Shown: positions 1-64,000 of the stretch, piece by piece
How the letters are laid out: each line of letters begins with the position of its first letter
Position numbering within the stretch: position 1 is the stretch's first letter
Assembly (NCBI RefSeq): GCF_014646875.1
Contig: NZ_BMOC01000012.1
Coordinates: 1-64,000, forward strand
Reading direction: 5' to 3'
From: Halobellus salinus
GTDB taxonomy: Archaea; Halobacteriota; Halobacteria; Halobacteriales; Haloferacaceae
Length of the DNA: 64,000 nt
Notes under the pieces: model-generated
Databases searched by the model: none
The model's input: the letters and a program-made list of their open reading frames with translations, nothing else
Told to the model about the DNA's origin: nothing
Position numbers and translations under genes: made by a program

Positions 1-48
1 GACAGATTGGGTTCGACAGCGTCTAAAACGTCCGTTTGGGACTCGATT

Positions 49-105
49 AACTTATGGGTAAGAGACAGCGCTAAAGCACGGGGCTTTCTCCTCGATTCTC
101 CGTAA
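49..105 (+). mobile_element. IS-end relic: IS50-like terminus abutting an IS200/IS605-type right-end hairpin
   Basis: Bases 49-68 read on the minus strand begin CTGTCTCTTACC, which resembles the Tn5/IS50-type terminal repeat. They are followed by a small hairpin (AAAGC-ACGG-GGCTTT) and a CTCCT tail. The same ~56-bp stretch recurs at 61944-62000 right after an IS4-family transposase fragment, with only two or three differences. No transposase is visible in the 48 bases to the left, so the rest of this element lies outside the window or is lost. Calling the hairpin an IS200/IS605-type right end rests on its likeness to the relic near 16960. Confidence 0.5.
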
Positions 106-141
106 CGCGGCCCGGCGGCGTGGCGGCTCCGGCCGGGACGC

Positions 142-804
142 TCACTCCAGCCGGCGCCGGATACCGGTGTCGACGGTGTCCCACCCGTACCCATCGAGCA
201 CCTCGCCGTCGACAGACACCGCCGGCGTGCCGGGGATCCCGCGATCCGTTCCCGCCCGTTTGTCGGCCTCCACGATCGACCGGTAGGGCTCCTGTTCGGC
301 CGCCGCGGCGACCGCACACCCGTCGAGGTCGAGGTCCTCGGCGACATCGTGGACGACCTGGTGGCCCTCGTCCGACAGCTGGTCCTGGTTGTCGTAGACG
401 CCCTTCGCGAACGCGAAGAACGTCCCGGCACCCGCGCGGTCCTGCACCGCACGGGCGGCGGAGGCGGCGCGCCACGACCACTCGTCGTCGACCGGGATCG
501 GGAAATCGAAGAACCGGTACCGGATCTCGCCGGGATCGATATATTTCGATCTGATCTCCGGATAGACGTCCTGGGTGAACGTCTGGCAGTGCGGACAGGC
601 GTAGTCCTCGAAGACGTCAACCGTCACGGCGGCGTCGTCGGGGCCGAGCGCCGGCCGCGGGAGCGACGACACGGACTCGAGTGACCCGACGTCGCACCCG
701 TCGGGGAGCGCGCTGGCGGAGCCGCCGCCGAGACACCCGGTGGTCGTTCCGACTGCGGCGGCGGCACCGACCGCGGCGAGGTAGGCGCGTCGCGTGGTGG
801 GCAT
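142..804 (-). CDS. DsbA-family thiol oxidoreductase, exported lipoprotein
   Basis: A 220-residue thioredoxin-fold protein expected to act on disulfides outside the membrane. The N-terminus has twin arginines (TTRRAY), a hydrophobic stretch and a lipobox-like TTGC with Cys at residue 24, suggesting Tat export and lipid anchoring. The active site CPHC is at residues 70-73, following the FEDYACPHC pattern of the DsbA/DSBA-like thioredoxin family, and a cis-Pro loop (GIPGTPAV) sits near the C-terminus. The start at 804 lies about 25 bases downstream of a clear TATA box (826-833), consistent with a leaderless transcript. The gene stands alone, so its redox partner is unknown. Confidence 0.85.
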   Translation of the reverse strand: MPTTRRAYLAAVGAAAAVGTTTGCLGGGSASALPDGCDVGSLESVSSLPRPALGPDDAAVTVDVFEDYACPHCQTFTQDVYPEIRSKYIDPGEIRYRFFDFPIPVDDEWSWRAASAARAVQDRAGAGTFFAFAKGVYDNQDQLSDEGHQVVHDVAEDLDLDGCAVAAAAEQEPYRSIVEADKRAGTDRGIPGTPAVSVDGEVLDGYGWDTVDTGIRRRLE

Positions 805-823
805 ACCCGCCGGAAGGTGGTGG

Positions 824-842
824 ACGTATATATACTCCCGGT
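824..842 (-). promoter_or_regulatory. TATA/BRE promoter of the DsbA-like gene
   Basis: Minus-strand GGGAGTATATATACG has a purine-rich BRE-like lead and a perfect TATATATA core about 25 bases before the ATG at 804. The core matches the promoter of the HalX regulator at 3634-3645. Confidence 0.6.
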
Positions 843-852
843 CAACGGTGTC

Positions 853-990
853 TCAGAGACCAGTCTGCACGGACTGCTTCACGTCGTCCGGACCGAACTG
901 GCCGTCAAAACGCTCACTCCAGCCGGCGCCGGAGTTGGGTTCGTCGGTCGAGATATTCCGGGCCTCCTGCGAACGACGGGGGTGGTTCGT
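853..990 (-). pseudogene. Possible remnant of a second DsbA-like gene 3' end
   Basis: The 23-base string CGCTCACTCCAGCCGGCGCCGGA, read here in shorter pieces, occurs at the 3' end of the DsbA-like gene (about 138-160) and again at about 909-931. In the minus-strand frame it encodes the same ending LRRRLE followed by a stop. The codons before it do not align convincingly with the intact gene. It may be a partial gene duplication that has decayed, or only a duplication of the terminator region. Confidence 0.3.
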
Positions 991-1058
991 CGCACACGCT
1001 GTGTCCGGTGGGTCGGGCCGCGCGTTCCGAGGTGTGGCCACGGACTGTCGGTGACCGC

Positions 1059-2495
1059 TCACTCGAACCGTGCGTGGTCTGTCATCTCGACCTCGAACCG
1101 CGCGCCGCCGTCCGTTCCATCCGTCACAGACAGGGCCCAGCCGTGAGCTTCCACGATCCGCCGCACGATAGTCAACCCGAACCCGGTACCACCGTGTGCG
1201 GATGAATGTCCCGGCTCCAGCACCTCGTCGCGCTCCGCCACCGGAATGCCCGGTCCGTCGTCTTCGACGTAGATCTGACCCTCGGTATCGGACCCGACGC
1301 GGACAGTCACGTCGGGTCCACCGTGTTGAACGGCGTTTCGGAACAAGTTCTCGAAAACGTGCCGCAACCGGTCGTGATCGCCTTGGAAAGACACATCGTC
1401 GGCGATTTCGATGGTTGCGTCCGCGGTGTCGACCGTCGCCCAGGATTTTCCGGCGAGGTCGGTCAAACTGATCGACTCAGTCTCGCGTATGATCTCACCC
1501 TGGCGGGCAAGCGTCAGTGTGTCCTCGACTATTCCCTCCATTCGGTCGAGCGCGCACCGGAGTGATTCGAGGTGATCGCTCTCCACCTGCTCGGCGAGGA
1601 GTGCGGCACGACCCTGTGCGACGTTGAGCGGATTGCGCAGGTCGTGGGAGATAACGCTCGAAAACTCTTCGAGACGCTCGTTCTGCTGGCGTAGATAGCG
1701 CTCTCGCTCGACGCGGTTGGTCACGTTTCGAGTGATTCCAACGAGACGGGTGACCCTGCCGTCGGAGACCGCCGGCGCAATCTTCGTTTGCCAGAAGCGC
1801 GCTCCGTCACCGACCCGGAGTTCCTCCTGATACGAGATCGGTTCGCCGGCGTTGACACACCGGTGGTAGTTCGCTGCCAACTCGGCCCCCTGCTCCTCAC
1901 CGAACACCTCCAGTGGTGTTCGACCCTGTACGGCCTCGGTCGTGATACCGGTTTGGCGCTCGTAGGACGGACTGAGACGCTCAAATTCGAATCGGAGGCC
2001 GTCCGCGGTTTCTCTGACGTTGATCAGGAAGATGGCGTCCTCCACGTTGTTCAAGAGGGCGTCGTACTCCCCGGCGAGCGCCTCGGCTTCGAGTTGGTAC
2101 TCCTTCCGCTCGGTGATGTCCCGACTACTGAGGAGAACCCCATCGATGACGCCGTCACCGAGTCGGTTCCGAATCGTGGCTTCGATCCAGCGCCACGAGC
2201 CGTCGGCGTGGCGGAACCGGACTTCGACCGTTTCAGATCCCGATGGGTTCGACAGGACGGTTTCCAAGGCGTCGGCGTTCCGGTCTCGGTCTTCCGGATG
2301 GGTGAACTCGTCTACGTCGTGGCCGACCAGGTCGTCGGGTTCGTATCCGAGGATGCGCGTGACCGCCGGGCTGACGTAAGTTACTGTCCCGTCGGCGTCG
2401 ATGACCGTCGTGAGGTCGTCTACCTCCTCAACGAGCGTCCGATACCAGTCGCGCTCGCAGTCGTCGTCCCGGCGGGGGCCCGTATCGTCTCCCAT
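1059..2495 (-). CDS. PAS-PAS sensor histidine kinase
   Basis: A 478-residue cytosolic sensor kinase with no membrane segments. Two PAS domains (about 15-130 and 145-265; the first has the pattern TYVSPAVTRILGYEPDDL) precede a HisKA domain with the phospho-acceptor His in SHDLRNPL at about residue 271. The ATPase domain shows the N box (ENLFRNAVQHGG), DDGPGIP and GGTGFGL. Like many haloarchaeal kinases it lacks a receiver domain and a cognate regulator next door; the HalX regulator at 3675 is the nearest candidate. The open frame runs upstream to 2963, but the region before 2495 is not PAS-like, so I start at the ATG just before the acidic DD-rich N-terminus. Confidence 0.85.
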   Translation of the reverse strand: MGDDTGPRRDDDCERDWYRTLVEEVDDLTTVIDADGTVTYVSPAVTRILGYEPDDLVGHDVDEFTHPEDRDRNADALETVLSNPSGSETVEVRFRHADGSWRWIEATIRNRLGDGVIDGVLLSSRDITERKEYQLEAEALAGEYDALLNNVEDAIFLINVRETADGLRFEFERLSPSYERQTGITTEAVQGRTPLEVFGEEQGAELAANYHRCVNAGEPISYQEELRVGDGARFWQTKIAPAVSDGRVTRLVGITRNVTNRVERERYLRQQNERLEEFSSVISHDLRNPLNVAQGRAALLAEQVESDHLESLRCALDRMEGIVEDTLTLARQGEIIRETESISLTDLAGKSWATVDTADATIEIADDVSFQGDHDRLRHVFENLFRNAVQHGGPDVTVRVGSDTEGQIYVEDDGPGIPVAERDEVLEPGHSSAHGGTGFGLTIVRRIVEAHGWALSVTDGTDGGARFEVEMTDHARFE

Positions 2496-2825
2496 TGGTG
2501 GTAGTACGCCCAGTGCAGGTGTGTCTGTTTTGCACCCGTAGACTGTGGCAATTTTTGCAGGTGTTTTGCTCGATCGATCGCGCGACGCCGTGTGGCTGAG
2601 CGTGCGACCGGATACACACGCCGGTGTGTCTCCAGTCGAAGCGACACCGTTTCGAGTACGCTCGTGTATCGGTGATAATCCGTCGCTGAACGCGCCTGCC
2701 GCCTCCCGCGCGGTGCTCGCGGCACCGAACCCCGACCGACTCGGAGAGCCCGCCCGTTGCGGGCCGGACCACCGGTGTCGACGCCGAACCAGTCGACTTT
2801 TTACCGCCGCACGTCGCGTTCGCGT

Positions 2826-3026
2826 ATGGAGTTCGAAGAGAACGACGCTGTAGTACTGCACGACAAACACAGCGAGTTCGACGGCGAGGAGGGGAGCATT
2901 ACACAGGTGGTCAAGACCATGTTCGGCGACGCGACCTACACCGTCAGTTTCGACGACGGCCAAGAGGTCGGGATCGCGGCCGATCAGCTCGATCCCGCCG
3001 GGGCGGCGGACGACGACGGGGAGTAG
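2826..3026 (+). CDS. Small acidic haloarchaeal protein, KOW/SH3-like fold
   Basis: A 66-residue conserved-looking protein (MEFEENDAVVLHDKHSEF...). The pattern of short beta strands with a Gly-rich turn (EGSITQVVKTMFGDATYTV) resembles small SH3/KOW-type proteins and the DUF1918-like haloarchaeal families. It has an acidic tail and no catalytic motif. The ATG at 2826 lies about 30 bases after an AT-rich TTTTTACC stretch that could be its promoter. It sits just upstream of an RNA-binding protein gene. Its function is unknown. Confidence 0.7.
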   Translation: MEFEENDAVVLHDKHSEFDGEEGSITQVVKTMFGDATYTVSFDDGQEVGIAADQLDPAGAADDDGE

Positions 3027-3061
3027 ACGGAGTTTTCCCGTCGGCGGTGTGAATCCCGTAT

Positions 3062-3517
3062 ATGCCCCGGATCCCGTTTCACTACGTCGACCTGCGGACG
3101 TTCTGCTATGAGACCGAACAGGTCACGCGGGTCGAACGCGCCCTCCGGACACTCCTGCCCGATGAGTTCGATGTGGAGCGGATCGAGAGCGAGGGCCACC
3201 ACGGCGACCGGATCGTCGTCCTCTCGGCGCGGGTGGAGAACGCCGACGGTGTGCGGTACGTCCTGGCCCGCTTGGCACAGCTCCCGGAGTTCGAGCGACT
3301 GCTCGACGAACTCGACGACCGGGTCACCGACAACACCGAACTGTTTCTCCGGGTGGACAAGCAGGCGGCGTTTCGCGGCGAGGTCCGACGGGGTGACGGG
3401 ATCACACTGCGTGCGAAGGTCGAAGCCTACCCCGCAACCAAAGACGCTGCCGTGGACAACGCCCGCGAGGCGCTCGGCCGCGCGGCAACGCTTGACCCCG
3501 ACCGGGGCGACGAATGA
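3062..3517 (+). CDS. RNA-binding protein, COG1325-type (exosome-associated family)
   Basis: A 151-residue protein beginning MPRIPFHYVDLRTFCYETE. It matches my memory of the archaeal COG1325 family, annotated as predicted RNA-binding or exosome-related proteins. Features are a mixed alpha/beta layout, conserved LDRVTDNTELFLRVDKQ-like and RGDGITLRAKVEAYP segments, and no transmembrane region. The proposed role is RNA binding in the cytoplasm. The gene is 35 bases downstream of the small SH3-like gene on the same strand and may be cotranscribed. The family assignment is from motif recall only. Confidence 0.7.
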   Translation: MPRIPFHYVDLRTFCYETEQVTRVERALRTLLPDEFDVERIESEGHHGDRIVVLSARVENADGVRYVLARLAQLPEFERLLDELDDRVTDNTELFLRVDKQAAFRGEVRRGDGITLRAKVEAYPATKDAAVDNAREALGRAATLDPDRGDE

Positions 3518-3615
3518 CTGGGCGTGTGGGCCCCCCGGTACGGCCGTGGGACCGACGTCCCGAAACCGTGGTGAGTGATCACAGCACGCGCCTCCGGGAT
3601 GATAAAAGGAATTTT

Positions 3616-3645
3616 GATATACTCCCGCGAGAAGGAGTATATATC
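3616..3645 (+). promoter_or_regulatory. Inverted repeat containing the TATA box of the HalX regulator
   Basis: GATATACTCC and GGAGTATATATC form 10-base inverted arms around an 8-base spacer. The right arm doubles as BRE/TATA about 30 bases before the ATG at 3675. The symmetry could be a regulator site or a pair of divergent TATA boxes. Confidence 0.55.
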
Positions 3646-3674
3646 GGTGGACCCAGACCACCGCACCCACATCT

Positions 3675-4277
3675 ATGAGTGCTGACCCGCCGCTAGTGCT
3701 CGTCGTCGAGGACGAACGGGACCTGGCCGACCTGTACGCGACGTGGCTGAGAGACGAGTACCGGGTCCGCGTGGCCTACGGCGGCCGCGAGGCCGTCGAC
3801 GAACTCGACGACGAGGTCGATATCGCGCTGCTCGACCGGCGGATGCCCGACCTCTCCGGCGACGAGACGCTGGAAGCGATCCGCGAGAGGGGAGTCGACT
3901 GTCGGGTTGCGATGGTCACCGCAGTGGAGCCCGACTTCGACGTGGTCGAGATGGGGTTCGACGATTACCTCGTCAAGCCCGTCGCCCGGGACGCGCTCGA
4001 AGACACCGTCGAGAACCTCCTGCTCCGCAACACCTACGACGAGGGGATCCAGGAACTGTTCGCGCTGGCGTCGAAGAAGGCGCTGCTCGAATCCGAGAAG
4101 GATCCGGCCACCCTCGACACCAACGAGGAGTATCAAGAGCTGTCCGAGCGGGTCGCCGAACTCCGGGCCGACCTCGACGAGACGCTCGCCACCGTCGACG
4201 AGGACCACGAAATCGACGTTATGTACCGTGACCTCGGCGACGCGTTCGCGTTCGACGACGAGTCCGACACGGAGTAG
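3675..4277 (+). CDS. HalX-domain response regulator
   Basis: A 200-residue two-component response regulator. The receiver domain (1-115) has the acidic pair in VVEDE near residue 11, the phospho-acceptor Asp54 in ALLDRRMPD, a Thr in AMVTA near residue 80 and the Lys of LVKPVA near residue 103. The C-terminal ~75 residues are a charged helical segment (EYQELSERVAELRADLDE) typical of the HalX output domain known only from haloarchaea. It has no DNA-binding helix-turn-helix. It is an orphan with its own TATA promoter. Just after its stop codon the truncated CHAT-like pseudogene begins on the other strand. Confidence 0.9.
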   Translation: MSADPPLVLVVEDERDLADLYATWLRDEYRVRVAYGGREAVDELDDEVDIALLDRRMPDLSGDETLEAIRERGVDCRVAMVTAVEPDFDVVEMGFDDYLVKPVARDALEDTVENLLLRNTYDEGIQELFALASKKALLESEKDPATLDTNEEYQELSERVAELRADLDETLATVDEDHEIDVMYRDLGDAFAFDDESDTE

Positions 4278-5302
4278 CGCGACGTCGGGACACTCGAACC
4301 CCTCGCTGTTGATGTGGCCGATGTAGTGGAGGAACTCGGTGTCGGCTTTCAGCACCTCTCGAAGGGAGTCGGCGGGGAGTTCGTAGTAGGTGCGCACGTC
4401 GAACGGCAGCGACTCCCGGGACCCGTACACCGCCTCGACCGCGTCGCGCTCGGCGGCCATCCGCGGGTCGTTGCAGACGACGGTGATGCCGATGTCCCCC
4501 TCAACGGGCCCCGTGAGAGCCGGTTCCGGTACGCCGCCTCCAGGGCTTTGCTCGCGCCGATGGGGGTCCCCGGGCCAACCCACGCCTGTTCGAGCGCGTC
4601 GGTCTCGGGCGGTCGGACGTACGTCCGGGTTCGGTCGGGTCCGGGCTGTCCGCTCTGTGTGTCCGCACTCCGGGTGAACGTCCCCGTTCCCGGGGCCGGG
4701 GCGGGATCCGGCGTCGCATCCGGACCGGCAGACGGCGACGACGGCCGGCGGAGGAACCCGTCGACGGCCGCGGCTTGGGTGGCGGAGCCGCCGGTTGGCT
4801 CGGCGGTCGGTGTGGTCACAGTCACCAGGTCGTTGGCGAGAAACGGAACTGACTCGACGTTCGATGCGGTCGGCGTGACGTAGGCGGTGAGCTTCCACCG
4901 CGGAGCGTGGGCCTCGATGGTCCGGTCGGGCACGTCGAGGTACGCTTCGAGCCGTGCGCCGATCGACCGGCCGTACAGGTCGGCGAAGTCGAGCCCAACG
5001 TCGGGAGCCAGGTCCGGCTCGAGGGCGGTCCGCTCGTTGAGGTCAACCCGGTAGAAGCCCTCGGTCCGGGTGAGACGGTCCAGGAAGAACGTCCGTTTGA
5101 GCAACCGTTCGACGTCGCCCTCGAGGTCGCCGTCGGCGCCCAGTTCGCGGGTGAACCCGGTGTCGGTGACGAGCCGGGGTGTCGAGCCGGGGGTGACCGT
5201 CGCTCCGAGGCGCCGGCGATCCGGTGCATCGTGTCGCCCGTTCCGGCACAGGGGCAAAAACGTACTGGGGAGAGTTACCAGCTCGCGGCGACCGGGAGCC
5301 AC
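4278..5302 (-). pseudogene. Frameshifted, 3'-truncated CHAT-like protein gene
   Basis: Two frames carry pieces of one protein. From about 5210 down to about 4530 the frame reads VTPGSTPRLVTDTGFTREL onward. It then continues one frame over as VEGDIGITVVCNDP and ends with FLHYIGHINSEGFECPD, a CHAT-like His-Gly motif that should lead into the catalytic Cys region. A single-base change near 4515-4540 explains the frame switch. The homologous sequence stops at about 4285, against the end of the HalX regulator gene, so the Cys half is missing. The gene directly follows a DUF7504-like gene, the usual partner arrangement in haloarchaea as I recall it. The true start is unclear. Confidence 0.6.
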
Positions 5303-6051
5303 TCCGAGGTGACGTCGGCGTCACGGAAGTGCCACCGGTCGACCGCCTCGGTCCCGTCGAGGCGCAGTTCAATAATCGCGTCGAAAAGCGGCGCCAGCAG
5401 TCGGACGCTCTCGGCGTCCAGCGGCCGCGACACCCGGACGTGGCCCATCCCGCCGACGCTCCGGATCTGGTAGGTGAGCAGGTGGAACAGCCGGAACACG
5501 GTCCGTTTGGGGTACGCCGACAGGAGGGGGACCACACAGTCGAACGCGACCCGGAGTTCCGCGGGATCCAGCCCGCCGACGACGTCGTCGAACCACTCGA
5601 TTGCACCCCCAACAGCGGCCCCGAGGTCCGCAACCGACCCGTTGACGGACTCGGCCACTGCCGCGTACCCCTCGTTGTCGGTCGAGTCTGCGGTCGCACC
5701 CGAGTCGGTGTCGGGAGCTTCGGACGTCCAAGACTCCCCTTCGGTTTCCGGAGCGTCGGCGGCCGCAGTCGACCGGCGGGACGCGATCCGGTACCTGAAG
5801 ACGCGGGTCCACTCGGGGGTCCAGCGGGTGACGTGATCGAACCGCTGGTCCGGGCTGGGGCGGTGCTCGACAACCAGTCGGCGCCGGTCTGGGCCCTCTC
5901 CGAGCAGCCGCGCGGACAGCCGTGTGTAGGCGGATGCCGGGACTGTCCCGACGACCAAGACCGCGCTCCCCCGGGATTTCAGCTCGTCGAGAGCGGTCGC
6001 GACTCCGACAGTAGTGCCCGGAACAGCCCCGTTGACACCGCCTCTGCGCAT
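5275..6051 (-). CDS. DUF7504-like (RecA-superfamily-like) haloarchaeal protein
   Basis: A 258-residue soluble protein. The segment GSAVLVVGTVPASAYTRL resembles the start of the degenerate RecA/KaiC-like fold of haloarchaeal DUF7504 proteins, but no intact Walker A is present. The middle is a low-complexity acidic stretch (about 100-135). The C-terminal half (FDCVVPLLSAYPKRTVFRL, GMGHVRVSRPLDAESVRLL) fits the nucleotide-binding-like core, and the end (WLPVAASW) is typical. It lies directly upstream of the broken CHAT-like gene on the same strand, so it has probably lost its partner. A link to signalling is inference only. Confidence 0.55.
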   Translation of the reverse strand: MRRGGVNGAVPGTTVGVATALDELKSRGSAVLVVGTVPASAYTRLSARLLGEGPDRRRLVVEHRPSPDQRFDHVTRWTPEWTRVFRYRIASRRSTAAADAPETEGESWTSEAPDTDSGATADSTDNEGYAAVAESVNGSVADLGAAVGGAIEWFDDVVGGLDPAELRVAFDCVVPLLSAYPKRTVFRLFHLLTYQIRSVGGMGHVRVSRPLDAESVRLLAPLFDAIIELRLDGTEAVDRWHFRDADVTSEWLPVAASW

Positions 6052-6218
6052 CGTTCGTTGTGTACGCCGAGGTTGAATCCGTTAATAGGTTTTGATTTCC
6101 CGGTGATAGGTTCGCCGGGGGTGCGCGTCGAAACCGCGGCGGAGCGAACTGGTCTATGGGCACGGGAAGCGTCGGCGCGTCTGTGGGTCACCGGCGAGCG
6201 GTCGCGGACAGGGCCCGG

Positions 6219-7415
6219 TCAGTCGGGGCTCACGAACGACTCGATCCGGTTGAGCGCGGTCTTCAGTTCGGGCATCCCCGACGCGTACGACACCCTGAGG
6301 TGGCCGCGGCCGCCCTCGCCGAAGACCCTGCCGGGAACCAGCGCGACCCGCTCTTCGTGGATCAACTCCTCGGCGAACGCCTCGTCGTTTTCCCACCCCG
6401 GGGGACACTCCGGGAAGACGTAGAAGGCGCCTTTCGCCTCGAAGCAGTCCATCCCGAGTTCGTTGAACCGTGAGATGACGTAGTTGCGTCGCCGGTCGAA
6501 CGCCCGCCGCATCTCCGCGAGGGCGTCGTCACAGCTCTGCAGTGCCTCGATCGCGGCGAACTGCGCGGTGGTCGGCGCCGACAACATCGTGTACTGGTGG
6601 ATCCGGTTCATGGCACCGACGATCTCGGGCGGTCCCAGCGCGTACCCCAGCCGCATCCCGGTCATAGCGTAGGCCTTCGAGAACCCGTTGAACACGATCG
6701 TCCGCTCGGCCATTCCGGGCAGGGTCGCGATCGAGACGTGGTCGTCATCGTATCTGAGCGCCGCGTAGATCTCGTCGGAGACCACGAAGAGGTCGTGCTC
6801 GCGAGCGAACTCGGCGACGTCCGCGAGTTCCTCGCGGGTCATGACCGCACCGGTCGGGTTGTTTGGGTAACACAGCACCAGCACCGACGCCGCCTCCGCC
6901 CCGGCGCGTTCGAGGTCACTGTATGTCAGTGCGAACTCGTGTTCGAGGCGCGTCGGCACCGGCAACACCTCCCCACCCGCAAAGGAGACGGTCGGCCCGT
7001 AGGAAAGATACGACGGTTGTGGGACCGCAACGGTATCGCCGGGATCCACAAGGGCCCGCATCGCGAGGTCGACCGCCTCGCTCGCGCCGGTGCTCACCAG
7101 GATCTCCTCGTCGGGATCGTACGAGAGGTCGTACCGCCGGACGTGGTCTGCGATCGCCTCGCGGAGGTCACGTCGGCCGCGGTTCGCGGTGTAGGAGGTC
7201 CGACCGCGCTCCAGGGAGTCGATCGCGGCGCTGCGGGCGGCCCACGGCGCCGAGAAGTCGGGTTCGCCGACCCCGAGCGAGATCAGGTCGTCCATCTCCT
7301 CGGCCAACTCGAAGAACCGCCGGATCCCCGAGGGCGGCGTCTCCTGCGCCCGCTGGGAGAGGTGGCTCGACTCCCCGGTGTGTTCGTCCTCGGACTCCCC
7401 AGTGCCGGCGGTCAT
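6219..7415 (-). CDS. Class I/II aminotransferase (PLP-dependent)
   Basis: A 398-residue fold-type I aminotransferase of the AspC/AlaA-like group. It shows the N-terminal substrate loop (LISLGVGEPDF), the cofactor-contact motifs YPNNPTG and SDEIYAALRYDD, the Schiff-base Lys247 in NGFSKAYAMTG, and RVSYA near the C-terminus for the carboxylate-binding Arg. Its start codon overlaps the stop of the Lrp-type regulator upstream by four bases, so the two form an operon. This suggests amino-acid-responsive control. The exact substrate cannot be read from the sequence. Confidence 0.9.
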   Translation of the reverse strand: MTAGTGESEDEHTGESSHLSQRAQETPPSGIRRFFELAEEMDDLISLGVGEPDFSAPWAARSAAIDSLERGRTSYTANRGRRDLREAIADHVRRYDLSYDPDEEILVSTGASEAVDLAMRALVDPGDTVAVPQPSYLSYGPTVSFAGGEVLPVPTRLEHEFALTYSDLERAGAEAASVLVLCYPNNPTGAVMTREELADVAEFAREHDLFVVSDEIYAALRYDDDHVSIATLPGMAERTIVFNGFSKAYAMTGMRLGYALGPPEIVGAMNRIHQYTMLSAPTTAQFAAIEALQSCDDALAEMRRAFDRRRNYVISRFNELGMDCFEAKGAFYVFPECPPGWENDEAFAEELIHEERVALVPGRVFGEGGRGHLRVSYASGMPELKTALNRIESFVSPD

Positions 7416-7900
7416 GGCGAGATGGCGAGACGATCGTCGTCGTCGCCGTCGCCGAAGTAGACGCCGCGTTCCTTGTACGTCGTCATCACGAAGTGTGTCA
7501 CCGTCTGGGTGACCTCCGGGATCGGGGCGATCTGATCGGAGACGAACCGCGAGACATCGTGCATCGACTCGCCCTCGACATCGACCGCGAAGTCGTAACT
7601 TCCGGAGACCAGCCGGAGCGACGAGACCTCGGAGAACTTCGCGATCCGGGTGGCGATGTCGCGGTACTTCGTCTCGCGGTCGAGTTCGACGTTCAACTCG
7701 ACCTCGGCGCGGACGTGGGACTCGTCGACGTTGTCCCAGTCGACGACCGCCTGGTAGCCGCGGATCGCGCCCTCCGACTCCAGCTCGTCGACCAGCGCCT
7801 CGACCGTTGCTGCGTCGGTGCCGAGCTGTCGCGCGATGTCCTCGGTGCTCTCGCGAGCGTCACTCAGCAACAGGTCGAGCAGTTCCCGCTTCGCTTCCAT
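7412..7900 (-). CDS. Lrp/AsnC-family transcription regulator
   Basis: A 162-residue regulator with an N-terminal winged-helix DNA-binding part (about 1-55, with REST-EDIARQLGTDAATVEALV helices). A C-terminal RAM-type ligand-binding domain (about 65-145) follows, including SGSYDFAVDVEGESMHDVS, the position of the RAM Gly. It is the first gene of a two-gene operon with the aminotransferase. Lrp-type regulators commonly sense amino acids and autoregulate, so it likely controls both genes. The tail is acidic (GDGDDDDRL). Confidence 0.9.
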   Translation of the reverse strand: MEAKRELLDLLLSDARESTEDIARQLGTDAATVEALVDELESEGAIRGYQAVVDWDNVDESHVRAEVELNVELDRETKYRDIATRIAKFSEVSSLRLVSGSYDFAVDVEGESMHDVSRFVSDQIAPIPEVTQTVTHFVMTTYKERGVYFGDGDDDDRLAISP

Positions 7901-8039
7901 ACTGGATCCGAAGCGTGCCCGGTTGAAATGGTTTGCTCTCCGGGGGACGCCGGGACCGGCCGAGGAGCGGACCTGTCGGGGGCGCGACGGGACGCCGAGT
8001 GGGAAAGGTCCAATACCCCGGGGGCCGGCCTCCCGAACG

Positions 8040-9851
8040 ATGGTCCTCTCGGAGGTCTTCGTCTCCCCGCTGGGGTTGGCGGCCCTGCTCGCGGCGCTGC
8101 CCGTCGTCGTCCTCTATCTGATCCGGCCGGACCCCCGCCGGCTCCGGCTGCCGACGACCCGCTTTCTGGTCGACGCCGACGGCACGTCGTCGTCGCGGCC
8201 GCTGTTCCGGCGGCTGCAACGCAACGTCGTTCTCCTGCTGCAACTGCTCGCGATCCTGCTCTTCGCCCTGGCGCTCGCGACCCCGTACGTACCGGCGGCC
8301 CAATCGGAGACCGTCGAGGAAACGGTCGTGGTGGTCGACGCCACCGCGAGCATGAACACGGAGTCCGACGGCGCGACCCGGTTCGAGCGCGCGGTCGACG
8401 CCGCCGGCGACGCGACCACGTCGACAACCTCCATCGTGGTCGCCGACGACGGGGCGTCGGTGCCGCTCCGCGCAGGGACGGCGGCGGACGCCGAAGAGAC
8501 CCTCGGAACCCTCCGGCCGACCGGCGCGCCCGGCAACCTCCGGACCGCGATCTCGCGGGCGACGAGCCTCGCAGGCGAGAACGCGCGGGTGGTCGTCGTC
8601 AGCGACTTCGCCGGCGCCAGCGAGTGGCGGAGTGCGGTTCGGGCGGCGGAAGCACGGGGGCTCACGGTCGACCTCCGGCAGTTCGACGGCGGCGGCGCCG
8701 ACAACGTCGGGATCGTCGACCGGAGCTTCGCCGGCGAGGAGGTCACGGTCTCGGTGCGGAACTTCGGGAGCGAGACCGTGACCCGCCGGGTGTCGCTGGG
8801 CGACGAGCAGGAGCAGGTCGAACTGGCGCCGGGCGACGTCCGCACCGTCACCGTTCCCGTCCCGCCCGACGGCGGCGAGGTCCAGCTTTCACCCCGGGAC
8901 TCGTTTCCGATCGACGATGTCGCGTACGTGGCCGCGCCGGCGGACGCCACGGTCGACGTGCTGGTGGTCGCGAACGACCGAAACCGGTATCTCGAGACCG
9001 CACTGTCGGTGATCGATCCCGTTGAGGTGACGAGAGTCGCGCCGCCGGGGTCGGTGCCGGACCTGCCCAACAACGCCTACGACGTGGTGCTCTACACCGG
9101 CGTCGATGCTGGGGAGATCGGTGACGAACACGTCGCCGCCGGGCGCGACGCGGTAGCGGCGGGCGGCGGCGTCGGGATCCAGGCCGGCGAGTCGATGCCG
9201 GTGGGGGCGTACGGCGACCTGCTACTGATCGACCCCGACACCGTCGCCTCGACCCAGACGCTCGCGACGCCCGCCGAGGCGGAACTCACCCGCGACCTCA
9301 CGTTCCCGCCGCCGGAGCGGTACCTCCGGGGCGAACTCCGGTCGGGCCGGGCGGTGCTGTCGACGACCGACGGGACACCGATCGTCGCGACCGACACCCG
9401 CGACGGCGGCCGGGTGCTCTACTACGGCTACATCGAGTCGGCGTCGACGTTCAAATACGACTTCGAGTACCCGGTCTTCTGGAAGCGGAGCGTGTTCGCG
9501 TTGGCGGGGCGGGAGTCGCTGCCGCGACTGAACCTCGCGACCGGCGACCGGCTCCCGCTCGACGGCGAAACCACGGTCGAGACGCCGCGCGGCGAGGTGA
9601 CCGCGGCGTCGCTCTCGGCCTCGGAGCCGGGGTTCTACACCGCCGGCGGTGTTCGGTACAGCGCGTCGCTGCTCGATGCTGGCGAGTCGGCGGTTGTCGC
9701 CCCGGACGTCGAAGCGTCGACGAGTGACGGCCCGACAACCCGGAAGGAGGAGCGGACCGCGCCCGACCCGCTGACCGAGTTCGTCGCACTCGGTGTCGTT
9801 GCAGCCGTGTTGGGGGAACTGGTGGCGCTCCGCAGGCGGGGTGACCTCTGA
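8040..9851 (+). CDS. BatA/vWA-type membrane protein (first gene of MoxR operon)
   Basis: A 603-residue membrane protein. The N-terminal segment LGLAALLAALPVVVLYLIRPD followed by RLPTTRFL matches the BatA (aerotolerance) N-terminal domain. A second helix (about 62-85) precedes a vWA-like region starting VVVVDATASMNT at about residue 95, with a modified metal-site motif D-x-T-x-S. A long beta-rich section and a C-terminal helix (LTEFVALGVVAAVLGELVAL) follow. The ATG at 8040 is chosen because upstream codons are Arg-rich and unlike a protein start. The stop overlaps the next start by one base, giving a tight operon. Confidence 0.85.
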   Translation: MVLSEVFVSPLGLAALLAALPVVVLYLIRPDPRRLRLPTTRFLVDADGTSSSRPLFRRLQRNVVLLLQLLAILLFALALATPYVPAAQSETVEETVVVVDATASMNTESDGATRFERAVDAAGDATTSTTSIVVADDGASVPLRAGTAADAEETLGTLRPTGAPGNLRTAISRATSLAGENARVVVVSDFAGASEWRSAVRAAEARGLTVDLRQFDGGGADNVGIVDRSFAGEEVTVSVRNFGSETVTRRVSLGDEQEQVELAPGDVRTVTVPVPPDGGEVQLSPRDSFPIDDVAYVAAPADATVDVLVVANDRNRYLETALSVIDPVEVTRVAPPGSVPDLPNNAYDVVLYTGVDAGEIGDEHVAAGRDAVAAGGGVGIQAGESMPVGAYGDLLLIDPDTVASTQTLATPAEAELTRDLTFPPPERYLRGELRSGRAVLSTTDGTPIVATDTRDGGRVLYYGYIESASTFKYDFEYPVFWKRSVFALAGRESLPRLNLATGDRLPLDGETTVETPRGEVTAASLSASEPGFYTAGGVRYSASLLDAGESAVVAPDVEASTSDGPTTRKEERTAPDPLTEFVALGVVAAVLGELVALRRRGDL

Positions 9852-12208
9852 TGGTCGCGGTCGAACTCACCGACGTGCTGTCGGTCGGGTTGTCGCGGCC
9901 GGCGTTCCTGCTCGCGTTCCCGGCGGCCGCGGCCGCGGTGTGGGCGCTGCTGTACCGGGGGGCGTCGGGGACGGCGTCGCCACGGTCCCGGAAGTGGCTG
10001 TTCGCGGTCCGGGTCGTGGTCGTCGCCCTGGTGGTGCTTTCCGCCGCGGGGCCGTACACGGTCCAGCCCCGCCAGACCACGGGGGATCCGAGCGTCACGC
10101 TGCTCGTGGATCGCTCCGACAGCACGGCGGTCACGCCTGACGTTGCCGACCGGCTCTCCGAGGACATCGAGGCCGAGGGGGTGGCGGTCCGGCGGGTGCC
10201 GGTGGGCGCCAACGACTCCTCGCCGGTGGGCGACGCGGTCGCCGCGAACCTCGAAGAGAACGGCAGCATCGTGCTCCTCAGCGACGGCCGGGTGACCGGG
10301 GGCCAGTCGCTGGGGGCCGCGACGGAGCTCGCGCGGTCGGTCAACGCGTCGGTCTCCGTGGTCTCGCCCGAACCCCGGACCGCGGAGCGGTACGTGACGG
10401 TCGCCGGCCCCGAGAAGGCGAGTCTCGGCGTCGAGAACCGGTTCACTGCGAGAGCCGACGGTGTCGGCGGGAACGTCTCCGCGACGCTCACGGTGCGGGT
10501 CGACGGCGAGCAGGTCGCCAAGCGGACGGTCGAAGACGCGCCCGCGACCGTCGAGTTCAACCACACCTTCGAGACCAACGGCACCCACACGGTGACCGCC
10601 GAGGTCGACACCGTCGACCGGTTCTCCGAGAACGACGTGTTCAGAAAGACCGTCCGCGTGGTTGAACGCCCCGAGATCCTGTATGTCTCCGACGGGGAGT
10701 ACCCCTTCAGCGAGTATCTCGGCGGGCTCTACGACGTCAACACCGCCGACGAGGTCCCGGCTGATCTCTCGCCGTACTACGCGGTTGTCGTCCAGGACAC
10801 GCCAGCTACCGAGGTGGGGAACGTCGACCGCCTCCAGGAGTTCGTGATCGGCGGCGGTGGGCTGTTCGTGGTCGGCGGCCCGAACGCGTTCGAGCGCGGC
10901 GGCTACCGGGGGTCGAGTTTCGCGTCGATGCTCCCGGTGTCGATCGGCGAGGGCCAGCGCAGCGCCACCAACATCGTCCTGGTGGTCGATGTCTCCGGCA
11001 GCGCCGAGGACGGGATGCGGGTCCAGAAAGCCGCCGCGTTGTCGGTACTCGACCAGCTCGGTGACGAGAACGAGGTCGGGTTGGTCGGGTTCAACTTCCA
11101 GGCGTACCGCGTCTCCGCGGTCGAACCGCTCTCGGAGAACCGCGGCGAACTCAGAGACAAGATCCGGCGGCTCCGCGCGGGCGGCGCGACCGACATCGCC
11201 GCGGGGGTCCGGGGCGGCGGCGAACTCCTCGGCGACCGCCGGGGGACAGTCATCGTCGTGAGCGACGGCGGCGACAACCCGGACGACGCCGCCGCGGCCG
11301 CAGCACAACTCTCCGAACGTGGCGTCCGAGTGATCACCGTCGGTGCGGGCGAGCGACTCAACGAGCGGACGCTCCGGACGGTCGCGGGCGGCGGCGGCGG
11401 GAGCTACTTCCGGGCGACCGAGACCACGCGGCTGGGGATTCTGTTCGGCGGCGCGGGCGCGGCCGGCGGGTCGGGGCTCGTTGTGTTGGACCGGCGGGCG
11501 TTCGTCACGTCGGGCGTCACGCTCACGTCGTCGCCCGAGTCGTTCAACGACGTGTCGGTCCGGCGCGGCGCGGACTACCTCGTCGCGGGGTCGAACGGCC
11601 AGCCCGCGCTCGCGTCCTGGCGGTACGGGCTCGGCCGGGTCGCGGTGCTCACCGCCCACGACGGCGACGGCACCCTGGGCGGGTTGCTCCAGGAGCCGGA
11701 TTCCCTTCTCCTCACCCGGAGCACCAACTACGTTATCGGTGATCCCGAGCGGAAAGCCACCGGGATAACCGGGATCCCCGACACCCGCGTTGGCGAGTCG
11801 ACGACGGTGACGTACCGCGGGCGCGACCGCCCCGCGGTCGAGGAACCCGCGTTCCGCCGGGTGGGTGAAGAGACGTTCCGGGCGTCGGTGACCCCTACCG
11901 AGCCGGGGTACGTAGAGGTGCTCGGCGCGGCGTACGCCGCGAACTACCCGCGGGAGTACGCCGCGTTCGGGCCGGCGCCGGAGCTGGATCGGCTGGTCGA
12001 CGAGACGGGTGGTCGGGAGTTCACCGCGGCGCAGGGCACGCGGATCGCGCGCTTTGCGGCCCAGGAGGCCAGCGGGATCCGTCCGGTCGAGACCGACTGG
12101 ACGTGGCTCCCGCTCGTGCTCGGGTTGGTGCTCTTTACGCTGGAAGTGAGCTACCGGCGGCTTCAAGTCCGTCGCCGAAATACCACGCCCGACGGAGGCG
12201 CCCAGTGA
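9851..12208 (+). CDS. Large vWA-domain membrane protein
   Basis: A 785-residue protein with two N-terminal membrane helices (about 17-36 and 50-70) and one C-terminal helix (WLPLVLGLVLFTLEVSYRR). A first degenerate vWA-like segment (VTLLVDRSDST) and a Gln-amidotransferase-like region (VIGGGGLFVVGGPNAFERGGY) come before a full vWA domain. That domain has the MIDAS motif VLVVDVSGSAE at about residue 377 and a Thr in ATDIAAG. This layout fits the cell-surface or membrane vWA proteins that work with MoxR ATPases as chaperone-like metal-dependent assemblies. It overlaps its neighbours on both sides. Confidence 0.85.
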   Translation: MVAVELTDVLSVGLSRPAFLLAFPAAAAAVWALLYRGASGTASPRSRKWLFAVRVVVVALVVLSAAGPYTVQPRQTTGDPSVTLLVDRSDSTAVTPDVADRLSEDIEAEGVAVRRVPVGANDSSPVGDAVAANLEENGSIVLLSDGRVTGGQSLGAATELARSVNASVSVVSPEPRTAERYVTVAGPEKASLGVENRFTARADGVGGNVSATLTVRVDGEQVAKRTVEDAPATVEFNHTFETNGTHTVTAEVDTVDRFSENDVFRKTVRVVERPEILYVSDGEYPFSEYLGGLYDVNTADEVPADLSPYYAVVVQDTPATEVGNVDRLQEFVIGGGGLFVVGGPNAFERGGYRGSSFASMLPVSIGEGQRSATNIVLVVDVSGSAEDGMRVQKAAALSVLDQLGDENEVGLVGFNFQAYRVSAVEPLSENRGELRDKIRRLRAGGATDIAAGVRGGGELLGDRRGTVIVVSDGGDNPDDAAAAAAQLSERGVRVITVGAGERLNERTLRTVAGGGGGSYFRATETTRLGILFGGAGAAGGSGLVVLDRRAFVTSGVTLTSSPESFNDVSVRRGADYLVAGSNGQPALASWRYGLGRVAVLTAHDGDGTLGGLLQEPDSLLLTRSTNYVIGDPERKATGITGIPDTRVGESTTVTYRGRDRPAVEEPAFRRVGEETFRASVTPTEPGYVEVLGAAYAANYPREYAAFGPAPELDRLVDETGGREFTAAQGTRIARFAAQEASGIRPVETDWTWLPLVLGLVLFTLEVSYRRLQVRRRNTTPDGGAQ

Positions 12209-12570
12209 CGTTCGTCGGCCGGCCCCTGAGCCTCGCGGTGGTCGCGACCATCCTGGTCCTCGCGGCGGGGACCGTGGGAGCGACGGTGCTGTACAGCGCC
12301 GGCGTGACGGAGGTCGGTGCCCAAAACGAGCAACTCAGAGCCCAGAACGAACAGCTCCGGGAGAACCTCGCCTCGGCGAGAGACCGGATCGAGACGCTCG
12401 AAAACCGGGTCGACTCGCTCCGGGGGCGGTTGAGCGCGCGAAACGAGACGCTGACCGAGGTCCGGTCGGAACGCAACGACGCCCGGGACGACCTTCGGTC
12501 GGTCTGTGACCAGGTGCGCGGGGAGAACGTCAGCCTGCCCGAGGAGTGTGAGAATGTCGGATCCGAGTGA
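12205..12570 (+). CDS. Small membrane-anchored coiled-coil protein
   Basis: A 121-residue protein starting at a GTG that overlaps the previous stop (GTGA). One N-terminal membrane helix (LSLAVVATILVLAAGTVGATVLY) is followed by a continuous coiled coil (about 38-105) containing a duplicated heptad-like NEQLRAQNEQLREN. Its tail has two Cys (VCDQVRGENVSLPEECE). It is translationally coupled inside the MoxR/vWA operon and may bridge complex members. No enzymatic motif is present. Confidence 0.75.
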   Translation: MTFVGRPLSLAVVATILVLAAGTVGATVLYSAGVTEVGAQNEQLRAQNEQLRENLASARDRIETLENRVDSLRGRLSARNETLTEVRSERNDARDDLRSVCDQVRGENVSLPEECENVGSE

Positions 12571-13699
12571 CGACCCCGACGGAGATGGCGACCCCGTCGA
12601 GTGGCTCGACGAGATCGAGTGGTCAGACAGGTCCCCATCTGGGGAGTCCCCGTCCGGCAACGACGATGTGGGTGGTGATGACGCGGTCGATGCCGGTGCT
12701 GAGGGCACCGACGGCACCGGATACGGAGGCGAAGCCCGAAACGCCGGTTTCGGCCTCGGGAGCGCTGACTCCGACTCCGACTCCGACGGCACCAGCGCCC
12801 CGAGCGCCACGACCGATCGGATCGCCGCGGCGCTGTCGGCAGTCAGGCGGGAGGTTTGGAAGGCCGCGCTCGTCCACGCCGCGGTCGAAGGTGCGCTCGT
12901 GGCCGTGGTCGCGAACCTCCTCCTGTCGCTCGCGACGCCCGCGGCGCTGTCGGGGTCGGTGCCGCTGCCCGGCGTCGTCTTCGCGGTGCTGCGGGGCGTC
13001 CCGGCAGTCGGCCCTGTCGCGCCACGGACCGTTGGGGTGGCGTCGATCGCGGCGGTCGGCGTCGGGAGCGTCGGGTTTGTGGGGGCGTCCCTGCTCCGAC
13101 TTCGCCGGCCGTCGGTCGAACGGTTCGAGGCGGCGAACCCGCCGGTTCGGGAGGCGCTGCGGACCGCCCGCGACGCGGTTGACGGCGGCAGCGACACCGA
13201 GATGGCGCGGCGGCTCTACGCCGACGTGATCGCGACCCTCAAAGAGACGTCGACGCTGGAACTGGTTGACGCCCGGCGACTGAGTGTCACAGTTGTGCTC
13301 GTTGCGGTTGTCGCGGTCGCGAGCGTGCAAATCGCGGTGATCAACCCCGACCTCGCGGGTGTGCTTGCCGGCGGCAGTGGCCCCGGTTCCAACGTCGAGC
13401 AGCCCGACGACGACGAACTCCAGGACGGCGACGACATCCTCGGCGACGCGGAGGACGTCGAAGCCGGCGACGAGGTCGAGAACATCACGGTCCCCGGAAC
13501 CGGTGAGGGCGACGGCGAGGGGCCGACCGCGCCCGGCGGCGGGACCGGCGGCGCCGGCGGCAGCGGGGAGTTCGACAGCCAGCAGGCCGGGTACGCCGGC
13601 GACGAGCGGATCGAGGACGCCGAACTCGTCCGGGAGTATAACCTCCGGATCAGGGAGTTCGACGACGGAGACACACAGAACGATGACGACACGGCGTAA
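12554..13699 (+). CDS. Acidic multi-span membrane protein of the MoxR operon (DUF7519-like)
   Basis: A 381-residue protein whose first ~90 residues are acidic and low-complexity. Three hydrophobic segments follow (about 110-175), then a soluble helical part (RLYADVIATLKETSTLEL), a further membrane helix (SVTVVLVAVVAVASVQIAVI), and a Gly-rich linker into the C-terminal tail (REYNLRIREFDDGD). The ATG at 12554 lies inside the preceding gene, which fits coupled translation. The family assignment to haloarchaeal MoxR-associated membrane proteins is from context more than sequence. Confidence 0.7.
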   Translation: MSDPSDDPDGDGDPVEWLDEIEWSDRSPSGESPSGNDDVGGDDAVDAGAEGTDGTGYGGEARNAGFGLGSADSDSDSDGTSAPSATTDRIAAALSAVRREVWKAALVHAAVEGALVAVVANLLLSLATPAALSGSVPLPGVVFAVLRGVPAVGPVAPRTVGVASIAAVGVGSVGFVGASLLRLRRPSVERFEAANPPVREALRTARDAVDGGSDTEMARRLYADVIATLKETSTLELVDARRLSVTVVLVAVVAVASVQIAVINPDLAGVLAGGSGPGSNVEQPDDDELQDGDDILGDAEDVEAGDEVENITVPGTGEGDGEGPTAPGGGTGGAGGSGEFDSQQAGYAGDERIEDAELVREYNLRIREFDDGDTQNDDDTA

Positions 13700-13740
13700 C
13701 AACACCCACACAGTATGAGTACCGCAAGCGACGAACGCGC

Positions 13741-14682
13741 ATGAACGGCTCCGACGACGAGATCGACCGGATCCAGCGCCGGCTGGCCGCTCTCAGGGGG
13801 GAGGTCGGAAAGCGGATCGTCGGCCAGACCGACGTGGTCGAACAGCTGCTCGTGTGTCTGCTCTGCGACGGCAACGCCGTGATCGAGAGCAATCCCGGGC
13901 TCGGGAAGACCACCCTGATCCGCACGATCGCGGAGGCGACGGACCTCTCGTTTTCGCGGATCCAGAACACCCCCGACCTTATGCCCGCGGACATCACCGG
14001 GACGGAGATCATCCGCGAGGCCGGCGGCTCCCGAGAGTTCGTCTTCGAGAAGGGGCCGGTGTTCGCGAACCTGGTCCTCGCCGACGAGATCAACCGCGCC
14101 ACGCCGAAGACCCAGGCCGCCCTGCTCGAGGCGATGCAGGAGAAACAGGTCACGACCGCCGGGGAGACCAGAGAGCTCCCGCGCCCGTTCTTCGTGCTCG
14201 CGACCCAGAACCCCATCGACCAGGAGGGGACATACCCGCTGCCGGAGGCCCAGACCGACCGGTTCCTCCTGAAGATCCTGATGGAGTACCCCGGCCGCGA
14301 CGAGGAACGCGAGATCGTCGAGCGGTACACCACCGGCGCGCCCGATCCAGGCGTCGACCGGGTGCTGTCACGGGAGGGACTGCAGCGCGCCCAACACCTC
14401 GCACGGCAGGTGCCGATCGCCGACGACATCCGGGACCGCGCAATCGACCTGGTCCGGGCGACCCGTGAGGCCGAGAACATCGAGTTCGGCGCGAGCCCCC
14501 GGGCGAGCATGGGGCTGGTGCTCGCCGCCAAGGCCCGGGCGTTCCTTGCCGGGCGCACCCACGTCTCGGAAGCCGACGTGGAGGCGATGGCCCGGCCGGC
14601 GCTCAGACACCGGCTGGTCATCGACTTCCGCGCCGAGCGGGAGGGGATCACGCCCGACGACGCGGTCGCGGCGCTCCTGTGA
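13741..14682 (+). CDS. moxR: MoxR-family AAA+ ATPase
   Basis: A 313-residue AAA+ ATPase. It shows Walker A GLGKT at 53-57, Walker B-like LVLADEINRA near 110, the MoxR signature (TPKTQAALLEAMQEKQVT), the sensor ATQNPIDQEGTYPLPEAQTDRF, and the C-terminal lid with SPRASMGLV. MoxR ATPases act with vWA proteins to mature or remodel protein or metal complexes, and four such partners lie next to it here. An ATG at 13715 (MSTASDERA, then stop) precedes the chosen start one frame off. It may be a decayed longer N-terminus. Confidence 0.95.
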   Translation: MNGSDDEIDRIQRRLAALRGEVGKRIVGQTDVVEQLLVCLLCDGNAVIESNPGLGKTTLIRTIAEATDLSFSRIQNTPDLMPADITGTEIIREAGGSREFVFEKGPVFANLVLADEINRATPKTQAALLEAMQEKQVTTAGETRELPRPFFVLATQNPIDQEGTYPLPEAQTDRFLLKILMEYPGRDEEREIVERYTTGAPDPGVDRVLSREGLQRAQHLARQVPIADDIRDRAIDLVRATREAENIEFGASPRASMGLVLAAKARAFLAGRTHVSEADVEAMARPALRHRLVIDFRAEREGITPDDAVAALL

Positions 14683-15578
14683 CGATGGCGCTCGACACCG
14701 ACTTCCTCGAGAAACTGTCGCGGCTGGAGGCCACGCTGCGCCGCGAGACCGACTCCCGCCGGCAGGGTGAGCAGCGCTCCTCGAACGTCGGCGAGGGGCT
14801 GACGTTCAGCGACTACCGCCGGTACACCCCCGGTGACGACGTCCGGTTGATCGACTGGCGGGTCCACGCCCGAACGGACGAGTACTTCATTAAACAGTTC
14901 GAGGCCGAGCGGGACCTCACGGTCCACATCCTCCTGGACGCGTCGGCGTCGATGGCGTACGGCGAGGGCGACGCCCACAAGTTCGAGTTCGCCGCGAAGA
15001 TCGGGCTGGGTTTTGCGTCCGTCGCCGCCGCGGGTCACGACACGTTCCGGGTTGCCACCATCGGCGAGGGGGTCGACCGCTTGGACCGCCACCGGTCCAC
15101 CCGCGGGGAGCTCCTCCGGTTGCTCGAGGTTCTCGACGGAATCGACCCCGGCGGCCGGACCGACTTCCGCGGCGCTGTGGAGTCGTACGCCGGGACGATC
15201 GCCTCGCGGTCGCTCGTGGTGGTCGTGAGCGACTTCCTCGAAGACCCCGACGCGATTGAAGCCGGACTGGCCGCCGTCGGCGACAGCGACGTCCTCCTGG
15301 TCCAGACGGTCGCGCCCGGCGAACGCGACCCCGACGCCACCGGGGATACCGTCTTCGAGGACCCCGAGACGGGCGCAACACACCGAGCGTACTTCGCGGG
15401 GCCGACGGTCGACGCCTACCGGGACCGGCTCCGATCGCACGTTGCCAACATCGCGGCACGGGCCCGCGCCCTCCGGGCCGAACACACCGTCGTCGACACC
15501 GGGACAGATGTTTTCGACACGTTCGCGAGGGTCTGGCACCGGGACGCGGCGGGGAGTCGGGTCGACCGCCGCCGGTGA
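14679..15578 (+). CDS. DUF58-domain protein (vWA-like), last gene of MoxR operon
   Basis: A 299-residue soluble protein with the DUF58 signature GLTFSDYRRYTPGDDVRLID at about 45-64, followed by WRVHARTDEYFIKQFE. A vWA-like core has LLDASASMAYG near residue 90 and VVVVSDFLED near 180. DUF58 proteins are the standard partner of MoxR ATPases. Translation starts at GTG 14679 or ATG 14685, overlapping the moxR stop. The last codons (VDRRR and stop) lie inside the first copy of a 34-bp tandem repeat. Confidence 0.92.
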   Translation: MTMALDTDFLEKLSRLEATLRRETDSRRQGEQRSSNVGEGLTFSDYRRYTPGDDVRLIDWRVHARTDEYFIKQFEAERDLTVHILLDASASMAYGEGDAHKFEFAAKIGLGFASVAAAGHDTFRVATIGEGVDRLDRHRSTRGELLRLLEVLDGIDPGGRTDFRGAVESYAGTIASRSLVVVVSDFLEDPDAIEAGLAAVGDSDVLLVQTVAPGERDPDATGDTVFEDPETGATHRAYFAGPTVDAYRDRLRSHVANIAARARALRAEHTVVDTGTDVFDTFARVWHRDAAGSRVDRRR

Positions 15579-15664
15579 GCGACGTGCCGGTCCGTCCGAC
15601 CGCCGCCGGTGAGCGACGTGCCGGTCCGTCCGACCGCCGCCGGTGAGCGACGTGCCGGTCCATC
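15563..15664 (+). repeat. Three 34-bp tandem repeats over the DUF58 gene stop
   Basis: Copies begin at 15563, 15597 and 15631, differing by one base in the third. Copy 1 contains the DUF58 terminal codons and TGA. Copies 2 and 3 repeat that same CGG-TGA downstream. There is no spacer between copies. Confidence 0.9.
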
Positions 15665-15704
15665 CGACCGAAACCGTGAATCCGCGTGCAGTTCGAGATA
15701 GCGT

Positions 15705-16130
15705 ATGAGCTACCTCCCGTGGGCGCTGCTGGCGCTCGTCGCGTACTCGCTGGTCCCCCCGCTTTTGAGCGTCGCGACCACCGGATCGGTCCGGATGCCC
15801 AGCAACGTCGCTGCGCTGTACTCGAATGGGGTACTCGTCGTCGGGACGGTGCTCGTTGTCATCTATAACGGCGAGGAGGCCTTAGCGTACGCGACCCACC
15901 CGGCACAGAAGTATGTCCTGCTGGCGGGGGCGTGTCTGTTCGTCGGAATTCTGGCGTACTACCGCGCGCTGTCCCTGGGGCCGGTCAGTGTCGTCTCGCC
16001 GATTTTTGGGATGTTCCTGGTGCTCAGTTCCAGTATCGGGATCGCCTTCCTGAACGAGTCGCTGACCGCGCGGAAGGCCGTCGGCATCCTCCTCGGAGTC
16101 GTCGCGGTCTATCTGGTCAGCGTGGAGTGA
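15705..16130 (+). CDS. Small EamA-like (DMT) membrane protein
   Basis: A 141-residue protein with four or five membrane helices. It resembles one half of a drug/metabolite transporter of the EamA family, a fold usually present as two repeats in ~300 residues. The segments LGPVSVVSPIFGMFLVLSS and LNESLTARKAVGILLGVVAVYLV are typical of the second EamA helix bundle. A single-repeat protein would have to dimerise. No partner gene is adjacent. Its substrate is unknown. Confidence 0.8.
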   Translation: MSYLPWALLALVAYSLVPPLLSVATTGSVRMPSNVAALYSNGVLVVGTVLVVIYNGEEALAYATHPAQKYVLLAGACLFVGILAYYRALSLGPVSVVSPIFGMFLVLSSSIGIAFLNESLTARKAVGILLGVVAVYLVSVE

Positions 16131-16185
16131 CAGGTCGGGCCGATCGACGCAGAACCTCTTTCACTATCAGCGGCGTAACTGGCGT

Positions 16186-16749
16186 ATGGTCCTACTCGAA
16201 TCCGACTCCGAACTGTCACCGGGCGACGAGGCACCTGCCTTCGAGCTGCCCGCGGCCGGCGGGGGGACATGTGCGCTCTCGGATTTCACCGACTACGACG
16301 CCCTGCTTTTGGTGTTCACGTGTAACCACTGCCCGTACGCAGAGGCGAAGGTGGACGAACTGAACCACCTCGCGGGGGCGTACGACGACCTCGCGCTGGT
16401 GGGCGTCAACCCCAACGACGCCGAGGCGTACCCGGACGACTCCTTCGAGCGGATGAAAGAGCGCGTCGCGGCCGGCGAGGTCGAGTTCACCGCGTACCTC
16501 CGCGACGAATCACAGGACGTGGCGCGCCGGTACGGTGCGGTGTGTACGCCGGACCCGTTCCTGTTCGAGCGTGACGGCGACACGTTCAGGCTGGCGCTGC
16601 ACTCCCGGCTCGACGACGCGATGTCGCCGGGCGAGGAGCCCGAACGGTACGAGATGCGCGAGGCCGTGGAGGCACTCCTCGCCGGCGAGGCGGTTCCCCT
16701 GGACGCGACCCCCTCGCAGGGCTGTTCGATCAAGTGGACGGACGAGTAG
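16186..16749 (+). CDS. Thioredoxin-fold redoxin (AhpC/TSA-like)
   Basis: A 187-residue cytosolic protein of the peroxiredoxin/redoxin group. It opens with the redoxin pattern LSPGDEAPAFELP. The active-site motif is FTCNHCPYAEAKVDEL (CxxC at about residues 46-49), as in thioredoxin-family proteins with a CNHCPY motif found in many bacteria and archaea. A second Cys (GAVCTPDPF) and a C-terminal SQGCSIKW are also conserved-looking. The likely role is a thiol peroxidase or disulfide reductase. It has no signal peptide. Confidence 0.88.
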   Translation: MVLLESDSELSPGDEAPAFELPAAGGGTCALSDFTDYDALLLVFTCNHCPYAEAKVDELNHLAGAYDDLALVGVNPNDAEAYPDDSFERMKERVAAGEVEFTAYLRDESQDVARRYGAVCTPDPFLFERDGDTFRLALHSRLDDAMSPGEEPERYEMREAVEALLAGEAVPLDATPSQGCSIKWTDE

Positions 16750-16879
16750 GCGTCACCGTCGCAGGCTGCGAGACGACCGTCCGTGGCGACAGAGAGCGAT
16801 CCGGCGTCAGTGACCCACGACTGAACAGTGGTTGCTGATTTGGCGTCGTACGTCTGGACAGCCAGGCGGGATCGGGACT

Positions 16880-17003
16880 TAGATTGGCGTGCACCCGGTG
16901 CACGAGACGTAGGACTCGTGAGAGAAGCTCACGAATGTGTTACAACCGCTACTTCAGCAACTACGGTAAAGCCGTGGGCTTCCTCCTTGTACCTCTGTGA
17001 CCG
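16880..17003 (+). mobile_element. Orphan IS200/IS605-type right end (hairpin-rich)
   Basis: The stretch contains a perfect hairpin (CGTGAG-AGAAG-CTCACG around 16918-16934) and a GTGCACCCGGTGCAC-like palindrome. It ends in GGTAAAGCCGTGGGCTTCCTCCTTG, the same layout as the ends at 49-105 and 61944-62000. No transposase or tnpB is next to it. It lies between two convergent genes, so it may also act as a terminator. Confidence 0.5.
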
Positions 17004-17016
17004 ACGCGTCCGGCGC

Positions 17017-18201
17017 CTACGCTTTGGCTGCCCCCACAGCGCGGTCGTCAGCGGGGAGTCGATCCGTCCAGTAGAGCGCCACCGACACCGCGAGCAGGAC
17101 GGCGAGGCCGCCGGCGAAGCTGCGGAACACCACGGCGTAGGGATAGCCGGCCCCGACGAGCACCCCGACGACGCCGCTCCCGGACGCCTCGATGGCGATG
17201 GAGAGCCCGCTGAAGGCCGCGAAGGTCCCGGCGCGGGTGTCGGCCGGGAGCGATGAGAGGACGTAGGTGTCGAGCGCGGGGAACAGCCCGTGGATGGTGT
17301 ATCCGATGACGACCGAGACTGCGCCGAGAGCGAGTGTGCCGCGGAGGACGGTCAGTCCGAAGACACCGGCGGTGAAGACCCCGGCCAGCCCCAGGATGTA
17401 CGGAACCGTTGGAAACCGGTCGACCAGGGTTCCGCTGACCCAGAAGGCGGGGATCCCAGCCGCGAACGCGACCGTCAACAGTGCGTTCGCAGTCCCTGTC
17501 TCGAGTCCGCGGGCGAGCATAACGGAGACGTAGAAGTTGAACAGCCCCTGCCAGACGAACCCAGCGGCGCTGACAAAGAGCATCCCCGTGAGGATCACCC
17601 GCCAGTTACCGAGCACACCGCGGAAGTTCCGCGCCGGCGGGGCCTCCCGGACCCCATCGGTTCGCCCCAGGCTGATCGCGAACACGACGGTGGTGGCGAG
17701 CGCTGCAACGGCGAGCAGCCAGAACACCGCACGCCAGGTCGCGACCGCAACCACGGAGACGACCACCGTCGGCGCGGCCACGGCCGCGAGTTGCGCCGCG
17801 GTCCCGTGGATGCCGACACGCTTGCCCACGCGGTCCGGGTAGAGTTCGCTGATGAGCGGCACCGCGGAGACAAAGTAGGTGCCGGATGCCACACCGACGG
17901 CCACCACGCCGAGTCTGAGCGTTCGGATGTCCGGTGACAGCGCCGTGAGCACCGCGGCCCCGGTCAAGCACAGTCCGGCCACGACCACGACCCGGCGCCG
18001 GGAGACCCGCGTGAGCACGTAGCTCAGGGGCAATCGAGGCAGCGCCGTGCCGAACCAAACGAGCGAGACGACTGCACCGACGGTCGCCGGTCCGACGCCG
18101 AACGCCGCCTGTAGCGGCTCGACGAGCGGTGCGAAGGCGACGCGCCCGAAGTTGACGGCGAAGACCATCCCCAAGAGGCCTCCGTACAGTCGGCGAGTCA
18201 T
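17017..18201 (-). CDS. MFS transporter
   Basis: A 394-residue major facilitator superfamily permease with about 12 membrane helices. Between helices 2 and 3 there is the MFS loop pattern GTALPRLPLSYVLTRVSRRR, and the central loop is short and charged (GRTDGVREAPPARN). The N-terminus begins with a membrane segment (GGLLGMVFAVNFGRVAFAPL). The substrate cannot be told. The gene converges with the IS-end relic region to its left and is transcribed alone. Confidence 0.9.
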   Translation of the reverse strand: MTRRLYGGLLGMVFAVNFGRVAFAPLVEPLQAAFGVGPATVGAVVSLVWFGTALPRLPLSYVLTRVSRRRVVVVAGLCLTGAAVLTALSPDIRTLRLGVVAVGVASGTYFVSAVPLISELYPDRVGKRVGIHGTAAQLAAVAAPTVVVSVVAVATWRAVFWLLAVAALATTVVFAISLGRTDGVREAPPARNFRGVLGNWRVILTGMLFVSAAGFVWQGLFNFYVSVMLARGLETGTANALLTVAFAAGIPAFWVSGTLVDRFPTVPYILGLAGVFTAGVFGLTVLRGTLALGAVSVVIGYTIHGLFPALDTYVLSSLPADTRAGTFAAFSGLSIAIEASGSGVVGVLVGAGYPYAVVFRSFAGGLAVLLAVSVALYWTDRLPADDRAVGAAKA

Positions 18202-18270
18202 CTATCAGTGCTCGGAACGGGGCGAATAATCGGTTGTGATCGATCTCCCACCGGCGGGTCGACCGGGGGA

Positions 18271-19770
18271 TTAGTCCCGTTTGGGGCTGTAGTTGGGCGC
18301 CTCGTCGGTGATCATCACGTCGTGCGGGTGGCCCTCGGCCTGCCCGGCGCTCGAAACCCGAACGAACTCCGAGCGCTCCTTGAACGCCGGGATCGTCGCG
18401 GCGCCGACGTACCCCATCCCCGAACGCATCCCGCCGACGAGCTGGTGAAGCTCGGAGGCGAGCGTGCCCTTGTACGGCGTCGCGGCCTCGACGCCTTCGG
18501 GGACGAACTCTTCGTCCTCGTCGGCCTCCTTGAGGTAGCGCTCGCCCCCGCCGGATTTCATAGCACCGACTGACCCCATCCCGCGGTACTGTTTGTACTT
18601 TTTGCCGTTCATTGTGATAACGCGGCCGGGCGCCTCCTCGGTGCCGGCGAAATACGAGCCTAACATCACGGCGTCCGCACCCGCAGCGATCGCCTTGATC
18701 GCGTCGCCGGAGTACCGGATCCCGCCGTCAGCGATCACGGGGACTCCCTCGGGGGCGGCCACATCTGCCACCTCCGCGACCGCGGTGATCTGGGGCATTC
18801 CGGCGCCCGAGACCACGCGCGTGGTGCAGATGGAACCGGGGCCGATTCCCACCTTCAGGCCGTCGGCGAAGTCGACCGCGGCCTCGGCGGCTTCTTTGGT
18901 CCCGATGTTGCCGACCACCACATCCGCGTCAACCGACTGCTTGATGTCGCGGGCGCTGTCGAGGACGTCGAGATTGTGGGCGTGTGCGCAGTCGATAAAC
19001 AACACGTCGGCGCCGGCGTCGTCCGCAGCCGTCGCGCGGTCGGACTCGAACGGCCCGACCGCGACCCCGACGCGGAGCCGCCCGGTGTCATCGCGGGCGG
19101 CGGTCTCGTGTTCGCGGCGCTGGAGGATCCCCTGCATCGTGACGAGCCCCGCCAGCCGGTCGTCGCCGTCAACGGTCGGAACTCGCTCGATCTTGTGGTC
19201 GTACATGAGCTCAAGCGCCTCGCGGGCGTCGACCTCGCGAGGGGCAGTGATGACCTCGTCGGTCATCGCCTCCCGGACCTGGTCGGACTCGCCGACCTCG
19301 AGATACGGCCGGATGTCGGTGCCGGAGATGATCCCCAGGACGGTGTCGTCGTCGTCGACAACGGGCGCCCCGGAGACACCCTCCCGTTCCATCATCGCGT
19401 CGACCTCGCGGACGGTCTGGGTCGGGGCTGCGGTCACGACGTCGTCCCGGCGGATCACGAGCTCATCGGCGCGCTTCACCCGACGGATCTCCGCGACCAT
19501 TCGTGTGTCGTCCATGCTCCGGTGGAGAACGCCCAACCCGCCCTCACGGGCCATCCCGATCGCCATCTCGCCCTCGGTGACGGTGTCCATCGCCGCCGAG
19601 AGAATGGGGGTGTTGAGTTCAACGGTCTTCGAGACGTGCGTCGATACGTCTGCGGCATCGGGTTCAACCCGGCTCTCGGCGGGTCTGAGCAGTACGTCGT
19701 CGAACGTCAGCGCCTCCGGGACGCGGAGTTTCTCCGAGAACGGCTCGGTCTTCGAAACGTCGTTCGCCAT
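18271..19770 (-). CDS. guaB: IMP dehydrogenase
   Basis: A 499-residue IMP dehydrogenase, the NAD-dependent step from IMP to XMP in guanine nucleotide synthesis. The TIM barrel begins with PEALTFDDVLLRP. Two CBS domains are inserted at about 95-205 (GVSGAPVVDDDDTVLGI, TVDGDDRLAGLVT). The catalytic loop GPGSICTTRVVSG carries the active Cys, and GMGSVGAMKSG follows. The length is as expected for the family. The frame is open upstream to 20016, but homology starts at the ATG at 19770. Confidence 0.97.
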   Translation of the reverse strand: MANDVSKTEPFSEKLRVPEALTFDDVLLRPAESRVEPDAADVSTHVSKTVELNTPILSAAMDTVTEGEMAIGMAREGGLGVLHRSMDDTRMVAEIRRVKRADELVIRRDDVVTAAPTQTVREVDAMMEREGVSGAPVVDDDDTVLGIISGTDIRPYLEVGESDQVREAMTDEVITAPREVDAREALELMYDHKIERVPTVDGDDRLAGLVTMQGILQRREHETAARDDTGRLRVGVAVGPFESDRATAADDAGADVLFIDCAHAHNLDVLDSARDIKQSVDADVVVGNIGTKEAAEAAVDFADGLKVGIGPGSICTTRVVSGAGMPQITAVAEVADVAAPEGVPVIADGGIRYSGDAIKAIAAGADAVMLGSYFAGTEEAPGRVITMNGKKYKQYRGMGSVGAMKSGGGERYLKEADEDEEFVPEGVEAATPYKGTLASELHQLVGGMRSGMGYVGAATIPAFKERSEFVRVSSAGQAEGHPHDVMITDEAPNYSPKRD

Positions 19771-20200
19771 ATAAACGGTCCACAGCCGATCGGCAAAAGC
19801 GTTGCGAGAACGCCCGCCCCGAGGCGGCTCCCGCGCGATGCGCTGTGACGGTGAACGTTCGTCCGCATCGTGTGGGAATTTCTCACGAATTCCGTGGTTC
19901 CAGCATAGATCGGTCGCGTCGCTCAAGCGCTGTGGGCATACGTCCCACGCAACGTTTAATAACCAGTCTGTGTCAAACCTATGTATGGACTCCGAGTGTC
20001 CCACTGCATCGCGCACCGCGGGTCAGCTGACCTCCGAATTCGGTGCGAACGTTACATTTACCCCGATGCAGTCGTTCAAACGCGGGAATGCGGTCCCCGC
20101 GAACGTCAACCTCGGAGAATCCGGCCGAGCCTGCGGTGCGGCGTCGTCAGGCTTGCGCCCGTGTTGCCGTTCGGCCGATGGTGACGGCCGCTGACGCGGG
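19771..20200 (+). other. 430-bp gap with a candidate leaderless small ORF (19985-20194)
   Basis: The gap between guaB and the membrane protein gene has a TATA-like AACGTTTAATAACC at about 19950-19963. It lies 25-30 bases before an ATG at 19985 that opens a 69-codon frame (MDSECPTASRTAGQLTSEFG...). The peptide carries four Cys but no recognisable family and ends near the next gene's start. It could be a real small protein or simply the 5' leader of the 20201 gene. An ATG four bases earlier opens an Arg-rich frame that looks less plausible. Confidence 0.3.
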
Positions 20201-21175
20201 ATGAGCGTCTCCAGACATCCGGTTGCGCTCCGACTCGAAGAGCGTGTCGGCCGCGGAACCCGACTCCTGGCCACGGTTATGTCGCTGCCGTTAGTCGACG
20301 GTATATTCCCCGCGTTGATCATCGCAGGTGCGCTGGGCAGCCCGCTCGGGATCCTCGAGACCGGGCTGTTGATTTTCGGGGGGTCGGCGACGGTCGCCGT
20401 CATCCTCGCCGAGATGCAGGGAACCCGCCGCGAGCAGATCACGTCGATCCTGCTTTTGGGCGCCCTACTGCTCCCGGTGGCGGGCGTTGAGGCGCTCTTT
20501 GCGGAGACGCTGCGCACGGTGCTGAACTTCGAGGTATTCCAGCGGTTTGCGGGGCTCGTGATCCTCGCGGTCGCCGCCAAGACCGCTTCTGCGAAGGTCG
20601 GTGAGTACCTCCCGTCGCCGAGTATCATCATCGGGCTCGGGTTGGTCGCGAGCCTGGAGCTCGGCGGCGCGGCGCTCGTCGTGGAGCCGGACCTCGCGAC
20701 GATCGGTCGGGCTGTAGCGGCCGCGGGCGTGGGCGTCGGGTTCGCGCTGGCGGTGGCGGTCTTCGGCCCGACCCTCCGGGGTGCGGTCGACCTCGACCGG
20801 TTCCGGTTCGGCAGCTCCGTGGCGCTGGGGATGCTCGCGATCGACGTACTCGGGCTGTTGCCAACCCAGGCGCCGGTCGCACTGGGCGTTCTCGGGGTGA
20901 CGGCGCTTTTCGCCTACGATCCCTCGGCGGAAACCGCCGACGGCGCCGAGGTCGGAGACGACCCGGTCGCCGACGATGGCGACCCTGCCGCGGAGCCGGA
21001 AGCGGCACCCCCGGCCGCCGGCGCCCTCGCGTCGCTGTCGGAGGCGGTCTCCGACGGCGGCGACGCCGAGGAGGCGGCGTCCGATGCCAACGCGGCGGAC
21101 GACGACGCGGAATCAGGCGGCGACGTCGGCTACGGCTACCCCGAGACTGACGGCTCTCGGTCGCCGTGGCTCTGA
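20201..21175 (+). CDS. DUF5794-like haloarchaeal membrane protein
   Basis: A 324-residue protein with about seven membrane helices between residues 20 and 250, including LVDGIFPALIIAGALGSP and GMLAIDVLGLLPTQAPVALG. An acidic, Ala-rich soluble tail of about 75 residues follows (DDPVADDGDPAAEPEAAPP...). This matches my memory of haloarchaeal DUF5794 proteins of unknown function. The start at 20201 is supported by the hydrophilic N-terminus MSVSRHPVALRLEERVGRG. Confidence 0.75.
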   Translation: MSVSRHPVALRLEERVGRGTRLLATVMSLPLVDGIFPALIIAGALGSPLGILETGLLIFGGSATVAVILAEMQGTRREQITSILLLGALLLPVAGVEALFAETLRTVLNFEVFQRFAGLVILAVAAKTASAKVGEYLPSPSIIIGLGLVASLELGGAALVVEPDLATIGRAVAAAGVGVGFALAVAVFGPTLRGAVDLDRFRFGSSVALGMLAIDVLGLLPTQAPVALGVLGVTALFAYDPSAETADGAEVGDDPVADDGDPAAEPEAAPPAAGALASLSEAVSDGGDAEEAASDANAADDDAESGGDVGYGYPETDGSRSPWL

Positions 21176-21314
21176 TACGGATCCGATCTGGGCTGCCGCT
21201 CACACAGGTCGGCGACGACCGAGAGTTCATCATTGCAGACCGCACGACCCGGGCGGGGTTGCGGCTCGGCACCGAGCACGACGGATTTAGGACCCTCCAC
21301 ACCGTGACGGTGGT

Positions 21315-21536
21315 ATGAGCAACCGCGTCGTCGAAGGCCGGATGGTCACGCCCGAGCGACTCGCAGAACTCGTCGAAGGCGAGCGCCCGCTTGAAGCCGA
21401 ATCCATTGAGGACGCCGAAATGGCGTGTCCTGAGTGCGGTGAGAACGTCCTCTCCGTCGGATACATGCCCAGCGTGACCGAGTTCGTGACCGCGTACAAG
21501 TGCCAGGAGTGTTCGTGGTCCGACACGGATCGGTAG
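21315..21536 (+). CDS. Small zinc-ribbon protein (DUF5795-like)
   Basis: A 73-residue protein with two Cys pairs, CPECGEN near residue 38 and CQECSW near 63, forming a zinc ribbon. A helical N-terminus (MVTPERLAELVEGERPLE) precedes them. This corresponds to a haloarchaeal family I know as DUF5795, of unknown function. An AT-rich ATTTAGGACC lies about 30 bases upstream of the ATG and may be the promoter. The gene precedes tRNA-Trp on the same strand. Confidence 0.8.
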   Translation: MSNRVVEGRMVTPERLAELVEGERPLEAESIEDAEMACPECGENVLSVGYMPSVTEFVTAYKCQECSWSDTDR

Positions 21537-21589
21537 CCGCCACCGATCGTAATCCATTTAGGTTGGATCGGCGTACATCGTGACGCAGC

Positions 21590-21768
21590 GGGGTCGTGGC
21601 CAAGCCCGGTATGGCGACTGACTCCAGAGGCAAAGCGCCCGGTGACGAGACTCCAGACTGATATACCGAGCGGCCGACTGATCATCGACCGCGACGACGA
21701 CCCTCTGGAGTACCGAGGCGCGCACCGGAGATATCAGTCGATCGGGGGTTCAAATCCCTCCGACCCCA
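21590..21768 (+). tRNA. trnW: tRNA-Trp (CCA) with ~105-nt intron
   Basis: The acceptor arms GGGGTCG (21590-21596) and CGACCCC (21761-21767) pair and A is the discriminator. The T arm is GGGGG-TTCAAAT-CCCTC. The anticodon stem ACTGA/TCAGT encloses CT-CCA-G and is interrupted at 37/38 by an intron at about 21628-21732. The intron has box C/D-like elements: CTGA boxes and a GTGACGA near-match to box C. It also has a CTCTGGAGT stretch complementary to the anticodon region, as in haloarchaeal tRNA-Trp introns that guide 2'-O-methylation of their own transcript. Confidence 0.95.
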
Positions 21769-21868
21769 CTCCATATAAAAGTACTGTAGAGGTCGTTGTC
21801 GCTACTAACCACAGGTGAGCGCTACATCAAGCGGTCAGACACCGACCGGCTTGCTCTTCGCTCCTCGG

Positions 21869-22192
21869 TCACACGATGCCGGACGCGAGTAGCGTACCGA
21901 GGACGAGCAACAGAACCGCGAGAACGCCTCCTCCCGTTAGCGGTCTGTTCTCCATTGCCTTTTGCTGGATGAGCATCTGCTCGTACTTCCCGCGGAACGT
22001 TTCGAGATTGTTCTCGTCGTAGAAGTACTTCGGTTTGAGCGCGAACCGTTCAGTGACCGCACAGCCAGTACAGACGGGCGTTCCCTCCAGGCGCTCGGTC
22101 GTGACGTGACTGCCACAGTTCTCGCAATGCCGTGTATCCGTGGTCGGTGCCCGAAGTCTCACAGTGCACACACCGATGGATACCGTCCTCAA
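21869..22192 (-). CDS. Zinc-ribbon membrane protein
   Basis: A 107-residue protein with a zinc ribbon (CENCGSH near residue 23 and CTGCAV near 42) and a charged helical linker (KYFYDENNLETFRGKYEQML). A single C-terminal membrane helix (GGGVLAVLLLVLGTLLASG) follows. The first ~18 residues look unlike the rest, so the true start may be internal. The gene lies between tRNA-Trp and the ~345-bp repeat A. Function is unknown; a small tail-anchored protein is implied. Confidence 0.6.
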   Translation of the reverse strand: MRTVSIGVCTVRLRAPTTDTRHCENCGSHVTTERLEGTPVCTGCAVTERFALKPKYFYDENNLETFRGKYEQMLIQQKAMENRPLTGGGVLAVLLLVLGTLLASGIV

Positions 22193-22241
22193 CAGTCACT
22201 GCGATGGCGTGTGGACTCTGGTGCGGCTCTGCAGCTGTGAA

Positions 22242-22586
22242 TTTGCCCGCCTCCCGCGGCTGAAGGCGCGGGAATCCGACCACCGGATCCGGGTGGTTGT
22301 CGCCCGTCGGTTCCACCCCGCACTCGGGGGGACCCGGCAACACGCCAGGGGGACTCCCGGTTGTCTCCCTCGTGGGGCTGTGGCCCGGCCACTGAGGCCC
22401 CATCGAACCCCGTGTCATCGCGGTGCGACCCGCCGCGGGTTCGCCACCCCCTGTGGTTCGGGGACATCTCACCGAGTCCGTAGCATCCACACCGGCAAGC
22501 ACCACGGGTATACAGGCACCGACAACCGGGCCACATGTCCGCTTGACCCCCATCGGCAGACGGGGTATCCGCTCGTATCCGTATCA
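22242..22586 (-). repeat. Repeat A: ~345-bp diverged repeat with terminal hairpin, candidate structured RNA or IS200/IS605 end
   Basis: This segment is collinear with 45229-45571 (repeat B). They share long identical blocks, for example GTCTCCCTCGTGGGGCTGTG and CACCGAGTCCGTAGCATCCA, separated by variable stretches and small indels. At the left end a hairpin CCCGCG-loop-CGCGGG is kept although its loop differs between copies. Read on the minus strand, the hairpin is at the 3' end, as in the right end and guide-RNA part of IS200/IS605-type elements. No open frame is conserved between the two copies beyond a short stretch. No tnpB is adjacent. Confidence 0.6.
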
Positions 22587-22647
22587 GCGAAACCTACATT
22601 ACTGGTTGTCAAGTAACATATCGTAAGACACTCTCTCACATTCCACT

Positions 22648-25600
22648 ATGGGACGCAATATTGATAATATCGCGGATGACCGTGCGCTAGGGATCCAGTC
22701 AGCGGGTGAAAACTACTACGATGAATTCCTCATCAAGCGTCCCAAAACGGAGTGGGCGCCGTATATCGACGAAACTGCGAAGGACATCTGCTCCGGTATC
22801 CAAATCAGTGACCTCGCTCTCTCAAAAGACGATTTCCGGCAGGAGTTAGGGACCTACTACCGGCGTGGGTTGAAGAAAACTGCCGGCCGCTATGCCGACC
22901 TCCCGTCAGTTCTGGAACAAAAGGTCAGCGACGAGAAACTCGGCCGCCTCGCGTACCAACTCAACGAACTCAGTCACGATATTTCGACGACTGATCTCGG
23001 CATCGATGATGTCGAGAAAGCAACTGAAGCCGTCATCGAGAAGCTCCTCGCAAGACACGTCGGAAAGGATTTGAACGTCTCATTCGACCTATCAGGTGCT
23101 ACCGTCTCCGACATCACGACACAGTTGTTCAGCAACGAGGCGGTCGCGTCGAACGTCGATCTACTGTTGCGCGAATTCGAAGACAGCGCGTCAGAGGGAC
23201 TGTTGGCACTGTTGGACAAGCCCCAAATGATGACGCCCCTGTGGAACCACCAGCGCGATGCGCTACAAAAGTGGTGGGAGCACGATCACCGAGGCTACGT
23301 CGATATGGCAACGGCCACCGGAAAAACTGTTCTCGGACTCGGCGCAGTTGCACTCAGCTATGGCGAGTTACACCCGGACGACCAGTCTATCGGTGGGCTG
23401 GTCAACACCACTGATTCGAGCGGGAGTGGCGACGTGCTCATTGTCGCACATAGTGAGTTAATACTCGAACAGTGGCGGCGGGAGTTCGAAAGACACCTCA
23501 ACATCCCTCAAGAGCGAACCACCGGTAGCGACGACATCACACTCGAGTGGGGGACGGTTCATTTCCGAACCCCGCAGTCACTCATCAATGAAGACCGCGT
23601 CGCGTACGACTTGGTGTTGCTTGACGAGGCCCACCACTACGCAACCGGGAGTGAGTGGGGCTCACTTCTTGAGGAGTTCGGTGGCGATATCTTGGCGATG
23701 TCCGGGTCCGTTGATGACGCTGGTAGCGACAGCGACCAGATCAAAGACCGCCTCACGAACAGTATCGGACCGCAGATCAAACGCTACACCATCACGAAGG
23801 CACGGGAGCACGGCGTCATTCCGTCGTTCGACTGGGAAGTCCACTATGCACCCTACGATGTCGTCGGTGACGACTTGAAGAAAACCGCAAGGCGTGCTGA
23901 ACAGTCGTTCCGTGACTTCCGCGAGCGCCTCAAACAAGGCGACCTGTCCCTCGATACGGATCGCCGACTCGAGACGTACGAGGACATCCGCCGGTTCTCT
24001 CACACGAAGGAAGGAAACACACTCAAGCAACAGGACGATGACTTCCGGGAGCTAGTCACTCGGTTGTTCTCGCGGCGAACAAAACAGTGGAATCTCTCGC
24101 CGGTGCTGGACGCCGTTGTAGACCTCGTCACCGAACACTACACGACGGAGAAGGTCGTTGTTCTCGCAGACAGCAACGCCCAAGTCGAGGAACTGGAATC
24201 CCGTCTCAACAACGTAGTCGCAACCCCCTCGGCCGTGCACTTGGTTTCGGGGTCACAGAGTCAAAAGGACCAGCGTGAAACAATCGACGAATTCGACGAG
24301 TCGGAAGGGGCTGGGATTCTCATCGGAACCGGTGACCTGCTCGGCGAAGGTGTCGACATGCAGCACGCATCGGTAGCGGTCAACATGGCTACCGGCGGCG
24401 TCAATCAGGAACTCGTACAGCGCATCGGGCGTGTGCTACGGAACCCAGCCGACACGCCAAAACACGCGATGTTCTACAACGTCGTCGGTGTCCCCCCGAC
24501 AGAAGCTGCAGCAGTTCCGCGGGAAGATGGCAAGCAACTAATCGAGCAGGCAGCAGGATTCTGCTCTCTTGGCCGGCGTTTCAACAAGCTCCCCGGATTT
24601 GCGACCGCAACATCGCTGGACGCCGACGTTGTCGAGGCACTCCTGGGTGAGGGAGCACGGTTCATCGACTCACTCGACGCGGATGGCGGCTACGACTGGA
24701 ACAAAGAGAGCATCAGTCAAGCCGATCTCACTGCCCTCCACAACGCTGTACAGAGCAACCCGGGGGATCTGGAGACGATTTTGGGGGAGTGGGAAGAGTA
24801 CGCGTGGGAGCACAGCGAGGAACTCGACGACGAAACGGACGTGGATGACTCAGAAGACCCGACAGACTCTACTGAGGCCGAGGAAGACACACCGGGTTCT
24901 GTGACGGATGATGCGGACACGTTAACCGCGACAAAGCAGGAGCGGATCGACGATCTCGTTCGCCTCCAACCGGCGAAGAACGCAACGCTCCAGCATCGAT
25001 GGGAGCTGTCGTCTGGCAGTGACGTTCACGAGTATTTGAATTCCGAACTTGCGGAGTATCACTTCCGTGACGCAGAGAGTCTGATCTGGGCCAGTGACGA
25101 GGCTGAAGCGCTCGTTAGTCGCGATCATCAAACTGGTGAGGACAGCACGCAGACGAAATTGGATCTCGAAATCGAGACCGATTCAGATCAGGAGCAACCG
25201 ACGGACGGCGAGCTTCTCGATGAGATCCGGCATCTCCAGTCAACTCTCGGAGACGTGCCGACAAAGGTTGAGATGACGAATAGGGGGGCATATCCTGTTA
25301 GCCAGTTTGAGGCCGCTTTCGGGTCGTGGTCTGCTGCAGTCCGAGAAGCGGGATTCGAACCGCACGGCCAACAACAAAGCAAGTACACCCGTGATGACGT
25401 TCTTGCTGGTCTTCGTGAGGTCGCCGCAACCCTCGATACATCCCCGTCAGTAAACGATATCAACGAGCATGCGCCGTTCAGTTCGACTGTCGTCTACAAT
25501 TACTTCGACTCGATCGGCGAGGCACGGCGAACGGCGGGTGTCGACCAACTGGACGAACGTGAGGACGCAACGACCGACCAAGCAGACGGTTCCTCGGTTG

Positions 25601-28600
25601 CACCGAACGAACTCGCCGAATACTACGAACTCTTCCGAACCTTTGCCACCCTTCTCGAACGCCTCATCGAATCCGAACAGACCGCGTATCGCGCCGGTAG
25701 CGACCGCCCGATGAACCAGTGGCGATCCAAGGTCAACGACATCGTATTCGGCAGCGGGCCGACTGAAGACAGCCCGAATTACGGCGAACAGCAGGGATCT
25801 CGCAATCCCCACACGATGTCGGCGTACCGCGAAGCCTTCGGTAACGGCGAAACCGTAACGCAGTACCAGACTGTTCAAGCCGAGCAACTGAGCGGCGACG
25901 ATGCCGCGGTGCTTATCGAACAGCAAGTCATCAACCCCGACGAACGCGTCTTCCTCCCAGTCACACCGGACTCCGGTACTCCACTTCCACTTGCCGTCGC
26001 TTCAGAGGAAGAGTTCAACGAGGCTTCAGCACTTCTCCAAGAGTTCCCCCCAGAACCCGACCCAGCTGGCGAGCAGTCCGGATCACAACCACCGTCCACC
26101 ACCAGCGAGGACGACAATTCGTCTGAAACGACCGTATCCCCCGAACCCGACGAGCCTACCTCAGACCAAGATCGGCACGACGAAGACGCAGCGTCCGGTA
26201 CTGACACCGGCGACGACACGGTCGAACAGACCATCTTCTGGGATCGAAACGTCGAGACAATAACCGAGCTCGAAGATGACGAATCGGTTGAAGACTCGTC
26301 TACTGCGAACGGTGATGAGCTGGATCGCAAAATCGACGAGTGGAAATCCCAGTTACTCGATCTCACCCGACGGAACAAGCTCGTCTCGTTCAAACCGACG
26401 AAGAGCAAGTCCCTCCCGTTCGAAGAGACAAACCCGACCACCATCGCTGCCGAACTCAACGGCAACGAAGAACTCCATCTGCGAAAACAACCAACAGACG
26501 GAACGGAAGACGAACCGGAACTCGCGGCGAACGAACTCTTGCCGACCCGGTCACCAGACGAAGCAGCGAACTCGCTGTCTCAGATCGAACTCAAAAACAA
26601 ACAATACCTCCGGGAGCGCGGTGTTGATTCGCTGTACCTGTCATTTGGGATGCTGCGGTGGTATAGCGTCGATTACAGCGACGAGGCAAATCGCTCCCCA
26701 CTGTTCCTCGCGCCCGTCGAGCTGGAAGCGCAGACCATTCAGGATGGCGAGAAACACGATTACGTTCTTAAGACAAAAGCTGAAGGCCTGCGGTTGAACC
26801 CCGCGCTGCGCAAGAAACTGGCTGCCGAACGGGACATCAGCCTTCCAGCAGACTCCGTGCTCTCGCTGACAGCGATTGATGCTGGCTTTGAGACGGTGTA
26901 CGAAACGTTGCGTGGCTTCGACCGGTGGACAATCCAACCGGACGTGGTTCTGGGAATTTTCGACTTCACCAAATTCAGTCTCTACACGGACCTGGAACGC
27001 AACAGATCCGCAATCAAGAGTAGTCAGATCATCCAGGCACTCAACGGCAATATGGAGCCGATACAGGCTGCTGAAGGCGATATTACAACGCCGACAGCAT
27101 CCGAACTCGATGGTGTCGTCGATCCGATCGACACCTACCAGGTTCTCGATGCCGACTCCAGTCAACAAGAGGCAATCGAGGCGGCGAAGCGTGGGAAAAG
27201 CTTCGTACTCCAGGGCCCACCTGGGACGGGCAAGAGCCAGACGATTGCGAATGTCATCGCCGAAAAGCTCGGTGCTGGCGAACGGGTCTTGTTCGTGAGC
27301 GAAAAGCAGGCTGCGCTCGACGTGGTGAAAAACCGGCTCGATGACGTTGGGCTTGGACGGTTCTGTCTCGAGGTCCACGGGGAAAAGGCGACCAACTCGG
27401 ACGTGCTCGGAAGCCTCGAAACCGAACTGAAAGCGCCACAGATCAAGCCTGCAACTGACCGCCCCAAGCGACTGCAGAAACTCCGCGAGCGGCGAGACAT
27501 GATCAACCAGTACGGCCGGCACGTGTTCTTCTCCCCGACTGGGTGGGATCTGACAGCGTACCAAGCGTTCGGGATCGTGAGCACCCACGCGGACGCCCCA
27601 CGGATCGATATCGGCATCACAGACCCACACCAGATCGGACAGGACACGCTGGAAACCGCCGTTGACGAGTTGGAGACGTTGGCGCGCTTTGATGACGTAC
27701 TCGACACGTACGATACGAGCCCGTGGCGGCACACAACGCTCCGGCAGTGGGGCGTCGACACCGGCGACTCGATGCGTGACTCACTCGACCAGCAACTCGA
27801 AACCATCGAGACACTGCAAACGGTTTCGGACGAGGTCGCGTCCGGGCTGGGCATTCACCCGGCGTCGTTCGCGGAGCTCAGTGAGTTCCGGCAACTGCTA
27901 CAGCACGTCTCGAAGCGGCCGGATGTCGCGTGGCAAGACGCCTTCTTCGACGGCTCGTTCGGACGGGAAGGCGGCCGGTTCGACGAACTCGCGGAGCTTG
28001 AACGGGAGCGTGACTCGCTCATCGCCGAGCTCTCGGAGCGGTATCAGCGGAGCTTCTTTTCGGCTAACGGCGGGGAGCTCAACAGTGACCTCGCCGCCTA
28101 CGGGCTATTGAAGCTTCTCAAGCCGAGTTACCGGTCCCTCAAGCGAAAAATAACGAATCACGCTCACGACGGCTACGATCCCGGCCACGACCAGCTACTC
28201 GAAGACACACGCAAGCTCGCCGAAATCCAGCGTATTGAGGATCGGCGAGACGACTTCCGCGGCGTCATTCAGCGCCTTGGACCGCTGTACCAAGGCGGCG
28301 ATACGAACTGGGACACCCTGACGCAAGCACAAGACTGGGTCGCCGACCTCGACGACTACGACACCACCTACACAGACCCGATCACCGACGCACTGATCGA
28401 CAATACACTGCCGCCCGTCGACCAGTTGATAGACCGAGTGCAAGACGCACTCTCGGAGTACGACGACGCAGCCGCATTCTTCCGCGACGCTATGGCTGTC
28501 GACCAAATCCGCGTCAATAACACACCGTTCCGACAAGCCCCCCTCCCCGACCTAGCGGACACCCTGCAAGAACTCCGCGAGGAAGTCCCGGCCTTACAGC

Positions 28601-30963
28601 GCCGCGTCCAATTCGAAGCCCAACTCGATACCGTCCGTGACACGATCTGTGCGGACTACATCGAGCGGTTCCTCCGCGGTGGCTACAGTCACGACCGCCT
28701 CGTGGCTGCCTTCGAGAAACGGTTCTACACGAAATGGCTCAACAGCGTCTACGAACAAACCGACCTGGGCTCGTTCAACGCTGACGCAATGGAACGGTAC
28801 GTCGAGGACTTCCGCCGGTTAGATCAGGAACAGCAGGAACTCGCCAAAGTACAGATCCAACACGAAGTCACCAAGCGCCGCCCGTCGTTGAATCTGGAAC
28901 ACGCATCCAGTTCCGAGCAGGTGCTTGTCCGTCGAGAAGCAGAGAAACAACGCCGACACAAACCGCTCCGTGAACTGTTCGACGAAGCCGGGTCGTTCAT
29001 CACGCAACTGACGCCGTGTTTCATGATGAGTCCGCTGTCGGTCGCGCAGTACCTCAAAGCCGACTCGATCCAGTTCGATGCCGTCGTGTTCGACGAGGCA
29101 TCACAGATTATGCCGCAAGACGCGGTGAGTAGCCTCATCCGGGCCGACCAAGCGATCATCGCCGGTGACACGAAGCAGCTCCCGCCGACGTCGTTCTTCC
29201 AGTCCGATGTCGAAACCACAGAAGATGTCAGAGAAGACCTCGACAGCATCCTCGAAGAGACCGCGTCGGTGCTCCCCGAGAAAAACCTCCGCTGGCACTA
29301 CCGCAGCCGCACTGACGAACTCATTCAATTCTCGAATCATCACTACTACACCAACAGTCTCCGGACGTTCCCGGAGAACAACCCCGATGTCGAAACCGGC
29401 GTGGACCTCGAATACGTCGAAGACGGCATCTACGACCGCGGTGGGTCACGGCAGAACGAAATCGAGGCCCAGCGCGTTATCGACCTGATCGAAGACCACG
29501 CCGAAGACCGCAGCGACAAGAGTCTCGGTGTCGTTGCGTTCAGCAGCGCGCAAGAACAAGCGATCCGTGACGCCCTCGCCGAGCGCCGCGAGGAGAATCA
29601 CGTCCTGGACGCGTTCGTCAGTCAAGACGACGTGCTTGACGAGTTCTTCATCAAGAACCTCGAAATGGTCCAAGGCGACGAACGCGACCGGATGATTTTC
29701 AGCGTCGGCTACGGCCCCGCCCAAGACGGCACGATCTCGACGAACTTCGGCCCCCTGAACAAAAGCGGCGGTGAACGACGACTCAACGTCGCCGTCACAC
29801 GGGCGAGAGAGCACATCGCCGTGGTGTGCTCGATGCTCCCCGGCGACATCGACCTCTCCGGATCCAACAGCACCGGCGCACAACACTTCAAAAACTACCT
29901 CGAATACGCCCGCAAAGGCGAACAGGCACTGGCCCGGAACGACCAGGTCACCGACACGCTCGATTTCGACTCCCAATTCGAAGAAGCCGTCTACGACGCG
30001 CTTGAATCGGACGGGCACGACGTAGTTTCACAACTCGACAGCGCCGGATACAGCATCGACCTCGCGATCAAACACCCCGACCGACCCGGGAAATTCATTC
30101 TCGGCGTCGAATGCGACGGCGCTGCCTACCACTCCTCGAAAACAGCCCGCGACCGAGACCGCACACGGCAAGCAGTCCTCGAAGACCTGGGCTGGACAAT
30201 CCACCGCATCTGGTCACCGGACTGGGCCTCGAATCGAAAAGCCCAGGTCCAAGCAATCAACGACAAAGTGGATTCACTCCTTGATGGGGACGCAGCGTCC
30301 ACGAGCGAAACAGCGGATGTCCCGACTCACGAGCCGGACGCGGTCCCGAGCAGATCAAAGTTCGACCACGAGGCGCTAACAGAGTTCGTTGCCCCGTCAT
30401 TAGCGTGGAACGATCGGTACTCGGTTGATAAGCGCGGACAGAGTACAGCAAACCGCAACGCAGTCTACGACACAGTCAGACAGCACGGACCGATCAAGTA
30501 CGATACTGCGATCCAAACGTACCTGGGTGTGTGGTCTCAATCACGCGCCGGAAAGAGGGTCAAGCGAGCGTTCAAAAGCGGCGTAGACACGCTCACGGAT
30601 CAGAACAAAATCTACCAGGACGGGGAGTTCCTGTGGCCGAAGCGAAGCGACCTCGATTTCACAGTTCGAGTAAACACCGAATCGGCGACGAGATCAATCG
30701 ACGAGCTCCCGAAAGAAGAGATTGCGAAAGCGGTCGCAGTACTCCTCAAAGAAGGGGGTCGAATGACTCGAGACGACGCGATACTGGAAACCACCCGACT
30801 CATCGGCTACCAACGACGCGGGAACCGGATCGAAAAGCGAGTGAGAGACGCAATCGACATCCTCAATCGCATCGGTGCAATCGACATCAACGAGGACGAG
30901 AAACTCACCCTCCAGCCCGACGGAGAACTTGACGGGAAGCTCCTCAACCGGATCTACAGTTGA
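22648..30963 (+). CDS. Giant SF2 helicase-DUF4011-SF1 helicase-Vsr-like nuclease fusion (putative defence protein)
   Basis: A 2,771-residue protein. Residues 1-195 are of unknown type. An SF2 helicase follows with motif I ATATGKT (~220), DEAHH (~325) and QRIGRVLRN (~590). Residues ~850-965 hold two copies of a helical module resembling homing-endonuclease-associated repeats, then a disordered acidic linker. A DUF4011-like domain begins at WKSQLLDLTRRNKLVSF (~1231). The SF1 helicase has GPPGTGKSQT (~1522), DEASQIMPQDA (~2148), GDTKQLPP, WHYRSR (~2215) and VAVTRARE (~2380). A Vsr/MTES_1575-like nuclease (VECDGAAYHSS, ~2486) and a DUF3320/winged-helix tail end it. The gene is intact, of lower GC than its neighbours, and has no partner gene. 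DUF4011-SF1-nuclease proteins occur in known helicase-nuclease defence systems; the added N-terminal SF2 helicase is the unusual part. The antiviral role is inference. Confidence 0.85.
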   Translation: MGRNIDNIADDRALGIQSAGENYYDEFLIKRPKTEWAPYIDETAKDICSGIQISDLALSKDDFRQELGTYYRRGLKKTAGRYADLPSVLEQKVSDEKLGRLAYQLNELSHDISTTDLGIDDVEKATEAVIEKLLARHVGKDLNVSFDLSGATVSDITTQLFSNEAVASNVDLLLREFEDSASEGLLALLDKPQMMTPLWNHQRDALQKWWEHDHRGYVDMATATGKTVLGLGAVALSYGELHPDDQSIGGLVNTTDSSGSGDVLIVAHSELILEQWRREFERHLNIPQERTTGSDDITLEWGTVHFRTPQSLINEDRVAYDLVLLDEAHHYATGSEWGSLLEEFGGDILAMSGSVDDAGSDSDQIKDRLTNSIGPQIKRYTITKAREHGVIPSFDWEVHYAPYDVVGDDLKKTARRAEQSFRDFRERLKQGDLSLDTDRRLETYEDIRRFSHTKEGNTLKQQDDDFRELVTRLFSRRTKQWNLSPVLDAVVDLVTEHYTTEKVVVLADSNAQVEELESRLNNVVATPSAVHLVSGSQSQKDQRETIDEFDESEGAGILIGTGDLLGEGVDMQHASVAVNMATGGVNQELVQRIGRVLRNPADTPKHAMFYNVVGVPPTEAAAVPREDGKQLIEQAAGFCSLGRRFNKLPGFATATSLDADVVEALLGEGARFIDSLDADGGYDWNKESISQADLTALHNAVQSNPGDLETILGEWEEYAWEHSEELDDETDVDDSEDPTDSTEAEEDTPGSVTDDADTLTATKQERIDDLVRLQPAKNATLQHRWELSSGSDVHEYLNSELAEYHFRDAESLIWASDEAEALVSRDHQTGEDSTQTKLDLEIETDSDQEQPTDGELLDEIRHLQSTLGDVPTKVEMTNRGAYPVSQFEAAFGSWSAAVREAGFEPHGQQQSKYTRDDVLAGLREVAATLDTSPSVNDINEHAPFSSTVVYNYFDSIGEARRTAGVDQLDEREDATTDQADGSSVAPNELAEYYELFRTFATLLERLIESEQTAYRAGSDRPMNQWRSKVNDIVFGSGPTEDSPNYGEQQGSRNPHTMSAYREAFGNGETVTQYQTVQAEQLSGDDAAVLIEQQVINPDERVFLPVTPDSGTPLPLAVASEEEFNEASALLQEFPPEPDPAGEQSGSQPPSTTSEDDNSSETTVSPEPDEPTSDQDRHDEDAASGTDTGDDTVEQTIFWDRNVETITELEDDESVEDSSTANGDELDRKIDEWKSQLLDLTRRNKLVSFKPTKSKSLPFEETNPTTIAAELNGNEELHLRKQPTDGTEDEPELAANELLPTRSPDEAANSLSQIELKNKQYLRERGVDSLYLSFGMLRWYSVDYSDEANRSPLFLAPVELEAQTIQDGEKHDYVLKTKAEGLRLNPALRKKLAAERDISLPADSVLSLTAIDAGFETVYETLRGFDRWTIQPDVVLGIFDFTKFSLYTDLERNRSAIKSSQIIQALNGNMEPIQAAEGDITTPTASELDGVVDPIDTYQVLDADSSQQEAIEAAKRGKSFVLQGPPGTGKSQTIANVIAEKLGAGERVLFVSEKQAALDVVKNRLDDVGLGRFCLEVHGEKATNSDVLGSLETELKAPQIKPATDRPKRLQKLRERRDMINQYGRHVFFSPTGWDLTAYQAFGIVSTHADAPRIDIGITDPHQIGQDTLETAVDELETLARFDDVLDTYDTSPWRHTTLRQWGVDTGDSMRDSLDQQLETIETLQTVSDEVASGLGIHPASFAELSEFRQLLQHVSKRPDVAWQDAFFDGSFGREGGRFDELAELERERDSLIAELSERYQRSFFSANGGELNSDLAAYGLLKLLKPSYRSLKRKITNHAHDGYDPGHDQLLEDTRKLAEIQRIEDRRDDFRGVIQRLGPLYQGGDTNWDTLTQAQDWVADLDDYDTTYTDPITDALIDNTLPPVDQLIDRVQDALSEYDDAAAFFRDAMAVDQIRVNNTPFRQAPLPDLADTLQELREEVPALQRRVQFEAQLDTVRDTICADYIERFLRGGYSHDRLVAAFEKRFYTKWLNSVYEQTDLGSFNADAMERYVEDFRRLDQEQQELAKVQIQHEVTKRRPSLNLEHASSSEQVLVRREAEKQRRHKPLRELFDEAGSFITQLTPCFMMSPLSVAQYLKADSIQFDAVVFDEASQIMPQDAVSSLIRADQAIIAGDTKQLPPTSFFQSDVETTEDVREDLDSILEETASVLPEKNLRWHYRSRTDELIQFSNHHYYTNSLRTFPENNPDVETGVDLEYVEDGIYDRGGSRQNEIEAQRVIDLIEDHAEDRSDKSLGVVAFSSAQEQAIRDALAERREENHVLDAFVSQDDVLDEFFIKNLEMVQGDERDRMIFSVGYGPAQDGTISTNFGPLNKSGGERRLNVAVTRAREHIAVVCSMLPGDIDLSGSNSTGAQHFKNYLEYARKGEQALARNDQVTDTLDFDSQFEEAVYDALESDGHDVVSQLDSAGYSIDLAIKHPDRPGKFILGVECDGAAYHSSKTARDRDRTRQAVLEDLGWTIHRIWSPDWASNRKAQVQAINDKVDSLLDGDAASTSETADVPTHEPDAVPSRSKFDHEALTEFVAPSLAWNDRYSVDKRGQSTANRNAVYDTVRQHGPIKYDTAIQTYLGVWSQSRAGKRVKRAFKSGVDTLTDQNKIYQDGEFLWPKRSDLDFTVRVNTESATRSIDELPKEEIAKAVAVLLKEGGRMTRDDAILETTRLIGYQRRGNRIEKRVRDAIDILNRIGAIDINEDEKLTLQPDGELDGKLLNRIYS

Positions 30964-31050
30964 CATTCCCCCCGGATTAAACAGCGGGGTTTGGGCCTCG
31001 CACTCTCCACTAGCAAGGCGAGTGCCTCGGGGGTTGACCCCGAGGCGATT
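30961..31050. mobile_element. Two opposed IS200/IS605-type right-end relics at the giant gene's 3' end
   Basis: On the minus strand a hairpin (CCCCG...CGGGG) ends in GGGGGGAATGTCA exactly at the stop codon of the giant gene, resembling the typical haloarchaeal GGAGGATGTCA element end. About 30 bases further, on the plus strand, CCTCGGGGGTTGACCCCGAGG with GCGATTCAC matches the minus-strand ends at 39913-39945 and 43915-43945. Neither has a transposase here. Confidence 0.55.
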
Positions 31051-31416
31051 CACTGACGGGCGTACTCTCACAACGCTGCCCCACAATCCGGACCGTAGCC
31101 CGGTGCAGGTGCGAGGTCAGGGCAGACTCGCGCTCAGGACAGCGCTGCCCATCGCTTCGATTCCCCTCGCTTGCCGCGGTGTTCTGCGAGGACCCCCGGA
31201 CACTCTCGAACTCCCACCCAATCTTCTCACGCAGACGGGATCAAGAGGTTGTCGAAAGTACTTTTCCGGTGACAGGAAGACCAGTAGTCGACTCAACCCG
31301 AGCGATTAACACCCCAAATCAAATTGGACCGCTTCCTGCAACGAGTCAGGACCTGTACTCTCGTCCGATGCTCTTCGAGAGGCTACTGTCGATGGAACGT
31401 TATGAAAGATGCAATC
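31051..31416. other. Intergenic stretch without recognisable features
   Basis: No plausible frame or RNA signature was seen. The short open frames here are Arg/Ser/Pro-rich shadows. The base composition stays mixed, suggesting leftover mobile DNA. Confidence 0.4.
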
Positions 31417-31545
31417 CTAAAACCCTCCCTTCAGGGCGAAGAGGATGTCAACGAGAACGTGGGAGTGCAGCAGCTCGTACTCCTCTGTTTTGCGTTCCCC
31501 ACTTTCGTAGAGGTTCAAAAGCCGATCGAGATCGTCCTGGAACAC
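31417..31545 (-). pseudogene. Short protein fragment, probably a 5'-truncated gene
   Basis: A 42-codon minus-strand frame reads VFQDDLDRLLNLYESGERK followed by TEEYELLHSHVLVDILFALK and a stop. The helical, well-mixed composition is unlike the Arg-rich noise frames nearby. An in-frame stop lies ten codons upstream and only a GTG is available as start, so it is either a tiny protein or the remnant of a larger gene. I do not recognise the family. Confidence 0.4.
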
Positions 31546-31603
31546 GACCCGCGTGTCGGCCCGGGTGTTTTAGCCGGTAGCGCACCGATCAACCGATACC
31601 GAA

Positions 31604-31918
31604 ATGCCCGAGCGCTTCCGCGGCGAGGTGATCAGTGTCATTCCACCCGAGGAGACAGCAGACCACGAGCTTGAGCCTGCGATGGAGGATCTGGCCGCCT
31701 CGCGGTCCATCCTGGTGTGTCGCCGCGGCGGCGCCCCCTCGCTTCTGGAACTCCTGTGGGCGCTGCTCCGCCGGGATCCGATCGAGCCAGTGACAGTTGT
31801 CGCCGACCTGGACGCGGAACCGGTTGCGGAGGGCGACGAAGTCACGACGACGATCGCGGAGACGGAGCTTGCGGGCGTGTACACCGCAGCCGCCCCGGTG
31901 ACCGTCGACCCCTCGTGA
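31604..31918 (+). CDS. Hypothetical haloarchaeal protein
   Basis: A 104-residue acidic protein (MPERFRGEVISVIPPEETAD...) with alternating beta and helix character and no membrane helix. The segment SRSILVCRRGGAPSLLELLW suggests a nucleotide- or ligand-binding fold but has no known motif. Composition and codon use match the core genome, unlike the debris just upstream. Function is unknown; the start at 31604 is the first ATG after AT-rich TTTTAGCC. Confidence 0.6.
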   Translation: MPERFRGEVISVIPPEETADHELEPAMEDLAASRSILVCRRGGAPSLLELLWALLRRDPIEPVTVVADLDAEPVAEGDEVTTTIAETELAGVYTAAAPVTVDPS

Positions 31919-32356
31919 CCGCCAGTCAAGGCCGGTGATCCCAGGCCGGGGGTGAAACGGAGGTCTCTACTCCCGGCCGCCGGTGTGAGCGTGGGCAACT
32001 GACCGCTCCCGACGCGGGTTCGGTCGTCGGCGACACCGTCGACCACACACCGACTACGCCCCGAGAACGTGTGGTCGGGACGCCGCGGGAGCCGACGCGT
32101 CGCCTGCGGACGGCACAAGCGTCCTCCCGCTTCCCGTCGACGCCGACGAGTCCCCCGGCTGGACGCCGGCGACACCGAGGTGGCACCGGAGCCGTACCCC
32201 ACTCGGGGCGTGTTCAAGGGGAGTGCCTCGGCCGCGGATGGGCGTGTCGAGATTGGGGCCATCGGCGTAGTGCGATCACAGCCGGCCGGAATCGCGGCGA
32301 CGACAGGCCGGGGAGCGCTGCTGGGTGTCGGGTCGAGGAGCCGCCAGCCGGCGCGT
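31919..32356. other. 438-bp intergenic region
   Basis: No convincing gene was found. Open frames on both strands are Arg/Pro-rich and typical of high-GC noise. The neighbouring genes converge here, so terminators are expected, but I see no strong hairpin followed by T residues. Confidence 0.4.
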
Positions 32357-34180
32357 TCAGGCGGTCGCAGTCGTCTCGTTTGCCGCGGTCGCGTTCGCCG
32401 TCCCGTTGACGACAGTCACGCGGTCGTCATCGGGCGGCACGATCGACGTATCTTGGCCAGACCGCACCGGGATCCGCTCGACCACGTCGCCGCTTTCGTT
32501 GGTGATGACGATGGAATAGATGACGTCGCTGTCCGTTCGGTCGTCGGACGCGTTCTCGTCGGCTTGGCCACCGCCCGTCTTCGACTCGTTGATATCCCCG
32601 CGGATGAACGCCCGGGTCTCGTCGTCGGTCTGGACCGCGACAGCACTCCCGGAGTCGGCGTTCACGAACACGTTTCGGGTAACGTCAGTGAAGTCGACAG
32701 GAGAGACCTTGATATGCCACCAGAGGTTCTCGTCGACGATCGTGGGCACGGGTTCGGTCACCACGAAGTTCCGCCCCCAGTTGGTCTGTGAGTCCTCCGA
32801 CCGGGCGATCCCCATAGCGCGTTCCGGGCCAGTGAGCGTCTCGCGGTCGGTGCCGAAGAAAGTGTACTCGCCGGTTTCGGCGTCGGCGAACCACACCTCG
32901 TCGAGCCCGCGGCTGTCGATGCCGTACGGCTCCATCGCGGTCACGTACGACAGCCGTTCGCCAGCCAGATCGATAATGAACGGCTGTCTGTTATCGGCGC
33001 CGTCTGGAAGCGTCGCGAGTTCGACTTCTCCCCTGTGGGCGCCCACCACTGGCAGTTGGTTCACAATCCCGTTGCGGTACCCCAGCGACCCCATCTCAAC
33101 ACGGGTGAGCGAGACCGGATAGAGCCGCTGACCGTCAAGGATGTCGTTCGCCTGCGCCTCCTCGGGAGTCAGGTGACGGATCTCGCCGTCGGGGGTGACG
33201 AGGGCACCGCCGTCCCACACCGGAACCGTGTGTGGGAACGGCGCCAGCCGCCACTCGTGACCGGTCTTCGGGTAGTACATATACGGCGTTCCGTCGTGAG
33301 TGAACTCGACAGCGTCGTCGTTGTACCGCGCGAGGTAGTCGGTCTTTTTGAGCTGCCAGTCCGCCGACCGGTGGAGGAACATGCCCTCGCCGTGGGTGAA
33401 GTCCGTATCATCGTACGTCTCGGTCCGGCGGTCGTCGATCCGGGTCATGTCCGAGAGCAACACCCCGCGCTGGTTCTCCAAGAGCGTGTTCCGGAACCCG
33501 TCGGGTTCGATCGGGTACGACCACGCCAGCGACCCGTCCTCGCGTCTGGCGATGTCGCTCGCCCCCAGTCGGTGTTGCCGGTAGGAGACCTCACCCCGGG
33601 TCGTCACCTCCGAGACCCGGCGCGGGACGACCCGCGGGTTCTCGGGGTTGGCTTCGGGGAACTCCTCAACCTCGGTCGCGTCGGCCATTGTCTCCTGCGC
33701 CAGGGTGCGCTGTTCGAGCGTGCCGCTGATCCCGCCGATCAGGAAGGAGACCGCGATCAGGAGGCCCACGACCACGGCCAGCAGCCGGACCTTCGCCGCC
33801 GCGGTGCCGTCGCTTGCCTGCGTCAACTCCCCGATCGGATCGGGGCCGTCCGACGTCACGCCGAGGCCGCCGGAGCCACCCGAGCCGGGACCGCCGGACC
33901 GGAGCCGGTCGGGCGGGAGATACAGGAGGGCGACGGCGGCGAGGCTGCCGCCGCCGACCACCAGGAGCCCGGTGGGCGAATATATCGCTGAGTAGACCAG
34001 CCCGTGCCAGATCGGCCGCGTGAGGTAGCCCACGGCGACCACCGCGACGAGCACGAGGGTCCGGACGCCCACGAACACGAGGGTGTCCCGGTCCGGGCCG
34101 GGGGTGTCGGTCGGAGGGACCTGTTCGGGACCGTCGTCAGGGGGAGATTGGGTACCCATCGGATTGGGCTTGGGATCCAC
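32357..34180 (-). CDS. Large membrane-anchored protein of unknown function
   Basis: A 607-residue protein (the first ATG gives MDPKPNP; a second at 34159 gives MGTQSPP). Three membrane segments lie in the first ~165 residues (TLVLVAVVAVGYLT, LLVVGGGSLAAVALLYL, LLAVVVGLLIAVSFLIGG). A large extracytoplasmic beta-rich domain of about 400 residues follows, with many aromatic residues (YMYYPKTGHEWRL, ENLWWHIKVSP) and a Thr/Ala-rich tail. I do not recognise the family. It stands alone between a hypothetical gene and a small membrane gene. Confidence 0.75.
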   Translation of the reverse strand: MDPKPNPMGTQSPPDDGPEQVPPTDTPGPDRDTLVFVGVRTLVLVAVVAVGYLTRPIWHGLVYSAIYSPTGLLVVGGGSLAAVALLYLPPDRLRSGGPGSGGSGGLGVTSDGPDPIGELTQASDGTAAAKVRLLAVVVGLLIAVSFLIGGISGTLEQRTLAQETMADATEVEEFPEANPENPRVVPRRVSEVTTRGEVSYRQHRLGASDIARREDGSLAWSYPIEPDGFRNTLLENQRGVLLSDMTRIDDRRTETYDDTDFTHGEGMFLHRSADWQLKKTDYLARYNDDAVEFTHDGTPYMYYPKTGHEWRLAPFPHTVPVWDGGALVTPDGEIRHLTPEEAQANDILDGQRLYPVSLTRVEMGSLGYRNGIVNQLPVVGAHRGEVELATLPDGADNRQPFIIDLAGERLSYVTAMEPYGIDSRGLDEVWFADAETGEYTFFGTDRETLTGPERAMGIARSEDSQTNWGRNFVVTEPVPTIVDENLWWHIKVSPVDFTDVTRNVFVNADSGSAVAVQTDDETRAFIRGDINESKTGGGQADENASDDRTDSDVIYSIVITNESGDVVERIPVRSGQDTSIVPPDDDRVTVVNGTANATAANETTATA

Positions 34181-34256
34181 GGTACCTATAGGATGCGGAG
34201 CCGGAAGGGCGGCCTCGAGGCCCGTGGATAAAAACGCCAGGAGGCTCGAGTATATG

Positions 34257-34268
34257 AATTTAAATCCG
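34257..34268 (+). promoter_or_regulatory. TATA box for the small membrane gene at 34290
   Basis: AATTTAAATCC lies 22-33 bases before the ATG at 34290, the spacing of a leaderless haloarchaeal transcript. This supports 34290 over the ATG at 34254. Confidence 0.5.
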
Positions 34269-34289
34269 GGAGGATCGAATCACACTGTT

Positions 34290-34442
34290 ATGGACCAAGT
34301 CGATCCGTCCGGAGCAGGCGGCGCGGGCGACGGAGCCGTCCCGGACTACGGCGGGCTCCTCACCGAGGTTCTGCTCGTCGGCGTCGTCGTGACAGTGTAT
34401 CTGATCGGAGTCGCCACCGACCGGGATGGTCGGAAGATCTGA
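34290..34442 (+). CDS. Small single-span membrane protein
   Basis: A 50-residue protein: a polar Gly/Asp-rich start (MDQVDPSGAGGAGDG), one membrane helix (LLTEVLLVGVVVTVYLIGVA) and a short basic tail (TDRDGRKI). The start at 34290 is set by the TATA box just upstream. It is divergent from the large membrane protein gene to its left. Function is unknown. Confidence 0.6.
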   Translation: MDQVDPSGAGGAGDGAVPDYGGLLTEVLLVGVVVTVYLIGVATDRDGRKI

Positions 34443-34496
34443 CACGACAGCCGCGTGAGGGCACAGCCGCCCGGCTCGAGCGCGCTGGCCCACAGG

Positions 34497-34540
34497 TGCA
34501 AGGCGGAAGCCCACGACTCAGTCGTGGCTCACTGACTTGC
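34497..34540 (+). mobile_element. Orphan IS200/IS605-type right-end relic
   Basis: GGCGGAAGCCCACGACTCAGTCGTGGCTCACTGAC has the CCACGACT-CAGTCGTGG hairpin typical of haloarchaeal IS200/IS605 element ends. The tail CTCACTGAC is similar to that of the 31022 relic. It overlaps the 3' end of the next minus-strand gene. Confidence 0.6.
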
Positions 34541-34991
34541 GTGATCGCTGGGATAGTGCCGACACTGTCGACGCCGCCCGGAGGTCACCGACGCCGCAGT
34601 ACCACGCGCCACGAACCCCGTTGCGGTCGTTCCCGACCGGCGTCGCGAGCGGGACCAACTCGCCGAGCTCGAACGCGACCACGACCCGTTCGTCGGTGAA
34701 GGGGTCGATGGTTTCGGCCCAATCCGATTCGGCCATCGGTCCGGCGTCGCCCCGAGCCTGTTCGGTTCGGCCCTCAATCGGGGCGTAATGCGTCACCGCC
34801 GACACCGGGGCGGTCCGGTAGAACGCCATGTACTCGAACGCCTCGCGGGTGCGGTCGTACGACCGCGGGGCGGGGTACAACCCCCGCCGACACCGCTGGA
34901 AGGTATCGGGCCGGGCCGCGACCACACAGACGCGCGCGTCGGCTGGGGCTGTGTCGGCGGGCCGGTCCGACGCGAACCGATCGAGATCCAT
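34518..34991 (-). CDS. Conserved hypothetical protein with IS-derived C-terminus
   Basis: A 157-residue soluble protein. MDLDRFASDRPADTAPADARVCVVAARPDTFQRC leads to a core with YDRTREAFEYMAFYRT and a hydrophobic strand region ending GAWYCGVGDLRAASTV. It resembles a haloarchaeal conserved protein of unknown function. The final residues (RKSVSHD and stop) are encoded by the hairpin of the IS200/IS605-type end, so the original C-terminus was replaced or only slightly changed by an insertion. The start at 34991 is favoured over the GC-rich upstream extension to 35015. Confidence 0.6.
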   Translation of the reverse strand: MDLDRFASDRPADTAPADARVCVVAARPDTFQRCRRGLYPAPRSYDRTREAFEYMAFYRTAPVSAVTHYAPIEGRTEQARGDAGPMAESDWAETIDPFTDERVVVAFELGELVPLATPVGNDRNGVRGAWYCGVGDLRAASTVSALSQRSRKSVSHD

Positions 34992-35041
34992 ACCACACCG
35001 AGGGCCCGCATCCACAAGAGTTCCCGCCCGCGGCGGCCAGC

Positions 35042-35656
35042 AGCGACAGCCCGACCCTCGGCGTCAAGGCCGTCTACCTTGATCGCGGGTTCTACAACAG
35101 CACCTGTCTCGGACTGCTGTACGCGCACAACTACGCCTACGTGATGCCGATCGTCAAGTGGGGCGAGACGATCCAAGAGGAACTCAACACAGGCTGGAGC
35201 CGCAAGATCGAACACGATCTCGCCGGCGAGGTGACGTTCCCCGTGTTCATCGACTGCGTCTACCAGCAGGGACGATACGATGAACACGGGGTGGCGCGTC
35301 ACGGCTACGCCGCTGACGCGCCGTTCATTGATACGCCACGGGATGCACGAGAGCACTACAGCAAACGCTTCGGCATCGAGTCGAGCTACCGATTAGCCAA
35401 GCAGAGCCTCGCGTTCACCAGTTCTCAGGATGCTGGCTTGCGGCTGGTGATGTTTGTCGTGAGTCTGCTGCTCCAGAACAGCTGGCGGTATCTCCATTGG
35501 AAGTACGTGGCGGCGCCCCGCCGCGGGGGGCGCCGCCTCTGGAACTGGTCGTTCACGGAGTTCTGTGAGATGGTGCTGCGGGCAGCCTGGACAGCGCTCG
35601 GTGTGCGCAGGGCTGTTCCAGCGAACCAACCACTCAACGACCGGTTCTTCCGGTAG
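35042..35656 (+). pseudogene. Truncated ISH3-like (IS4-superfamily) transposase, C-terminal part
   Basis: The frame is open from about 35042 and reads TLGVKAVYLDRGFYN, a DDE transposase Asp motif, then SSYRLAKQSLAFTSSQDAGL with the catalytic Glu preceding in FGIESSYRL. The tail LLQNSWRYLHWKYVAAPRRGG is typical of haloarchaeal ISH3-type transposases. The N-terminal half, with the first catalytic Asp, is missing, and no ATG lies at the junction. Terminal repeats were not found. It is a dead remnant beside the IS-end relic at 34.5 kb. Confidence 0.8.
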
Positions 35657-36003
35657 CTGTCCACCGGTCTGGACAGCCGTCGTGAGTGGCGACACTGTCG
35701 CGTCGGCGGCAATCTGCCGCCGACAGCGACGGTCCATCCCGAAGGTCACGCTCACCAGCGCTTCGAAGACGCTCCACGACCAGTTCGATCTGAGTCATCG
35801 CCATCAGACAAGATTACGCGGCTGTCGATGTGATCGACTGGGTCTAGCGAACAAGGTCATCGACGCGATCACCCAGGCCAACGAACTCAACGACCGACTC
35901 GACGGTTGAGCCGGTCTCTGCCGACCGCTCGTGAGAGTACCTCGTCGGTGCCCCAGCGACCCCAGTGTGTGCTGTTTAGTGTCTCCGGGCCGTACCCGAG
36001 GTG
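35657..36003 (+). other. Debris after the transposase with a C-terminal gene scrap
   Basis: A plus-strand frame ending at 35909 closes with GLANKVIDAITQANELNDRL and a stop, which looks like a genuine helical protein end with no recognisable start. The rest of the stretch is transposon flank. A short inverted pair CGTCGGCGGCAATCTGCCGCCGAC (two arms around CAAT) lies near 35700. Confidence 0.35.
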
Positions 36004-36669
36004 ATGACCTTCGATTCGGTGGTGTTCGATCTGGACAACACGCTCTGCCGGCGAACCGGTGACGTCGACGCCGCGTACCGTCGGGCGTTCGACCGGGTCG
36101 GCGCCGACCCCTTCGGTGCGCCCGAAAAACTGTGGGCCGCCCTCGACGGCCCGCCCGACCCCGGGGACCGGACTGGGTATCTCGGCGCGGGGTTCGCCCG
36201 TGTCGCCGCCCGCCACGGCCGCTCCGACGTCGATCCGATCGCGGTCGCCGCGGCTCTCTTGGACGAGATCGACAACGCCGAGGTGGAGCTCCTCCCCGGC
36301 GCTGAGCGGGCCCTCGACGCCGCCCGCGCGCTGGGACCGATCGGGATCCTCACAAACGGCCCCGAACGACGCCAGCGAGTCAAGATCGAAGCGCTCGGAC
36401 TCGAGCCGACGGTCGACGCGATCGTGTACGCCGGCGATCTCCCCCGCCGGAAGCCCCACGTTGACCCATTCGAGGCGATCCTGACGGACCTCGAAGTCGC
36501 GGCCGACCGCACGCTCTACGTCGGCGACTCGCTGGCGTACGACGTCGCGGGCGCCCACAACGCCGGCCTCGGGGCCGCGTGGCTCCGGCAGGACGACGAC
36601 AACGGAGGGTATGATCCGGACTACGTGCTCGACTCGCTGATCGATCTCACGGACGTGCTCGCGGAGTAA
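36004..36669 (+). CDS. HAD-superfamily hydrolase
   Basis: A 221-residue haloacid dehalogenase-like phosphatase. Motif I is FDLDNTL (residues ~7-13), the cap region is helical, motif II is ILTNGPE, the motif III Lys lies in RRKPHVDPFE, and motif IV is YVGDSLAYDV. This is the pattern of phosphoglycolate-phosphatase-like or pyrimidine-5'-nucleotidase-like enzymes. The stop overlaps the start of the next gene by one base, so it is cotranscribed with the aminoglycoside-phosphotransferase-like gene. The exact substrate is unknown. Confidence 0.88.
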   Translation: MTFDSVVFDLDNTLCRRTGDVDAAYRRAFDRVGADPFGAPEKLWAALDGPPDPGDRTGYLGAGFARVAARHGRSDVDPIAVAAALLDEIDNAEVELLPGAERALDAARALGPIGILTNGPERRQRVKIEALGLEPTVDAIVYAGDLPRRKPHVDPFEAILTDLEVAADRTLYVGDSLAYDVAGAHNAGLGAAWLRQDDDNGGYDPDYVLDSLIDLTDVLAE

Positions 36670-37736
36670 TGGGGGAACAGCGCTCCGTGGATCGGATCGC
36701 CGAACGGGTGCGGCCGGGTGCCGTAATCGACAGTGTCGAATCCGTCGACGTCGGCAACCGCCGTCGGACAGCGGTCGTCCGATTCGCCGACGCCGACGCC
36801 GACGCCGGCGTGATCCAACGATCGCCCGATCCCGAAACCACCCGCGTCGAGGCCGCCCTCCTCAACGCGATCGGCGACCGGACGTCGGTGCCAGTGCCGA
36901 CTCCCCTCGGTAGCGGCAGCGTCGGAGGCGAGGGGTGGCTCGCGACACACCGCATCCGCGGCGACGACCTCCACGTGTCGTTCACGGGGCTTGACCCGGC
37001 GGATCAGCGCGGGGTCGCCCGGTCGTTCGGTCGGTATCTCGCCGAAGTCCACGACGCGTTTCGGTTCGACGCGTACGGCCCGCTGTCGGTTGCAGGGGGC
37101 GAACTCGTGGTCGACAGGTCTGTCGATCCGGCGGCCGGGGTTGCGGGCGGGGGCGACGCGGGTGCGGTCGGCGGCAGTAGGCGTGTGGGCGGCAGCGAGA
37201 GCGAGTGTACGGACGACAGTGTCGGTGGTGACGACAGTGCCGCGACGGAGTGGGGTGCGTGGCTCGCGGCGTTCGGTCGGGCGAGTCTCGCGCGGTTGCC
37301 GTCGGAGTTCGATGCGGTCCGCGCCGACGCAGCAGCGGTGCTCGACGACCGGAGTGTGGAACCCGGGGCGGTTCCGCGGTTGTTCCCGTGGGATCTCCGG
37401 CCGGGAAACGCGCTGATCGCGGACGGCCGCATCACCGGCGTCCTCGACTGGGAAGGGCCGCTCGCGGCCGGCCCGGCGGTGTCGGTCGCAAAAACCGAGT
37501 ACCTGGTCGCCGACTGGTACGTTGGACGCGACGCGGCGGGACGGCTCCGCGAGGCGGTCCGCGCGGGCTATGAGTCGGTCCGGGAGTATCCGGCCGTCCG
37601 ACCCGTTCATCGGATCGCCGCGGTCGCGAGTACCGCCGTCGACTCCCGCGGTGTGGTCACCAACCCCGGGTATCCACCGGTCTCCCGGGAGGAGGCGGTG
37701 CGGTTCCACCGCCGGACGCTCGAGGCGCTGGTCTGA
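36669..37736 (+). CDS. Aminoglycoside phosphotransferase (APH)-family protein
   Basis: A 355-residue protein with the APH/choline-kinase-like fold. It shows the substrate pocket motif AEVHDAFRFDAYG near residue 130. The catalytic-loop region is FPWDLRPGNALI near 237; the usual His of HxDxxxxN is Trp here while Asp and Asn are kept. The metal-binding DWEG follows (VLDWEGPLAAGP). A low-complexity Gly/Ser insert sits at about 155-190. It is the second gene of a pair with the HAD hydrolase, suggesting work on a phosphorylated metabolite rather than antibiotic resistance. Confidence 0.82.
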   Translation: MGEQRSVDRIAERVRPGAVIDSVESVDVGNRRRTAVVRFADADADAGVIQRSPDPETTRVEAALLNAIGDRTSVPVPTPLGSGSVGGEGWLATHRIRGDDLHVSFTGLDPADQRGVARSFGRYLAEVHDAFRFDAYGPLSVAGGELVVDRSVDPAAGVAGGGDAGAVGGSRRVGGSESECTDDSVGGDDSAATEWGAWLAAFGRASLARLPSEFDAVRADAAAVLDDRSVEPGAVPRLFPWDLRPGNALIADGRITGVLDWEGPLAAGPAVSVAKTEYLVADWYVGRDAAGRLREAVRAGYESVREYPAVRPVHRIAAVASTAVDSRGVVTNPGYPPVSREEAVRFHRRTLEALV

Positions 37737-37748
37737 CCCCCGTCCACG

Positions 37749-37835
37749 CCGGTCACGCCGCCTCGGCCCGGTCACGCCGCCTCGGCCCGGTCACGCCGCC
37801 TCGACCCGGTCACGCCGCCTCGGCCCGGTCACGCC
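37749..37835 (+). repeat. About 4.6 tandem copies of a 19-bp unit at a gene 3' end
   Basis: The unit CCGGTCACGCCGCCTCGGC is repeated with one substitution in the third copy. On the minus strand each copy carries the codons and stop that end the DUF457-like gene (GCG GCG TGA). The true stop at 37810 lies in the fourth copy. Confidence 0.9.
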
Positions 37836-38271
37836 ACGCCCGGACGGCGAACGCCGCGGCACCCGTCCAGATCGCGACCTCGACGAAGAAGGAGGGCGAC
37901 CAGAGGTAGTAGACGAAGAACGCTCCCGGCGGGATCGCGAGCGGATCCAGCGGGATCGCGAGCGGCCACACGAGGAACAGCGCGCCGCCCGCACGGCCGT
38001 TGAGGACCACGTGAACGGCATCGAAGAGGAGGTGGGAAGCCCACCCGACCGCCGCCGCCACCCCGGCTCTCCCGAGGAGCGCGGCCGGGACCACGACGAC
38101 TGCGAGGAGTGCGCTGTGACCCACCGAGTGGAACAGGTCGACGATCCCGAGCGACGCCAGTGGCTTGTCGACGAGGTCCGGGAGCGCCGCACCGACGACG
38201 GCCCACGCGACCGAGGCCCGGAACCGGCGGGCGAGGAGGCCGGCGGCCAGGAGGTGGGTCGCGAAGAGCAT
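37810..38271 (-). CDS. DUF457-like membrane-bound metal-dependent hydrolase
   Basis: A 153-residue integral membrane protein with four or five helices. The N-terminal HLLAAG (LFATHLLAAGLLA), the acidic ALPDLVDKPL, HSVGHSALL and SHLLFDAVH give the His/Asp pattern of the YdjM/DUF457-like inner-membrane hydrolase family. It sits between the APH-like gene and the PAP2 phosphatase gene. Its 3' end is inside a 19-bp tandem repeat. Confidence 0.75.
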   Translation of the reverse strand: MLFATHLLAAGLLARRFRASVAWAVVGAALPDLVDKPLASLGIVDLFHSVGHSALLAVVVVPAALLGRAGVAAAVGWASHLLFDAVHVVLNGRAGGALFLVWPLAIPLDPLAIPPGAFFVYYLWSPSFFVEVAIWTGAAAFAVRAWRDRAEAA

Positions 38272-38346
38272 AGGTTGCGTAGGCCCGTGCGGTACTTGTG
38301 TGCACCGCCGGTGGCGCGAGCCCCCCAGAGAGGGCCGACGGGGCCC

Positions 38347-38898
38347 CTACTCCACGTCGGGGAGTCGATCACGGAGCCGCGGCCCAAGCGACCGCCCCAC
38401 CGCGAACGCCGCGGTCCCGAGCGCCACGCCGAACAGCGTGTCGCTGAGGTAGTGCGTTCCGAGGTACATCCGCGAGACCGCGACCGTCGCGGCGAGCGCC
38501 GTCGCGATCCGGAACGGCAGGTGGTCGGATCCGCGGGAGATCAAAGCGAGTATCGTCACCGCTGCGGCGTGGCCGGAGGGAAACGAGTGGGGGGCGAGCC
38601 CGGACCCCGAGGTCTGACACACCGGCTCCGCTGGGAACGGCCGCTGGACGAGAGACATCAACGCCGGGACCACCACGCCCGTGAGTCCCAGCGCGACGGC
38701 ACCGACCGCGAGTTCGCGCCGCCACCCCGCGAGGTAGAAGATCCCGAGGAACACCGCCGCCGCCGCCGCCGACCCCAGCCCGGTGACGGATGTCATGAAC
38801 TTCGTCAGTATCGGGTGTCTGATCGCCACGAGCAGCTCCGCGACGGCGGTGTCGACCGAGAGAATCCACGCGAGGAGGTCGGCTACCGCGCTGTTCAT
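38347..38898 (-). CDS. PAP2-family membrane phosphatase
   Basis: A 183-residue PAP2/phosphatidic-acid-phosphatase-type protein with about five membrane helices. It contains the three PAP2 motif parts: QRPFPAEP (a KxxxxxxRP variant), PSGHAAAVT, and SRMYLGTHYLSD with the catalytic His. The likely role is dephosphorylation of a lipid or polyprenyl phosphate at the membrane. The upstream arylsulfotransferase-like frame runs into this gene's sequence in another frame, so the two may overlap or the upstream gene may be frameshifted. Confidence 0.9.
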   Translation of the reverse strand: MNSAVADLLAWILSVDTAVAELLVAIRHPILTKFMTSVTGLGSAAAAAVFLGIFYLAGWRRELAVGAVALGLTGVVVPALMSLVQRPFPAEPVCQTSGSGLAPHSFPSGHAAAVTILALISRGSDHLPFRIATALAATVAVSRMYLGTHYLSDTLFGVALGTAAFAVGRSLGPRLRDRLPDVE

Positions 38899-39835
38899 CG
38901 GTTCGGGCGGCGTGCCGGTGGGTCCGCCGGGCGCCGACCCGACCGGACCGGTGTGAGTGAGTGTCGGTGCATCGGAGTCGACCCGAGCGAGGGGCCACGC
39001 GAGGTTTACGCTTTTGCTCCCGGCGCCCGGTACCGGAACCCCGGTGGCCGACCGCGACCGCCAGCGCGGTCGACACCGCAGTAGTCACGGTGGCGGCCCG
39101 GCCGACCGTCGACAGCCACAGCGGCGCGACGAACCCGGCGGCGTTCCGAACCACCGACGGAACGAGCCCGGAGAGAGGGGTTCCGGTCGACTCACCCCCG
39201 CCCTCGGTTGCGGCCCCACGCGACGACCGGGTTTCGAGCCTCGACTCGTCGGCGGGTGGCGTGTCGTTCCGGGTGGCGTCCACCCCGATCCGTTCGACGT
39301 CGTAGACGCCGACGCCGTCGATCCTCCAGACCACGTCGCCGTCGGTGTCGATTTCGAGCACCCGGCCGCTGTTGGTGTCGCCGACGAGGGTGTGGCCGTG
39401 CGGGAGTCGGTCGGCGTCGCGGGGCCACGCCATCTCGCCGTCGGTCCGAGTCCGCGCCCACGACCCGTTCCGGCGGCGGGACTCCACGATCCGGTCGTTC
39501 TGGGAGTCGACGCCGGGCGTCCACGTAGGGTTGCCGCCCGATCCCGGCCCCGCGAAGACGACCGAGTTCTGGTTCCGGAGGCTCACCACGTACCGGCCGT
39601 CGCGCGGGTGCTCAACGCCGTTGAGGTGGGTCCAATCGCGGGGGAGTGGCTCGCCGGAGTCAAGCTCGGACGCCGACTGTGCGGCCCACCCGTGGGTCCG
39701 TGCGCCCGTCCGAGTGTTGACCACGAAGACTGGGTCTCCTCCGATGTCCGCGACAGCCAGCCTGTGGGGGCTGACCCGGTCGACGTACTCGATTGCGATC
39801 ACACCCGCTGCGAGGGCGCTGACGACGCAGAGCAC
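38369..39835 (-). CDS. Arylsulfotransferase (ASST)-like membrane protein with aberrant ends
   Basis: The real-looking part is about 300 residues (39835 down to ~38930). It has an N-terminal membrane segment and an ASST-like beta-propeller region with HLNGVEHPRDGRYVVSLRNQ, HGHTLVGDTNSGRVLEIDTD, a C-terminal helix (GFVAPLWLSTVGRAA) and a basic tail. After that the frame stays open for another ~180 Arg-rich codons that overlap the PAP2 gene antiphase, so the natural stop was probably lost by a frameshift near 39000. Upstream, hydrophobic codons continue without an ATG to an IS-end relic at ~39913, so only a GTG start (39835) remains. Confidence 0.55.
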   Translation of the reverse strand: MLCVVSALAAGVIAIEYVDRVSPHRLAVADIGGDPVFVVNTRTGARTHGWAAQSASELDSGEPLPRDWTHLNGVEHPRDGRYVVSLRNQNSVVFAGPGSGGNPTWTPGVDSQNDRIVESRRRNGSWARTRTDGEMAWPRDADRLPHGHTLVGDTNSGRVLEIDTDGDVVWRIDGVGVYDVERIGVDATRNDTPPADESRLETRSSRGAATEGGGESTGTPLSGLVPSVVRNAAGFVAPLWLSTVGRAATVTTAVSTALAVAVGHRGSGTGRREQKRKPRVAPRSGRLRCTDTHSHRSGRVGARRTHRHAARTDEQRGSRPPRVDSLGRHRRRGAARGDQTPDTDEVHDIRHRAGVGGGGGGVPRDLLPRGVAARTRGRCRRAGTHGRGGPGVDVSRPAAVPSGAGVSDLGVRARPPLVSLRPRRSGDDTRFDLPRIRPPAVPDRDGARRDGRGLADVPRNALPQRHAVRRGARDRGVRGGAVAWAAAP

Positions 39836-39904
39836 GGCGACGAGGGCGTGGAGTCGCGCGGGGAGTCCGAGTATGCTATCGGAGAGACGGATGCATCGGG
39901 GGTG

Positions 39905-39945
39905 CCGAGGTGAACCGCCTCGGGGTCAAGCCCCGTGGCATCCGG
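39905..39945 (-). mobile_element. Orphan IS200/IS605-type right-end relic
   Basis: Minus-strand CCACGGGGCTTGACCCCGAGGCGGTTCAC is closely related to the ends at 31022 (plus) and 43918 (minus). It lies directly before the ASST-like gene and has replaced that gene's original start region. Confidence 0.6.
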
Positions 39946-39959
39946 CTTGTTCTCTGTGA

Positions 39960-40045
39960 ATATAGTGGTGTCTGCAAGTCTGTACTCACTTGATCGCACG
40001 CAGTCGTGCGATCTCCCGAGCAATCAGTTGCAAACGCTACTATAT
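39960..40045. repeat. Nested palindrome (MITE-like or IS left end)
   Basis: An outer imperfect inverted repeat (ATATAGTGGTGTCTGCAA against TTGCAAACGCTACTATAT, 15 of 18 pairs) surrounds a perfect hairpin GATCGCACG-CAGT-CGTGCGATC at 39992-40013. No ORF lies inside. Confidence 0.6.
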
Positions 40046-40151
40046 CCTGTCGGTTCTCCGACCGACGGGGTCGGCTCCGACCACGGGCGGTGTCGGTCAG
40101 TGTGTCCGATCCCGACGGGCCACTTATGATTTTGGAGTTCAATCATCACAT

Positions 40152-40538
40152 ATGAGTACCGCGACCGACTCCGGACTGTTTGACCTCCAGACGCTCACCC
40201 CGCTGCACTACGTCGGGATCCTCCTGGCCGCGATTACTGGCGTGATTCACCTCCTGCTGGGCGTCAGGTTCGCGCCGAGTTCGCTTGGGCTCTCGTTCCT
40301 GTTTGCGGGTGTGGTATTCCTCGTCGCCAGCGCCGCAATCCTGGCGAACTACCGGCGGCGGCTGCTCTACGGCCTCGGGGTCCCTTTCACCGCGGGGCAG
40401 ATTGTGATCTGGTACGGCGTCAACTTCGCGGCCGGGGCGAGGTCGTTCCCCGCCGACGTCGGCACGTTCGGGTGGGTCGATAAAGCCGCGCAGGTGCTCC
40501 TGATCGTCGTCCTGATCGCGCTGCTCCGCCAGGACTGA
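40152..40538 (+). CDS. Four-helix haloarchaeal membrane protein (DUF7475-like)
   Basis: A 128-residue protein with four membrane helices (YVGILLAAITGVIHLLLG, LGLSFLFAGVVFLVASAAIL, GVPFTAGQIVIWYGVNF, AAQVLLIVVLIALL). It resembles a small haloarchaeal DUF family of unknown function. The ATG at 40152 lies about 25 bases after CTTATGATTTT, a TATA-like promoter. The gene stands alone. Confidence 0.75.
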   Translation: MSTATDSGLFDLQTLTPLHYVGILLAAITGVIHLLLGVRFAPSSLGLSFLFAGVVFLVASAAILANYRRRLLYGLGVPFTAGQIVIWYGVNFAAGARSFPADVGTFGWVDKAAQVLLIVVLIALLRQD

Positions 40539-40648
40539 TCGCGCGGGCCACCCGGTGACCGCCGCGGGCGGTGTGTGCGCCCCCGACACCCGGCGACGGA
40601 AGCGCCATTCAACGGACAAAAGACCCCACCCGTTGTAGTAGTGAGTAG

Positions 40649-41458
40649 ATGAAACCTAATCAGATCGACTTCGCCGTCGACATCGCCTACGGCGTTCTGC
40701 TGTTTCTTTCGATCGTGCTGATCCTCACCGTCGGGACCGCCGTCGGGATCGCGTTCGGGTTGGGTGCGTTGATCTCCTATGCGATCCACGTGGGGTGGAA
40801 GATGTCGCGGTTCGATCCTGAATGGATGACCACGGAGGTCGCCGAGCAGGTTGAGGAGACGATCACCGAGGAGGTAACAGAGACCGTCGGCGAACAGGTC
40901 TCGAAGGATTTCTCCGACAGCGTCGAAGCCCACATCACAGAGCAGGTCACCGAAGACGTCGAGGAGAAGGTGACACAACAGGTGACGAGAGACGTCGGCG
41001 AAAAGGTCACCCAGCAGGTCACCGAGGGTGTCGGGGAGGAAGTCGCAAAGCAGGTCACAGACGACGTCGAAGAAAAGGTCGCCGAGAAGGTCACAGACGA
41101 CGTCGAAGAAAAGGTCGCCGAGAAGGTCACAGACGACGTCGAAGAGCGAGTCACGGAGAACGTCGAAGAGCGAGTCACGGAGAACGTCGAAGAGCGAGTC
41201 ACAAACGACGTCGAAGAGAAGGTCGCCGAGAAGGTCACAGACGACGTCGAAGAGCGAGTCACGGAGAACGTCGAAGAGACGATGTCCAAGGAGATCGCCG
41301 AGAACGTCGAAGGGGTGCTCTCCGACGAGGTGGGGTCGATCATCGAGCAGTTGGAGGAGGTAAACGACCGGATCGAACGCCGGCCGAGCCGCGAGGAGAT
41401 CGAAGCGGAACTCGCCGAGGAGGCGGCGTCCGAGGGGGCAGAGTCGGAGCACAAATGA
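40649..41458 (+). CDS. Membrane-anchored coiled-coil repeat protein (VTxxVEE repeats)
   Basis: A 269-residue protein with two N-terminal membrane helices (about 12-50). About 170 residues of acidic repeats follow, built from V-T/A-x-x-V-E-E-x-V units: 12-residue VTDDVEEKVAEK copies and 8-residue VTENVEER copies. A helical tail ends it (IIEQLEEVNDRIERRPSREE). The repeats are nearly identical at the DNA level (24- and 36-bp units), so copy number is probably unstable. The shape suggests a long parallel coiled-coil stalk, as in apolipoprotein-like or chemoreceptor-like helical proteins. Function is unknown. It precedes the PiT transporter by about 70 bases. Confidence 0.8.
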   Translation: MKPNQIDFAVDIAYGVLLFLSIVLILTVGTAVGIAFGLGALISYAIHVGWKMSRFDPEWMTTEVAEQVEETITEEVTETVGEQVSKDFSDSVEAHITEQVTEDVEEKVTQQVTRDVGEKVTQQVTEGVGEEVAKQVTDDVEEKVAEKVTDDVEEKVAEKVTDDVEERVTENVEERVTENVEERVTNDVEEKVAEKVTDDVEERVTENVEETMSKEIAENVEGVLSDEVGSIIEQLEEVNDRIERRPSREEIEAELAEEAASEGAESEHK

Positions 41459-41525
41459 CGCTGCACACCACTCGCGGAGCGGTCCGGTGCGGTCACAGGC
41501 CGCGGCGAAACCCGGGGCGGTGACG

Positions 41526-42701
41526 ATGCTCGATAGTCTGATCCTGATTGGCCTCGCGGTCGCACTGTTCGTCGGCTTCAACATCGGCGGGTCGAACACC
41601 GGGCCGGCGTTCGGCCCGGCGGTGGGTGCGGGGGTCGTCTCGAAACTCCTCGCGGGCGTCCTGATGTCGGTGTTTTTCTTTCTCGGCGCGTGGACTATCG
41701 GCCGGCGGGTCGTGGACACCCTCGGAAGCGAACTAGTGACGAGTCCCGGCGTGTTCACCGTCGAGACGAGCATCGTGGTGCTGTTCTTCATCGGCGGGGC
41801 GCTCTTTGTCGGCAACTACGCGGGCGTTCCCGCCTCAACCTCGATGACGGCGGTCGGGGCGATCGCCGGACTCGCGCTCGCTGCGGGGGAGCTGAACTTC
41901 GCGGTGATGGGTGAGATCGCGGTGTGGTGGGTTGTGGCACCGCTCGTGGGATTCTGGGTGTCGGTGATGATCGGGCGGTACGTCTACCCCACCATCAACG
42001 AGTGGGTGGCGATCACCAGCAGCGAGGGGTCGCTCGTCGAACTGGACCGGTCCGGGTTCATTCCGGTGCCGCGCACAGGGCCGAACACCTCGTGGCGGGA
42101 GTTCGTCGGGACGCTCACGTTGGTGTCGATCAGCTGTCTCATGGCCTTCTCGTCGGGGACGTCAAACATCGCAAACGCGGTCGCGCCGCTTTTCGGCGCG
42201 GGCGTGGACCTCAACTTCCTGATCCTGGTTGGGTCGGGTGCTGTCGCGCTGGGTTCGCTCACGATCGCCCGGCGGACGCTCGACACCCTCGGCAACGACC
42301 TCACCGACCTCCCGCTGACCGCGGCGATCGTTGTCGCCCTCGTGTCGTCGGCGATCGTGATCGGACTGTCGGCGATCGGGATTCCGGCGTCGTTCGTGAT
42401 CATCGCCACGATGGCGATCGTGGGGCTTGGGTGGGGACGGGCCACCCGGACGGCGACGCTCTCGGACGGCCTTCGGGGCGGCGACGACGCGACAGTGTCG
42501 GTCGGCGCCCTGGCCGCCGAAGAAGCCGGGGAGGCAGCGCCGAGACTGGGCGAGGAGGACCCGGAGGACATCCCCAGCGCGTCGGACCTGTTTGACCCCG
42601 CAACGACCGGCCGGGTCATTCTGATGCAGAACCTCGTGCCTGTGTTGGCGACCAGCGGCGCGTACGTCACGTTCTGGGGACTCTTCCGGTTCGTGTGGTG
42701 A
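41526..42701 (+). CDS. Inorganic phosphate transporter (PiT family)
   Basis: A 391-residue permease of the PiT family. It has the two family signature repeats, VGFNIGGSNTGPAFGPAVG near residue 13 and FSSGTSNIANAVAPLFGAG near 208, about 10-11 membrane helices and an acidic cytoplasmic loop (EEAGEAAPRLGEEDPEDIP). It probably symports phosphate with a cation. The start at 41526 (MLDSLILIGL) is favoured because earlier codons are charged and not conserved-looking. The coiled-coil protein upstream may be cotranscribed. Confidence 0.92.
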   Translation: MLDSLILIGLAVALFVGFNIGGSNTGPAFGPAVGAGVVSKLLAGVLMSVFFFLGAWTIGRRVVDTLGSELVTSPGVFTVETSIVVLFFIGGALFVGNYAGVPASTSMTAVGAIAGLALAAGELNFAVMGEIAVWWVVAPLVGFWVSVMIGRYVYPTINEWVAITSSEGSLVELDRSGFIPVPRTGPNTSWREFVGTLTLVSISCLMAFSSGTSNIANAVAPLFGAGVDLNFLILVGSGAVALGSLTIARRTLDTLGNDLTDLPLTAAIVVALVSSAIVIGLSAIGIPASFVIIATMAIVGLGWGRATRTATLSDGLRGGDDATVSVGALAAEEAGEAAPRLGEEDPEDIPSASDLFDPATTGRVILMQNLVPVLATSGAYVTFWGLFRFVW

Positions 42702-42770
42702 GCAGCGCCCGCTCCACGACCGACGGCGCGGAAGCGCCACGCTTACTCCGACCGGTCGCGACCTCCCGGT

Positions 42771-43754
42771 ATGCCGGTGCCCTGTGTCCGCGTCCCGACC
42801 GAGCGTGGCGAGGAGACCCGCCAGGCGCTTGCGGCCCGTGACCTGCTCGACCGCCGCTACGAGATCACGGCGTCGGAGGGGAGCCTCTACGTCCCCGTGA
42901 CCGACCGAGGGGCAGTGCCGGCGGGCTACGAAGTCGTCGACAGGGATGTCCCCGCGCGGGAGACCCAGACCACGCCCGCGGACGTCCTCGGGGTCGATCC
43001 GTCCTACGAACGCCTGGGCGACATCGTCGTCCTTGACGAGGACGACCCCGAGCGCGCCCGGCAAGTCGCGGACGCGATCGTCGCATCCGACCTCCGCGCC
43101 ACCACGGTAGTGAACCGTGCCTCGAAGGTCTCGGGCGAACTCCGGGTCCGGGAGTGGGACGTGCTTGTCGGGGAGTCGACCGAGACCGTCCACCGGGAGT
43201 ACGGCCACGAGTTCGGGGTCGACATCGCCGAGGTGTACTTCTCGCCGCGGTTGGCGACCGAGCGCCACCGGGTTGTCGAGCAGGTGAACAACGATGAGTG
43301 CGCGCTGGACATGTTCGCCGGTGTGGGGCCGTTCGCGGTCCCGATGGCCGCCCGCGGCGCCGACGTCGTGGCGTGCGACCTCAACCCCGTCGCCGTGGCG
43401 TACCTCCGGGAGAACGCCCGACGAAACGGCGTCGACAACCGCGTGACTGCAATCGAGGGCGGCGTGCGCGAGCTCGTCACCGACTACGCGGGGTGGGCCG
43501 ACCGGCTGGTGATGAACCTCCCACACACTGCGGGGGAGTTTCTCGACACCGCAGTCGAACTCGCCGGCGCGGAGTGTGTGGTCCACTACTACGACATCCA
43601 ACACGAGGACGACCCGTTCGGCCCCGGAACACGGGCGATCCGCGAGGCCGCCGAGCCCGGTTACGAGGTCGCAGTCGAGACCGAGCGGGTGGTCCGATCG
43701 TACGCGCCACACGAGGAGAACGTCTGCCTCGACGTTCGGCTCACGGCACGGTGA
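42771..43754 (+). CDS. trm5: tRNA (guanine37-N1)-methyltransferase, Trm5-like
   Basis: A 327-residue class I SAM-dependent methyltransferase. The N-terminal D1/D2-type region is followed by RLATERHRV, SAM motif I LDMFAGVGPFAVP (near 180), the acidic loop VVACDLNPVAVAYLRENARRN, and the catalytic NLPHTAGEFLD (N-L-P-H). This arrangement matches archaeal Trm5/Taw22 enzymes that make m1G37 of tRNA. The downstream gene is tRNA-Thr on the same strand. Confidence 0.88.
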   Translation: MPVPCVRVPTERGEETRQALAARDLLDRRYEITASEGSLYVPVTDRGAVPAGYEVVDRDVPARETQTTPADVLGVDPSYERLGDIVVLDEDDPERARQVADAIVASDLRATTVVNRASKVSGELRVREWDVLVGESTETVHREYGHEFGVDIAEVYFSPRLATERHRVVEQVNNDECALDMFAGVGPFAVPMAARGADVVACDLNPVAVAYLRENARRNGVDNRVTAIEGGVRELVTDYAGWADRLVMNLPHTAGEFLDTAVELAGAECVVHYYDIQHEDDPFGPGTRAIREAAEPGYEVAVETERVVRSYAPHEENVCLDVRLTAR

Positions 43755-43809
43755 TTCGGAAGCCTTTTTTAGCTCATCGGAGTACCGTCGTATGCTGCCT
43801 TACCATCGC

Positions 43810-43882
43810 GCCGGCGTAGCTCAGCTGGCAGAGCGATTCCTTCGTAAGGAATAGGCCGAGGGTTCAAATCCCTCCGCCGGCT
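43810..43882 (+). tRNA. trnT: tRNA-Thr (CGU)
   Basis: A cloverleaf is readable. The acceptor GCCGGCG pairs with CGCCGGC and T is the discriminator. The anticodon stem ATTCC/GGAAT has loop TTCGTAA, giving anticodon CGT, and the T loop is GGTTCAAATCC. No intron is present and CCA is not encoded. An IS200/IS605-type relic begins about 30 bases downstream. Confidence 0.95.
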
Positions 43883-43904
43883 TTCGTTCGGCTTCGCCTC
43901 TCGA

Positions 43905-44262
43905 ATGACCGTAAACTGCCTCGGGGTCAAGCCCCGAGGCTTTCGCGTGGACTCCCGTTCTACCCACTAACAGTGGGAGGCGAATATTCGCCGCTCACGT
44001 TCAGCGTCCCGCGATTCAAGCGCACATCTACGGGTGCGCCTCCGTTGTTTGCGTTTTGCCGACGTTGACGAGATGCTCCGCGTCTCGTCCGCACACCCGA
44101 AATCTGTGATTTCTAGGGACGACGGAGATACTGCAGACCGATGTTCTTCGAAGCGTTGTCGTCAGCGTGGTTCTCGTACCCGCACTTCTGACAACAGAAC
44201 GCTTCACCAGACCGATTGTCGCTGTGGGTGAACGGTTGGACTCGCCGACGGACACAAGCGCT
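43905..44262 (-). pseudogene. tnpB 3' remnant with right end (IS200/IS605, IS1341-type)
   Basis: Minus-strand codons 44262-44113 read [20 protein letters not shown] then [20 protein letters not shown], the zinc-ribbon and last RuvC motif of TnpB (Asp in ADDNASKN). Further down, scraps such as RLNRGTLNVSGEYSP and PRESPRLDPEAV match the usual tail of haloarchaeal TnpB loci, interrupted by stops. The right-end hairpin CCTCGGGG-CTTGA-CCCCGAGG lies at 43918-43940. The N-terminal ~85 percent of the gene is absent. Confidence 0.75.
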
Positions 44263-44332
44263 CGAATAGTCAGACGAGTGCGATGGTCGTCGACAGTGAC
44301 GTACTCCCACGAGTGGCCGGGGTGTTGGTGCC

Positions 44333-44563
44333 CTACTCCGTGAGTGGGAGCAGTATGCCGAAGATGAACACCGCAAGTAACACCACGAGGATGCCGAGGA
44401 ACTCCGCATCGACGAGAACCGTATCAATCCACCCGGGGGCGTGGACTGTTGACACGCCGAGCGCCACGTCCCCCAAGAATCCGCCCATTACCAGCGATAC
44501 TCCGAGCAATACGCTCGTTTTGGTGAGTTTGGCGTAATCTATATCGCCGTATCGTCCGGCCAT
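44333..44563 (-). CDS. Small two-helix membrane protein
   Basis: A 76-residue protein ([21 protein letters not shown]...) with two membrane helices, one at about 18-35 and one at 52-72 ([20 protein letters not shown]). It resembles a small haloarchaeal DUF family. A TATA-like AGATATTATCC lies on the minus strand at 44586-44596, about 25 bases before the ATG, supporting leaderless expression and this start. It is divergent from the next small membrane gene. Confidence 0.75.
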
Positions 44564-44585
44564 ACTGGTGGTTGGATTCCGGTTG

Positions 44586-44597
44586 GATAATATCTTT
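44586..44597 (-). promoter_or_regulatory. TATA box for the 44563 gene
   Basis: Minus-strand AGATATTATCC is placed about 25 bases upstream of the start at 44563. Confidence 0.5.
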
Positions 44598-44646
44598 TCG
44601 ACTGCCGAACCGAAGGAGTCTTCAGGTTGTCTGTCAGGGTGTCAGT

Positions 44647-44892
44647 ATGGACTCAGCACCTCTGTTAGAACTTCTGCCGGAGCTCGTCGAGATTGTCCTC
44701 TTCGGTGTCGGGAGTGTTGGTCTGACGGTGATTGGTGTCTTCATAGAGCGGTTTGCACTCCTCACGGCGTTGGACGGAGAGACCCTGCTCGGGGGGTGGT
44801 TCGCGGTGATGGGGTGTATGGCGCTCCTGTTTGGGTATCTCCTGTTTACTGACAAGCTCCGACCAAAGCTTGTGACTCTCACCGACGCGTGA
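44647..44892 (+). CDS. Small two-helix membrane protein
   Basis: An 81-residue protein with two membrane helices (IVLFGVGSVGLTVIGVFIE and LGGWFAVMGCMALLFGYLLF) and short polar ends. It resembles other small haloarchaeal membrane DUF proteins. Its stop is followed after one or two bases by a 21-bp minisatellite. The start at 44647 is chosen by the polar, acidic N-terminus MDSAPLLELLPELVE. Confidence 0.7.
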   Translation: MDSAPLLELLPELVEIVLFGVGSVGLTVIGVFIERFALLTALDGETLLGGWFAVMGCMALLFGYLLFTDKLRPKLVTLTDA

Positions 44893-44894
44893 GA

Positions 44895-45107
44895 ACCTGG
44901 CCGGCCTTGCCGTCTTCCTGACCGGCCTCGCCGTCTTCCTGACCGGCCTTGCCGTCTTCCTGACCGGCCTTGCCGTCTTCCTGACCGGCCTCGCCGTCTT
45001 CCTGACCGGCCTTGCCGTCTTCCTGACCGGCCTCGCCGTCTTCCTGACCGGCCTTGCCGTCTTCCTGACCGGCCTCGCCGTCTTCCTGACCGGCCTTGCC
45101 GTCTTCC
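44895..45107. repeat. Minisatellite: ~10 copies of a 21-bp unit
   Basis: The unit is CTGACCGGCCTTGCCGTCTTC with C/T variation at one position. Read on the plus strand in the longest open frame it gives LTGLAVF repeated, and the C/T change is silent there. On the minus strand it gives KTARPVR (silent) or QEDGKAG/QEDGEAG. No start codon precedes the plus-strand frame, which is closed by a TGA before 44893. Confidence 0.85.
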
Positions 45108-45228
45108 ACCGCCTCAACACGGCGGATTTCGCCCCGGCGTTCCGAAACCGAGCCGTTCGAACGACGTGACGAAGGCGTCCCCGCCCCGGGAGGCGTTCCC
45201 GCACCAACTCGATCAACGCCGGTGTGCA

Positions 45229-45571
45229 TTGCCCTCTGCCCGCGCCTGAAGACGCGGGAATCCGGCAATCGGATTCGGGCGGTCGTCGCCCGTCGGGTCC
45301 ACTCTGCACTCGGGGGGAGCCGGCGACATACCGGCGGAACTCTCGGTTGTCTCCCTCGTGGGGCTGTGGCCCGGCCACTGCGGCCCCGTCGAACTCCGTG
45401 TCGTCGCCGTGCGACCCACCGCCCGCCACCCCCTGTGGCTCGGGGACGGCATCTCACCGAGTCCGTAGCATCCACACCGGCAAGCGCCACGGCTATACAG
45501 ACACCGACAACCGGGCCACGTGTCCGCTTGACCCCCACCGACAGACGGGGTATCCGCTCGTATCTGTATCA
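45229..45571 (-). repeat. Repeat B: second copy of the ~345-bp repeat
   Basis: Collinear with 22242-22586. The 3' hairpin on the minus strand is CCCGCG-loop-CGCGGG (45239-45258), with a loop different from repeat A. Conserved blocks alternate with variable ones, as expected for a structured RNA or IS end under partial constraint. It lies between the 21-bp minisatellite and the acyl-CoA ligase gene. Confidence 0.6.
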
Positions 45572-45662
45572 CGCGCTCGTTGCTCCGACGATACTGAGCG
45601 ATGCCTGGGTGGTGTGAGAAGCGTTCCACACCACCCTCAGCCCGAGCATAGACTGACCGTGG

Positions 45663-47243
45663 TCACTCCGCGGAGGCGGCGTGGGACTCTCTGAGTTCGA
45701 CCTTGCGGATCTTCCCCGTGGAGGTCTCGGGGAGGTCGTCGACGAACTCAACCACGGTCGGACATTTGAAGTGTGCGAGAGTGTCGCGGGCAAACGCCAC
45801 GACCGCGTCCTCGGTGAGGTCGGCGCCGGCGGCGGGCACGACGAGCGCTTTCGGCGTCTCGCCCCACTTCTCGTGTGGAACGCCGATCACCGCAACGCGC
45901 TCGATGTCCGGATGGTTGTAGAGGGCGTCCTCGACCTCAACACTCGAGATGTTTTCGCCGCCGCTGATGATGACGTCCTTTTTTCGATCCTTGATCGAGA
46001 TCATGCGACGGTCGTCGACCGTGGCGAAGTCGCCGGTGTGGAACCATCCCTCAGCACGGCCGGAGAACGCCTCGCGGGTCTGCTCGGGCTTGTTCCAGTA
46101 ACGGTCCATCACCTGGTTCCCGCGGACGACGATCTCGCCCATGGTCTCGTCGTCCGCCGGGACGTCCTCACCGTCCTCGTCGACGACGCGGAGTTCGGTC
46201 CCGACCATGGCGTGGCCCTGACGGGTCTTGATCGTGAAGCGACCCTCGCTTGCGATCCGGCGCGGCGAGTTGCTCGTCGTGATCAGCGGGCCGGTCTCTG
46301 TCAGGCCGTAGACGTGTAGGATGTTCCAGCCGAGTTCGTCCTCAACGGTCCGGATGGTTGCCTCCGGTGGCGGGCTGGCTGCGGTCGCGATCCTGACCGG
46401 TTTGTCACCGGTCGCCGCGACGTCGTGAGTCTCGTAGTGGTTGAGCATCCGGTCAAGAACCGTCGGCGCGCCACACAGGTAGGTCACGTTGTGGTCCTGG
46501 ATGCGCTCGAAGGCGCCCCCGGCGTCGAAATGGCGCTGACAGACGTGCGTCCCGCCGACGCCGGTGACGATGTAGGGGTATCCCCACCCGTTGACGTGGA
46601 ACATCGGGAGCGTCCAGAGGTAGGCGTCGTCGTCGGTGACCTCGGTGTGGTGAGTGGAGATCAGCGCGTGCCAGTGCTCGGTGCGGTGGGTCCGGACAAC
46701 GCCTTTCGGGTCGCCGGTGGTCCCGCTGGTGTAGTTGATCGTCGCGGGATCGTCCTCGGAGATGCCCGGGCGCTCGACCGCGGCGGGGTCAGCGTCCTCA
46801 AGCAGCGACTCGTAGTCGCGCCACTCGCCGTCGACGCGGTCGGCCGAGTTGGCGACGAACGTCTCGACGGGGACAGCGTCGCGGATCTCCTCGACCGTCT
46901 CGGCGTACTCGTGATCGGCGACGACCGCCCGGGCCCCACAGTCACCGAGGATGTACTCGTAGTCCGCGGCGATGAGGCGGTAGTTGAGCGGGACCGAGAC
47001 GGCCCCGAGCACGTTGATCGCAAACAGCGTCTCCAGAAACCAGTGGGTATTCGGCGAGAGCAGCGCCACGCGGTCGCCCTGTTCGATCCCGAGATCCGAG
47101 AGCGCCGCGGCCGCGCGGTCGACCCGCTGCCCGAACTCGGCGTAGGTGTACTCCGTCCCGTCGTGGGCGATCACGCCGACTTCGTTGCCGTAGACGTCGA
47201 CCCCCCTGTCGAGGAAGTCGAGCGTCGTCATCGGTCGGTGCAT
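45663..47243 (-). CDS. Acyl-CoA synthetase / AMP-dependent ligase
   Basis: A 526-residue ANL-superfamily enzyme that activates a carboxylic acid to its CoA thioester through an acyl-AMP. It contains the AMP-binding loop TINYTSGTTGDPKGV (near 180), YGLTETGP, the hinge-side motif GWFHTGDFATVDD, the hinge IKDRKKDVIISGGENIS, and the C-terminal Lys in TSTGKIRKVELR. The medium- or long-chain type is suggested by the PKGV form. ATG starts are at 47243 and 47231; I give the longer. It is divergent from a thiolase gene, hinting at fatty-acid or acyl-CoA metabolism. Confidence 0.92.
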   Translation of the reverse strand: MHRPMTTLDFLDRGVDVYGNEVGVIAHDGTEYTYAEFGQRVDRAAAALSDLGIEQGDRVALLSPNTHWFLETLFAINVLGAVSVPLNYRLIAADYEYILGDCGARAVVADHEYAETVEEIRDAVPVETFVANSADRVDGEWRDYESLLEDADPAAVERPGISEDDPATINYTSGTTGDPKGVVRTHRTEHWHALISTHHTEVTDDDAYLWTLPMFHVNGWGYPYIVTGVGGTHVCQRHFDAGGAFERIQDHNVTYLCGAPTVLDRMLNHYETHDVAATGDKPVRIATAASPPPEATIRTVEDELGWNILHVYGLTETGPLITTSNSPRRIASEGRFTIKTRQGHAMVGTELRVVDEDGEDVPADDETMGEIVVRGNQVMDRYWNKPEQTREAFSGRAEGWFHTGDFATVDDRRMISIKDRKKDVIISGGENISSVEVEDALYNHPDIERVAVIGVPHEKWGETPKALVVPAAGADLTEDAVVAFARDTLAHFKCPTVVEFVDDLPETSTGKIRKVELRESHAASAE

Positions 47244-47415
47244 ACGATGCCAACGCGCACTCGTGACACGTAGTTCTTTCTTCACGCCGGGGCGTGTGCG
47301 CCCCGTACTCGGCTGAGTCGAGTCGATAACGGCGTTCGTCGGGTGGCAGCGGGCCGCGTCACGTGGTGGGGGTACGACCGAACGTTTATTACGAACAGTT
47401 GACTTCCCACAGAGG

Positions 47416-48582
47416 ATGTCCACAGCTCACCTCATCGCGGTCGGGGCCTCCCCGCTGGGCAAAACGGACCTGCCCGGCCGCGACCTGTTCTCGCGGGCGC
47501 TGGCCGAGGCGTTCGCGGAGTTGCCCGACCCGGCCGACGTCGTCGACGGGGTGTACGTCGGTGCGCAGTCCGAACGCTACGAGAACCAGATCATGCAGGG
47601 GACGCTGCTGGCGGAGTGGGCCGGCCTGCGGAACGTCCCCGCAGAGCGCGTCGAAGCGTGTGCGGCCGCCGGAGCGCTCGCGCTCAAGAACGCCGTCCGG
47701 GACGTTCGCGCGGGCGTCCACGACACCGTACTGGCGTGTGGCGTTGAGAAGATGACCGCCGGCGGGACCGAGGGGGCGACGAACGCGCTGGGTGCCGCCT
47801 TCGAGCGCGCCCTCGAACAGCGCTCCGGGATCACCGCGCCGGCCACGTACGCCCTGCTCGCGCGGCGATACCTCCACGAAACCGACGCCACCGAACGGGA
47901 CCTGGGCCGGATCGCGGTGAAGAACCACCGGAACGCCGTCGCCAACCCCCGAGCCATGTTCCGGGACGCGGTCGACATCGGGACCGTGATGGACGCGCCG
48001 GCTGTCGCGCCCCCGCTGAAACTCTACGACTGCGCGCCGGTCACCGACGGTGCCGCCGCCGTCGTGGTCGCAAGCGACGACGTGGCGGCTGATCTGCAGC
48101 GCCGCCCTGACACCGTCCGCGTGGCCGGGGTCGGGTCGGCGGCCAACAATCTCGCGGTCGCGGAGCGTGACCTGACGTTCGTCGAGGGGGCGAACGTCGC
48201 CGTTTCGACCGCCTACGAGGACGCCGACGTGGATGCCAGAGAGATCGATATTGCGGAGGTTCACGACGCCTTCACCGTCTGTGAGGCGCTGTTGGCGGAG
48301 GCCGCCGAGTTCGCCCCCGAGGGTCGCGGTATCGAGACCGTCGAAGACCCCAAGAACCGGTCGGCGGGGTGGACTGACGTCCGGATCAACACCAGCGGCG
48401 GGCTGAAGGCCCGCGGACACCCGATCGGGGCGACCGGGCTGCTGCAAGCGGTTGAGGCCTACGAACAGCTTACCGGGCAGGCCGGCGACCGGCAGGTTGC
48501 TGACGCGGAAACGGCGCTGCTCATCAACGAAGGCGGTGTCGCGGACGCCCACACCGTCGCCACCGTGCTGGCTGCGGAATGA
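47416..48582 (+). CDS. Thiolase-family acetyl-CoA acetyltransferase / SCP-x-like
   Basis: A 388-residue thiolase of the archaeal type. The nucleophile Cys lies in RVEACAAAGALAL near residue 90. The catalytic His is in EVHDAFTVCEAL, and the GHPIGATG motif with the third catalytic residue is near 335. This subfamily (thiolase or lipid-transfer-like) pairs with a DUF35 protein, here directly downstream with overlapping stop and start codons. The complex likely condenses or cleaves acyl-CoAs, as in the HMG-CoA/mevalonate entry or fatty-acid degradation. Confidence 0.92.
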   Translation: MSTAHLIAVGASPLGKTDLPGRDLFSRALAEAFAELPDPADVVDGVYVGAQSERYENQIMQGTLLAEWAGLRNVPAERVEACAAAGALALKNAVRDVRAGVHDTVLACGVEKMTAGGTEGATNALGAAFERALEQRSGITAPATYALLARRYLHETDATERDLGRIAVKNHRNAVANPRAMFRDAVDIGTVMDAPAVAPPLKLYDCAPVTDGAAAVVVASDDVAADLQRRPDTVRVAGVGSAANNLAVAERDLTFVEGANVAVSTAYEDADVDAREIDIAEVHDAFTVCEALLAEAAEFAPEGRGIETVEDPKNRSAGWTDVRINTSGGLKARGHPIGATGLLQAVEAYEQLTGQAGDRQVADAETALLINEGGVADAHTVATVLAAE

Positions 48583-49073
48583 CCGACGAGAGTGATTCAC
48601 CGATGACAGACACCGATTCCACGACGACGGGACCGCTCACAGCCGAAGCCCTCACCGCCGACTCGGCGTTCACCCTCCCCGGCTTCTTCGACGCGTTGGC
48701 CGACGGCCGGCTGCTGGCCGCCCGGTGTACCGACTGCGAGACGCACATGCTGCCCCCTCGGCCCGCCTGTTACGCGTGTGGCAGCCGGGCAGTCACGCTC
48801 TCGGAGCAGCCCCGGACCGGCGAGGTGGTCTCGTACACGTCGGTCAACCGGCCCCCATCCGCGTTCGAGCACCTGGCACCGATCACTGTGGCGGTGGTCG
48901 AACTTGACTCGTCGGCTCGGCTCACGGGCCGCGTCGCCGCGCCGCTCGAAGACCTCGCCATCGGAGACCGCGTCGAACTCGAGGTCCGCGACCCCGAGGA
49001 CGTCGGTATCGATCCGGCGTTCGACCTGTCGTACGAGGCGGAGTGGCCGGTCCACGTCTTCGAGCGAGCGTAA
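48579..49073 (+). CDS. DUF35 zinc-ribbon OB-fold protein, thiolase partner
   Basis: A 164-residue protein with an N-terminal extension, then the DUF35 rubredoxin-like zinc ribbon (CTDCETHMLPPRPACYACGS at about 50-69) and an OB-fold (about 85-155, GEVVSYTSVNRPPSAF). Such proteins bind archaeal thiolases and channel CoA intermediates. The start overlaps the thiolase stop by four bases (ATGA), so the stoichiometry is probably coupled. A second in-frame ATG lies at 48603. Confidence 0.92.
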   Translation: MTDESDSPMTDTDSTTTGPLTAEALTADSAFTLPGFFDALADGRLLAARCTDCETHMLPPRPACYACGSRAVTLSEQPRTGEVVSYTSVNRPPSAFEHLAPITVAVVELDSSARLTGRVAAPLEDLAIGDRVELEVRDPEDVGIDPAFDLSYEAEWPVHVFERA

Positions 49074-49075
49074 CC

Positions 49076-49203
49076 GGGCGGACCGCCGTGCGGCCGTCCT
49101 CGACGAACTTGACGGGACGATTCCGCTCCCGACCGTTCTCGACGAACCGAAGCCGATGGAGGCGGGCAAAGCGATCGCGGAGCGATTCATCGTCTCGGAG
49201 TGA
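49076..49203 (+). pseudogene. Gene fragment downstream of DUF35
   Basis: A 42-codon stretch reads ADRRAAVLDELDGTIPLPTV then LDEPKPMEAGKAIAERFIVS and a stop. It has protein-like composition and no start codon, and it begins right after the DUF35 stop. It appears to be the C-terminal remnant of a lost gene. I do not recognise the family. Confidence 0.4.
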
Positions 49204-49265
49204 CCCGAGACCGCAGCGCCGCTCGATGGCACACGGTCGCCGCGTTCACGCCTGTCCGGCGCGGC

Positions 49266-49988
49266 TCACGAATCGGGGAAGCGGAAGACGATCTCCATCG
49301 GCAACCCGCGGGGGTCGAGTTCGGGATCCCGCGGGAGCGTTTCGAGTTCCTCGTCGGCACCGCGTGCGGTGAGCGCCACCGTGAACGCGTCGAGCAGGTC
49401 GTCGTTGGAAGCGTCGCACTCGAGGCCGCCGGCGGCGTCCCACAGGTGGTCGTAGACGTCGGGTTCCACCGCGCGGAGGACGGCCACGCGTTCCCAAAAC
49501 CCCCGTCTCGGTTGCTTGGTCTTCGAGTGCGTTGTCGGCTCGCCGGCGAACGCCTGAAAGCACACCTCGGGGTGTGACTCCCGGATCCTCCCGCGGGCCG
49601 CCGGCGTGTCGAGGAGGAACCGGTCGACCTCGTCGATCTTCGGGGCGATGCCCCAGGTCTGCCGGTTGAGGCTGCCGTCGGTCAGTCGCTCCTGGACGGC
49701 CTTGGCGGCCTCGTAGGAGTCCTCGCGGGCGGCAGCCCGCACCGGCGTCGGAAACACGCTCGTGTGGCGGGTGGGCGACAGCGTCTGCCGCGCCGCGGTG
49801 TCGCACGCCCGTGGTTCGCTCGAGTCCTCGCGGAGCCCGATCGGGACGTCGATCAGGATCCGGTCGGCGTCGCTGTGGGCCGCCCAGAGATCCGTGACGC
49901 TCCGATAGAAGTGGGCCGCCTCGTATCCCGAGTCGGAGTACACCGCCGCGAGCCACCCGTCCGGACACCCGTCGACGCCAACGTACAT
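49266..49988 (-). CDS. DUF429-family protein (RNase H-like fold)
   Basis: A 240-residue protein starting MYVGVDGCPDGWLAAVY, the first acidic motif of the DUF429 family, which is predicted to have an RNase H-like fold. ILIDVPIGLRE carries the second Asp, ACDTAARQTL and TSVFPTPVR follow, and HPEVCFQAFAG and SNDDLLDAFTVAL complete the family pattern. Activity is unproven. It is next to a small membrane protein and an HTH gene on the same strand, 20 bases apart, and may be in one transcript. Confidence 0.88.
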   Translation of the reverse strand: MYVGVDGCPDGWLAAVYSDSGYEAAHFYRSVTDLWAAHSDADRILIDVPIGLREDSSEPRACDTAARQTLSPTRHTSVFPTPVRAAAREDSYEAAKAVQERLTDGSLNRQTWGIAPKIDEVDRFLLDTPAARGRIRESHPEVCFQAFAGEPTTHSKTKQPRRGFWERVAVLRAVEPDVYDHLWDAAGGLECDASNDDLLDAFTVALTARGADEELETLPRDPELDPRGLPMEIVFRFPDS

Positions 49989-50009
49989 CGACCGTGTTTC
50001 TCCCGGCGA

Positions 50010-50312
50010 TCACTTCAACGTCACGTACGTAAGGGCGGCGAGCGCGACCGTCTGGACCGCGCGGAGCGCGACGACCGCCTGCTGGGCGGTCGGATCGCCG
50101 GCGTACAGCATCCCGGTGCTGAAGAAGAAGACGATCGCGAGGAGGTTCTCGATGAGCATCGTTGCGGCGAACCCGGCCAGTCCGGCGGTCATTCCGGAGC
50201 CGAAGGTGCGGTAGTTGCGGACCCACACGACCGTCAGCGTCCCGAGGAGAATCGCGTTAACGGCCGATAGCCCGGTGGCGACGAGCAGCCACGGCTCCAT
50301 CGCGCTCGCCAT
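50010..50312 (-). CDS. Small three-helix membrane protein paired with HTH gene
   Basis: A 100-residue protein with three or four membrane helices (WLLVATGLSAVNAILLGTLTVVWV, LAGFAATMLIENLLAIVFFF, VALRAVQTVALAALTYVTL). It directly abuts the winged-helix gene (one ends at 50312, the other at 50313). This HTH plus small membrane protein pairing is common in haloarchaea. Function is unknown; it may be the regulator's sensor or target. Confidence 0.75.
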   Translation of the reverse strand: MASAMEPWLLVATGLSAVNAILLGTLTVVWVRNYRTFGSGMTAGLAGFAATMLIENLLAIVFFFSTGMLYAGDPTAQQAVVALRAVQTVALAALTYVTLK

Positions 50313-50585
50313 TCACATCGCCTCCAGTACGCGCTCGAACTCCTCGCGGTGGCGCTCGAACCGGTCGGTCAGGAAGTAGAGTTTCCCGTAGTCGTCACCG
50401 CCGGACTCGATCACGTCGTGTTCCTGTAGCATATCGATGTGGTGTCTGATCGTGTTGTAGTCGACGTCAAGACACTCCGCAAGCTGGTTCGCGTTCCGCG
50501 GTCGCTCGTCGATGGCGTCGATGATCCGCGCGCGGTTCTCCCCGCCGCGCGTCCCGACCAGCAGATACCAGAGTGCCTTCTCCAT
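50313..50585 (-). CDS. Winged-helix (ArsR-like) transcription regulator
   Basis: A 90-residue DNA-binding protein. RIIDAIDERPRNANQLAECL and DVDYNTIRHHIDMLQEHDVI form the helix-turn-helix with the recognition helix of the ArsR-like or HTH_20 group, and a beta wing follows (YGKLYFLTDRF). It contains no ligand-binding Cys. It sits first in a unit with the small membrane protein gene and may autoregulate. Confidence 0.88.
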   Translation of the reverse strand: MEKALWYLLVGTRGGENRARIIDAIDERPRNANQLAECLDVDYNTIRHHIDMLQEHDVIESGGDDYGKLYFLTDRFERHREEFERVLEAM

Positions 50586-50708
50586 CCGTTGTCGTGTGGT
50601 CCTCGTGGGCAGGCCTTATACTGTCGGTTCGAAGACACATATTCGTCGCGTGCCGGGGGTGATTCGGCGGCCAACCTATCGGGTCGGACGGCTACGGCGT
50701 CCACGGAC

Positions 50709-52202
50709 TCACCGGTCGATCCGCTGTCTGACCCACCCGGTTGCGCCGCTGGGGAACGGATCGGCCGCCTCGCCGGTCTGGACCGTGCCCGCACCGTCGA
50801 CGGCTCGGACGACGACCTCGTCGACGCCGTCGGGGTCGAAGGCGTGCCGCCACTGGCGCCACACGTCGTCGCCGGGCAGCGGTTCGGAGAGGTCGGCGTC
50901 GAGCCAAGTGTCGCCGTCGTCGAGGGAGACCTCCACGCGGCCGACGCCGCGGGTGCCGGCGTAGGCGTGGCCCGCGACTTCGATCCGGCCGTCGTCGAGT
51001 TCGGTCGTGTCCCAGAGCTTCGCGACCGTACTGACCGGGCCGGTGCCGTGCCACCCCCGCTGTTCCCAGTAGCCGTCCGTCTCCTCGTCGAGCAGTTCGA
51101 TCTCGGTGAGCCACTTCACGTTGGTCTCGCCCCAGTGGCCGGGGACGAGAACGCGAACGGGGTGGCCGTGGGATTTCGGCAGCGGCTGGCCGTTCATCTC
51201 CCACGCCAGCAGGCCGTCCTCGAGCGCGTCGACCGGGAACTGCACGGAGTAGTCGTCCTCGGCGTGGAGCATCGCACACTCACACGCTCCCTCGGGATCC
51301 GCCCCGTCGAGCAGCGGCTTGATCGGCGTGCCGGTCCAGACGGCCGTGTCCATCTTCCGGCCGTTCAGTTGTTCGCCCACGCACCGGAGCGTCACGTACC
51401 GGTGTTCGACCGACATGTCGATGAGGTCCGCGTACGTGACCTCGGTGTTCGCGCCGACCTCCCCAGTGATCGACATCGACCAGTCGTCCGCAGGAACCTC
51501 CGGATCGAACTGGTTGATGTCGACGTTGTAGAAGTTCGGGATCTCGCTGACGAGCCCCGGTACGTCGTCGCCGGCGATGTCGAGCCGCTGTTCGTCGGCC
51601 TGCCGAAGGCGTTCCCGGACTGCGGGACTCGGGACGACATCAGCACTCGCGGGCCCCGGTTCGCCCTCGGAACCGGCCGACTGGTCGCGTCCGAGGACGC
51701 CGGCGACGCCGAGGAACCCGAGTGCACCCACCGCCGACGCCATCGCCCGCCGCCGGGACGGGTTGTAGCCGGCGGATCCGGCCGGAGCCGCACCGGCTCC
51801 AGCGAGTATCGCTACCGGAACGCCGGCCGCGACTGCGAGCACCGGCTCCGCCGTCGTCCCTGCCGTGATCCCCCACGCGAGGACGCCCGCAACGATGCTC
51901 CCGAGCGCGGTCCCGACGAGCGGCCGCTGGACCCGTCCGGCGGCGAGGATGCCGACGAGGCCGGCGGCGCCGAGCAGTCCAGCCGCGATGCCGACGGACA
52001 GCGCGACGTGCAGCAGGTGTCCCTGGTCGCCCACGTTTTCGATGGTAAACGCCACGACCGGGCCGGGCGTGAGCCGAACCACGAGCGTGTCGATCGGCGC
52101 GACCACGAACTGCCGAGTGTACCCCGCGACGGCGAACGACCCCGCAACACCCGTGGCCCCCGCCAGGAGGGCGAAGAGTACGTGGGTGCGTGAAATCTTC
52201 AT
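50709..52202 (-). CDS. Membrane-anchored molybdopterin oxidoreductase (sulfite-oxidase-like)
   Basis: A 497-residue protein. Four or five N-terminal membrane helices (residues ~5-155) precede a Tat-like cluster (SRRRAMASAVGALGFLG). The Mo-pterin catalytic domain (about 215-395) has the Mo-ligand Cys in VTLRCVGEQLNG and the HPVRVLVPGHWGETNVKWL segment. A C-terminal dimerisation (Mo-co dimer) domain ends with WRQWRHAFDPDG. This layout is known in haloarchaea. The electron partner and substrate (sulfite or another oxyanion) cannot be told. Confidence 0.88.
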   Translation of the reverse strand: MKISRTHVLFALLAGATGVAGSFAVAGYTRQFVVAPIDTLVVRLTPGPVVAFTIENVGDQGHLLHVALSVGIAAGLLGAAGLVGILAAGRVQRPLVGTALGSIVAGVLAWGITAGTTAEPVLAVAAGVPVAILAGAGAAPAGSAGYNPSRRRAMASAVGALGFLGVAGVLGRDQSAGSEGEPGPASADVVPSPAVRERLRQADEQRLDIAGDDVPGLVSEIPNFYNVDINQFDPEVPADDWSMSITGEVGANTEVTYADLIDMSVEHRYVTLRCVGEQLNGRKMDTAVWTGTPIKPLLDGADPEGACECAMLHAEDDYSVQFPVDALEDGLLAWEMNGQPLPKSHGHPVRVLVPGHWGETNVKWLTEIELLDEETDGYWEQRGWHGTGPVSTVAKLWDTTELDDGRIEVAGHAYAGTRGVGRVEVSLDDGDTWLDADLSEPLPGDDVWRQWRHAFDPDGVDEVVVRAVDGAGTVQTGEAADPFPSGATGWVRQRIDR

Positions 52203-52449
52203 ACCTCACACGGGGCCGGGACGGGCAAGTAGCTTGTTCAAACTCCCACCAAAATTCGTTCAGGGTACTCCTAAAATCCACCAGATACGGCGTGAGGGCC
52301 AGGAATTCTCGACAGTCTCCCATCGTCCTCGTCGACAAAACACGCCGGACCAGCCGGTCGGATGTCGCGGCGAGATCCTCCCCGTCGTCGATCAGGGATG
52401 CCCCCGTCTGCACAAAGATGATACCCGGTCCTGCGGTAGTTGTGGGCAA
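52200..52449 (-). other. Gap with an unassigned minus-strand frame
   Basis: The gap between the molybdopterin gene and the pentapeptide gene carries a minus-strand frame from an ATG at 52449. It reads GIIFVQTGASLIDDGEDLAA, then DRLVRRVLSTRTMGDCREF, and ends in STLNEFWWEFEQATCPS. Its composition is protein-like, but it continues into the neighbouring gene in another frame. It may be a fragment of a regulatory protein or chance. I see no promoter. Confidence 0.25.
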
Positions 52450-53496
52450 ATGGTCTGGATACCAACTGACGTGCCCGTCAACAGAATCAAACCCGGCGCC
52501 GACCTCGCGGGTGCCGACCTCGCGGAGGCGGATCTCGAAGGTGCGGACCTCTCCGGAGCTGACCTCTCCGGAGCCGATCTCACCGGAGCGGATCTCAGCG
52601 GGTGCGACCTGGCCGATGCTGACTTCGACGGTGCAACCCTCGAGAACGCCGTCCTCCGGGAGGCCGAACTCGACGGCGCGACGTTCCGCGACGCAACCCT
52701 CGCCGGCGCCGATCTGAGTGGGGTGTCGTTCTCGACGCTCGCGACCCTCGAGAACGCGGACCTGGGTGGTGCGACGCTCGAAACAGCGGAGCTTCCGTAC
52801 GCCGATCTGAGTGATGCGACGCTACGGGGCGCTGATCTGAAGCGGGCTGATCTCCGGAGTGCGGACCTCGGGCGGGCTGACCTCCGTGACGCCGACCTGT
52901 ACGATGCGTCGCTCAAAGAGACACACCTTAGATCCGTGGACGCCCGCGGGGCCGAGTTCGTGCGCGCATCGCTCCAGGGTGCGGATTTAGTCGGCGCGGA
53001 TCTCACAGGTGCGAGTTTCAGAGACGCGTGGCTTCGGCAGGCGGACCTCACACACACCGAACTCGAGGACGTGAACTTCGTGAACGCAACCGTCGAATCC
53101 GCTGTGTACGGCGAGTCGTTGGCCGACGCCACGGATTTCACCGCGGTCGATCTCCGGAACGCACTGTTGTCGACCTACGATTTCAGCGGCGCCGACTTTG
53201 CCGGTGCGAACCTCAGCGGGGCACACTTGTACCGGACGGATTTCTCGAACGCCGATCTCACCGATGCGGACCTCACCGCGGCCGAGGAGGCACCCGGCGA
53301 GGGAACGACCGACCTCCAGGAGGCCGATCTGAGCGGTGCGACTCTCGCGGGGGCCGACCTCGAAGACGCAAATCTCTCGGAGGCAGATCTCGACGGCGCT
53401 GACCTGACCGGCGCGAATCTCACCGGCGCCGACCTCGAAGACACTAATCTCTCCGACGCTGATCTGACCGGGACCCGGCTCGAAGACGGATCATAA
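52450..53496 (+). CDS. Pentapeptide-repeat protein
   Basis: A 348-residue protein built almost entirely of pentapeptide repeats of the A(D/N)LxG type, starting GADLAGADLAEADLEGADL at about residue 16 and running to the end. An irregular 40-residue segment lies around 195-235 (HTELEDVNFVNATVESAVYG). Such proteins fold into a right-handed quadrilateral beta helix. Functions range from gyrase protection to structural roles, so none can be assigned. The ATG at 52450 precedes VWIPTDVPVN, a short non-repeat cap. Confidence 0.92.
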   Translation: MVWIPTDVPVNRIKPGADLAGADLAEADLEGADLSGADLSGADLTGADLSGCDLADADFDGATLENAVLREAELDGATFRDATLAGADLSGVSFSTLATLENADLGGATLETAELPYADLSDATLRGADLKRADLRSADLGRADLRDADLYDASLKETHLRSVDARGAEFVRASLQGADLVGADLTGASFRDAWLRQADLTHTELEDVNFVNATVESAVYGESLADATDFTAVDLRNALLSTYDFSGADFAGANLSGAHLYRTDFSNADLTDADLTAAEEAPGEGTTDLQEADLSGATLAGADLEDANLSEADLDGADLTGANLTGADLEDTNLSDADLTGTRLEDGS

Positions 53497-53572
53497 GGAA
53501 CTGTCTCGTCCGGATCCGGTATCGCGTATCCGACGGTGTTGTACGGCTCGTTGTAACAAATCACCGGCCGCA

Positions 53573-55090
53573 TCACCCCTTGATGTTACACACCGGGAAC
53601 GTCCGCGCGACCGTGTCGCCGATTCCGAGCGCCTCCGACACCCGGACGACCTCGTCGACGTCTTTGTACACGCCGGGCGCCTCCTCGGCGACGGTCGCGC
53701 CCGACTGGGCCTTCACGTAGATCCCCTCGTGGTCCCGGAGTTCGTCCTGGACCGTCTCACCCCAAAACTCGTTTTTGGCCTGCGTCCGGCTCATGGTCCG
53801 GCCGGCACCGTGGGCGGTCGACCCGAACGCGACGTCCATCGAGTTGGCGCCGCCGCGGAGCACGTACGATCCTGCGCCCATACTCCCCGGGATGATCACC
53901 GGCTGGCCCACGTCGCGGTAGGCGACGGGGACCTCCGGCCGGCCCGCGGGGAACGCACGGGTCGCGCCCTTCCGGTGGACGTAGAGTTCCCGCTCGGCGC
54001 GGTCGACGGCATCCGCCTCGGCGGCCGGCCGCCCGTCGGCGTCGACAGCGACCTCGTGGTTCTCCTTCTTGCCGATGTTGTGGGCGACGTCGTAGAGCAG
54101 GTCCATCTCCAGGTCCTCCCAGTCGGCGTCGAACACTCGCTCGAAGACCCGCCGGGTCCGGTGGGTGATCAACTGGCGGTTCACCCACGCGAAGTTGATC
54201 GCCGCACACATCGCGCCGTAGTACGCCTCCGCCAACTCGGAACCCGCAGGCGCGGCCGCGAGTTCCTTGTCCGGGAGGTCTTCGAGCAGGTCGGCGTGTT
54301 CGCGCTCGATGTCCCGGAGGTAGTCCGAGCACACCTGGTGGCCGAGCCCTCGGGAGCCGCAGTGGATGAGCACGACGACCTGGTCGGGCTCCAGTCCGTA
54401 TGCGTCAGCAACGTCCGGTCGGTAGATGTCGGTGACGCGCTGGACCTCCAGGAAGTGGTTGCCCGAGCCGAGGCTGCCGACCTGGTTGCGGCCGCGGTCC
54501 TTCGCTTTGTCCGAGACCGCATCGGCGTCGGCGTCGGGGCGCCGCCCGCCGTCCTCGCAGTGTTCGAGGTCCGCCCGGACCGCGTAGCCGTGCTCAAGCG
54601 CCCAGTCGACGCCGCGTTCGAGGATCGCCTCGACGGTGTCGCGGTCGGTTTCGACGATGCCGCCGCCGCCGAGTCCCGACGGGACGTTCGCGAAGAGCGC
54701 GTCGACGAGTTCGGCCTCTCGGCCCCGGAGGTCGTCGTAGGTCAGGTTCGTCCGGACCATTCGGACGCCGCAGTTGAGATCATAGCCCACCGCTCCCGGC
54801 GAGATACACCCGGTCTCGGCGTCAGTCGCCCCCACACCGCCGACCGGGAAGCCGTACCCCTGGTGGCCGTCGGGCATACACACCGCGGGCTCGGTGATCC
54901 CCGGCAGGTGGGTCACGTTCCGCAGTTGCTGGAGCGTCTCGTCGTCGCCGATCTGTTCTAAGAGCTCCTCGCTGGCCAGCACCCGGGCAGCGACGCCCAT
55001 ATCGCCCTCGCGAGGGATCTCCCAGACGTGCTCGCGAACTCGTTCGAGCCGGATCCCGTCGAACTCGCGAACCGCAGCGTCGTCGGTCAT
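53573..55090 (-). CDS. rtcB: tRNA-splicing ligase RtcB
   Basis: A 505-residue RNA ligase that joins 2',3'-cyclic-phosphate and 5'-OH ends, needed to splice intron-containing tRNAs such as tRNA-Trp of this window. It shows metal ligands in GAVGYDLNCGVRMV and VVLIHCGSRGLGHQV, and the guanylylation His in STAHGAGRTMSR. The N-terminal LPGITEPAVCMPDGHQGYGF is typical. The length fits the family. A GTG at 55102 would add four residues; ATG 55090 (MTDDAAVREF) is preferred. No archease gene is adjacent. Confidence 0.96.
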   Translation of the reverse strand: MTDDAAVREFDGIRLERVREHVWEIPREGDMGVAARVLASEELLEQIGDDETLQQLRNVTHLPGITEPAVCMPDGHQGYGFPVGGVGATDAETGCISPGAVGYDLNCGVRMVRTNLTYDDLRGREAELVDALFANVPSGLGGGGIVETDRDTVEAILERGVDWALEHGYAVRADLEHCEDGGRRPDADADAVSDKAKDRGRNQVGSLGSGNHFLEVQRVTDIYRPDVADAYGLEPDQVVVLIHCGSRGLGHQVCSDYLRDIEREHADLLEDLPDKELAAAPAGSELAEAYYGAMCAAINFAWVNRQLITHRTRRVFERVFDADWEDLEMDLLYDVAHNIGKKENHEVAVDADGRPAAEADAVDRAERELYVHRKGATRAFPAGRPEVPVAYRDVGQPVIIPGSMGAGSYVLRGGANSMDVAFGSTAHGAGRTMSRTQAKNEFWGETVQDELRDHEGIYVKAQSGATVAEEAPGVYKDVDEVVRVSEALGIGDTVARTFPVCNIKG

Positions 55091-55177
55091 GTCCGGATCC
55101 ACGTCGGGGTCGGAGGAAAGGGTTCCCTTCGCGGGTCGCGGTCGACACCGGGGACCGAAGCGGGAGCGACCCCGCGC

Positions 55178-56287
55178 TCACGCCGCCCGTTCGGACACCC
55201 GATCGACCCACTCCGCTGCCGACTCGGTTCGGCCGCGGAGCCACGCGTCGACCGACCACTCGCCGGCGCCGGTCACGAGAAGCGCCGACGCCAGCCCGAA
55301 CAGCGAGATGTGTGCGAGCACCGGGTCGTCGGGGAGCCCGAACAGGGTGGTGGTAAACAGCAGAAAGGCGACCGCGGAGGCGCCGCGGGTGAACGCACCC
55401 AGAATTAGGAGCGTGCCGACCGCCGCCTCGGTGACCCCCGCGCCGACGACCCAGAGTTCGGGACTCACGGGGACGACGGCGGTCAGGTTGTATTTTGCAA
55501 CCACCGCGGTCGCGTTGCCGGGGTTCATCAGTTTCTGCGTGATCCCCAAGTACACGAACGAGACCCCCAGTCCGACCCGGACGATCACGGGGACGAGCGC
55601 CCGGTAGGGATCTACCCGGTCGACGAACGGGACCGCCACCGCGCGGTAGAAGGGATCGATCCGCGAGTAGACCGTGTCGGCGTCGGCGAGCCGGGAAACC
55701 ACGTGGTCCGCGCTCGGCCGTCCCCCGCCGAGGAGTGCGATTGCGGCGAACGCGGGGACGTACTCGACGGCCAAGAGCAACGCCGGCTCGAACGCCAGCC
55801 CGCCGAGATACCCAACCAGCCCCACGAACGCGATGAGACGTGTCCCGAATCCGAAGAGCAGGAGAAAGCCGACTGCGATCCCGAACAGTCGGACGAACGT
55901 GGGCGACGGAAGCGTCACCGCCGGCGAGAAGTAGTAGCCCGCAAACCCAGCCCCCACAAGGGGTAACCCCACGCTCAACCGGAGGAGCCACGGCAGCAGG
56001 TCGCGGTAGCCCGCCATCGTGTCGCGGAAGACCGCGAGGTCGCGCTGGAAGGGTCTGAGCCGGAGGTACACCGCCGCGACCGCAACGCCCCCGACGCCGC
56101 CGGCCGCGAGCAGCGCGATATTGAACGGGTTCGTCAGCGCCGTGCGAAGGAACTCCGCGACGGCCAGGGGGTCGCCGCCGGGCGTGACGTACCGGACGTG
56201 CGCAGCGGCTCGCCCGGCGAGGCTGAGCGTCACGAGGACGACCGCAAGCGCGACGACGACGCGTCTGTGGAGGGCCCGAATACACAT
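55178..56287 (-). CDS. DoxX-like multi-span membrane protein
   Basis: A 369-residue integral membrane protein with about nine helices. The first serves as signal anchor (VVVALAVVLVTLSLAGRAAAH). The C-terminal part (VIVRVGLGVSFVYLGITQKLMNPG, ELWVVGAGVTEAAVGTLLILG) matches the DoxX/DoxD family, related to thiosulfate:quinone oxidoreductase subunits and quinol-linked membrane proteins. The ATG at 56287 is chosen; the frame extends upstream to 56347 without protein character. It is alone between rtcB and the DUF5799-like gene. Confidence 0.8.
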   Translation of the reverse strand: MCIRALHRRVVVALAVVLVTLSLAGRAAAHVRYVTPGGDPLAVAEFLRTALTNPFNIALLAAGGVGGVAVAAVYLRLRPFQRDLAVFRDTMAGYRDLLPWLLRLSVGLPLVGAGFAGYYFSPAVTLPSPTFVRLFGIAVGFLLLFGFGTRLIAFVGLVGYLGGLAFEPALLLAVEYVPAFAAIALLGGGRPSADHVVSRLADADTVYSRIDPFYRAVAVPFVDRVDPYRALVPVIVRVGLGVSFVYLGITQKLMNPGNATAVVAKYNLTAVVPVSPELWVVGAGVTEAAVGTLLILGAFTRGASAVAFLLFTTTLFGLPDDPVLAHISLFGLASALLVTGAGEWSVDAWLRGRTESAAEWVDRVSERAA

Positions 56288-56425
56288 ACTGATCCGTTCG
56301 TCCCCGGGGGTGAAAGAGACACCGACACACCGGAGGAGCCGGCCCACGGTCGGGTGCGGATACAGGGTCAGTGAACCGCCCCGGGGGAGAACCGACAGGG
56401 GACCGCCGCCACGCGCTCGAAGGGG

Positions 56426-56519
56426 GCGATCGACCTCGCCGTCACTCCTGGTAGGCGATCGACCTCGCCGTCACTCCTGGTAGGCGATCGACCTCGCCGT
56501 CACTCCTGGTAGGCGATCC
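56426..56519 (+). repeat. Three 29-bp tandem repeats over a gene stop (plus partial fourth)
   Basis: Perfect copies start at 56426, 56455 and 56484, and a partial one at 56513. Each copy contains, on the minus strand, ATCGCCTACCAGGAGTGA, the last five codons and stop of the DUF5799-like gene, whose true stop lies in the third copy. Confidence 0.92.
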
Positions 56520-56946
56520 GGACCTGTTCCCACTTGTTCTTCGACGCGAGTTGGCTCTGGAGGGCGTCGGCGTACGCCTGGGTGAGTTCCTCCGCGGCGT
56601 TGACTCGGTCCTGATCCACGCCGCCACCGCCGCCCAATCCGAGCGCGCCTTTCAGAGAATCCACGATTCCACCGCCGCTCGAGCCGGGTTCGCCGCCGGA
56701 TGCGCCCCCCATCTGCGACATCTGCGAGCGGACGTTCTCGAGTTCGGGCATGATCTGCGGGAGCTTTTCGGTGTCGGCGACGATCCGTGCTCGCTCGGGG
56801 TCGTCGGCGTGTTCGATGTCGAGTTCGGTTGCGGTCATGATCAGCCCCCACTCCTGGCTGCTGAACTCCGAACTCCGCACGCGGTCGTTGAACTCCCTGT
56901 CGACAGTCATCCGGTCTCCGACGATGCTGTCGGTCCAGTCGGTCAT
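56500..56946 (-). CDS. DUF5799-like haloarchaeal protein
   Basis: A 148-residue soluble acidic protein. The N-terminal TDSIVGDRMTVDREFNDRV and EWGLIMTATELDIEHAD form a helical domain. A Gly-rich loop (GASGGEPGSSGGGIVDSL) precedes a C-terminal helix (AYADALQSQLASKNKWEQVR). I recall this as DUF5799, specific to haloarchaea, of unknown function. Its final codons are repeated downstream in a 29-bp tandem array. Confidence 0.8.
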   Translation of the reverse strand: MTDWTDSIVGDRMTVDREFNDRVRSSEFSSQEWGLIMTATELDIEHADDPERARIVADTEKLPQIMPELENVRSQMSQMGGASGGEPGSSGGGIVDSLKGALGLGGGGGVDQDRVNAAEELTQAYADALQSQLASKNKWEQVRIAYQE

Positions 56947-57067
56947 ACCGCCCGGTACGGCGGTCGCCGGCTTCAGCGTTTCCCCGGGCCTGGCGGCGCC
57001 GTATGGGAGCGAAACGCGGCCGAGCCACTACGGAAAGGAATTTTTGCCTGCGAAAAGACTGCGGGAT

Positions 57068-58345
57068 ATGGACCGATACGACCTCCTCTACCGCCTCTAC
57101 GACGAGACGGAGACCGACACTCTCCGGGATCTTCGGGATTTCGTCGACCTCTTTCCGCCGGTCGATTCCCGGGTCGCACTCGAATACTGGGAGGACGCGA
57201 GTGACGAACTCGACGCGCGGAAACGCGAGATAGAGGGGGCGTACCCCCAGGTGGATATCCTCGCCGACATCGCCGCCCGCGCGACCAGAGAGCAGACGTT
57301 CACCGCCGTGGACCTCCACTCGAAGTACGGCCGTCGGGTCAACGCACTGGTACTCGATGTCGACGAGACGCTCCGGTCGGCCGGCCGGACCGACAACGAA
57401 ATCCCCCGGGAGACGCTGCACCTCCTGACCGAACTCCACGAGTCGGGGCTCCCGATCGTGATCTGTACCGGCCAGACGCTCGAAAACGTTAAGGGGTTTA
57501 TGATCCAGGGGCTGGGGACCGGACTCGTCCATTCCGGGTCCCTGAGCATTGTCTACGAGGCCGGGACGGGAGTGTTCACCCCCGGCCACGGATCGGACAC
57601 CAAGCGACTCCTCTACGAGGGGGTAGACGAGTCGATCCGGTCGGTGTTCTCGCGGGTCCGATCGCGCGTGTTGACCGCCGCGCCGCCGGAGCTCCGGCAA
57701 TGTGTCCACCTCCAAGGCAACGAGTTCAACGTGACGCTGAAACCCAACTTCGACGTCGGGAGCGACGCCGCCGAGCGGGTGATCGATCAAGGGCTTGTCT
57801 ACCTCGTCGACCTCCTGGGCCGGGCGGTGGTCGAATCGCTGGACGTGGGCGGGGGTGACGGGGTCGACTCCACAACTGGCGGCGGCACCGACCGCGCTGC
57901 CGACTGGGCCCGGGCGTACTACGCCGACGCGGACCCCGAGATCGCGGCCGTCCTCGAGGGTGAGGCCGCGACCCCAGAGCGGGAGGTCGATGACGTCCCC
58001 GGAGCGGTCGGGGAGCGGTTCGACCGGATCGACGTGGCGTACTACCACGCCGACGCGGCGGAGATCGGGTCGCTCGACCTCGACAAACCAACCGGCGTCC
58101 GGGCCGCACTCGACGTGTTGGAGATCGACGATCCGTTCGTGGTGGTGATGGGCGACAGCAAGTCCGACCTCCGGGTGATGGAGTGGGCCGACCGGACCGA
58201 CTCGGGGATCGCGGCCGCGCCGAGCCACGCTTCGGCGTCGGTACTCGACCACGTCCGCGCCACCGACGAGCTGGTGTACGACCCCGGCGACGCGGGGTCG
58301 GTGCTACGGATCGCGTCCGTGTTGAACCGGCTGGACGAGTGGTGA
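57068..58345 (+). CDS. HAD-superfamily hydrolase, large form
   Basis: A 425-residue protein with a helical N-terminal region (about 1-90), then HAD motif I LVLDVDETLRSAG near residue 98, motif II VICTGQT, and an unusually long cap with an acidic linker at about 255-310. The C-terminal motifs FVVVMGDSKSDLRVM (D-x-x-x-D) follow. It resembles the Cof-type or trehalose-phosphatase-like HAD phosphatases. It is divergent from the DUF5799-like gene. ATG 57068 follows GAATTTTTGCC, a weak TATA-like signal. The substrate is unknown. Confidence 0.82.
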   Translation: MDRYDLLYRLYDETETDTLRDLRDFVDLFPPVDSRVALEYWEDASDELDARKREIEGAYPQVDILADIAARATREQTFTAVDLHSKYGRRVNALVLDVDETLRSAGRTDNEIPRETLHLLTELHESGLPIVICTGQTLENVKGFMIQGLGTGLVHSGSLSIVYEAGTGVFTPGHGSDTKRLLYEGVDESIRSVFSRVRSRVLTAAPPELRQCVHLQGNEFNVTLKPNFDVGSDAAERVIDQGLVYLVDLLGRAVVESLDVGGGDGVDSTTGGGTDRAADWARAYYADADPEIAAVLEGEAATPEREVDDVPGAVGERFDRIDVAYYHADAAEIGSLDLDKPTGVRAALDVLEIDDPFVVVMGDSKSDLRVMEWADRTDSGIAAAPSHASASVLDHVRATDELVYDPGDAGSVLRIASVLNRLDEW

Positions 58346-58390
58346 GGCAGTGTCCCGAACTATATCCGACTACCCGCACAAAACGGACCG

Positions 58391-59692
58391 ATGACCGACT
58401 GGATCGGCGACACGTTCACGAGTTCGGCCGGATGGGACCACCTGGAGACGCTGGTCGACACCGATACCCGGATGGCGGGCACAGACGGGGAACGCCGCGC
58501 GGCGGAGGCGACGCGCGACGCGCTCACGGAGGTGGGTGCGCGAGACGCGCGGCTCGAGACCGTCCCGATACAGGGGTGGGAACGCGGGGGGTCCGCGATC
58601 GACGCCGGCGACACCACGCAAGAGTGTATCGCACTCCCTCGGAGCCCCAGCGGCGAGACAACGGGGGAGTTGATCGACCTCGGACACGGGCTGCCCGCGG
58701 ATTTCGACCGAGATCTGGCGGGAGCGGTCGTGATGACAGCCAGCGACGTGCCGGGGTGGTACGACCGATATCTCCACCGGCGGGAAAAGTACTACCGCGC
58801 GGTTGAGGCCGGCGCGGCGGCGTTCGTCTACGCCAACCACGTCGAGGGGTGCCTTCCGCCGACTGGCAGTGTCGGCACCGAGGCGTCGCCGATCGGCGAT
58901 ATCCCCGCGGTCGGGGTCTCGAAGGAGGTCGGTGCGCGTCTCGCACGCCGGTTCGAGGGGGAGTCCGTGTCCGTTTCCGTCGATGCGAAGATCTCGGGGG
59001 CGACGAGCCAAAACGTCCACGCGGAGCTGGGACCGGACACCGACTCGGAGGTGCTGGTCACGAGTCACGTCGACGCACACGACATCGCCGAGGGGGCGGC
59101 GGACAACGGCGCAGGAACCGCTGCGGTCGTCGAGATCGCCCGGGCGCTCGCTCGGCGGGAGGCGGAGCTGGACACCCGCGTCCACGTCATCGTGTTCGGC
59201 GCCGAGGAGGTCGGCCTCGTGGGCTCCCGATACGACGCCGAACGGCGGGACCACGACGCGATCACCGCGGTCGTGAACAACGACGGGGTGGGACGCGCCC
59301 GGGACCTAGTGTGTGACACCCACGGGTTTGATGATCTCGCCGACGCCGCTGCCCGGGTTGCCGACCGGATGGACCACCCGATCGACACCCCGCCGGAACT
59401 CGGCCCCCACAGCGACCACTGGCCGTACGTAACGTGGGGGGTGCCGGGGTATTTCGTTCGCTCCGACACCGGGAGCGCCGGCCGCGGGTGGGGGCACACG
59501 TACGCCGATACCCTCGACAAACTCGACCCACGCGACCTCCGCGAGCAGGCGATCCTGCTGACCGAGCTGGTCGTCGAACTCGCGGCCGAGGACACGACGG
59601 TCGCACACCGGTCGCCGGAGTCGATCGCCGACCAGTTGGAAGCCGAAGACCTCGCCGAGGGGATGCGGGTGATCGGCGACTGGCCGTACTGA
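58391..59692 (+). CDS. M28-family zinc aminopeptidase
   Basis: A 433-residue peptidase. The metal-binding set is visible: TSHVDAHDIAEG (His/Asp), ADNGAGTAAVVEIARAL (bridging Asp), FGAEEVGLVGS (catalytic Glu and ligand), NNDGVGR (Asp) and GPHSDHWPY (His). A PA-type insert region (residues ~100-210, VVMTASDVPGWYDRYL) precedes it, as in M28 peptidases. No signal peptide is seen, so it is probably cytosolic. Its start is 45 bases after the HAD stop. Confidence 0.92.
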   Translation: MTDWIGDTFTSSAGWDHLETLVDTDTRMAGTDGERRAAEATRDALTEVGARDARLETVPIQGWERGGSAIDAGDTTQECIALPRSPSGETTGELIDLGHGLPADFDRDLAGAVVMTASDVPGWYDRYLHRREKYYRAVEAGAAAFVYANHVEGCLPPTGSVGTEASPIGDIPAVGVSKEVGARLARRFEGESVSVSVDAKISGATSQNVHAELGPDTDSEVLVTSHVDAHDIAEGAADNGAGTAAVVEIARALARREAELDTRVHVIVFGAEEVGLVGSRYDAERRDHDAITAVVNNDGVGRARDLVCDTHGFDDLADAAARVADRMDHPIDTPPELGPHSDHWPYVTWGVPGYFVRSDTGSAGRGWGHTYADTLDKLDPRDLREQAILLTELVVELAAEDTTVAHRSPESIADQLEAEDLAEGMRVIGDWPY

Positions 59693-59738
59693 GCCGACGG
59701 AGGTACCGACCCCGGGGGCCGGCCTCACGCCCTCCAAA

Positions 59739-59752
59739 GGTTTACCTCATAT
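59739..59752 (+). promoter_or_regulatory. TATA-like promoter of the sugar-acid dehydratase gene
   Basis: GGTTTACCTCATATCGAG, centred about 25 bases before the ATG at 59770, fits an archaeal TATA box for a leaderless gene. Confidence 0.4.
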
Positions 59753-59769
59753 CGAGTAAAGCACTCCAC

Positions 59770-61011
59770 ATGGGCGTCGACTACGCCGACTTACACGATC
59801 CGAACGCGGAGTACACGATGCGGGAGCTGTCCGCCGGCACGATGGGGGTCACGAACGACCGCGGCAGCGGTCGCGACGTGGCGATCACCGACGTCCAGAC
59901 CACGATGGTCGACGGCAACTTCCCGTGGACGTTGGTCCGCGTCTACACGGACGCCGGCGTCGTCGGGACGGGCGAGGCGTACTGGGGTGCGGGCGTCCCG
60001 GAGCTGATCCAGCGCATGAAGCCGATGGTCGTCGGGGAGAACCCCCTCGACATCGATCGGCTCTACGAGCACCTGATCCAGAAGATGTCGGGCGAGGGGT
60101 CGATCGAGGGTGTGACCGTCACCGCAATCTCGGGGATCGAGGTCGCACTCCACGACCTCGCGGGGAAGATCCTGGGCGTGCCCGCCTACCAGCTTTTGGG
60201 GGGGAAATACCGCGACGAGATGCGGGTGTACTGTGACTGCCACACCGCCGACGAGGCCGACCCCGACGCCTGCGCCGACGAGGCCGAACGGGTGGTCGAA
60301 GAGCTCGGCTACGACGCGCTGAAGTTCGACCTCGACGTGCCCTCCGGATTGGAAAAAGACCGCGCCAACCGCCACCTCCGGCCGGGCGAGATCCGGCACA
60401 AAGCCGAGATCGTCGAGCGGGTGACAGAGCGCGTGAAGGATCGCGCCGACGTCGCGTTCGACTGTCACTGGACGTTCTCCGGGGGGAGCGCAAAGCGGCT
60501 CGCCGACGCGATCGAGGCGTACGACGTCTGGTGGCTGGAGGATCCCGTGCCGCCGGAGAACCTCGATGTCCAGGAAGAGGTCACGAAGTCGACCACTACC
60601 CCGATTACGGTCGGGGAGAACCGCTACCGCGTCACCGAGGAGCGCCGGCTGATCGAGACCCAGGCGGTCGATATCATTGCACCCGACCTCCCGAAGGTCG
60701 GCGGGATGCGCGAGACCCGGAAGATCGCCGACGTCGCAAACCAGTACTACGTACCGGTCGCGATGCACAACGTCTCCTCGCCGGTGGCGACTTTGGCCGC
60801 TGCCCACGTCGGCGCCGCGATCCCGAACGCCCTGGCCGTCGAGTACCACTCCTACGAGTTGGGGTGGTGGGACGACCTCGTCGAGGAGACCGTCATCGAG
60901 GACGGCTACATCGAGATCCCCGAGGAGCCGGGACTCGGGGTGACCCTGGATATGGACGCCGTCGCGGAGCACATGGTCGACGGCGAGGAGTTGTTCGACG
61001 AGGCTCGCTGA
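59770..61011 (+). CDS. gnaD: Mandelate racemase/muconate lactonizing-type sugar-acid dehydratase (GnaD-like)
   Basis: A 413-residue enolase-superfamily enzyme. The capping domain begins at about residue 38 (VAITDVQTTMVDGNFPWT). The barrel shows the metal ligands Asp (VAFDCHWTFSGG), Glu (WWLEDPVPPENL) and Glu (TVGENRYRV), and a His base in VAMHNVSSP. These features match gluconate or related aldonic-acid dehydratases of the haloarchaeal semi-phosphorylative Entner-Doudoroff pathway. Gluconate is my best guess, but xylonate- or arabinonate-type relatives are close. A transposase fragment begins directly after its stop. Confidence 0.8.
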   Translation: MGVDYADLHDPNAEYTMRELSAGTMGVTNDRGSGRDVAITDVQTTMVDGNFPWTLVRVYTDAGVVGTGEAYWGAGVPELIQRMKPMVVGENPLDIDRLYEHLIQKMSGEGSIEGVTVTAISGIEVALHDLAGKILGVPAYQLLGGKYRDEMRVYCDCHTADEADPDACADEAERVVEELGYDALKFDLDVPSGLEKDRANRHLRPGEIRHKAEIVERVTERVKDRADVAFDCHWTFSGGSAKRLADAIEAYDVWWLEDPVPPENLDVQEEVTKSTTTPITVGENRYRVTEERRLIETQAVDIIAPDLPKVGGMRETRKIADVANQYYVPVAMHNVSSPVATLAAAHVGAAIPNALAVEYHSYELGWWDDLVEETVIEDGYIEIPEEPGLGVTLDMDAVAEHMVDGEELFDEAR

Positions 61012-61943
61012 TCGAGGACCAGCAAGCCAGCACCAAACACGATGCGAATGGGAAAGGTGAGCCAATCGAATTAGAGAGCGAACAGAAAAAATGGATTCGT
61101 GGAGACAGGCAAGCCAGCAACTGGCTTGCCGAAGAGGTTCGACCGATATTCATCCATGACCGAGGCGCTGACTCATTTGCCTTCTGCCGTGAAGTGACAG
61201 ACGACTTGGACGCTGGGTTCATCGTCCGTGCGAATCAGAATCGCTGTATTCAGACGCCGTCCGGAACGGACGGGCGTCTGATTGACTGGAGTGAAGATCT
61301 CCCCGAACACGGTCGCACATCTATCGAGATCGAACAGGGGAATGGAAGGAAAGCCCGAGAGGCTGAGCTGATCGTTAAAGCCGGCTCGTGTGAGCTGCTT
61401 CCACCGCAGAACGATCCAACTCACACCAATCCAGTCGAGGTAAACGTCGTGCGAATCGACGAACGCGGAGAGCAAGACGACCCGATTCAGTGGGTGTTAC
61501 TCACCACTGAATCGGTCGCTAGCTTCGGTGACTCGCTGAGTGTGGTAGAGTCCTACCGCGTTCGATGGACGATCGAAGACTGGCACAAGGTGTTGAAAAC
61601 TGGCTGCCGGATCGAGGAACGCCGGCTGGAAACGTGGGAACGGATGGAGGTTTTGTTGAGTGTCTATTCGGTGATTGCGTGGAAGGTGCTAGAGTTGCGA
61701 GAGCTTGCTCGGGGAGATATACACCGTTCACCGGAGGCTCTCTTGAGCGAGACTGAGCGGTCAATTCTGGAAATTCTGTTTCCAGAATTGACCGATAATG
61801 AGGCTCAAGCGTACGCAATTGCGGTTGCGAAGATCGGTGGCTATCCTGACCGGAGCTCTGATCCACCGCCTGGTTGGGAAACGATGTGGAAAGGTCTCAA
61901 GAAAGTTCAGACCTGGGCGGAGGGATACGAACTGCACTCCTGA
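61012..61943 (+). pseudogene. 5'-truncated IS4-family (IS50/Tn5-like) transposase
   Basis: The frame continues open from the end of the dehydratase gene. Transposase homology starts at about 61018 (EDQQASTKHDANGKGEP) and runs about 300 codons. It holds a catalytic Asp in IHDRGADSF, VESYRVRWTIEDWHKVLKTG with the YREK-type signature of IS4/IS50 transposases, and the C-terminal tail ending WAEGYELHS. The N-terminal third, with the first catalytic Asp, is missing, so it cannot be active. The IS50-like terminus follows immediately. The junction lies right at the dehydratase stop. Confidence 0.85.
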
Positions 61944-62000
61944 GACTTATAGGTAAGAGACAGCGCTAAAGCACGGGGCTTTCTCCTCAATTCTCCGTAA
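61944..62000 (+). mobile_element. IS50-like terminus abutting IS200/IS605-type right-end hairpin
   Basis: Minus-strand 61963-61944 reads CTGTCTCTTACCTATAAGTC, the first ten bases identical to the Tn5 mosaic-end consensus. It lies directly after the transposase stop. It is followed by the AAAGC/GGCTTT hairpin also seen at 69-105. The pair suggests either the same target hairpin hit twice or one composite structure copied to two places. Confidence 0.55.
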
Positions 62001-62231
62001 GCCGGATCAAACTCGTGAGGCGCAGCCTCACTGCGTTCGACTGAGCGAAGCGACGTCGAGTCAATAAATCTCCGAGTTGTGTTGTTCGATCCCACGTAAC
62101 CGGACCAGTCTCGGTGGAGGGACCCTGACGACGGTCAACTGAGCGGAGCGACGTCGTGTTCGTTGCGCTCCGCCGGGCCGGGCGAGGATCGAACCCAAAC
62201 TATACTGCCTCCAACGGCGAACCGTCGATCG
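62001..62231. other. Spacer with two short palindromic GACGTCG motifs
   Basis: Two related strings, ACTGAGCGAAGCGACGTCGAG and ACTGAGCGGAGCGACGTCGTG, recur about 100 bases apart (near 62039 and 62139). The remainder lacks gene features. AACTATACTGCC near 62200 may be the TATA box of the OsmC gene. Confidence 0.4.
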
Positions 62232-62645
62232 ATGAGTAACTCCAAACTAACCCACTACGAAGTCAGTGCAACGCGTCGCAGCCCCCAACGGACGGAAGTC
62301 ACGACCGAGGACGGCGAGTTCGTGGTCGGACACGACGTGAATCCCGTCGAGTACCTCCTCGGATCCCTCTTGGCCTGCATCAACTCGACTGCGACGATGG
62401 TCGCCCGCGACATGGAGATCGATATCGAGTCCCTCGAAGCTACGATCGAGGGCGACGTGAACTACGCGACGTACCTGGGCAAGACCTCCGAGGACCGTCC
62501 CGGACTCCGGGGACTGGACGTGACGCTCTCGGTCGAGACGGCGAGCGACGCCGACCTCGATGCCTGGCTGTCGGCCGTTGAGGAACGGTGTCCGGTTTCC
62601 GACAACGTGACAAACGAGACGCACGTCGGCCTCACGCTCGAGTGA
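62232..62645 (+). CDS. OsmC-family peroxidase-like protein
   Basis: A 137-residue OsmC/Ohr-fold protein. It has the opening beta strands, the conserved NPVEYLLGSLLACINSTATM, where the Cys of the active pair is in LLACINS, and the second Cys in VEERCPVSDNV near the C-terminus. OsmC proteins are thiol-dependent hydroperoxidases that protect against organic peroxides. ATG 62232 is about 30 bases after a TATA-like element. It is convergent with the ferritin-like gene. Confidence 0.9.
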   Translation: MSNSKLTHYEVSATRRSPQRTEVTTEDGEFVVGHDVNPVEYLLGSLLACINSTATMVARDMEIDIESLEATIEGDVNYATYLGKTSEDRPGLRGLDVTLSVETASDADLDAWLSAVEERCPVSDNVTNETHVGLTLE

Positions 62646-62833
62646 TCCGTCAGTGACTGACTGTGGCGGCCAGCCTCGAGAGGGCGGTCGCGAGGCCGCT
62701 GCCGCAAGTATCGCCCGTCAGGGCCGTCCGCCGACCCTGGATGGGCTCCACCAAACGCTCCCCGGATACGGCTTCGCCGACCGGGTCGCAGGATTCGATA
62801 GGTCGGGCGGGTGAACTACCCGGTCTTCCCGAC

Positions 62834-63466
62834 TCAGCAGATCGGCTTCGGGTCCACACCCATTCCGACGAGCACGTCGGCGAAGTCGTCGTAGGCGAGT
62901 TGTATCGTGTAGTTCGCGACTGACTCGGCGGTCTCCCACTCTTCGTCTGTCTCACAGACCGATTCGAGCAACTCCAGCCCCCGCCCTTGGGCTTCGCTGG
63001 TCTCGATCCGCAGGTCGCGGAAGGCGTCGGCGGCGGCCTCGTCGGCCTCGTTGACGAAGAAGCTGACCACCTGAAGGTGCGTGCGATCGCTGACCAGCGT
63101 TCGGCCCAGCAGCCCGCCGGCCAGACGTTCGACAGTCGCCTCCCGATCCCGGAGGTAGGCGTGCATCGGGCCGCTGCCCGGCGGCTCCACCGCCTCGCCG
63201 AGGAGGTCGACGACCCGCTCATAGTGGCGCTGTTCTTGATCTGCGACGTCGGCGAACAGGTCGGCGGTTGCGTCGTGCGGTTCGTCGGCGGCCCACGCGG
63301 AGAAGGTCTCGCGGGCGGCGACTTCGCTGGCGGCGGCCGCCCGCAGGACGCTCTCGCGGTCGAGTTCGGCGTCGGTCAGCGCGAGCAGCAGCTTGCTCGA
63401 ACCGAGACGGTCGAGTTCCGTTTCCTTGGCCGTCTCCACGGTGGCTCTGAGGTCGTCCGTATTCAT
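62834..63466 (-). CDS. Ferritin-like / rubrerythrin-type protein
   Basis: A 210-residue all-helical protein. SEVAARETFSAWAADEPHD and DQEQRHYERVVDLLGE show the ExxR/ExxH helices of a ferritin-like diiron bundle, and a second pair comes in the C-terminal half. It lacks the rubredoxin CxxC domain of classical rubrerythrin. The likely role is iron or peroxide handling. It is next to the OsmC gene, in line with oxidative-stress function. Confidence 0.8.
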   Translation of the reverse strand: MNTDDLRATVETAKETELDRLGSSKLLLALTDAELDRESVLRAAAASEVAARETFSAWAADEPHDATADLFADVADQEQRHYERVVDLLGEAVEPPGSGPMHAYLRDREATVERLAGGLLGRTLVSDRTHLQVVSFFVNEADEAAADAFRDLRIETSEAQGRGLELLESVCETDEEWETAESVANYTIQLAYDDFADVLVGMGVDPKPIC

Positions 63467-63615
63467 ACTCCCGCTTCGACGTGGGCGGCGATAAGCGTTG
63501 GTGGCGGGTGGCGTCGATCCACGCCTCGCAACGTGGACACGCGTCCGGCTGAGGCACGTGCTCCGAGCCGCACCCCACCCTGCGGTTTAATCCGCCGGGC
63601 GTCGTAGCTCCGAGT

Positions 63616-64000
63616 ATGAGCGACGCCGACTACCCCGAGCAGGGCGGCGAGGTCGACACCCTCTCGCCGGCGACACTCGCTACCCGGATCCGGGCGGGCG
63701 AGTCCGTCTCGATCCTGGACGTCCGAGACCGCGACGAGTACGACGCCTGGCACGTCGACGGCCCGGGCGTCACCAGTAGACAGATCCCCTACGTGAGGTT
63801 CGTCCAGGCGGAGATCAAGGGGAGTGTGGCCGACGTCGTGCCGGACCTCCCCGAACCGATCGTCGTGGTCTGTGGCGAGGGGGAAGCCAGCGCGTACGTC
63901 GCAGGCCTCCTAGCGACGGCCGGCGTCGAGGCGGCGAACCTGGCGGGCGGGATGGGCGCCTGGGCGGAGCTGCTGGTCGCCGTCGAGGTGCCAACCGATT
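63616..64000 (+). CDS. Rhodanese-like domain protein (partial at window end)
   Basis: At least 128 residues are in the window. The rhodanese fold reads LSPATLATRIRAGESVSILDVRDRDEYDAWHV, then PIVVVCGEGEASAYVAGLL with the sulfur-acceptor Cys in VVCGEGEAS, and NLAGGMGAWAELL. The protein continues past the window, probably with a metallo-beta-lactamase-like or second domain as common in archaea. It is likely a sulfurtransferase. ATG 63616 is preceded by a GC-rich region with TTTAATCC about 30 bases upstream. Confidence 0.85.
   Translation, partial: MSDADYPEQGGEVDTLSPATLATRIRAGESVSILDVRDRDEYDAWHVDGPGVTSRQIPYVRFVQAEIKGSVADVVPDLPEPIVVVCGEGEASAYVAGLLATAGVEAANLAGGMGAWAELLVAVEVPTD

What the first reader, a model, noticed from the sequence alone, without database searches (positions are those of the whole stretch)
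22648..30963. A 2,771-residue single-gene fusion of two helicases and a nuclease, candidate defence system
Seen: an SF2 helicase (ATGKT, DEAHH, QRIGRVLRN), repeat modules, a DUF4011-like domain, an SF1 helicase (GPPGTGKSQT, DEASQ, WHYRSR), a Vsr/MTES_1575-like nuclease (ECDGxxYHSS) and a DUF3320/winged-helix tail in one intact frame. Known: DUF4011-SF1-nuclease proteins are found in helicase-nuclease anti-phage systems. Inference: adding a complete N-terminal SF2 helicase and a linker with repeats makes this a new variant architecture. It is unaccompanied by a methyltransferase or other partner.
Basis: partly seen in the sequence, partly recalled or inferred. Interest (0 to 1): 0.88.

Follow-up and report, generated by a model that had tools for sequence, protein, structure and literature searches.

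The report
Fused double-helicase nuclease, likely antiviral
A salt-loving archaeon carries one giant gene that joins a DNA-tracking motor to a known type of antiviral helicase-nuclease; the same fusion jumps between distant haloarchaea and keeps swapping its tail end, so it is probably a single-protein defence against viruses or plasmids.

Summary
Window 22648-30963 (+) is one intact 2,771-aa frame. It joins an XPB-like SF2 helicase, two HNH_repeat modules and a haloarchaeal domain to a complete DUF4011-SF1-Vsr-like-nuclease protein. The second half is a full-length match to PADLOC candidate PDC-S37 and falls below the NCBIfam cut-offs for Hhe and ProA. The fusion is not an artefact and not a core gene: 12 assemblies, counting this one, carry it (8 of 392 sampled order genomes). 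Catalytic motifs are present in all 12, except that SF1 motif III differs in two. Trees fit one fusion event. Near-identical copies sit in different families, and the closest sister genome has other cargo at the site, so the gene moves horizontally. Some relatives lie beside ZacC, HmaB/HmaC or GajB-like genes; here it stands alone. Elsewhere the halves are separate, unlinked genes. The SF2 half is not in PADLOC; 16 of 22 stand-alone copies lie beside Pbe, TGT-paralogue, AddAB-like or DpdJ-like genes, against 0 of 18 controls. The tail after the nuclease has been replaced by recombination in otherwise near-identical copies, suggesting target recognition. Verdict: a real, mobile, new fused variant of Hhe/PDC-S37-type defence. 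Function is inferred, not shown.

The parts
22648..30963 (+). Whole fusion gene, 2771 aa, apparently monocistronic
   Evidence: orthologues
22648..23217 (+). Residues 1-190: all-helical N-terminal domain, seen here only with this haloarchaeal SF2 family
   Evidence: structure model; in the phylum search most non-haloarchaeal hits start near residue 180
23218..24567 (+). Residues 191-640: SF2 helicase core, XPB/RAD25-like (motif I 221-227, DEAH 326-329, motif VI 591-598)
24922..25152 (+). Residues 759-835: N-terminal half of DUF5797 (haloarchaeal family)
25201..25539 (+). Residues 852-964: two HNH_repeat modules (Pfam PF18780)
25591..26139 (+). Residues 982-1164: domain also found at the C-terminus of stand-alone SF2 units
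   Evidence: matches in L077_7, L078_4; L104_4
26059..26292 (+). Residues about 1138-1215: acidic, poorly conserved junction between the two units
   Evidence: residues 1161-1215 28-44% identical against about 80% in the flanking helicase units; low pLDDT at 1132-1160, where the model ends
26350..26820 (+). Residues 1235-1391: DUF4011
27160..29832 (+). Residues 1505-2395: SF1 helicase, SMUBP2-like, with a large insertion between motif I and DEASQ
29977..30264 (+). Residues 2444-2539: REase_MTES_1575 nuclease, Vsr-like fold, conserved YSxDLA / ECDGxxY / RDRDR
   Evidence: model matches I-Bth0305I catalytic domain 3r3p
30283..30960 (+). Residues 2546-2771: tandem winged-helix tail, the variable, exchanged segment
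21772..31597 (.). Variable segment: flanks align with sister genome G004, which carries 8.1 kb of other cargo here

Best explanation
This is a mobile, single-protein defence enzyme of haloarchaea against invading DNA. The N-terminal unit (helical domain, XPB-type SF2 motor, HNH_repeats) binds and moves along double-stranded DNA and acts as scanner or loader. The C-terminal unit (DUF4011, SMUBP2/Upf1-like SF1 helicase, Vsr-like nuclease) then unwinds and cuts or nicks that DNA. The exchangeable winged-helix/zinc-finger tail after the nuclease helps choose the target. Shown here: the parts, intact catalytic motifs, conservation and purifying selection, horizontal spread, one fusion lineage, tail exchange by recombination, and defence context of relatives. 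Inferred: defence activity, direction of the motors, coupling of the halves, role of the tail, and that discrimination uses DNA structure or target sequence rather than an own methyl mark.
For: C-unit: PADLOC PDC-S37, 1388 bits over 4-1540 of 1550; Hhe 541 bits. NCBIfam ProA 1270 and Hhe 806 bits. Catalytic motifs are kept in 12 fusions, except SF1 motif III in two; core dN/dS is about 0.05-0.1 where dS was estimable, though dS is near saturation. The fusion is in 8 of 392 order genomes and further named genera. Nearest kin is another family's Natronomonas at 87%; Halosimplex and Natronomonas copies are 95-100% identical at DNA level over residues 1-1900. The sister genome carries different cargo at the site. 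Fusion relatives lie beside ZacC (1125 bits), HmaC/HmaB and GajB-like genes. Stand-alone N-units lie beside PbeA/PbeC and others, 16 of 22 loci against 0 of 18 controls. XPB/Hef-type fold matches. Vsr-like nuclease match 3r3p, TMt 0.77. Tail third-position identity falls from about 95% to about 40%.
Against: No phenotype is known. In this window there is no other defence gene nearby. The halves do not co-occur as separate genes more than expected (one genome, G336, has both unfused), so their cooperation is not an ancient obligate pairing. The N-unit model is only moderate (pLDDT 68, pTM 0.48) and the coupling of the motors was not modelled. The nuclease fold match has E about 0.006. The neighbour families used for the 16 of 22 count were picked from the same loci, and some loci are near-duplicates.
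Confidence: 0.62

Rival explanations
1. Modification-linked restriction: the SF2 unit reads a host DNA mark made elsewhere (phosphorothioate, 7-deazaguanine or a methyl mark), and the fusion attacks DNA lacking, or carrying, such a mark.
For: Stand-alone SF2 units sit beside PbeA/PbeC (Dnd-like) clusters in 7 of 22 loci and a TGT-superfamily paralogue in 6 of 22. PbeABCD needs phosphorothioate in trans (PMC6459918).
Against: No modification gene adjoins the fusion in the window. Among the fusion relatives scanned a modification gene was seen only in the Halorubrum neighbourhood (HmaB). The TGT paralogue did not match a PADLOC DpdA model.
Confidence: 0.2
2. The two units are merely tethered: each keeps its own defence activity and there is no joint reaction.
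For: Both units exist alone as complete proteins, with no excess co-occurrence; an acidic, poorly conserved stretch separates them.
Against: The fusion persists as one clade across divergence down to about 51% identity, and both units stay catalytically intact.
Confidence: 0.12
3. A DNA repair or recombination helicase-nuclease, not a defence protein.
For: XPB, Hef and SMUBP2 resemblance.
Against: Patchy, horizontally moving, at a variable site, beside defence genes in relatives, and in PDC-S37/Hhe-type profiles.
Confidence: 0.05
4. Assembly artefact or decaying pseudogene.
For: Fragments exist elsewhere (G010 and G012 remnants).
Against: 12 assemblies carry the fusion, almost all as full-length frames; motifs intact; low dN/dS.
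Confidence: 0.01

Closest known systems
PADLOC PDC-S37 (single-gene phage defence candidate)
   Same: Full-length match of residues 1223-2747 to profile 4-1540 of 1550, 1388 bits
   Different: The profile has no SF2/HNH_repeat unit; the fusion adds about 1,200 residues in front
Hhe / HheA (DUF4011 anti-phage protein)
   Same: DUF4011, SF1 helicase and Vsr/MTES-type nuclease order; 541 (PADLOC) and 806 (NCBIfam) bits
   Different: Far below NCBIfam's equivalog cut-off of 2000 bits
ProA (NCBIfam NF058533)
   Same: Residues 1207-2723 match model 337-1903 of 1903, 1270 bits
   Different: Below the cut-off of 1500; the model's first 336 positions are not matched
PbeA / Dnd-restriction SF2 helicases
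   Same: SF2 helicase class; stand-alone N-units neighbour PbeABCD genes
   Different: N-unit scores only 80 bits to PbeA and 53 to dnd_restrict_1, while the neighbouring genuine PbeA scores 543; no HKD nuclease domain
Hachiman HamAB
   Same: An SF2 helicase paired with a nuclease, helicase as sensor (PMC12278908): a possible working analogy
   Different: HamB is Ski2-like, HamA is DUF1837, and they are two genes; no homology is claimed

Membership tests
PDC-S37 | Full-length profile match | tested here: met
   1388 bits, 4-1540 of 1550; PADLOC's own calling threshold was not shown
PDC-S37 | Protein made of the profile's domains only, without a further enzymatic unit | tested here: not met
   An SF2 helicase unit is fused in front
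Hhe (NF042953) | Equivalog score of at least 2000 bits | tested here: not met
   805.5 bits
Hhe | DUF4011 - SF1 helicase - Vsr-like nuclease order | tested here: met
ProA (NF058533) | Equivalog score of at least 1500 bits | tested here: not met
   1269.7 bits
PbeABCD/Dnd | PbeC ABC-ATPase and DndE-like gene beside it | tested here: not met
   Absent around the window gene; present only beside stand-alone N-units
Any anti-phage system | Protection against virus or plasmid | not testable with these tools
   needs an experiment

The most novel reading that the evidence does not exclude
The SF2/HNH_repeat unit is a general-purpose invader-DNA sensor of haloarchaea, so far uncatalogued. It is paired with Pbe-type, TGT-paralogue, AddAB-like and DpdJ-like modules and here fused in cis to an Hhe-like effector. 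The fusion's tail is an exchangeable target-recognition module renewed by recombination, much like the specificity subunits of restriction systems.
Probability: 0.3. Interest if true: 0.8.

Novelty: new variant of a known kind. Interest (0 to 1): 0.6.

Why it matters
Many helicase-nuclease defence systems need several genes. This one would put two motors and a nuclease on one chain, so a test needs only one gene in a laboratory haloarchaeon. The recombining tail gives a direct handle on what such proteins recognise: swap tails between near-identical natural copies and ask whether the virus range moves. The recurring SF2 unit also points to a shared sensor in several archaeal defence loci.

Tried and rejected
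Assembly artefact and core gene: rejected. Phage or viral origin: no full-length relative in phage records or viral contigs. Bacterial fusion: none in plasmid records; among the 30 best places every match starts at query residue 1197 or later, and no record covers 80% of the query. Direct or inverted repeats at the borders that would mark a transposon: none above chance length. The idea that extra HNH_repeats explain the length differences of fusions: wrong, ten copies have two and two have none; most of the length lies in the tail. Separate but adjacent N and C genes as a precursor: not found. DUF3320 in the tail: no Pfam hit. PDB relatives of nuclease plus tail by sequence: none. Text searches for the ProA and PDC-S37 literature found nothing usable.

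Full report
CHECK. Window 22648-30963 (+) is one open frame of 2771 residues. Pfam finds ResIII and Helicase_C (SF2), half of DUF5797, two HNH_repeats, DUF4011, AAA_11/AAA_12 (SF1) and REase_MTES_1575. The gene has about 58% GC in a 65-70% GC region and stands alone between ordinary genes.

TWO UNITS. Residues about 1210-2750 match PADLOC PDC-S37 end to end (1388 bits) and, more weakly, Hhe and ProA, below both NCBIfam cut-offs. By sequence the SF1 part resembles SMUBP2. A model of nuclease plus tail (pLDDT 76) matches the Vsr-like catalytic domain of I-Bth0305I (3r3p, target TM 0.77, rmsd 3.1, E 0.006), and its tail resembles winged-helix proteins. Residues 1-1160 have an XPB/RAD25-like core, with XPB, FANCM and Hef among the fold matches (model only moderate). 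The helical first 180 residues were not matched in most non-haloarchaeal hits.

DISTRIBUTION. In 392 genomes of the order the SF2 half occurs in 43 and the C half in 15; both lie in one frame in eight, counting this genome. A scan of named genomes adds Halosimplex, Halorientalis, Natronomonas gomsonensis and a Haloferacaceae MAG, and gives names to Halobacterium sp. KA-4, Halorubrum salipaludis, Halorussus litoreus, Actinarchaeum halophilum and YIM A00013. That makes 12 in all. The Haloferacaceae MAG copy ends soon after the nuclease, close to its contig's end. A thirteenth, from a Haloquadratum MAG, is cut off by its contig end soon after the SF2 half. The G251 copy was listed with one TAG in its C-half match; that match runs past the end of the frame, and its 2369-residue frame itself is open.

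HISTORY. The fusions form one clade in the C tree (99/100). In the N tree they do so if the truncated MAG copy is counted among them (99/97) ('Natronomonas' on the G083 row there is only a script label). The window's nearest relative is in another family (87% identity). Halosimplex and Natronomonas copies are 95-100% identical in DNA over residues 1-1900. Core dN/dS is 0.05-0.1 where dS could be estimated, but dS is close to saturation. Motifs of both helicases and the nuclease are present in all 12 copies, except that SF1 motif III departs from the search pattern in G251 and G405. The closest sister, G004, shares both flanks at 75-90% DNA identity but carries 8.1 kb of other genes where the window has 9.8 kb.

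TAIL. After the nuclease the proteins differ strongly: from about 2 to 716 residues follow it, including zinc-finger pairs and a bacterial PH domain. In the near-identical Halosimplex/Natronomonas pair third-position identity falls from about 95% to about 40% in the tail, with a second lower stretch at residues 1901-2300. In the G083/G092 pair it falls from about 98% to about 57%. Silent sites falling too means replacement by recombination, not only fast protein change. The PH-like tail module also occurs in other haloarchaeal proteins, among them HNH_repeat proteins beside stand-alone SF2 units.

NEIGHBOURS. Fusion relatives lie beside ZacC (1125 bits), HmaC/HmaB, a GajB-like UvrD helicase and a DrmD/PLD-type helicase. 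Of 22 stand-alone SF2-unit loci, 16 have Pbe genes (7), a TGT-paralogue/HATPase pair (5), AddAB-like genes (4) or a DpdJ-like helicase (4) close by; the 18 control loci from the same genomes have none. The families were chosen after looking and a few loci are near-duplicates, so this is strong but not a clean test. The gene next to many stand-alone units encodes 2 to 13 HNH_repeats.

CO-OCCURRENCE. Leaving the fusions aside, about 36 genomes have an SF2 half and nine a C half; one (G336) has both, on different contigs, close to the 0.8 expected by chance. So the fusion is not the trace of an obligate gene pair.

READING. The simplest account is a mobile one-gene defence enzyme: a dsDNA motor with DNA-binding repeats in front, an Hhe-like helicase-nuclease behind, and an exchangeable tail that may set the target. 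No antiviral activity has been tested, and the coupling of the halves is inferred from the persistence of the fusion. The C half is a known kind; the fusion and the SF2 unit are what is new.

Noticed in passing
L065-L069, L100, L104: A haloarchaeal SF2 helicase family absent from PADLOC recurs beside PbeABCD-type genes, here with a short PbeA lacking the HKD domain and, in some loci, a separate PLD-like gene.
   Followed up: partly
L069 1806-6749 (-), L068 4838-7657 (-): HNH_repeat array proteins (13 and 8 copies by our profile) encoded next to the stand-alone SF2 unit; copy number varies widely between loci.
   Followed up: partly
L104 1887-5151, L077 10826-14090: DUF6884, TGT-superfamily paralogue and HATPase gene trio beside SF2 units; possibly a DNA base-modification module.
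   Followed up: no
L109 7878-18152 and L111 8001-16799 (fusion genes): Second recombined stretch at residues 1901-2300, in the insertion of the SF1 helicase, besides the tail.
   Followed up: partly
window 44896-45107: 21-bp tandem repeat (10 copies, 95% matches) inside a small ORF on the minus strand.
   Followed up: no
window 52450-53493: Pentapeptide-repeat protein (9 stretches).
   Followed up: no
window 61194-61940: DDE transposase fragment in a second low-GC patch.
   Followed up: no
window 56425-56518: 29-bp tandem repeat, 3.2 identical copies.
   Followed up: no
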